A DNA stretch of 36,509 nt, from assembly GCA_001275005.1 (NCBI GenBank), contig JWZX01003355.1, forward strand, positions 1-36,509, in the 5' to 3' direction. The notes below the pieces were generated by a model. That model was not told the DNA's origin. It worked only from the letters and a program-made list of their open reading frames with translations, and did not search any database. Shown piece by piece: positions 1 to 36,509 of the stretch. The DNA comes from Chrysochromulina tobinii (Eukaryota; Haptophyta; Prymnesiales; Chrysochromulinaceae). The position numbers were made by a program, and so were the translations under genes. Each line of letters starts with the position of its first letter. Within the stretch, counting starts at the first letter, position 1.

Positions 1-3000
1 GCCGGCGGACCGATCGTCGCGCGCCATGAAGCGTGCGACGCGCGGCGGTGCGAAGGAGCCAAAGTCACCCGTGATGGCCACGCCGGACGTGGTGGCAGGC
101 GACACGAGGGCACGGGTGCGCAAGTCCGCATCGGGCCGGATGGAGAGGGCCGCTAGCGCAGTCGTGTCGGAGAAATTGCCCAGCCCCTCGCCAAAGGTAA
201 TCAGCAGCGTCGACGTATCGGTCCACTCGCCCTCGTAGTGCGCGTCTGGTGGTGCCCGCCACGGCTCTCCCCGCACGTCTCTAAACGCGAGCACAGAGTC
301 CACATACGTGCGGTTGGGCAGCCGAGGGCCAATGGCGCCAATGGCGGGGAGCCCGGCGTAGCCGTTGGTTTCGCGGTCGAACGTGATGCGCAGGCGGTCG
401 CCCGCGCCCAGGATGGTGTCATTGTTGATCGGGTCGATGGCGAGCGCTTCGACAACGATAGGGGGCGACGAATAGCCCTTCGGCGACGACGCGTCGGTCG
501 TGACTCGAAAGGTAGACGTCGCCGAGCGCGAGGTGCGCGCCGGGTTGCGGACCGAGCCCGCGACCGAGACGAGCATCGTGCTGTCGAGGGACGGTCGCGC
601 TGCTTGGCGCGGGCCGCAGTCCGTGCAGTCGGAGCCGTACGGGCAGCGCGTGAACTCGGCGCCGAAGCCGCCATCGTCACACGTGCCGTCGGAGGCATGG
701 GCACACGTCTCTGGGCAGAGGGCGCCCCCCGAGACGACGACGGTCACCTCGAAAGTGGAATCATCGAGCCAGCTGCCGCTGTACGAGCTGCCGATCGGAT
801 GGGAGAAGGAGAAGAGGGAGTCGACGTAGAGCTTGCCGCCGCTCACGCCGCCGCGGTCGGTGAACTTGTCGAAGAGCACCTCGAAGGTGGTGCCCGACGT
901 GTAGGCGGTGTTTGCCGCACTCGCCGGGCGCGCTTTGAACGAGACGAGTCGCGGCGCGACGGCGCCGAAATCTCCGGTGAGCTCGACGGGGATGCCGGTG
1001 CTCGGGAGGGTGGTGCCGGCGCGATTGCGGATGTTACTCTGATTCTTCAGACTCGCCATCGTGATCCCAACGGCGGGGGCGTCGGCGAGGTCGGGCGGCT
1101 CGATGATCACGATGCGGAACGTCGAGTCGTCGAGCCAGTGCCCCGTGTAGTTGCTTCCGAGGGGCGTGCTGATGTCAAAGAGCCGATCGACGAGCGCCAT
1201 GCCCGACTCGGGTGCCGCCTCCTGCGAGCTGCCGTCGACGGACGTGAGGTTCGTCAAAAGGGCGCCTCGGTTCGTGGCCATGTTGAGCGTGAGCGTGAGC
1301 ATGTCGCCCGCGCCGTAGACGGCATCGAGGTCGAAGGGATCGTCGGCAACGAACGAGACGAGTGCGGGCGGCGAGTCGAGGCCATAGTTGCCGCTCAGCA
1401 CGGCGCTCTGCCCAGCGGCGGACGGGCGCGTGTGATCACGGTCGCGGATGGCGCCACCGACGGTGGCACGCGCCGTGCCGAGCGCCGGGGCCGCCTGACC
1501 GACGGAGATGAGCGTGACGACAAAGGTCGAGTCATCAACCCACTCGCCTGAGTAGTCGTCTCCCACCGGCGGAGAAAAGGTGAGTAGTGAGTCCACGTAG
1601 AGCTTCTGATCAGTGGACGTGTCGCGGTTGGTCGGGCGCGAAAAGGAGAGGGTGAGCGTGTCGCCCGTCCCGAAGCCGAGCCCCGAGTTATCCGGGTCGT
1701 TGGCGACGATGCTCACCGGCTCCGGAGCCTCGTCACTGCCATAGTCGCCCGTCAAATAGGGGCTCACGGCTATGGAATTCGACGAGGCGCCGCCGCCCAT
1801 GGCGCCCACAGTGGGGCTCGGCGCGGCGCTCAGGCCGTTGCCCGCCGCGCCTCGCACTGAGCCGATGACGTGGACGGTGGTGAGGGCGATCGGCGGCGCG
1901 GTCGCGCCGGGCGTGAGCACCTCGATCACGAAGACAGACGCGTCTCGACACGAGCCACTGTACTCAGCGCCGAGCGGCTGGCTGAACTGGAAGAGCGCGC
2001 TCACGTACTCCATCCCCCCGCCCGTCGGCCAGCCCGGCTTGACGTTGACTGCCGAATCGAATCGGATCCGCAGCGCATCGCCCTCCGACCACGAGCGGCG
2101 CGCGCACATCACGACGTTGTCGACGAAGCTCAGCTGCACGATCCCAGGCACGTGGCCACCGGGCGCCCAGTACGGCGCGTCGGGCCTCAGGTGCGCGTCG
2201 CCAAAGGTGCCGCTCAGCAGCACGGTCCGAAGCTGCGACGCGAGCCTCTCGAGCTCGCCCGCGAGCAGCGCGCTGCCTTCGTTATCGAGATTGCCGAGCG
2301 TGCCGTCGCCGTCGGAGTCGACGCTGTCCTGACGCAGCCACACGCTCGTGCGCCCGACGCTCGCGATGCTCTGGCTGGCGTCCACGAGCGTGATGACAAA
2401 CATGGACGAGTCGACCCACTCGCCCGTGTAGTCGTTCCCGAGCGCCGTCGAGAAGGGGAAGATGTCGTCCACAAACGAGCGGTTGCCGCGCAGCGCACCG
2501 GCGGCGTAATTGGTCACGCCATCAAAGTGGATGGTCAGAGTGTCGCCCACCGACGCGACCGAATCGCCATCATTCGGGTCGGCGGCGACAAACGAGGTGA
2601 TCGAGGGGATGGACGCCGCAATCGACTCGGTGGGCGTCTGAGAGAGGCTCGGCGCTGACGAGCCTGAGCTGGTGCGCACTGCCGCGAGGCCGAGGCCGCG
2701 CAGCTGCACGCGTGCGACGTCGCCCGAGCACACGCCCGGGGCGACGCACACTTGCCCCGGCATGCAATTCCAAGCGCCGAGTTGAGCGCCGAGGTTGCCG
2801 GTGCTGGTGTCGTCGCAGTCGGGATCGTGAGCTCCGCACGCGCAGTCGCAGCCGTCGCCGGTGCCATAGGTCGCAAAGCCGCAGCGCCACGAGGCGGGCG
2901 CGGGCGGGTGCTGGGACTGGTGCGTCAGGTTCGAGTCGAGGCTGCCGGCATCGACCACCTCCACGCGCAGCGCTTGTGGGCTCAGCCAGCTGCCGCGCAG

Positions 3001-6000
3001 CTCGTAGCCAAGCACGGGCTCGAAGCTCAGCAGGTTGGCAACCTGCAGGTGGCTTAATGGAACTTGGGCGCCAGTGGGCGCCTGCAGGCCGGCACGATCA
3101 GTAGGCACGTCGAAGAGGAGAAGCAGCTCGGCGCCTGCCATGCGATTGGTAGGCAGCTGCGCGGGCCGCCGGAAGGCACGGGTGTAGTAGCTGCGGATCA
3201 TGGGGGGGGGGCGGCTGCCGAGGTCGCCGGTGAGGTTACATGCGGTGGTCTGTAGAGCCACGGCGCCCATGTACAACGAGGGCGTGATGTGCGGCCGGCC
3301 GGGGAGACCGGTGACGAAGCGGATCTGGCTGCCCACGACGGGCGTGACGAACCTGATGAGGGAGGCAATCCGATGAGTGATGAGGGAGGCAATCCGATGA
3401 GTGATGAGGGAGGCAATCCGGTTAATATGAGGCCATCAGACGCCATCAGACGCCATCAGACGCCTTCAGATGCCATCAGACGCCATCAGACGCAATCAGA
3501 TTATGAGAGGGCGCGACGAACCCTGTGAGGAGCCAGTGCGTCGAGACGACGCGCGTGGGGCCGGCGGCGATCGCTGCGGGCGGAAGGCTGGGGGCGGCGA
3601 GGCTGGGCAGGCGGGGCGGTGGCGCCGTGAAAGGGGGCGGCATGTGCACGTTCGCGTTGCTGCTCGCATTGTGCGCAGACGTCGTGTAGGTGCCGACGGG
3701 CGCGCAGTGGGCCCAACTGAGCGTGACGTTGCTCGCATTCGACAGAGTTGCGTTGCTTCCGTTGGTCGGACTGGTCGGCAGCAGAATGGGAGTGCATTCG
3801 AGGGATGCATTCGACGTAGTGGTCGCATTGGGGCTCAGCAGGGCGGGGGGGGCGGCGGGGGGGCTGCTCCGCATGGCGCTGCTCTCCCCAAGCGTGCGCA
3901 CGCGGCCGCCTGTGGGGTTGATGATGGTCACGACGAAAGTGAAGTCGTTGACCCACACGCCGCTGTAGTCGGCACCGAGCGGATGCGAAAAGTCGAAGAG
4001 CTCATCGACCAACGGCTTGCCCCCGGACATGGCGCACGGCCAGCTCGGGTTCCCAAATCGGGACATGCATACCTCGGCGGCGGGGCGCGCGCGCTCGTCG
4101 AAGGTGATGCTGAGCGTATCTCCCGCGCTGAGCTGCATGTCGCCATTGTCCGGATCGGCAGCGACGAAGGAGACGATGCGTGGCAGAGGGCCGCTCGACA
4201 AGGTCGCGACCGTACGAGACGGCGGCGCGTTGAGCAGCGGGCTCTGCACGTCGCCTTGGACGGCCACCGTCATGCCCAGCTGCACGGGCCACGGGGGCGA
4301 CGCGATGCTCGTAGCGAGCACCTCGAGCGTCGACGAGTCCGTCCAGACGGCGCGCAACTCGTCCCCGACGCGTGAGGGCAGCGCGGGATTGCGAACGTCC
4401 TCTCCCGGCCAGTGGAAGCTGAAGAGCCGATCCAAATATGGGCGAGTGCCCTCATCAAGGGCGCGATTGGTCGCCACGTCGAACTCGATCTCGAAGCGAT
4501 CTCCGACGCCGTAGGACAGGTCGCCCTCATCGGGGTCGGAGGCCTCGAACCGCACGATGCGCGGCGCCGTGCTCGATCCGAAGGAGCCCGTGAGCACCGC
4601 CGAGTCCCCACAGGGCGGTGAGGTGCGCGCCGCGTTGGTGATGTCTCCACACATGCTGGACGTGAACGTCGGGCAGCGCTTCGCGGAGAAGGTGGTGGTG
4701 CCGTCGAGACGAATGCCGTTATTGGACGAGACGTCAGAGACGGTGATCACAAACGTCGAGCTGTCGGCCCACGTGCCGCTGTACGAGTTGCCCAGCTGGC
4801 CCGAGACGGAGAAGAGGGCGTTGACAAAGGCGCGGCCTCCGCTCACGCCCGCGGCCGCATACACGCCGCCCGCGTTCGGATTCGTATAGAGCCCTCCAGC
4901 TTGGTAGTTTCGGTACGTGACGCTGAGCGCGACGTTGAAGGTGATGGTGATGAGATCGCCGTCGCTGTACTCGAGTGCGGAGCTGTCCGGGTCCGAGACG
5001 ACCACCGACACGATCCGCGGCATGTCGAACGAGCCAAAGGTGCCGATCAGCGGCAGCACAGTCGAGGTAGAAGCGGCGGCCGAGGTGCTGCCCGCATTGC
5101 GCACGCGCACCGCGTCGCGCAGTCGGACGGTCGTCGAGCCGTCGAGCACAGGGAGGAGCCCCACCGTCGTGATCGTCACGTCGGTCGTGACAGGCGGCAC
5201 GTAGAGGAAGCGCGCGAACTCGCACTCGCGAGCGGACTCGCCGCGCGTCCGGTCGCAGAGGGTGTTGGGCGTGTCGAACATGTACTCGGCTCGAAGCTTG
5301 TCTGCGTCGAAGCCGTCCCACCAATAGGTACTAGAGGAGGCGGGCTCTAAGGAGGTCTGAGGAATGAACTGGTAGATGCCGCGCAGCGAAATTCTCTCTT
5401 GAGGGAAGCCCACAGCCCTGCTCAGGTTGACCACGGGATCTTGCACGAGGCTCGGCAGATTGAGCCACGGCCGTTGGAGCTGTCCGGGCCCAGGCCCCGC
5501 GGTGGCGGCGGAGGGCTCGAAGGCGATGCTCGCGCCGGTCGTGTCGATGAGTGTGATCACAAAGGTCCACTCGTTGAACCAGGCGCCACTATAGTCCGCA
5601 CCCAGATTGAGGGGCTGGTTGGGGCTGAAGCCTGCGAGATACACAGGCCGACGCGCCAAATCGTACTCAATGTAGCCGTTGCCCACGAATTGGAAGAGAG
5701 AGTCGACGTACGCCTTGTTCCCCGACGGGAAGCGAAGCGGTCCGCTCGGATCCGCATCGGGCAGCGGTGCCACGTAGGCCATGCCCGCGCTCGTTGGCCG
5801 GTCGAGGACGATCGAGATCGTGTCGCCGGCAGTGTAGCCAGCGCCGGCGCCCGCGGCGATCAGCTGGATCGTCTGTGGGTTTGGCTGCCAGACGCCTGTC
5901 AGCTGCGCGGGCTGCCAGTTGCGCTGGAGCGTGCATGCCGGCACGGGCAGCTGGTTCGTCTCCCACTTGTCGCCGACGGGTGCGCCTGAGCCGCCCTCGA

Positions 6001-9000
6001 CGGCGCTTGTGGTGCACATGATCGGTCCAGCCTGCGGCGCGTACGCCGAGATGCGCGGCTCACGGTAGTACAAGAACGTCAGCCCCGTCGGTGCGAAGTC
6101 GATGCCGTTGAGCGACACGTACACCATCACGTCGCCCGCAAAGTTCAAGTCCATGGCGGCCGACGGGCACACGATGGTGTTGGACACGTTGTAGCCCAGC
6201 ACGCCCAGGACGGCGGCGCCGGAGAGCGCCAGCGTCGTGTGGGCATGGTCCTCACCCCATCGGCAATAGCGCTGCGCCGCCGCCGAGTCGTCGAATCCGG
6301 TGAGCGTCCCTCGCCAACTCTGAGCCTCCCTCATGACCCAACGTGTGCCGCCCGAGCTTGGGCCTCGCAGCCGCCCTTGGACCAGCACCATGCTGCCGGG
6401 CTGCTCGTAGTAGCGCAGCTCGAGCCTCACTTTGACGAATTGCTGCCCGTTGATGGCCACGCTCAGCTCGTCGATCGGGCTGCTGCCGCGCGGGGGCGTG
6501 CGGCACTCGAGCCGGTTGGCCGCCACCGTCAGGGCTGGGGTCTCTCTGTAGTTGGCGAGCACCTGTGGGGAAGAGGCGAGCTCGTCCCAAGCACCCCAAC
6601 GGCAGCGCGCCGCGCCAGCTGCGGGCGGCTTGTACGTGCCGAGTGCGTCGAGCCCGTTGGCGTAGACGGTGATTAGGGTGCCCCCGCTCGACGGCCCGCC
6701 CCTCGGTGAGAGGCTGAGGACATCGGCGAGCGTCGGGTTCCGGTAGTACGTGAAGTCCAATCCCGTGTCCTCGAAGGGCGCGATGCCGTTCAGGGAGAGG
6801 TACAGACGGACCACGCCCACGACGGTGCGTGGTGTGGTGGTGCACGTGATGCGGCTCGCGTTCAAAAAGGAGGGCGTGACCAGTCCGCTCTCTTCTTCGC
6901 CCCAGCGGCAGCGCACGAGCTCGGGCGTGTCCGAGTTGAACGCGTCGAGGGCCGCGCCCTCTAGGTGGACGACGGTGCCGCCCTGCAGTGGGCCGCCGCG
7001 CACGGAGAGGGAGTAAAAGATGGACGAGATGACGAAACCAATTCGACTCTGCGCGGCGACGGTGGCATCGATGAGGTGCGAGACGGAGCGGAGCGTCCGG
7101 TCGTACAGTGCCGACGAGGCCTCGCCCACCAGGTCAACGAGGGAGCGTGCGAGCAGAAAGGGTGTCGGCAGCCGTCCAGTGTTCACAGGGAGAATCTCCA
7201 CGACGACGCTGATCGCTGTGAAGGCCGTAGAGCTGAGCTGTGAACTGTGAACAGCCGTAGAGCTGAGCTGCCGGCCTCCGCTTTCGGAGGACTCGACGGC
7301 GGCGCTGCCACCACCAGCCCCAGCGAGCTGCAGCCGCCGGCCAGCGGAGCCGCCTCCAGCTGAGGACGACTCACTCACGATGCGCACGACCTGCAGGCGC
7401 GACGCCGTCACGTTGCGTCCGTTCGACTCGACGGCCATCAGCGAAGCGGCGAGGTCCTGCCGAAGCGCCGCCTCGAAGGCCACCCGTGCTTGCGAGCCGG
7501 CGGGCACCTGGTCGATCCCGAGGTTCACGCGGAAGGTGACTCGGCGTGAACGCTGCGGCTCCATCGAGTAGAAGCCAAACGAAAAGGGCGTGGGGTCAAA
7601 GTCGGCGCCATTGAGCGAGACGAGCACGTCGTGGACGGCCGTGTCGGGCTTGGACGGCGTCGCGCACCGAAGCTCGGAGCTGCTCAGGTAGAGAGCGATC
7701 GTATCATCCGTGTCAAGCCCGTCGGTGAAGCGGCAGCGCGCAAACTGCGGCGTGCGTCTGCCTTCGTACTCATGGAAACCCAAGCCGTGGAGCGTGATGA
7801 TCGTGCCGCCGAGCGTCGAGCCGCCGGTCACGGGCGCCATCGTCGTCAGGTTGTACGGCTGCGTGTAGTACGCAAACGGAACGGAGGTTCGAACAAAGTC
7901 GGCACCGTTGAGCGCGAGCACAAACTCGCGGTCCACGTCGGGAAAGTTTGCAAAGGCTCCGCGGTCGAAGGACTCGCAGATGACGGTCGTGTCGCTTAGG
8001 AAGAGGGGGGTGGTCATGTACCTGAGGAGTTGGCACTCATAGGTCATTGGTTGCCATCAAGGAGGCCATCAGGCAGGTCATCAGGGAGGTCATCCGGGAG
8101 GCAATCAGGGAAGCAATAAGAGGCCATCAGAGGCCAGCACAGGCAATCAGACGATGCGTACTGGCCAGAGTAGTCAGAGAGCGCCCTCGACGCTTGCAGC
8201 ACGTCGATGATGAAGACGGAGCCATCGTACCACTCGCCTGAGTAGTCGGGGCCGACGGTCGGCTTCATGAGGAAGAGCGAGTCGACAAAGTCGCGCCCGC
8301 CTGAGTGCGCGCCGCGGTTCGTCCGACCGTTGAACGTGACTGTGAGCGTGTCGCCCACGCCGTAGCTAAAGTCGCCGCCGTCGGGGTCGGACGCTCGGAA
8401 GCTCACGATGCGCGGTGGCTGGAGAGTACCAACGCCCGCGTTCCGAGTCTGCAGGACGGGAGAGGTGGCGGTGGCGGGCGCCGAGGTGCGCCCACGGTTG
8501 CGGATTGGCTGCCCGGCCGTTGGCGATGAGGCGATCGTGGGCGTCACGCGCACATTTTTGAGGGTGACGCCGTCGGTCGTGATGCCCTCGTTGCTCGCGT
8601 CCTGGATAGTGATGACGAAGCTCGAGGCATCCTGCCACTCGCCTGAGAACTGGGCGCCGAGCGGGTGCGTGAACGTGAAGAGCGCGTTCACAAAGGCCTC
8701 ATCGCCGCGCGTAGGGGCGTCGAGGCCGCCCCGATCTGTGAGCCGGTCAAAAGTAGATAAAGAGCGAGTCGCCCTCGCCGAAGACGGTGTCGGCATTGTC
8801 CACGTCCTCCAAGATGAACCCACCTACTGGGAGGATCTTGGGCGCCTCAAGGGAGCCAAACGAGCCCACGAGCAGCGCCTGGCCGGAGGCCGCCTCCGAG
8901 TTGCCCGCCGCGTTGACAATCAGCCCGCCGCGCACATCGCGGAGGGATGCGTGCGTCTGGCCCACGAGGGCGGTGCCGCCCGCCGCGCTCACGATCGTCA

Positions 9001-12000
9001 CGAGGAGGGTGGACTCGTCCGTCCACTGGCCCGTGTAGTCGGCGCCAAGCGCGCCCGAGAATTCGAACAGTCGATCGATCTGGGCGCGCGAGATCGAGTT
9101 CTCGCTGTCCTCGGGGTAAAAGGCGCGCGAGGCGCCGCCTCGGTCGGTCGCCACGTCGAAGCGTAGCATGAGCGTGTCGCCCGTCGAGAGCACCGCGTCA
9201 GCATTGTCCGGGTCATCGGCTGTAAACGAGAGAAGCTGAGGCGTACGCACGACGCCAAAGTCGCCCTCGACGGCCACGAGCACCGTCCTGTCGGCGATGC
9301 TCTCGTTGGACAGCCCCCGGTTTTGGATGAGCGCACCCGGCAGGCCCCGTCCTCCGGCGGTCCGCACGTTGAGGTTACTCGGGCGCGTCGAGCGCGGCAC
9401 GAGGCCCGAGACCGACGGGATGATGTCGGTCGGGTCGATGATCTGGACCACAAATGTCGACTCGTCCACCCACTCGCCCGAGTAATCGTCCGCCGGATCG
9501 CCCTCCGAAAAGGAGAAGAGGCCATCCACGTAGTTCTTGAGGCCGTACCGCTCGCCGCCCGCGCGGTCGGTTGGCTTGTTGAACTTGATCGTAAGCAGAT
9601 CGGTTGCGCCATACACCGCGTCGGCATTGTCCACGTTGCTCGCCACGTAGGAGATGATGAAAGGCTGGTCTAGCGATCCGAACGAGCCGTCGAGCATCGG
9701 CTGGCGCAGGTTGCCCCGCGAGTTGCGCACGTCGGCGCGCAGGCGCACGATCGTCACGCCGAGCTCCAGGTGCGCGACGGTGATCTCGTACGGCATGAAG
9801 GTGGGCCGAGGATAGTCGGGCAGAGCGGCAAAGCCGAGCGGGTGAAGCGTGACCGTGTTGTTGCCGATCAGGTATGGCGTGGGCTGCGTGCCCGAGTAAT
9901 TGTTCGCCACGGCCGCGCTCGGCGTGCCCGGGGGGACGCGCCCGCCCGGGCATTCGAGCTGCAGCACGAACGCGGACCCGTCCTCGGACCACGCGCCCGT
10001 CGAGTTGAGACCGTTGGCGATATCGTACACGGGGCAGTCGCCGTTGAAGGGGATGGCGCATCGGGTCGATGGGTTTAGGAAGGAGAAGAGCTCATACACG
10101 TCCGTCGTGCCGCCCGCCTTGTCGGTCGTCATGTCGAAGGCAAAGGTGAGCGTGTCGCAGTAGCCGTAGACCGAGTCGCCATTATCCTCGTCGTCGATGG
10201 TGACCGAAAGGAGACGGGGAGGGCGCTCGGAGCCAAAGCTACCACGGAGCACAGCCTCATCGGTGCAGCCGACGCTGGTCGCGGCCACGTTGGTCACATT
10301 ATAAGTGCCGGCGGCGCCAAAGTTGTGACGCACAGTCACGCGCGTGATGCCGATGCGAGGGAACGGCGTGTCCGAGGAGGTGTCGAGGGCCGTCACCACG
10401 AACTCGCGCGCGGACGTCCACTCGCCAGAGTAGTCGACGCCGAGCGAGTCCGAAAAATGGAGCAGCGTGTCGACGTACTCCTTGCCACCCGCCTGGCCGA
10501 GGAGGCCGGCGCGATTGGTGTCCACGTTGAAGATCAACGTGAGCGTGTCGCCGATCGAAAAGGTCGGGTCGGCATTGTCCGCGTCGTGCGCTGTGAAGGA
10601 GAGCAGCGTCGGCGGCGCCGAGCTCCCAAACGAGCCCTCGAGCGACGCTGGCTCGGTGGTGACCGCGCCAGAACGCGAGGCACTCCGCAACGAAGCGGCG
10701 CCGTTGAAGAAGGCCAAGATGGGCGGCGGCCATTCGGAGTATGAGGGCGCGTACGGGAGGATGTAGGGCGGCGGCGGCGAGGGGGAGCCATCGCGCGGGG
10801 GGGCGGGCGGCAGCACGAGACGCTCGTAGATGCACGCCTGCTCGGGGATGACGCCGAGACTCGCGTTGCTCATTAGGTGCGCCAGGTTGTCGACGCTCAC
10901 GCCCGGCATGGGCACGCACGGGCCCGACATGATCGGCACGCCCGCACCCGCCGTGTCGAGGATGTGGATCTTGAACGTGGAGCTATCGGCCCACACGCCC
11001 GTGTAGTCGGCGCCGAGGGAGTGCGTGAAGACAAAGAGCTCATCCACAAACTCGCGCGGTCCGCTGGTGCGGCGCGGCGGGGCGAGCGCGTCCGTGGGCA
11101 TATCCAGCGTGATCGTGATCGTATCGTCCTTGCTGAACACCTCATCAAAGTCATCGGGATCGTCAGCGACCAGGGCGGCGATGCGCGGCGCCGAGAGCGA
11201 TCCAAACGAGCCCTTGAGGACGGGCAGCGGGCCTGGGTCTTTTTCGGCGCAATAGGTGTGGTACAGGTTGACGCAGACGTACTCCTCGCCGGGGTAGTCA
11301 CTCAGCCCATCCGCAGCGCGTACGCGAATACGCTCGAATGCGGGCGAGCCATCCGGATCTTGCAGCTCGACGTACGTGATCCCCATCTGCTGCAGCCAGG
11401 GGCGCACAGTAGCCTCCGTCAGGGTCTGCAGGTCCACGTTGGCCGGCCGAAGGGCCGCGACCGTCGCCGAGACGCGCGGTGCCTCAAACCCAGGAGCGAC
11501 CGCGGTGACCACGATTGCAAAGGTGCGGTTGTCACGCCACTCCCCGTAGTAATCGGTCGCGAGCGGGCTCGAGAATGTGAAGAGGCGTAGCACGAACTGC
11601 TTGCCGCCGCTGCAGGCCGGCTCGCAGAGCGCTTTGTCCGTGTCGCGATCGAAGCGCAGCAGGTACTCATCGCCCACCGAGAGCACCGCGTCGCGATTGT
11701 CCGCATCGGAGACGGTAAAGCTGACCAGTGCAGGGGCGGGCGGCATCGGCACCACCTGCAGGGGCGGGCACGTCAGGTCCGCGCGAACGTTGGTCTCTGC
11801 GCAGACCTGCGTCCCGTTGATCAGCAGGCCGTGCGTGTAGAGCCTCTCGGTCGTGCCGAATTGGAGGAACTCGAGGTTGCCGCCCCCAAAGCGGAGCGGA
11901 TTGAGTTCGGAGCGTCCGAAGCCGGTCACGTCGAGATCGGTCGAGATGACAAAGGTGGACGCGTCGCGCCAGCTGCCCGTGGCCGTCTTGCCCGGCCCGC

Positions 12001-15000
12001 TGAAGGCGTCGTCCGGTGTGACGCTGAAGAGCGAGTACGGGCTGCTGAGTATGCACGGGTAGCTGAGGACGCCGGTAGAGTCGCACTGCGGGGGCAGGCG
12101 CGTCGCGCCCCGATCGGACGCACGGTCGAGCCCGATCACAATCTCCCACTCGAGATTCTTGCGCCGCTCGCGCCCGAGGACGCTCTTGACGCGCGGGAAG
12201 GCATCCGTCGAGTTCTCGCCCACGTTGCCGCTGAGTGGCAGGCTCCGATTGGCTGTGATGGGTCGCGAGTTGCCGAGGGCGGTGCGCACCTCAGCGACGA
12301 GGGTCACAAAGGTGGGGTGCACGACCACCGTGTTGTTCTCGTCGTACATGACCTGGCTGAGGAGCACCACGCTGCCGTTGCCCGCGTCGTCGATGGTGAT
12401 GTCGAAGGCGGTGCCATCCTCGTTCCAGCGGCCCGAATAGGCGTTGCCCAGCGGCGTGCTGAAGTTGAGTAACGAGTCGACGTACTCGGTGCCGCCGCTC
12501 GTTTCGCCGCCACCCTTGTTGGTCGGGCGGTCAAACTTGAGCGAGATCGTGTCGTTCGCGCTGTAGACGGCGTCGAGGTTGTCATAGTCCTCGGCAACGA
12601 CCTCGACAAACACGGGCGCCTCGGGTAGCTGTCCGAAGTCGCCGACGAGGCGCACCGGCGGCGGCGTGAACGGCATCAGGCACGAGGCCTCGGCCACGGA
12701 CGCTGGACATCCGGCGCTGTTGCGCAGCCGCACCGCATTCGAGCGCACCGAGGGGAACACGCGGGTGGCGCCCAACTCGACGATGCCCGCGCCGGTCGAA
12801 TCCTCGATCTCGATGATAAAGGTGGACGTGTCGTTCCAGCTGCCCGCGTATGCGGCGCCGAGCGGCGTCGTGAAGCCAAACGTACGATCGACTGCGTCGC
12901 GTCCGCCCGTCGGTCCGATCGTCGCTTGGTCTACCGGTCGGTCGAGCACGATCGTGATCACGTCGCCAGGCCCAAAGACCTCATCGCCATTCCGAGGGTC
13001 CTCGATGCGGAAGCTCACGATGTTTGGGGCCGAGAGGGATCCGAACTGCCCTTGCACCTTCAGCACCGCGTCAGCCGCGGCCGAGGTGCGCGCACGGTTG
13101 CGCAGGTCGCCGGTGTTGCCATCGGTGTCGAGATCGACCCCATCGCCGCGCGCTTGGACGAGGGTCCGGCGCCAGTACGCCTCGGAGACGTTGAGCATCG
13201 TGACCGGGCGCACGTTGTCGTAGCAATTGGGCGGCGCCGCGGTGCCGCTCAGCTGGACGCACGCAAAGTGCGCCTCGGGCAAGCTCGAGAGGGAGGACGC
13301 GGGCTTCAGGATCGAGATGCGCAACGCAGAATCCTCTTCGATCCACTCGCCGCTGTAATCGTCGCCGATCGGCAGGCTGAACCAGAGCAGGTCGTCCACC
13401 CACTGCTTCCCGCCTTCGGGATCGCCTTGGCCTCGATCCGTGGCCATGTCGAAGGTGACGGTGAGCACATCACTCGCGCCGTACGTGGCGTCGCCGTCGT
13501 CAGGGTCGGTGCCAATGAAGGACGAGACCGCAGGTGGCAGCTCGTTGCCAAAGTCGCCCACAAGCAGCGCGACGACGCTGTTCATCGAATCGTAGCAGCA
13601 GCACGCGCTCCCAAGCGCACAGCGCTCCGGCGTGTAGTCGGCGCAGCAGCCGCGGTTACGCACAATGGAGCGAGGGCGCACAGTGGCGAGCCCGACCAGC
13701 ACGTCGCCGTGGCCCGACGGCTCAACGATCGTCATCACGAGCGTGGAGTCGTCGGACCATGCCGCACGCACATCCGCGCCCAGCGGCGCGCTGACGTTGA
13801 GCATGTCGTACGGGCACACGCGCGCGCCCGGCGGCGGCTGCGAGGCCACAGGCGCCCACGTGTCCACGGGGAGGCTGCACGGGTCGCTCGAGTCCGTTGT
13901 GAATCGAGCGCTGCGGCCGCCGCGGTCGGTCGCCAAGTCAAACGTGACTGTGAGCGTGTCGCCGCCGCCGTACACCGCATCGCCATTGTCGAAATCGTGC
14001 GCGGCAAACGAGACGATCATGGGCCCACGTGTCTTGCCATAATCTCCCGCGAGCGGTGGGCTGGGCGCAAAGGCCCGGGGCGACGAGCTCGAGCGAGTTC
14101 GAATGGCGGCGGCGTCCTTTGGCTTGACCGTCGCGCCGCTGACTGGATCGGGCATCGGCGTGCAGCCTGGGCACGTGGCCTGGAGGATCGTGATGCGGAA
14201 CACTGAGTCGGCGTCGAGCAGCCCGTCCGCGCTGCCCGAGGTCCACTCGCCGCTGTAATCGTACGCAAGCGGCTGCGAGAAGGAGACGAGCCCGTCGACG
14301 AAGGCCTTATCGCCCGATTTGGGCCCGCCGCCTCGATCCGTTGGGCGCGAAAAGTAGAGGGAGACGGTGTCGCCTGTGGAGTAGACATAGTCGAGGTTGT
14401 CGGGGTCGTTGGCAAGCGCCGAGAGCAAGCGGGGGGCGATCCTCGAGCTCAACGAGGTGCGGAGCGTCGCGTTGGCGGTCTCGACGCCGCCGATGCGCGT
14501 GCGCACGGTGGTGACTCCAACGCGCGCGCGCGACGACGCGCGCGCGTGCTCGAGCTCGAGCACGGTGATGAGCAGCCGCGTGCGGCTGAGCCATTCTCCT
14601 CGGTAGCGCGCGCCGAGCGCCGCACTAAAGAGCAGCCCCTCTTGCGCGTGAAAGGTACCGATGCGGTCGTCTGAGCCCGCCGCGGCCCAGGAGCCCCCCC
14701 AAAAGGAGGCGCTCGAGTTCTCGTTGACGAAATAGTGGTGCCACACCTCGCCCGGAACGTGCGCGCTCGTGTTGAACTCGAGGAGCAGAGTCGCGTTCGC
14801 GCCAAAAGAGCCGTCGGGGCGCAGCCCGCCGTGGCCCGCATGGAGCAGTTGGAAGGTGGACACGTGCGGCAGCTTCGGCGGAGGCGGGGCGTCGGTTTCT
14901 GGCGCCAGGAGTTCTGCCGGGTCGCCCTCGAGCGTGACGAGCTCGTTGGTGGACGCAGGGAGGTTGCCTCGCTCGTTGTACAGGACGGCCATCCCAGTGA

Positions 15001-18000
15001 GGTTGGCGACGGTCACGCCGACCGTGGGCGTGAGCTCTGCGGAAGTATTGACGAATTGCTCGAGGATCGTCACCTCGAACACGGTCGAGTTCCGCCACTC
15101 CCCCCAATACGAGCCGCCCAGCTGCACGGAGAAGCCGAAGAGCTCATCGACCGACGCCTTCGCCGCCTCGCGGGTCCACTCGGCCGCCGTCGTGCCGTTG
15201 GCGCCGCAAAAGGAGCATGTGCGGTTCGTGGGTTCGTCAAAGTGGAGGGAGTAGTAGACGGGGCCGGGCACGGACCCAAAGTATTGGCGTGCGCGGCGCG
15301 AGACGAAACTTGAGAGCCGCGGCCGGCGCGCCCGCCCAAAATGGCCCTGCAACACAACGTTCGTCTGGTTGAGAGGCTCGGTCAGGTTCAGCCGCCCGCC
15401 GCCTGCGTCGTAGAAGGAGCGGATGGGCTTGAGCACCGTCACCACCGTCTGGTTGATCAACGGCAGCTCGTACCGCGTCTCCGTCACCGTGATCGTGAAG
15501 ACCGAGTCATCCATCCAGGCTCCCGAGTAGCCGACCCCGGGAGGGATGGAGAAGTCAAACAGCGCCTCGACGCGCTTTTGCTTCGCCTCGACCGCGCCCA
15601 GGTCGGTGGAGCGGTCGAAGGCGATCGTGATCTGGTCACCATCCGAGAAGACATAGTCGACGTCATTGCTGGTGGCCGCGCCGGGGTCGCGCACCTCGAA
15701 GCGCTCGAGCAGCGGTGCGCCCGAGTCGGAGATGCCGCCGAGGGCGGACGACGTGACGGCGACGGGCGAGGTGCCGCCACGGTTCCGCAGCGTGCCCACG
15801 AGGGTGACGTTCGAGCGCTGGCGTGGCTCGCAGCCCGCATGGTTGCAGATGCGCAGCTCGCCCCCGAGGGTGTCGAGAGCGCGCACGCGGAAGGTGCGCG
15901 CGTCGGCCCACTCGCCCGTGTAGTCGGCGCCAATCGGCGGATCAAAGCGGAAGAGCTGGTCGACGAAGGCCTTGCCTCCTTCATACGCGCCCAAATTCGT
16001 CCCATGGTTGAATCGCACCGTGATCAAGTCCCCCACGCCGTACACGGCATCGCCATTGTCATAGTCCTCGGCGGTGACGTTGACAATGTACGGCGTCGTG
16101 GACTCGAAGAGCGGGAAGCGCGATCGCAGCTTGAGCTCGTCGAGCGAGGCAGGCGCCATGCCGGCCGAGGCGCGCGAGCGCGAGGTGCGATCGCGGATCG
16201 CCGCGTGGAGTGCGAGCGTCACCTTCTCTGTTCTCGCCACCGTCGCTGTCATCGCTGAGGAGACAGAGATGGCCTCGATGACGAAGGTGGAGTCGTCCTT
16301 CCACTGGCCCTGGTAGTTCAGCCCCACGGGCATCGAGACGCTGAAGAGCGAGTCGACGTACGCCGAGTTGCCCGCGACGGCGCCGCGCCCTCGGTCGGTC
16401 GCCTGGTCGAAGACGATCGAGATTTGATCTCCGGCGCCAAAGGTGGAGTCGCCGTGGTCCGGATCGTCGACGGAGACGAGCACGATCGAGGGAGTCACTC
16501 CGAACTCGGCGCGGAAGGGCGCGAAGCGATCGTCCTCCGACGCGACGATCGGGCCGACGAACGAGTTCGCGCCGTTGCACTTGCGCGCCGTGCTGAGCCT
16601 GCACCCCTGGTTGCGGACCCGCCCCTGCGTCTTGACGAGAATGGCGCCGAGCTCACTGTTGAGCTGCGAGCCCGTGCCGTCGACGATGCTGATCACGAAG
16701 GTCGAATCGTCCGTCCACTCGCCTTCGTACGCGTCGCCGATCGCGACCGAGAAGTTGAACCAGGTGCTCACCACGGCGGCGGGCACCCGTTTCCCGATGT
16801 CGTATGGGCACACGCCCCAGGGCGCAGCGACGGCGGGCGGGGTGGCCGATTGGCAGCCGAGGTCCGTCGCCCGGTCAAATGTGAGGCGGATCACGTCGCC
16901 GAATGCGACCGTTGCGTCGCCAAAGTCGGGGTCCTCGCCCACGACCGAGACGAGCACCGGCGGCTCGTCGAGGCCGCAATCTCCCGTGAGCACGGCCGAG
17001 ATCTCATTGAGCGGCTCGGAGGTGCCCGCGAGATTTCGGATCACGAGCGCGTCTCGCGGGCGCACCTGATGAGGGAGGCAATCAGAGGTCATCAGAGGCA
17101 ATCAGAGCCCGTCCATCTGGAGCGTCTCGCGGGCGCACCGTGCACGTGTTATTCGGGTGCACGTGCCCGTCAGCCAAAAAGGGCGGGAGCGACCGGTAGG
17201 AGGGCTCGAGGATGGTGATCTGAAAGATGGAGTCGTCGAGCCACTCGCCACTGTACGACTGGCCGAGCTGTGCATTGAACGCGAAGAGCGAGTCGACGTA
17301 CTCGCGGTCGCCCGAGTACCTGCCGAGCATGGTGCTATTGGAGCGATCGGTCGCCATGTCGAACGTGATGCGCAGCTCGTCGCCGGCGCCGTAGGCGAGA
17401 TTGATGTCATTCGGGTCGCTCGCAGAGAACTCGATGATCGTCGGCGTGCCCACGGGGCCAACGCTGCCCGTGATGGGCCAGCGTCGGATGACGGGTGGCG
17501 TGGTCGCGTAGTTGTTGAAGAACGTGAGGTAGTCCTCGCACTGTCGCGTCGTGACGCGCGACCACGAGTGTGGGTAGCGCGGCCCGAGCATGCGGCCGTA
17601 ATTGTCGAGGCCGCTGTTGCCAAATTGGTCAGTGGTCCGCGGCACGCTTGGCGGCGAGGGCTCGCCGTAGGCGCACGCCGACACGGTGACGCCCCCGTAG
17701 CCACACACGAGCATCGGGGCCTGAGAGGCCGAGAAGGACGTGGTGACGAACCAGGAGCCCGAGCGGAAGTTGGGCGGCTCGGCGCGGCTACCGAGCAAGT
17801 TCGAGTCGCACAGCCAGGGCATGGGGAGCGTCGCATTGAGGATCGTGATGACGAGCGTCTGGGGATCCTCCCAGGTGCCGCTGTACTCGGCGCCCAGGCC
17901 ATTGTACTCGGCGTCGATCGGGACCCCGTCGCGCACGCGAGCGCGCTCGCACCCCGGATTGCACGGCGTACAGAATGTGAGGTACTTATCAATGTCCCAT

Positions 18001-21000
18001 TTGGTCGAGACGGGCGGCCTCGCCGTGTCGAGGTTGAAACGGACGACCACCTCGTCGCCCGCGCCGTACACGCCGTCCGCATTGTCTGGGTCGCGAATGG
18101 ACGCAGAGCGCACCTGATGATGGAGGCAATCAGCACAATCAGCATGCAGTCTGCCGACGGCCGTGGAGAGCATGGGTCGCCAACGGACGCGGAGCGCACC
18201 ATCGGGCCCGCGTAGCAGTGCTGCATCGCAAAGTCTCCCCATGGGCTACCCGAGGTCGCCGAGGCCAATGGGCTGTTGGAGGCGGCCTTGAGGCCGGCGC
18301 TCTGCTTGACGGAGACACGGAGCCGGAACCCCTGCCCCTGTGGGATGTTGTACGTCTGGGCGGCGCCCGTGGTGCCGCCCATAGCGCGCTGGTGCGGGCA
18401 TGAGATCAGGACGTTATTCGCATCCCTCCGGCCGCATTGCGTCGCGTCGGGCATCTGCTCGCTCGGGATCGTAGCATTGAACTCGAGCGGCTCGATGACG
18501 AGCGTCATCGCGTCCGTCCAATTGGCGCGAAGGCGCGAGCCGAGGGTCCACTCGTCGGCCGTTACACTAATGGACTGGGCGATGAACGTCGCGCGGAACT
18601 CAAAGATCTCAAACAGGCGCGCCGCGTTGAGCGCCCCCTCCTCGTGCCCCAGCCGATTCGTCGGACGGTCAAACGTGAGCACGAGCTGATCGTGCACACT
18701 CCACGAGCCCGAACCGTCCATGTCGCCCACGTACGCATCGAGCAGCAGCGGCGCCGAGTGATCGCCAAAGTCGCAGAAGGGCTGCCCTTCGCACAAGCGA
18801 GGGTTCACATTCGTGCCAAACCGGCGGCCGATGAACGGGGGCGAGGCCGACTCGAGGCGGGAGGGCGTGTACGGGCCCAGCAGGTCCCACCTGTCATCAG
18901 GGGAGGTCATCACGGGAGGTCATCACGGGCGGTCATCAGGGGAGGTCATCAGGGGAGGACATCAGAGGTCATCAGAGGTCATTAAGGGATTCATCAGGTA
19001 ATCAGGGGAGGTCATCAGGGGAGGTCATATCAGGTAATCAGGTACCGATTGCGGAATCGCGCCTCCCGGCTCGGCGTGACGCGCATCGTGCCCAGCTGGG
19101 ACTGCGTGAGCGCGGCTGGGTTGACGCCCGGGCTACCGTCGAGGATTGTGATCACCACGCGCTCAGGTTCGTTCCACGCGCCGCTGTAATCCAGCCCGAG
19201 GCCGCAGCTGAAGTCGAAGTACCGGTCCACCCATCGTTTATCGCCCTGGAAGGCGGGTAGCAACCCACGATCGGTCGGCATCGAGAAGCGCAGCTCGAAC
19301 GAGTCGAAGGCGTCGTACACCGTATCGGCGTAGTCGACGTCGCGCACCACGAAAGCGGCGATCCGTGGTGCGCCCGCCTCCCCGAAGGAGCCACGGAGCG
19401 GCGGTGAGGTCGTGTTGCTCAGATCGGAGATGCCACCTCGGAAGCGGATCGGGCGCTGTGTGCCAGCGGCGTGACGCGCCTGCACGACCGTATCGCCGAG
19501 GGCGAGCCCAGAACCGAGCGGATCGAGCAGCGTCACTACAAATGTTGACTCGTCCGCCCAGGCACCCGAGTAGCCGTTGGGCGCGCCGCTCAGCGCGACG
19601 GCGCTCGACTGGTTCAGCCAGGCAGCCGGCGACTGGGAGGGCACAAAGTCGGCATCCTCGGGGCAGCTGCCCACGGGCCGATAGTAGAGCTCAGCTCCAG
19701 CCGGGCCAGCACGTATGAAGCTCTGGTGCGTCACGAGGCCGGCGAGGCCGAACGCTGCGAGCTCAACGCTCGTAAAGGTCAGCTGCTGCGCCCGGAGCCT
19801 CGCCGCCAGCCCCGCGTTGATGAGTTCCATCCCCCCACTTGGACGAAATGGCCCCGCGTCGAACCAGGCCAAGCCGAGCGTCGAGCTGCGACAGAAGCGG
19901 AAGAGTGAGTCCACATACGCGTGGTCACCCGAGGTGGCGCCGCCACCCACGCCGCTCGCCCACGGCTGCGGCGGCGAGACGCCAAGATCGGTCGGACGAT
20001 CGAAGGTGATGGTGAGCGTATCTCCCGCGTCGAGACCGGGGGCGGAGTTATCCTCGTCGGCCGCGACGAAATCGACGAGGCGCGGCGGCGGTCGCCGGCC
20101 GCGGTCGCCCGTCAGCCGGTTCGAGCTGCGCGCGGAGGCCCCGGAGCTCGAGCGCAGGTGGATCGCGGGCGCCGCAAACGTGGCGCCCGAGACGGCGCGC
20201 CCGCCCCGCGTGTCATGGAGCGTGATGACGAAGCACGGATGAAGGGTGGTAGTGCCGCCGTCGGCGCAGTCATCGGACTCGCCGTCGCGCCACGCGCCGG
20301 TGTAATTCGCCGCAATCACGGCGGAGAAGCCGAAGAGATGGTCAACGTACGCCTTGCCTCCCGAGCTCATCTCCGAGCCGCCGCCCCGGTTCGTCGCCAT
20401 GTCAAAGTGGAGCACCATCGTGTCGCCGTCGGTGTAATTCGTCGCGTTCGCGGCGACGACGACGGTGAAGCGCGTGATGGCGGGTTCGCTAAAGACCCCA
20501 GCGTCGCCGGTGATGGTGACGGTCTGGTTGTTCGCGTCCAGCAGGTCACTCGCCGCGTTCTTGATCTGATCCGTGGTGACGGTGACCGTACTCGTCCCCG
20601 GAGCGAGCGCACCGCCCGACGGGTTGATGATGGTGATGATGTAACGGCTGGGCGTGGCCCAGACACCCGAGTACTCGACCCCGAGAGGACGACTGAACGC
20701 AAAGAGCGCATCGACGGCCGCGCGGGACGAGTTGGCGCCCGGGACGACGATGGTCGGCGTGTTCGTCGGGATGTCGAACTGGAGGATGAGGACGTCGCCG
20801 ACGCCGTACACGTCATCCCCATTGTCCACGTCGTCGAGCGTCGCGGAGAGCAGTCTGGGGAAGGTCGGCACGCCGAGGTCGCCCGTGAGCATGGGCGAGG
20901 TGGTGTTGGCGTAATGGAGCGTGCAATCATGCAAGCTCGAGTTGACAATGGACGGGTTCGTGAGCAAGTTGACATAGTCGTCGGGCCAGCCTCGCTCGAG

Positions 21001-24000
21001 GTCCATCAGGTTGGAGCATGTCTTGGCCGTGTAGTTGAGATTGGTGATGCCGCCGGAGGGGCGCGCCGTCACATTGAGCTCGCCAACGCGCGGTGGGAAG
21101 ATCTGCGACCCTTCCGCGTCGACGATGGTGACCACGAACGTCGAATCGTCCTTCCATTCGCCCGTGTAGTCGGCACCGAGCGGGTGCGAGAACTCGAACA
21201 GAGCGTCGACGAGCGCCTTGCCGCTCAGCGAGCTGCTGCCCAGCGGGTAGGGGACCACCTCGGGCGGGCCGCCCTTGACACCCGCGCCGTTGGCCGGATA
21301 CACGAGCGTCGACGGCTGCTGGTAGTTGCTGTGCGTCACGCCCCGGTTCGTCTGCTGGTCGAAGACGATGGTGAGCACGTCGCCGGACGAGAAGACGGCG
21401 TCTCCATTATTCGGATCGTCGGCGACGAAGCGGATGATCCGCGGCCCGTCGCCCGCCCTTCCAAAGTCGCCTTCCAAACGAGGCAAGCTTGCGAGCGCCG
21501 GCGTGCCATCAGTGAGCATCGTGCTCGCGTCCAGCCGCGCTGCGGAGCCGCTGAGGGTGGGCGCGAGGCAGTAGGGGGTGCCTCGGAACTCTGCCGGGCA
21601 CGAGAGAGACTGCACGCGCACATCGCGACGGAGTGCGACGCGCGTGCCAGAGTCCGCAAAGGCGGTGCCGTAAGGCCTGTAGCTGGGGGCGAGGATCCCT
21701 GGCTGCGGCGCGGCCGAGCCGTTGATGACCGTGACGAGGAAGGTGGAGTCATCGAGCCAGCCGGTCGAGTACTCGTGGAAGAGAGGCTGCACGATGCGAC
21801 TGCCCGACGCGTCGAAAAAGTCGAAGAGACGCGCGAGCTGGGTGTTGAAGAAGCCGTTGCCCGAGCACTGCGACGAGAAGTCACAGTTGAGGACTCCCGA
21901 GTACTCCGCGAAGGCGTTGGCGGCGCGGTCGGTGGGCACATCGAAGCGAAGCGCGATCGTGTCCCCTGCTCCGGGGATGAGGTCGCGGTTGACGAAATCG
22001 GACGCGATCACCTCCACGAGCCGTGGCGGTGTGGGAAAGGTCTCGACGCGCTCGGCGACACCGAGGAGCGCCGCCTCCATGACGAGCAGCGGCGCCGTCT
22101 GCGCCAGGTTCGTCATGTTCGCCTCACGCGCAATCCGTAGCATCGTGTCATACGGCCGCGGCGCGTACTCCGGATCGGGATACGGCTCCGTCACGGTCAC
22201 CACGAACGTCGAGCCGTCGGACCAAGCGCCGCTGTACTGGGCGCCCAGCGGGGCCGAGACGCTGATGAGCGAGTCAACATACTCCTTGCCGCCCGATCCG
22301 CGCTGTGCACAGAAGGGCAGGTTGTTCACAGAGAGGGCCTGCTGCAGGCATCGGCCAGGGAGCACCGCGCGGTCGAATTGCAGCACGAGCTCATCGAAGG
22401 CATCGTAGCTCGCGTTCGCGTTGTCGCGGTCATGTATGAAGAAGCGTAGCAGGGAGGGCGCCGTCTCGTTCGCGCCAAAATCGCCCACGCTCAGCCGGTA
22501 CGATGCACTCGAGAACTCGGACGTGCGCGGCGCGTTCTGCAGCCGGCCGGCGACGGTGACGAGGGCGCCCGAGGAGCCACCCACGCGTGGACCAGTGCCT
22601 GCACCGGTAGGATCGAGGATGGTGACGACAAAGGTGGAAGTGTCGAGCCACGCGCCGCTGTAGTCGGCTCCGAGTGGCTCGGAGAAGGCGAGCGTCGTGT
22701 CCACGAACGCCCTGCCGCCCTCGCGCCTGCCCAAGTCTGTGGGGAGGTCGAACTGGATGGCGAGCGTGTCGTTGCGCGACCACAACGGGTCCTTGAGGTC
22801 CCACGTCTGCGAGTCGTACCGGATGATCGAGGGGGGGGTCATCGTGCCGGGATTGCCCGTCAGCGCCGAAGTGGCGCGGCACCAGCGCGAGCGCTCGTTC
22901 GCGGTCTTGATGTCGCCGGCGACCGAGACTGTGACGGCGCCCAAGACGGCGCCCGGGCTGGACGGCATCGTGTGGCCACTCACGTCGACCATGGTGATGA
23001 GGAAGGTGAGCGGGTCGAGCCAGCGACCGTTATAGCGCGCACCGAGCGACTCGCTGAAGCGGAAGAGCCGATCGACCAGATCGCGATCTCCCGCCTCGGT
23101 TGCGAGCTCGTCGTACCTGATGAGGGAGGCACTCAGAGGTCATTCGAGGCACCCAGAGGTCATTCGAGGCACTCAGAGGCAGTCACGCCAGCTTCTTGTC
23201 GTCGTACCCCTCGACCCTCGAGATAGCGCGATTCGTTTCCGAGTCGAACGTGATCGTGAGTGTGTCGCCGTCCGAGAAGACGACGTCGCGATTGTCAGGG
23301 TCCGCGAGTACCGCAGACAAGATCTTAGGCGCGACCACCCCGGCCTCACCCGTCATCGAGAGGAAGCCCGCGGAGATGGGCGAGGTGCGCGGCGTGTTGC
23401 GAAGGTCTCCTGCAATAGTGAGGGTGGAAGTGAAGCCGCCGCCCCACAAGCAGCGTGCGACCTGCGGCATCGAGGGGAGCTCGGTCAATCCAGATCCCAT
23501 CCAGATCAATCCAGATCCCATCAAGATCAAGGGCAAATCGAGGATAGTCAAGGTCAATCAAAGGGACTCACCTGCGTCATCTCCTGTTGAGAGAGGGGCT
23601 GCGACTCCGACACAAACGCAGCCAAGCCCCTGCCCGTGAGCGTGACACGTGTCCCCCCGCGCTTGGGCCCCGCCTCGGGCGTGATGCCGGAGAAGACGGT
23701 CGGCTGCACGTAGTACGTGTAATCGAGGCCGGTGTCGATGTACACGGCGTCGTCGCTCGAGAGCAGCAGATGCACGTCGCCACTCTGACCGACGGGCGGC
23801 GTGGCGCAGAGGAGCCGCTCCCTGCTCACCTGTGGGGATATGGCGATGGCGCCGTGGTGAGCACTTGCATGCAGGCGTGGCGCAGAGGAGCCGCTCCCTG
23901 CTCACCTGCAGCACCGGCATCACCACCTCGCGCGAGCTGCCGAAGCGGCAGAAGGCGATAGGGCCCGCATCGAAACCAAAGCCGCGGAAGGTGACGAGGG

Positions 24001-27000
24001 TTCCTCCGGTGGTCACACCCCCGGGCGGCCCGCCGTTCACAGTCACCTGGTCGATTCGCAGGCCGTAGTAGCGGAATCGGTACGTCGTGTCCACGTACTG
24101 CTGGGCGTTGAGCGTCACGAGCACGAACGCGGCCTCGGCCTCAGCGATCGCCGTCTGATCATTGCCATATTTGGGTATGGTTGCCATATTTGGGCGAGCG
24201 GCACACGTTCAGTGAGGATCAGAGGCACTCAGGGGCCATCAGAGGGCATCGGAGGCACTCAGAGGGCATATGAGGCCATCAGAGGGCATCGGAGGCCATC
24301 AGAGGGCATCAGAGGGCATCAGAGGGCATCAGAGGGCATCAGAGGGCATCGGAGGGCATCGGAGGGCAGCACGCACCTGATTGGGCGAGCGGCACGTCCA
24401 CCGCTCAGGTAGCAGCTCGATCGGCGGTGTGTCGGCGATGTTATTCGACGTGACGAAGCGGCAGCTCGCAAACTCGGTGTTGCCCCCGAGCCCGTGGAAG
24501 CCCTGCCCAAAGATGCTCATGATGTAATCAGAGGTAATCAGAGAGGTAATCAGAGGTAATCAGAGGACTCACCTGACCAAAGATGGTCATGATGTAATCA
24601 GAGGTAATCAGAGGTAATCAGAGGTAATCAGAGGACTCACCTGCCCAAAGATGGTCATGATGTAATCAGAGGTAATCAGAGAGGTAATCAGAGGTAATCA
24701 GAGGACTCACCTGCCCAAAGATGGTCACCACCGTGCCGCCCGAGAAGACGCCTGCCTGCGGCAGCACCGACTGCACCGAAGGCGGGTTGTAGTACGTGTA
24801 GTTCTGACCCGTCCAGCGCGGATCGCGCCCCGACTCGAGGGCGAAGCCGTTGAGGGCGAGCCAGAGCTGACGCGTATCGGTCAACTTCGTGGGTGGGCTC
24901 TCGCACACGGCGGCATGCCCGCCGCCGAGCGCCGTGGCGCGCGTGATCGTGTAGCGAGGGTTGTACGCGGCGTTCGTCGGCTCGCCGTACTGGCACGAGA
25001 GGTACGCGCCGCGATCGAGCGCGTCGAATCCAGTGCCGACGAGGGTGACGAGGGTACCGCCTGTCCGATGACCGCCCGAAGGGATGATGCGCGCTACGTA
25101 CGGGTTGTCATAGTATTGGAAGTTGAGGCCCGTCGCACCAAAGTCGATGGCGTTGAGCGAGAGGGTGAGGTTGACCGTCTCGGCAGCCCCGATGCGTGCT
25201 GGCGGCGCGAGGCACACGATGCGCCGATTCGAAAGCTCGAGGGGCTGCGACTCAGGCGGCGGCAGGCTGAGGGTCTGTGCCAGGCTCGCGGCCAGCATGT
25301 CCACGATCGGGGCCTGCCAACGGCAGCGCACGAGGCTCGACGAGAATGCAAGGAAGCCCGAGCCCACGATCGTGACTGCCGTGCCCCCTCCCTTGGGACC
25401 ACCCACGGGGGACAGCCGGACGAAATCCTCGTTGGATGAAACCCCGGCGCCACTCCCCTTGGGGCGGGGCTGCTGATAGTACTCGAACGTGAAGCCGGCG
25501 ATCGGCTCGAAGTCGGTCTGCGCGCCATTGAAGGAGAGGGCGATGCTCACGACGGCGGGCTGTGCCGCCGGCGGCGTCGTGCACACGATCATATGGCGCT
25601 CGAGGACCTCGGCTGCCACGAAGTTGACGAGCCCAAACCGACACAACGCGTTCCGCGGGTCGGTCGAGAAGACGTCAAACGGACCTCCTAGGATGGTGAC
25701 CGAGGTGCCTCCGCGCGTCGGACCGCCTGTCGGCTCGCTTGCCGTGTAGTTCGTCGGCTGCTCATAGTACAAGAAGGAGACGTTGAGCGCGTACAAGTCG
25801 ATCGCGTTGAGTGCGAGCGACATGTTGCGCCGAGCCGTCGTCGACTGGGGGAACGAGGCGACGACGATGCGATTGGGCGTGAGCACGCTCGGTGTCGTCA
25901 GGTTCGTCAATGACGTGTCGCCCCACCCGACGCGCACGTCACTCACGTTGATGGAGGCGTACGCTTTGAAGCCACTCCCGCCCAGAGTAACGACGGTGCC
26001 GCCGTCGACCCGCCCGCCCGTTGGGTGGATGGACGTCACCGTGAACGGCTGCACGAAGTACGTGAAGTTCAGCGCCGTGTCGGGCGTCACGGCCACATAG
26101 TCGCGGTCGTTGAGCGCGATCTCAAGGCCCACGACGGTGGCTTGCGTGAACGGCTGAGCGGCTGTCCTGCACCAGAGCTGCGTGTCGTCCAGGTACTGCG
26201 GGATGGTCACCTCCGTCCCATCCCATCGGCATCGCGCGTTCCCCGCCTGCGCGCCCCCCAGTCAACGGCCGCATGCAATTAGAGTGATCATCAGCGGTCA
26301 TCAGTGGTCATCAGTGGCCATCAGCGGCCATCCGAGCTCATCCGCGCTCATCAGCGCCACTCACCTGCGCGCCCCACCGGGCGAATGCCGCGAGGCCCTC
26401 GCCATGGATCGTGATCACCGAGCCGCCGAGGGTGGGGCCCGCCGTCACGGGGGTCAGATGCGTGAGGCGCGTCGGCTGCACGAAGTAGGCATACTCGAGG
26501 CCGTTGGTGTGGTAGTCTTGGCCGTTGAGGGCGATCTCCATGTCGGTCACCACCGGCGACGAACGCACCGGCGAGCGGCACACGACGCGCATGGGCGTGA
26601 GCACCGTCGGTGTCTGGAAGCTCACCAGAGGCGTCACGGCGTCCTCCGCCTCGGTCACATTGGTAGACAGGCAGGGGCGCAGCTCGACATTCGAAGTGCT
26701 CAGAGGCGCCGAGCCGTCGAGGTAGGGAGGTGCACTGCCCAGCCGACGCAGGCGCGTCTGCCCCGGACGGATGGAGATGCGCAGCCCCGAGCCTGATGAC
26801 GGGAGCCATCAGATAGGATCAGAGGCCATCAGAGGCCCTCCGAGGCCCTCCGAGGCCATCAGAGGCCATCAGAGGCCATCAGAGGCACTCAGAGGCCATC
26901 AGAGGCCATCAGAGGCCATCAGAGGCACTCGGAGGCACTCGGAGGCCATCAGAGGCCATCAGAGGCACTCGGAGGCACTCAGAGGTGACGAACCGCCTTG

Positions 27001-28495
27001 GAGTAGATTGGTAGGCGCGGCCTGCGAGTCGCCGCCCGACACGGCGCCTGGCGTGACGCGTGCGTTGATGGCCTTGAGGGTGAGGCGACGCGTGTCGAGC
27101 CACTCGCCCGTGTACGTATCAGCCAAGCGCACAGGCCCGCCTTGCCCCCTGCTCGAGAAGACGAAGAGTTCGTCCACCTGGCGCGAGAGCCGCAGGCGAG
27201 GGTATGAGGGCGATCGTGTGTGAATGAGGGCGATCGTGTGTGAATGAGGGCGATCGTGTGTGAATGAGGGCGATCGTGTGTGAATGAGGGCGATCGTGTG
27301 TGAATGAGGGCGATCGTGTGTGAATGAGGGCGATCGTGTGTGAATGAGGGCGATCGTGTGTGAATGAGGGCGATCGTGTGTGAATGAGGCCCATGCAGCT
27401 TCGATCCAAGGTCATTCGCGCCCCGCCCAGGCATGACTCCGAGCCACGCCTCGGAGCCATGTAACGTACCTGTGGGGAGTGAGGGCGTCGTGATGAGCAC
27501 TTGCATGCCGAGCCACGCCTCGGAGCCGTGTAACGTACCTGTGGGGAGTGAGGGCGTCGTGATGAGCACTTGCATGCCGAGCCACGCCTCGGAGCCGTGT
27601 AACGTACCTGTTCACCGGTGAGTTGGCGCGAGAAGCCGTTGAAGGCGGTGGCCGCGAGTTGGATGCCGTTCGTTGGTATATCGAAGATGACCGAGAGAGG
27701 CACCGCGCCTGTGAGTGCATCGGCTTCGCACCCGTCCGGCTGCGAGCCCACGCGGAACGCTACGATCGAAGGCTTGTCGGTGAACCGGCACCGGATCAGT
27801 GTGTCCGCGAGGTCGATGTGGGACTCGTTCAGGTAGCCTCCCGTGAAGCCGATGCCCTCGATCACGACCTCGGTACCGCCGGTGACGGGCCCGCCCGTGA
27901 TGGCGGCGTTGGTGAAGTTTGCGGGTGCCGGGTAGTAAATGTACGTGAACCCCGTGTCCATCAGGTTCGGCTCAATGAACGTCGTCCCTACTGTCGTCCC
28001 AGCGAGCGTTATGTAGCGCAGCGAAAACCACAGGCTGACTAGGCCCGACACGCGCGGGTACGACGGGCACTTGAGCATATCGACGCGGCTGATGCTGGCC
28101 GGGACGTCAAAGGTGGCGCGCAGCTCGGGCGTCACGGTCACCTCGGTAAGCAGCTGGGTCGCCTCCGTAAAGTATTCGGGCGGCACCTCGGGCAACGACG
28201 CCTCATCGTCGCTCCAGCCCGACCGGTCGGCCTGCTGTCGCGCAAGGATGGCCTGCTCCCAGTCCTGCGGATTGCCCCAGTGGCATTTCACGCGGTTGAG
28301 CACGCCGGTGCTGATCCGGCTGAACTCGCGGCCGACGATCGTCACGGTCGTGCCGCCCTGCACCGGCCCGCCGGTCGGGTGGGCCGAGTAGACGGGTGGC
28401 GCTTTCTCGTTATGGCTCGTGCTCCGGCTCCCAGGAGGGAGTATGAGCAGCAGCGGCAGCAGCAGCAGCGCTGTGGGAGCACGCCTGCGCGCCAT
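1..28495 (-). CDS. Giant secreted TIG/Ig-like repeat protein (14 exons in window, C-terminus missing)
   Basis: Exons in order of transcription: 28495-27608, 27177-26994, 26792-26365, 26246-24711, 24502-24377, 24154-23906, 23829-23572, 23461-23208, 23116-19046, 18890-18200, 18113-17139, 17065-8162, 8021-3522, 3352-1. Every junction keeps phase if one extra T at 8749-8752 is discounted, giving at least 8805 residues and an open end at position 1. I chose the ATG at 28495 because it opens a signal peptide (MARRRAP, then a run of Leu, then PPGSRS); a GTG 23 codons upstream has no such context. About 10 TIG domains (GG...GGT.VT..G.GF, then CRFG/CRWG and LNG.DF...YY.P) are followed by about 32 Ig-like modules, 4-5 more TIG domains and about 11 more modules. 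No membrane segment lies inside the window. The protein is probably secreted or on the cell surface, as an adhesive or structural fibre (inference from TIG/Ig-like folds). I recognise no named orthologue. Confidence 0.9.
610..722 (-). other. Cys-rich insert with CDDGGFGAEFTRCPYGSDC motif
   Basis: The frame gives CPETCAHASDGTCDDGG, FGAEFTRCPYGSDCTDCG and PR. C..C..ASDG.CDDGG.G.E...C..G.DC.DCG.R is a compact Cys/Asp motif that I remember from many haptophyte and other algal secreted proteins. It probably forms a small disulfide and metal-bound knot. It interrupts the loop after the last strand of one module. It is one of the reasons I place the organism among the algae. Confidence 0.6.
2722..2893 (-). 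other. Cys-rich insert with GDGCDCACGAHDPDC motif
   Basis: Within a module of the giant protein the reading frame gives WRCGFATYGTGDGCDCACG, then AHDPDCDD, a spacer, and CMPGQVCVAPGVCSG. The GDGCDC.CG..DPDC pattern is one I remember recurring in extracellular proteins of algae and some bacteria; the family name is not known to me. The eight or more Cys in about 57 residues imply disulfides and hence an extracellular location. Confidence 0.6.
3353..3521 (-). other. Intron 13 of the giant gene (169 nt), family B
   Basis: Donor CACAGG|GTTCGTCGCG and acceptor CCTCATCAG|GTTCGTCACG, phase 2, giving HWLLTG-FVTPVVG. A 14-nt stretch is shared with one mismatch (3340-3353 and 3509-3522). The array has two parts: GCGTCTGATG units, then three copies of a 22-nt unit containing GATTGCCTCCCTCATCA. 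Confidence 0.85.
6010..8021 (-). other. Second TIG/IPT cluster with a possible SEA-like segment
   Basis: The start of this exon resumes TIG-type sequence, with GGSTLGGTIITLHG, GGPLQGGTVVHLEG and GGPSSGGTLITVYA starts and a degenerate GPSSGGTRWVM copy; a fifth, YAPQAGPIM, is broken. LNG.DF and YY.P motifs follow most of them. Between about 7005 and 7560 lies a different segment: a strand reading RRVTFRVNLGIDQVPAGS, a helical stretch FEAALRQDLAASL, then LQVVRIVSES and a Ser/Gly-rich linker. That order resembles SEA-like domains of algal extracellular proteins, but this is only an impression. Having TIG domains both before and after a long module block suggests the gene grew by segmental duplication or fusion. 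Confidence 0.7.
8022..8161 (-). other. Intron 12 of the giant gene (140 nt), family B
   Basis: Donor GGCCA|GTACGC and acceptor CTCCTCAG|GTACATG, phase 2, joining DYSGQ to YMTTPLF and so an Ig-like module to the second TIG cluster. The array includes CCTCTGATGG, CCCTGATTGC and CCCTGATGAC. Only GTAC is shared between the two ends. A stop in the intron ends the frame running in from the upstream exon. Confidence 0.78.
8747..8752 (-). other. Apparent +1 frameshift (extra T) in the giant gene
   Basis: On the minus strand the module reads GDSLFIYF and then meets TGA, while the expected continuation DRLTDRGG lies one base further on. The sequence is TAC TTT TGA CC; with three T instead of four the frame is continuous. 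The exon (17065-8162) is 8904 nt, and only 8903 nt fits the phases of its two flanking introns. A homopolymer miscall is the simplest reading. UUU-UGA-C is also a plausible +1 slip site. Confidence 0.8.
17066..17138 (-). other. Intron 11 of the giant gene (73 nt), family B, 17-nt duplication
   Basis: Donor TGCACG|GTGCGC and acceptor CCTCATCAG|GTGCGC, phase 0, joining NNTCT to VRPRDALVIRN. GTGCGCCCGCGAGACGC is identical at 17138-17122 and 17065-17049. The filler is about 20 nt of other sequence plus CTCTGATTGC and CTCTGATGAC units. Confidence 0.92.
18114..18199 (-). other. Intron 10 of the giant gene (86 nt), diverged 27-nt duplication
   Basis: Donor CCGATG|GTGCGC and acceptor CATCATCAG|GTGCGC, phase 0, giving CYAGPM-VRSASIRDPDNAD. 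The 27 nt after the donor (18199-18173) match the 27 nt after the acceptor (18113-18087) at 24 positions, so this copy has aged. The intron ends in a short GCTGATTG array. Confidence 0.9.
18891..19045 (-). other. Intron 9 of the giant gene (155 nt), family B
   Basis: Donor AATCG|GTACCTGATTACC and acceptor CTGATGACAG|GTGGGACC, phase 2, joining RFRNR to WDLLGPYTP. The array is made of CCTGATGACCTCC units, a variant without CTCTGAT. No convincing flanking duplication. Confidence 0.8.
23117..23207 (-). other. Intron 8 of the giant gene (91 nt), family B, 9-nt duplication
   Basis: Donor GAGGG|GTACGACGA and acceptor CCTCATCAG|GTACGACGA, phase 2, giving RVEG-YDELATEAGD. GTACGACGA is present at both ends. 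The body alternates CCTCTGAGTG and CCTCGAATGA units. Confidence 0.85.
23462..23571 (-). other. Intron 7 of the giant gene (110 nt)
   Basis: Donor ACGCAG|GTGAGT and acceptor GCCGCAG|GTCGCA, phase 0, joining EMTQ to VARCLWGG. It separates the TIG cluster from the first Ig-like module. Its body holds short GATCTGGATTGATCTGGATG repeats rather than family A or B. Confidence 0.85.
23830..23873 (-). mobile_element. Family A introner-like unit, copy 1 (intron 6 of the giant gene)
   Basis: In the transcribed sense it runs TGCATGCAAGTGCTCACCAC, then GGCGCC, a short variable pyrimidine stretch and CCCCACAG. It is flanked by a perfect 32-nt duplication. It carries its own acceptor and a CTCAC that could be a branch point. 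Confidence 0.85.
23830..23905 (-). other. Intron 6 of the giant gene (76 nt), family A with perfect 32-nt duplication
   Basis: Donor CTGCAG|GTGAGC and acceptor CCCACAG|GTGAGC, phase 0. The 32 nt starting GTGAGCAGGGAGCGG occur identically at 23905-23874 (intronic, giving the donor) and 23829-23798 (exonic, coding VSRERLLCAT). The remaining 44 nt are a family A unit that brings the acceptor. Confidence 0.95.
24155..24376 (-). other. Intron 5 of the giant gene (222 nt), family B, 15-nt duplication
   Basis: Donor AATCAG|GTGCGT and acceptor GATCAG|ACGGCG, phase 0, giving CRSPNQ-TAIAEAEAAF. The body is an array of GCCCTCTGAT and GCCCTCCGAT units. A 15-nt piece of the upstream exon end (plus-strand TTGGGCGAGCGGCAC, 24381-24395) recurs inside the intron at 24190-24204, about 35 nt before the acceptor. 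Next to it a 14-nt piece, TTGCCATATTTGGG, is repeated twice. Confidence 0.85.
24503..24710 (-). repeat. Intron 4 of the giant gene: three complete intron units in tandem
   Basis: Units at 24710-24641, 24640-24573 and 24572-24503 (70, 68 and 70 nt) each begin GTGAGTCCTCTGATTACC and end ATCTTTGG(G/T)CAG. The unit end copies the end of the upstream exon, where CATCTTTGGGCAG encodes the TIG motif TIFGQ. Splicing out all 208 nt joins TIFGQ to GFHGLGG in phase 0, a perfect TIG sequence. Each internal boundary is CAG|GTGAGT, so it can act as 3' and 5' splice site at once. Confidence 0.9.
26247..26364 (-). other. Intron 3 of the giant gene (118 nt), family B, 12-nt flanking duplication
   Basis: Donor GCGCAG|GTGAGT and acceptor GGGCGCAG|GCGGGG, phase 0, restoring the TIG motif RWGAQ-AGNARCRWDG. 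The last exonic bases before the donor recur at the acceptor: plus-strand CCTGCGCGCCCC at 26246-26257 and 26364-26375. The interior carries GCTGATGA and GCTGATGG-type units. Confidence 0.85.
26793..26993 (-). other. Intron 2 of the giant gene (201 nt), family B
   Basis: Donor GGCG|GTTCGT and acceptor CGTCATCAG|GCTCGG, phase 1, giving LQGGSGLRIS across the joint. The body is a tandem array of CCTCTGATGG and CCTCTGAGTG units in the transcribed sense. I see no clear flanking exon duplication here. Confidence 0.8.
27204..27389 (-). repeat. 20-nt tandem satellite (9 copies) inside intron 1
   Basis: On the plus strand the unit is ATGAGGGCGATCGTGTGTGA, repeated nine times without visible variation. 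It contains the palindrome CGATCG. In the transcribed sense it is pyrimidine-rich (TTCACACACGATCGCCCTCA). It ends about 25 nt before the intron's acceptor. Confidence 0.95.
27470..27507 (-). mobile_element. Family A introner-like unit, copy 2 (intron 1 of the giant gene)
   Basis: A 38-nt unit with CATGCAAGTGCTCATCACG, a GACGCC variant of the core and CTCCCCACAG at the end. It is identical to copy 3, 69 nt away, so the pair arose by tandem duplication or by repeated insertion at one site. Confidence 0.85.
27539..27576 (-). mobile_element. Family A introner-like unit, copy 3 (intron 1 of the giant gene)
   Basis: Identical to copy 2. It is flanked on both sides by the 31-nt GTACGT segment that supplies the donor of intron 1. 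Confidence 0.85.
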
Positions 28496-28832
28496 GGTGG
28501 GGCCTCGGTGAGCGCTCCGCTTTGCTTGGAAAAGGCACAAATAAGCGTTGAAGTGGGCGGTCAAAGTTTGCAGAGTGCGGGGTGCTTTGGTAGCATGTGG
28601 TAGCCGGCGGCCCGGTGACTCGTACTGAATTCTTTGACACTACTGTACGATTTCCCTGAAGAAAGTAAGAGCCGAGCCGTGTGGAACAATTGAAATGTCC
28701 ACGTACTCGTGTACTGTTGTACATTGTGTCTTGGAACTTACCCCGGAATTTGCCGGTTGCAACACGGACACAGTTTCGTCAGAAGCGCCGCGTCAAGCAC
28801 ATCGAGGTCCTGTGCGACCTCCGAGAAAGCTC
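28496..28832. promoter_or_regulatory. Divergent intergenic region between the giant gene and the prolyl-tRNA synthetase gene
   Basis: These 337 nt separate two start codons that face away from each other, so promoters and 5' untranslated regions of both genes must lie here. The sequence is richer in A and T than its surroundings. I see no clear TATA box or repeat. The synthetase frame is open back to an ATG at 28695, so the protein-coding part could begin there instead. Confidence 0.5.
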
Positions 28833-31085
<2,253 letters not shown>

Positions 31086-31530
31086 GCACGCGTTGGAGCA
31101 CGAGGAGAGCGAGAGAGATTTGTAACCGACCAAGCTACCCTACCAATTGGCGGGACAGCCATACTCTCACGAGGAGAGCGAGCGCTCTACCGCTCCTTGA
31201 TTGCTTACCGCTGAAGACAACGACCTATCTAACGCCATCGCCGCAGCGTTCCAGAAAGAAGAAACAGCCGTGCGTGTATCTATAGATAACGAGTGGAGGT
31301 GCCGGGGCGCAGGGGGCGAGCGTTCTCATGCGATGCAGATAGAGTTGCAGATTCCGCTTGCCGATGCGTCGCGTGTTGGACGGGAAGTTCGATGCTACTG
31401 TATACAACAAAGCGTCACTTAATCTAAGACACACCCGGGTCCGGGGGCCGCGGCCGGGCCGGCCACGACGGTTGTCAGGCGCGGGGCGTCTCGAGACCGG
31501 GTTGCACTAGAGTGCTAGAGTGCTGACACG
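31086..31530. other. Convergent intergenic region without a recognised gene
   Basis: These 445 nt lie between the stop codons of two genes that point at each other, so they hold both 3' untranslated regions. CACGAGGAGAGCGAG occurs twice, near 31098 and 31169. A very G/C-rich stretch lies at about 31436-31475. I see no AATAAA and no reading frame I would support. Confidence 0.6.
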
Positions 31531-34500
31531 TCACCGAAAGCCTAACCCCAACCGCGTGCCTGGCAGCTGCGGGGACTCGTTCCTGGGCGGCGGCGAGTTC
31601 CGAGCGTTCTGCTGGTTGAGCTGGTCCCACGCGTTGACCGGGATCTCCTTGGCCGTGGCATAGCGAATGTGCATTGTGGTGGCGCCGAGCCCGACGGCGC
31701 GCGCCGCGCGCATCTCGACTGTCTGGACTTCGTGCCAGTTCGCCTTCCGCGCGGACGGGTGATGGACCTCCGGCTGCACGCGAGCGCTGTACTGACCGGG
31801 CCCCTTGACAGGGGTCCCATTGGGTAGGATGTAATGCGGCTCCGAGCGCGCGCTACTCGAGGGCGGCGGGTGCGGCGCCGCGTCTCGCAGCCCTACCGGT
31901 AGGCTCGACGCGAAGGCGCCGTCGCGAGCGCTCGCGCTGCCGCCGCCTTTGGCTGTACGCCGGTGACGCGGCGAGCTGCCCCCGAGGATGGCGGCCGCCG
32001 CGGCGCCATCGGAGGGCGCGTGGGGGGGCATGCCCGCAATCTCCGCCTCGGGAGATCCGCGTCCGGAGTGGCGGCTCGACGGGAGCGGCGGGAGCGCTGC
32101 ATCGGGCGCGCCGTGCGCCGCATAGGCTGCCGAGGGCGGATGGGCCGTCGCCGCCGGCGCCTGCTGCCGCTGCTGGTGCTGCTGGTGCTGCTGGTGCTGC
32201 TGGTGCTGCTGGTGCTGGTACTGGTGCTTCTGCCCGGGTGGCGAGGCCGATCGAGGGCGCACTAAGGCTGCCTTATATAGGAGGCCAGCGAGGGTGCCCT
32301 CGCGCTTCCCCTCGAGCTTCGCGGCCGCGTCAGAGCGCACCCCGGCCTGCGCTGCCAGGTGCACCCGCAGCAGGTGGAGCGAAGCGAGGGCGGACTGCAC
32401 CAAATGAGAGCGCTCAGCGGCGGCCGCCACTTGCGTGCCCTCGAGCTTCTCCGTCACGTGCTGTAAGTTCAGCTCGATGCGCTGAAAGTCCGCTTTGCGC
32501 GCCTTGAGCTCCTTGAGCATGTCTTGCCGTCGAGCCTCGAGGCGTGCCTCGTTCGCCCTCGCGCTCTTAAGAGAGTTCTCGGATTCCTGTGCCTTGCCGT
32601 GCGCCGAGCGCACCTCCGCCACCGAGGCCGCCACGACTGCCTTGTAACGGTCGAGGAGGATGCGTAACCGATCGGCGACGGGCGCATTCGGCGGCTCGAG
32701 CAGCGTATGGATGCTCATCAGCCAATCGGGCAGCGGCTCGCCGGAGCGGCCCGTGTAGTACCTGATGAGGGAGGCAATCAGAGGTCATCAGAGGTCATCA
32801 GCCAATCGGGCAGCGGCTCGCCGGAGCGGCCCGTGTAGTACCAGCTATCCGAATGAGGCACGATCGCGGCGCCTTTGCTCGCCGTCTCGCCGGCGCGTTG
32901 GCGCAGCTCGAGCAGCTCCTCAATCGCCTCGCGCACGACGCCGTGGACGTCGTCGAGGTGCTGTGTGGAGCGCACCGCCTTCGAAACGGCCTCACCGAGC
33001 TGCGCCCCGAGGCGCTCGGCAGCCGCGACCGCCTGCGCCGCCCTCTCTCGATACCGCCGCTCCTCCTTGAGCTCATCGTCGGCGTCGTCGAGCGTGTGGC
33101 ACAGCGCAATCTGCGCCACCTGACGTGCGGCGAGGTAGCCCTTGAGCTTGGCGACCTCGCTCGCATGCACCTCCTTGAGCATCGCGAGATCGGCGAGATG
33201 GCGCTGGCTCGAGCGCCGCCATCCGCCGCCGCATGCGCGTCCTCGATCGTGCGAAGGGTCGCGCGCGTCGCCTCGTGCGCCGCCGCCTCCTGTGCCGTCG
33301 CCGCTGCCGCCGCCGCCGCCGCCGCGTGAGCAGCCTCGAGCTCGAGCTGGAGCGTCGCGACCTGCGCCCCGTGCGCGCTGATCTGCGCGCTGACCTGCGC
33401 ATGTAGCGCTTCCAGCTCGGCCGTGTGGTCCACCGGTGGCGGCTTGGCGCGCTCCGCCTCGAGCTCGTCGCTCACCTGATGAGGGAGGCACTCGATCTAA
33501 TTAGGGATGCAATCAAAGGCAAACAAAGGCCATCAAATGGCCTCGAGCTCGTCGCTCACCTGGCGCAATCTCGCCTCGAGCTCCGAGATATGGAGCTCAA
33601 GCGCACGCTGGCCCGCCGCGCCCTGCTCGAGCGCTGTGCGCTGCTCCTCCACGAGCGCCTCGAGCTCGCGCAGCCGCGCCGCCGCCGCCTCGCGCCTCGC
33701 CACCTCTTCCGGATCCTCCTCCCGCACCTGTGGGGAGGAGAGGGCGCCGTGGTGAGTACATGCATGCTGGGAGAGGGAGACACGGATCCTCCTCCCGCAC
33801 CGTTTCCACAACGAGCGGCGCGTCGAGCGAGGGGTCCTCGGGCGGCTCGGGTGGTTCGACGACGCCCTCGAGCTCCTGTGAGCCGCGCAGCCGGCGCGCG
33901 AGCCGGCGCAACTCCCACCGCAGCTCCTTGGCCACCCGTTGCGTCGCCGCGTCCACGTCCGCGATCACCTGTGGGGAAGGGTGAGGCGCCATGGTGAGCA
34001 CTTGCATGGCACCAGCCGCAGTAGGGATCGTCCACGATCACCTCGGAGCGAAGAATCAAGTGCACTCAAGTGCAATCAAGTGCAATCAAGTGCAATCAAG
34101 TGCAATCAAGTGCAATCACCTCGGAGCGGAGCTGTCGCGTCGCCTCCTCCGCGGCGGCCGAACGCTCAGCGAGTGCGATCGCCTCGGCCTCCTTGGTGCC
34201 CAAGCGCGCGAGCGCCTCGTCGAGCTGGGCGCGCACCTGTGGGGAAGGCGAGGCGCCGTGGTGAGCACATGCATGCTGGCCGAGGCGCCGCGCGTCGAGC
34301 TGGGCGCGCACGGCGTCGGTCTCGGCACGCAGATTCGCGGCCGTCGCCATCGCCTCGAGCGCCTCGATCTCGTGCTGCGCCGCCAGCGCGGCAGACGCCT
34401 TCTCCGCCGCCGCCGCCGCGGACGCTGCCTTGGCGAGCTCGTCCTTGAGGACTTTCTCGCGCTGCTCGGCCTTGACGGCGCGCTCCTTCTGCAGCTCGAA

Positions 34501-35076
34501 CATGCTCTTGAGCACGGCCTCACGCTCCATCGCCTCCTGCAGCAGCTTCTCCTGCCCGTCGTTACTCTGGAGCTCGCTGATCTTCTCCTGCAGCTTCGTG
34601 TTGAACGCTGTCTCGAGCTCCACCCTCGCGTTCCTGACGTTCAGGTTGGACGCGATGCGTGTTTGCTCGAGCTTCATCTGGCTGTCAATCGTCGCCTGCT
34701 TCACCGCCTTTCGCAACTCCTCGGCGCTCATGTCGGCAAAGTCCTGAAGACGCTCGAGGACCTCCACCGATGCGCCCTTAAAGGACGACGACAGCGAGTA
34801 CTCGAACTCTTCGCGCACGCGCGGTTCGCTGCTCTGGGACGCCTCGCGCCACAAGCCGACGAGCGTCGCACCGCGCTCTTGCAGGCGGCTCTCGACAAAG
34901 GCGCTCAGCTCCTTGAGCCGCTGCTTCGAGCCACCCTCGCCGTCCTCTTTCTTCTTGGCCGCCGACTCCGCCTGCACGGCCGCTTGCCCGACGCGAAGCG
35001 CGGCGGCGAAGGGATCGGCGGCTTTGGCTGAGCTCGGCACGATCGTGCTCTTGGCCAGACCTTTGAGCCGATTCAT
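31531..35076 (-). CDS. Long coiled-coil protein, about 1027 residues (6 exons), not recognised
   Basis: Exons: 35076-34312, 34236-34120, 33968-33801, 33727-33560, 33475-32842, 32761-31531. All five introns keep phase if one missing base near 33207 is restored. The N-terminal 850 or so residues are mostly Ala/Glu/Lys/Leu/Arg heptad-like helix (EAMEREAVLKSMFELQKER, LRELEALVEEQRTALEQG, VASVAEVRSAHGKAQESEN). An acidic Pro-rich break, EPPEPPEDPSLDAP, lies in exon 3. The C-terminal third is low complexity: a Gln/His run, Ser/Pro/Ala-rich sequence, then a possibly folded tail with HYILPNGTPVKGPGQYS and NWHEVQTVEMRAARAVG. No signal peptide or membrane segment is visible. A cytoskeletal, centrosomal or flagellar structural role would be usual for such a protein, but nothing specific shows it. 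Confidence 0.88.
32160..32230 (-). repeat. Gln/His-coding microsatellite in the coiled-coil gene
   Basis: CAGCAGCAC-type repeats encode a run alternating QHQ and QHQQ near residue 790. The tract separates the coiled coil from the Ser/Pro-rich tail. Such tracts expand and contract readily. Confidence 0.9.
32762..32841 (-). other. Coiled-coil gene intron 5 (80 nt), family B, perfect 47-nt duplication
   Basis: Donor GCTG|GTACTACACGG and acceptor CCTCATCAG|GTACTACACGG, phase 2, giving DSW-YYTGRSGEP. The 47 nt after the donor (32841-32795) equal the 47 nt after the acceptor (32761-32715). Only 33 nt are new: CCTCTGATGA, CCTCTGATTG and CCTCCCTCATCAG. Confidence 0.97.
33204..33214 (-). other. Apparent missing base (frameshift) in the coiled-coil gene
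   Basis: The frame coming from exon 5's start reads TIEDAHAAADGGARAS and loses coiled-coil character, while RHLADLAMLKEVHASEVAKL continues in another frame. One base is missing around GCTCGAGC-CAGCGCCAT. With it, exon 5 becomes 635 nt, as the phase 2 donor requires. Confidence 0.82.
33476..33559 (-). other. Coiled-coil gene intron 4 (84 nt), family B-like, 20-nt duplication
   Basis: Donor CGCCAG|GTGAGC and acceptor CCTCATCAG|GTGAGC, phase 0, giving ARLRQ-VSDELEAE. GTGAGCGACGAGCTCGAGGC is identical at 33559-33540 and 33475-33456. The filler is an irregular TTTGATGGCC and TTTGATTGC array, ending GTGCCTCCCTCATCAG. Confidence 0.95.
33728..33768 (-). mobile_element. Family A introner-like unit, copy 5 (coiled-coil gene intron 3)
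   Basis: Minus-strand AGCATGCATGTACTCACCAC, then GGCGCC, CTCTCCT and CCCCACAG. An 18-nt perfect exon duplication flanks the intron, with 14 nt of other sequence between the first copy and the unit. Confidence 0.85.
33728..33800 (-). other. Coiled-coil gene intron 3 (73 nt), family A, 18-nt duplication
   Basis: Donor GAAACG|GTGCGG and acceptor CCCACAG|GTGCGG, phase 0, giving VVET-VREEDPEEV. GTGCGGGAGGAGGATCCG is identical at 33800-33783 and 33727-33710. Confidence 0.95.
33969..34012 (-). mobile_element. Family A introner-like unit, copy 6 (coiled-coil gene intron 2)
   Basis: Minus-strand GCCATGCAAGTGCTCACCAT, then GGCGCC, TCACCCTT and CCCCACAG. It occupies the downstream part of a compound intron whose upstream part is a different repeat array. 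Confidence 0.85.
33969..34119 (-). other. Coiled-coil gene intron 2 (151 nt), compound of two insertions
   Basis: Donor TCCGAG|GTGATTGC and acceptor CCCACAG|GTGATCGC, phase 0, giving RQLRSE-VIADVDAAT. The upstream half is an array of 10-nt TTGATTGCAC units closed by a second CGCTCCGAG|GTGAT (34035-34050 matches 34114-34129 at 15 of 16). The downstream half is family A, with 14 of 15 nt shared between 33956-33970 and 34029-34043. Confidence 0.92.
34237..34277 (-). mobile_element. Family A introner-like unit, copy 7 (coiled-coil gene intron 1)
   Basis: Minus-strand AGCATGCATGTGCTCACCAC, then GGCGCC, TCGCCTT and CCCCACAG. A 19-nt perfect exon duplication flanks the intron. Confidence 0.85.
34237..34311 (-). 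other. Coiled-coil gene intron 1 (75 nt), family A, 19-nt duplication
   Basis: Donor GACGCC|GTGCGC and acceptor CCCACAG|GTGCGC, phase 0, giving AETDA-VRAQLDEALA. GTGCGCGCCCAGCTCGACG is identical at 34311-34293 and 34236-34218. The first copy gives the donor and the second codes VRAQLD. Confidence 0.95.
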
Positions 35077-35224
35077 GGCGACAGCCTAGTTATGTCTGGA
35101 GAGAGATTGGCCCGTGGCATTCTCAACAAACTCGGGCAAGTCCGCAAGTCGGAACAACCATCCGTGCCCAACGCGACGCGATCGGTCCAAGCGCGCATCG
35201 AAGTGTATGTGTAAAGGACTGGCT

Positions 35225-35278
35225 TTGTTCGTGGACTTCTCGAGATTGCACCATGGCTTGCACCATGGCTTGCACAAT
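35225..35278. repeat. Short direct repeat upstream of the coiled-coil gene
   Basis: The decamer-plus ACCATGGCTTGC is present twice in a row, followed by a partial copy. It lies about 160 nt upstream of the coiled-coil start codon and contains the palindrome CCATGG. Confidence 0.7.
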
Positions 35279-35317
35279 CATTTTCTACAGCATTACGGTT
35301 TGTCGTTTCCTGCGTTT

Positions 35318-35610
35318 ACGCGGTCGGGGGTGCGTATGCGCAGAAACTTGTGTATACGCGAGGGGGTACGTATACGCACCCGCTGTGTATACGTACTACC
35401 GCTCGCGTAAACGCACCTAGCCGCGTATACGCACCCGGGTGCGTGTACGCACCCGCTGCGTAAATGCACCCAGCGCTCGCGTATACACACCCACCCGCGT
35501 AAAACGCACCCACACCCGCGTACAAGCACGTGTGCGTAAACGCGGCGTCGGATGCGTATACGCACCTACCTGCGTATACGCACCCGACGCTGCGTTTACG
35601 CGGGGACGCA
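35318..35610. repeat. Array of GCGTATACGC-like palindromes
   Basis: About 15 variants of a 10-nt palindrome (GCGTATACGC, with GCGTAAACGC, GCGTGTACGC, GCGTTTACGC and others) are spaced by CACCC or similar. The array fills most of the spacer between the LRR gene's end and the coiled-coil gene's start. Copies vary in the centre far more than in the GCG/CGC arms. Confidence 0.85.
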
Positions 35611-36509
35611 ACGAACGTCATGCAGCTCTAACACAAATCCACTCCGGTCCTTCACCGCGTCTCGCACCGCTTCTTTCCCTGCATCTTCCATGCTGTTGTA
35701 CTTGAGGTTGAGCTTGGTCAGGACCGCGTTGACCTTGAGCACCTCTGCAATCGCCTTGGCACCGTCATCCCTGATGGAGTTGGTACCGAGGTTGAGGGTG
35801 GTCAACACCGCGTTGACCTTCAGCGCCTCCGCGATCGCCTTGGCACCGTCGTCGCCGATGGAGTTGTTGATTAAGTTCAGGTTGGTCAGGACCGCGTTGA
35901 CCTTCAGCGCCTCCGAGATCGCGATGGCTCCCTCGCCCCCGATGTAGTTGCCTCCAAGGGCGAGGGTGGTCACCACCGCATTGACCTTCAGCGCCTCTGC
36001 GATCGCCTTGGCACCGTCGTCGCGGATGAGGTTTGTAGGGAGGACCAGACTGATCAGGACTGCCATGAAATGCAGGTCAGACCCGATGAGGATGGCGTCG
36101 GCGGATTGGAGCTTCTGGCCATGCAAATTGGCCTTCGTCTGGTCGCGCGTCATGCCCGAGAGCATGATGCCCTTCTCCATACCGATTTTGGCAAGCATCG
36201 TGGCCGACTCCACGTCGAGGCCGTTCTTGAGCAAGTTGCAGCTTTTGAGCGCCGAGCTGAACTTGAGCAGATCAGAGAGGACGAGGGCGCCGGAGACCCC
36301 AACGCCTCTCAGGTCCAGCTTTGTCAGCGCGTCCGCGCGTAGCTTCTTGATTGGGATCTCCGAGAAGACCTCGAGAGATGCGCTGCTGAGGACTGCTGTC
36401 GCGAGTTGCTGCGCCCCCTCTCCGTCGATGTTGTTGTTGGCAACGGAGAGATTTTCAAGCACCGGGCTGAGCTGCATCAGCTCGGCCAGCACAATGCCCT
36501 CGGTCGCCC
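35596..36509 (-). CDS. Leucine-rich-repeat protein of the NLRC3/ribonuclease-inhibitor type (N-terminus missing)
   Basis: The frame is open at the window's right edge, so the start lies outside; about 304 residues are present and no intron is needed. The end carries four 28-residue repeats of the form LTTLNLG.NSIRDDGAKAIAEALKVNAV, the signature of the ribonuclease-inhibitor-like LRR class. More divergent repeats precede them (LENLSVANNNIDGEGAQQLA, LTKLDLRGVGVSGALVLSDLL, LKSCNLLKNGLDVESATMLA). Such solenoids bind other proteins and are abundant in algal genomes, usually cytosolic. The stop codon lies inside the last copy of the palindrome array. Specific partners cannot be told from the sequence. 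Confidence 0.85.
   Translation of the reverse strand, partial: ATEGIVLAELMQLSPVLENLSVANNNIDGEGAQQLATAVLSSASLEVFSEIPIKKLRADALTKLDLRGVGVSGALVLSDLLKFSSALKSCNLLKNGLDVESATMLAKIGMEKGIMLSGMTRDQTKANLHGQKLQSADAILIGSDLHFMAVLISLVLPTNLIRDDGAKAIAEALKVNAVVTTLALGGNYIGGEGAIAISEALKVNAVLTNLNLINNSIGDDGAKAIAEALKVNAVLTTLNLGTNSIRDDGAKAIAEVLKVNAVLTKLNLKYNSMEDAGKEAVRDAVKDRSGFVLELHDVRCVPA
35680..36015 (-). repeat. 84-nt tandem repeats within the LRR gene
   Basis: Four units of exactly 84 nt, each with a CCGCGTTGACCTTCAGCGCC-like block on the plus strand, encode the last four leucine-rich repeats. They are much more alike at the DNA level than the repeats before them, so they arose recently or are kept alike by gene conversion. 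Confidence 0.85.

Follow-up and report, generated by a model that had tools for sequence, protein, structure and literature searches.

A Candidate Introner Family That Carries Half an Intron in the Haptophyte Chrysochromulina tobinii

The genome of Chrysochromulina tobinii (Haptophyta) appears to contain an introner-type family, i.e., a sequence that multiplies and, in doing so, converts positions within exons into spliceosomal introns. We give this reading as a whole a probability of about three in four. In the main form of the family (type I), the element brings a branch-point-like core, pyrimidines and CCCCACAG, and the donor is the start of an exon duplication. The starting point was a window of 36,509 nucleotides (assembly GCA_001275005.1, contig JWZX01003355.1, positions 1-36,509, forward strand), in which an initial annotation had described introner-like units. 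That description is supported by copy number, by duplications that begin exactly at the splice junction, by codon scores and by one filled/empty pair.

Copy number and copies in the window

Genome-wide counts were made on the 53-Mb haptophyte assembly. The 25-base core GCATGCAAGTGCTCACCACGGCGCC has 2,196 matches with at most three mismatches, compared to 0 for the control, and the size of the family is approximately 2,200 copies. A 17-base core has 3,374 matches with at most two mismatches versus 66 for the reversed pattern, which exceeds the hundreds of hits that had been predicted. Exact type I sequences occur at 386 places. As in introner families, near-identical introns are found at unrelated positions in many genes. 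The seven copies in the window are members of this large genome-wide family. A convergence of ordinary strong splice signals that happen to look alike is scarcely credible: CTCAC and CCCCACAG are indeed splice-like, but the GCATGC and GGCGCC edges of the element are not known splice signals, the core count stands against a control of zero, and other introns in the window end in CTCATCAG.

A core search of the window gave 10 matches at up to three mismatches (shuffled mean 0.58), three of which (8477, 16764, and 31915) have no family context. All seven copies reported initially are present, in three host genes, but at six intron sites instead of five. The host genes are an IPT/TIG-domain gene (Pfam match PF01833), a prolyl-tRNA synthetase gene, and a coiled-coil-like gene, for which a scan of two frames gave no Pfam match. 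The coding strand carries all seven copies; for the coiled-coil-like gene this strand was assigned from open frames only. An Rfam scan of the window returned nothing at the gathering score.

The 76-nt intron of the IPT/TIG gene (23830..23905, minus strand) consists of a 32-nt duplication with the donor GTGAGC (23874-23905) and the element (23830-23873); the second copy of the duplication (23798-23829, minus strand) is exon. Over the 180 nt tested, frame 0 is free of stops both in the spliced and in the retained version, and retention would shift the frame. The site at 27470..27607 (minus strand) holds two tandem type I units of 69 nt each (27470-27538 and 27539-27607), each made of a 31-nt duplication and an element with the core GTGCTCATCACGACGCC; the exon copy of the duplication, with one mismatch, is at 27439-27469 (minus strand). 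The 86-nt intron of the prolyl-tRNA synthetase gene (30252..30337, plus strand) has an exact core and no clear duplication; this copy is older or rearranged. With this intron excised in silico, the alignment of the synthetase to 1h4q is ungapped at the junction.

The remaining three sites are type I introns on the minus strand. The first (33728..33800, 73 nt) has an 18-nt duplication, a 16-nt filler, and the element; 34 of its bases, comprising the end of its own duplication, the filler and GCATGCATG, are found again at contig C789. The second (33969..34041, 73 nt) has a 13-nt duplication with one mismatch and adjoins a 10-nt-repeat intron (array 34054-34118). The third (34237..34311, 75 nt) has a 19-nt duplication, a 17-nt filler, and the element. 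Thus the duplication range of 18-32 nt given initially fits four of the six sites, the exceptions being the 13-nt site and 30252.

Anatomy of the element and predicted excision

The stretches used contain 150 core matches at up to two mismatches. Two at the edges were discarded, and an acceptor together with a unique context was present in 117. For copies lacking a YACAG acceptor, the listing was restricted to those preceded by GCATGC-like letters (29 rows); these rows include one redundant copy, in L046, and at least five copies with an AG acceptor of another kind. Strong duplications were seen in 74 copies, and 52 of them start at the junction. Leaving out five with lengths of 100 or more gives 47 clean copies. 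Three of these run into a tandem neighbor, which inflates the maximum to 50, and lengths were therefore taken from the other 44.

The element has a sharp left edge: in the 117 copies, the information content is 0.09 bits just before GCATGC and 1.21 bits at its first base, and there is almost no conservation to the left of it. We therefore dropped a freely ragged left end as the main picture. The shared element that had been described as a 40-nt unit is real, though it is not a fixed 40-mer and is modular around the sharp-edged 25-base core. The RNA fold z-scores (-0.11, -1.90, and -1.50 for three introns, 0.26 for the core) give no clear support to a structured RNA.

Of the 117 copies, 50 have a duplication whose first base falls exactly at the acceptor junction, versus one of 1,120 mismatched pairs; in 22 of the 74 copies with a strong duplication, the aligned start misses the junction by 1 to 26 bases. 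The duplication begins with G in all 47 clean copies and with GT in 42, and AG precedes it in 25. Its length is 15-41 nt (median 25) in the 44 clean non-tandem copies, which were not sampled at random from the family because the stretches were picked for exact cores on low-numbered contigs and supplemented with the window. In the same 44 copies, duplication length is inversely related to filler length (rho -0.73), and the introns are 63-89 nt long. The duplication makes up about a third of the new intron.

Exon duplications around clean copies, and the AG before 25 of 47 of them, would also be produced by tandem duplication of AGGT-containing exon pieces whose intron interiors were later homogenised. 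We consider this very improbable, since 40-60 nt of non-exon sequence common to unrelated genes lie between the duplicates, and since in the filled/empty pair the insert and one duplicate differ together. In that pair, C608 (filled) has a 50-nt insert and a 25-nt duplication relative to L031 (empty), and the frame is unchanged after excision; the 75-nt difference keeps the frame whether it is removed or not. The two are homologous over only about 375 bases and therefore may be paralogues, and the polarity is not proven because a 25-base repeat can also delete an insert. An all-against-all comparison of the fetched stretches (hits longer than 150 bases) turned up repeat arrays and a single redundant pair of contigs, but no filled/empty pair. 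L031 was the only relative in viral contigs, in a search that may omit records close to the window. Neither an intron of duplicated exon only, as left by tandem genomic duplication, nor reverse splicing of whole introns, in which the whole intron moves and no target is duplicated, agrees with these copies.

Excision was assessed with a codon model built from the synthetase alone. Without retraining, sense is the top-scoring strand for the spliced flanks of 39 of the 47 clean copies, and antisense for those of eight. Where both flanks are sense, the frame is continuous after excision in 20 of 28 copies versus nine of 28 if the intron is retained; in eight of 28 it is not kept after excision. 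A retrained model gave 42 of 47 for sense orientation and 29 of 36 (spliced) against 12 of 36 (retained) for the frame, but we prefer the figures without retraining because retraining on sense-scoring flanks is partly circular. As judged from sequence, most codon scores agree with a sense orientation and with exact excision, and the copies are probably spliced in RNA.

Mirrored forms and possible routes of copying

In a mirrored form (type II), the core is joined to a donor module, GTACGTTGAT..., and the acceptor is borrowed from the exon duplication. There are also core-only inserts, which carry no acceptor; one array of them is probably antisense, on weak indications. Thus two generalisations of the initial annotation, that copies are always in the sense of the host gene and always bring an acceptor, hold in the window but not genome-wide. 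For sense orientation, which is typical of introners, this array is a probable exception.

The 10-nt-repeat families show both anatomies. A mirrored intron in the prolyl-tRNA synthetase gene (29724..29844, plus strand) carries the donor within the element, and the acceptor, CAG, forms the end of its 27-nt exon duplication. Two type I introns on the minus strand have duplications of 47 nt (32762..32841, ending in CCTCCCTCATCAG) and about 20 nt (33476..33559). Two patterns of these families had no match in viral contigs.

The copies record some of their history. Some of them carry part of the exon duplication of another copy, and close relatives share a stretch above chance. Some contain the 3' portion of a different intron, with an identical tract in the case of L032, as would be expected if the 3' end of intron RNA, once excised, were reverse-transcribed at a nicked exon. 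Such target-primed retro-insertion predicts that copies always end at CAG on the 3' side, are truncated on the 5' side, and have variable duplications. Type I fits this SINE-like, non-LTR pattern: copies end at the splice site, their left ends vary, and so does the duplication length. The genome also has 26 matches to reverse-transcriptase domains, 22 of them over the cut-off. However, neither type II nor core-only inserts end at a splice site (both stop near GGCGCC), the left edge of conservation is sharp and not sloping, and no tail is seen on the copies. The probably antisense array weighs slightly against this route too, and an RNA route does not require the local preference of relatives. 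We regard retro-insertion as rather unlikely.

Defined edges, thousands of copies, and insertion without splicing could also point to a non-autonomous transposon moved by a putative transposase with unusually long staggered cuts. DNA transposons usually make fixed short duplications, but here the length is variable. Neither type I, type II, nor the core has a terminal inverted repeat above what shuffling gives (best end pairing 5/12, reached by 468-695 of 1,000 shuffles), and one copy carries the flank of another. A transposon thus seems improbable, more so than retro-insertion.

In the introner reading that we prefer, the mobile part would be the 25-base core, with its branch-point-like CTCAC, together with either the pyrimidine tract and CCCCACAG (type I) or the donor module (type II). 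A copy of an existing introner, sometimes a nearby one, would enter an exon at a staggered break, and filling-in would duplicate some 15-40 exon bases. The duplicate would provide the missing splice site, so that the coding sequence is intact again once the intron is excised. Selection would purge most insertions that lack such a fit, and the long duplications would be the ones that give sufficient space between donor and branch point. That the copying itself takes place at the DNA level is a tentative view, to which we give slightly less than even odds. One difficulty is that the sharp 25-base core exceeds what random break repair would need.

More speculatively, a general host process may need only half an intron, and the several sequence families could be its products and not several transposons. 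A copied fragment with a branch point and one splice site would be patched into a staggered exon break, the duplication would give the other site, and copies would spread preferentially to neighboring exons. This would cover the GCATGC core, the 10-nt repeats ending in CTCATCAG, and the donor-bearing forms.

Comparison with known systems and meaning

Parts of four published accounts allow a comparison. The introners in the survey of Gozashti et al. 2022 (PMC9860276), like the tobinii family, have many copies inside genes, carry one splice site and take the other from the target duplication. The Chrysochromulina sp. family in that survey is similar in having no inverted repeats, and it carries the donor and borrows the acceptor. 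However, the duplications in the survey are 3-9 bp long (4 bp in Chrysochromulina), compared to 15-41 nt here. Introner elements of Amoebophrya (PMC7789003) are likewise repeated introns with direct repeats at their boundaries, but these repeats are of 3-5 nt and are accompanied by inverted repeats of 8-20 nt, unlike in tobinii. In Daphnia (PMC4202315), new canonical GT-AG introns from staggered breaks also lie between direct repeats of exon; the 33 exon-adjacent repeats described are 4-12 bp, whereas the tobinii repeats are longer and their inserts belong to a large family. Splice sites also come from duplicated exon in tandem genomic duplication with AGGT (PMC3443670), but there the intron is duplicated exon only, with no shared non-exon element between the duplicates. 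By their behavior, as read from sequence, the tobinii elements are introners with much longer duplications than the published ones compared here, as far as these parts of the accounts go, and with a half-intron anatomy.

The origin of introns is an old question, and here an element of about 40 bases seems to make new introns upon landing. According to the part of the survey used, most introner families outside ascomycetes bear some mark of DNA transposition, and where target duplications are described they are short (PMC9860276). In tobinii, one core is found both in copies that lack the donor and in copies that lack the acceptor. Since some copies record their source copy, the copying route can be tested by tracing the donor sequence carried along. 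In the part used, the survey kept only cases in which similarity starts no farther than five exon or ten intron bases from each of the two boundaries (PMC9860276). Type I copies fail this filter because their 5' half is private exon sequence, and the half-intron class could therefore be more common than reported.

Family size and the copies in the window

The searched assembly comprises 53.15 Mb in 2,253 contigs, the window being contig C2196. A genome-wide core search of the kind called for in the initial annotation gave 3,374 matches to a 17-base core at up to two mismatches, against 66 for the reversed pattern. The 25-base form GCATGCAAGTGCTCACCACGGCGCC has 2,196 matches at up to three mismatches (control 0), and the exact core followed by CACAGGT 4-30 bases on is found 386 times (control 0). 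By hand count, 66 of the 100 first-listed exact cores also appear in the latter list. These counts include some duplicates because the assembly contains redundant contigs: C101 and C235 (fetched stretches L046 and L035) are 99.8% identical across 4.5 kb and are thus redundant or allelic. As counts of repeats, they may also be lower bounds.

All seven window copies were found at the positions first reported, in three host genes and each on the coding strand (judged from open frames only in the third gene), but they occupy six intron sites rather than five. The exon duplication ascribed to these sites is present except at the copy at 30252, which has no clear one. The hosts are an IPT/TIG-domain gene, a prolyl-tRNA synthetase gene (29192-31085, forward strand, four introns) and a coiled-coil-like gene with no Pfam match in two scanned frames. 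The spliced synthetase is a 465-residue protein. In the listed 120 of its 7,997 relatives, the top organism-named entry is from Prymnesium parvum (75% identity), and others reach 85%. We regard the host as a haptophyte close to Prymnesiales. The synthetase frame appears broken immediately upstream of 29192, and translation was started downstream of the break. Elsewhere in the window, 35704-36028 holds about 3.9 copies of an 84-base repeat that looks leucine-rich-repeat-like by eye.

Anatomy and predicted splicing of type I copies

Type I copies consist of the core, a pyrimidine stretch and their own acceptor, with the donor coming from the exon duplication. In 117 acceptor-bearing copies the left edge is sharp, with information rising from 0.09 bits directly before GCATGC to 1.21 bits at its opening G. 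In this sample, which was selected by core, the core is near-invariant; the pyrimidine stretch is variable and TCCCCACAG is conserved. We take the branch point to be probably the A of CTCAC, reading it from the general consensus. The single U2 RNA match in the genome indicates that the major-spliceosome U2 is present.

The duplication starts exactly at the acceptor junction in 50 of the 117 copies, versus 1 of 1,120 mismatched pairings of the post-acceptor exon with the upstream sequence of another copy. In 22 of 74 copies with a strong duplication it starts off the junction, by 1 to 26 bases in the alignment. Its first base is G in all 47 clean copies (GT in 42, GC in 3, GA and GG in one each), and AG directly precedes it in 25 of them. 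When copies running into a tandem neighbour are excluded, 44 clean copies have duplications of 15-41 bases (median 25) in introns of 63-89 bases (median 77). In the same copies the duplication length is anti-correlated with that of the filler, i.e., the stretch between duplication and core (rho -0.73), and their sum is less variable than either alone. We read this as a minimum donor-to-branch-point distance, so that short duplications would persist only with filler; part of the anti-correlation may come from old, diverged duplications being counted as filler.

Frame and homology provide indirect evidence from which exact removal of the copies as introns is predicted. With a codon model trained on the prolyl-tRNA synthetase only, the sense strand scores best for the spliced flanks in 39 of 47 copies, and where both flanks are sense the frame is intact after excision in 20 of 28 copies and on retention in 9 of 28, the chance level. 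Retraining on the flanks, which is partly circular, gives 42/47 sense copies and an intact frame in 29/36 excised and 12/36 retained. Intron lengths modulo 3 are 0, 1 and 2 in 14, 13 and 20 copies, and thus 33 of 47 introns would shift the frame if retained. With 30252-30337 excised, the synthetase aligns to the solved enzyme 1h4q without a gap at the junction.

One site could be compared in filled and empty forms. In contig C608, GTGCGAGCTCGTGGCGAGCGTTACC is followed by 50 bases, CTGCATGCATGCAAGTGCTCACGACGGCGCCCGCACCCCTCTCCCCACAG, and then by a second copy of the initial 25 bases with one change. L031, a 4,554-base IMG/VR contig (3300027760_000958) whose last 375 bases match C608, has the 25 bases once. 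With the insert excised, C608 is in the same frame as L031 with 3 mismatches in 190 bases, and both share an adjacent family copy. The similarity ends about 80 bases to the left, and L031 may therefore be a paralogue; its single 25-mer may also result from a repeat-to-repeat deletion and not be the original empty state. L031 is filed as viral; parts of its last 375 bases are 97-98% identical to DNA of this alga, and its first 4.2 kb have no match among the 40 scored of 79 candidates.

Mirrored, core-only and other inserts

Twenty-nine listed inserts lack the YACAG acceptor, and at least five of these have an AG acceptor of some other form. In a subset the insert brings its own donor and the duplication after it ends in AG, which mirrors type I (type II). 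Examples in fetched stretches are L044 7595 (donor GTACGTTGATTGCCACCGATGACCTGCC..., 30-nt duplication), L044 6965 (donor GTACGTCGATTGCATGC..., 19-nt duplication), L051 2991, in which AG is absent from the second duplication copy, and L039 8385, with its own donor. The donor module has 149 genome matches at up to three mismatches versus 0 for the control, tallied without regard to core presence. Core-only inserts between duplications are found at L037 8995 and, in a coding region, at L039 2054-2191, where an insert with a 35-base duplication has been amplified to three 60-base units. In each of four adjacent L039 pieces the opposite strand has the best codon score, but the margin is 0.1 in one and the score itself is negative in another, which weakly suggests that this array is antisense. 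Given the mirrored and core-only inserts, insertion seems to be independent of splicing, with selection probably retaining the inserts that splice.

A direct-repeat survey of 270 kb, including the redundant L046, also revealed 10-nt-repeat families (ending in CTGATTGCCTCCCTCATCAG and variants) that form introns of type I geometry, mostly 64-118 nt, and of type II geometry, e.g., the prolyl-tRNA synthetase intron 29724-29844. Of its 1,060 repeats, 64 were classed as type I and 61 as type II, an uncontrolled list consisting partly of repeats unrelated to introns. Tandem arrays of 10- or 20-nt units in the window (27204-27389, 26818-26985, 24218-24368 and 34054-34118), one of them with 9.3 perfect copies of a 20-nt unit, resemble intron interiors, some with exon duplications at their ends.

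Proposed copying of existing introners and relation to published families

The window copy 33728-33800 and a copy in contig C789 have unrelated host exons. The C789 insert starts with GGAGGATCCG, ten bases with which the window copy's own duplication of exon sequence ends, and continues with the same filler; the 34-base string common to both occurs nowhere else at up to three mismatches. Similarly, in L032 the insert at 3177 repeats 14 bases of the exon-derived half of the copy at 5531 (one mismatch) and an identical tract. A less clear case is L036 2525 to 3748, with about 9 exon-derived bases plus filler and a one-base difference in the donor's own exon copy. New inserts thus arise, in at least some cases, by copying of the 3' portion of an intron already present. 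Left fillers are shared at a score of at least 7 by 38 pairs, tandem pairs counted, versus a shuffled mean of 1.0. Among 97 copies left after removal of related exons, fillers are shared by 5 of 158 pairs from one fetched stretch versus 12 of 4,467 other pairs (reached by 1 of 2,000 label shuffles), and near-identical tracts by 9 of 158 versus 35 of 4,467 (0 of 2,000). Copying in this sample thus shows a local bias.

We favour a mechanism in which an existing introner would be copied into a staggered exon break, the fill-in of which would create the exon duplication. The chief rival, insertion of reverse-transcribed intron RNA, accounts for why type I has a fixed 3' end, and 22 of 26 reverse-transcriptase matches in the genome exceed the cut-off as candidate enzymes, but it does not explain where type II and core-only inserts end. 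Reverse-transcriptase domain matches lie in C2236, C1050, C1358 and other contigs, many in long open frames. Insertion by a transposase is possible.

In Gozashti et al. 2022 (PMC9860276), introner duplications are described as 3-9 bp and similarity near both intron ends is required, a criterion that type I copies fail by construction. The Chrysochromulina family described there carries a donor and is a plausible relative of type II. Exon-adjacent repeats of Daphnia introns are 4-12 bp (PMC4202315), in contrast to 15-41 here, and Amoebophrya introners have inverted repeats (PMC7789003), whereas at the element ends of the present family there are none above shuffled expectation. Titles and abstract openings among the matches listed contained no published description of the family, most subscription journals and all preprints being outside this scope.

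The family is a real, large introner-type family, possibly recently active. Its unusual features are the length of the duplications, the half-intron anatomy, a two-way modularity and a memory of the donor.
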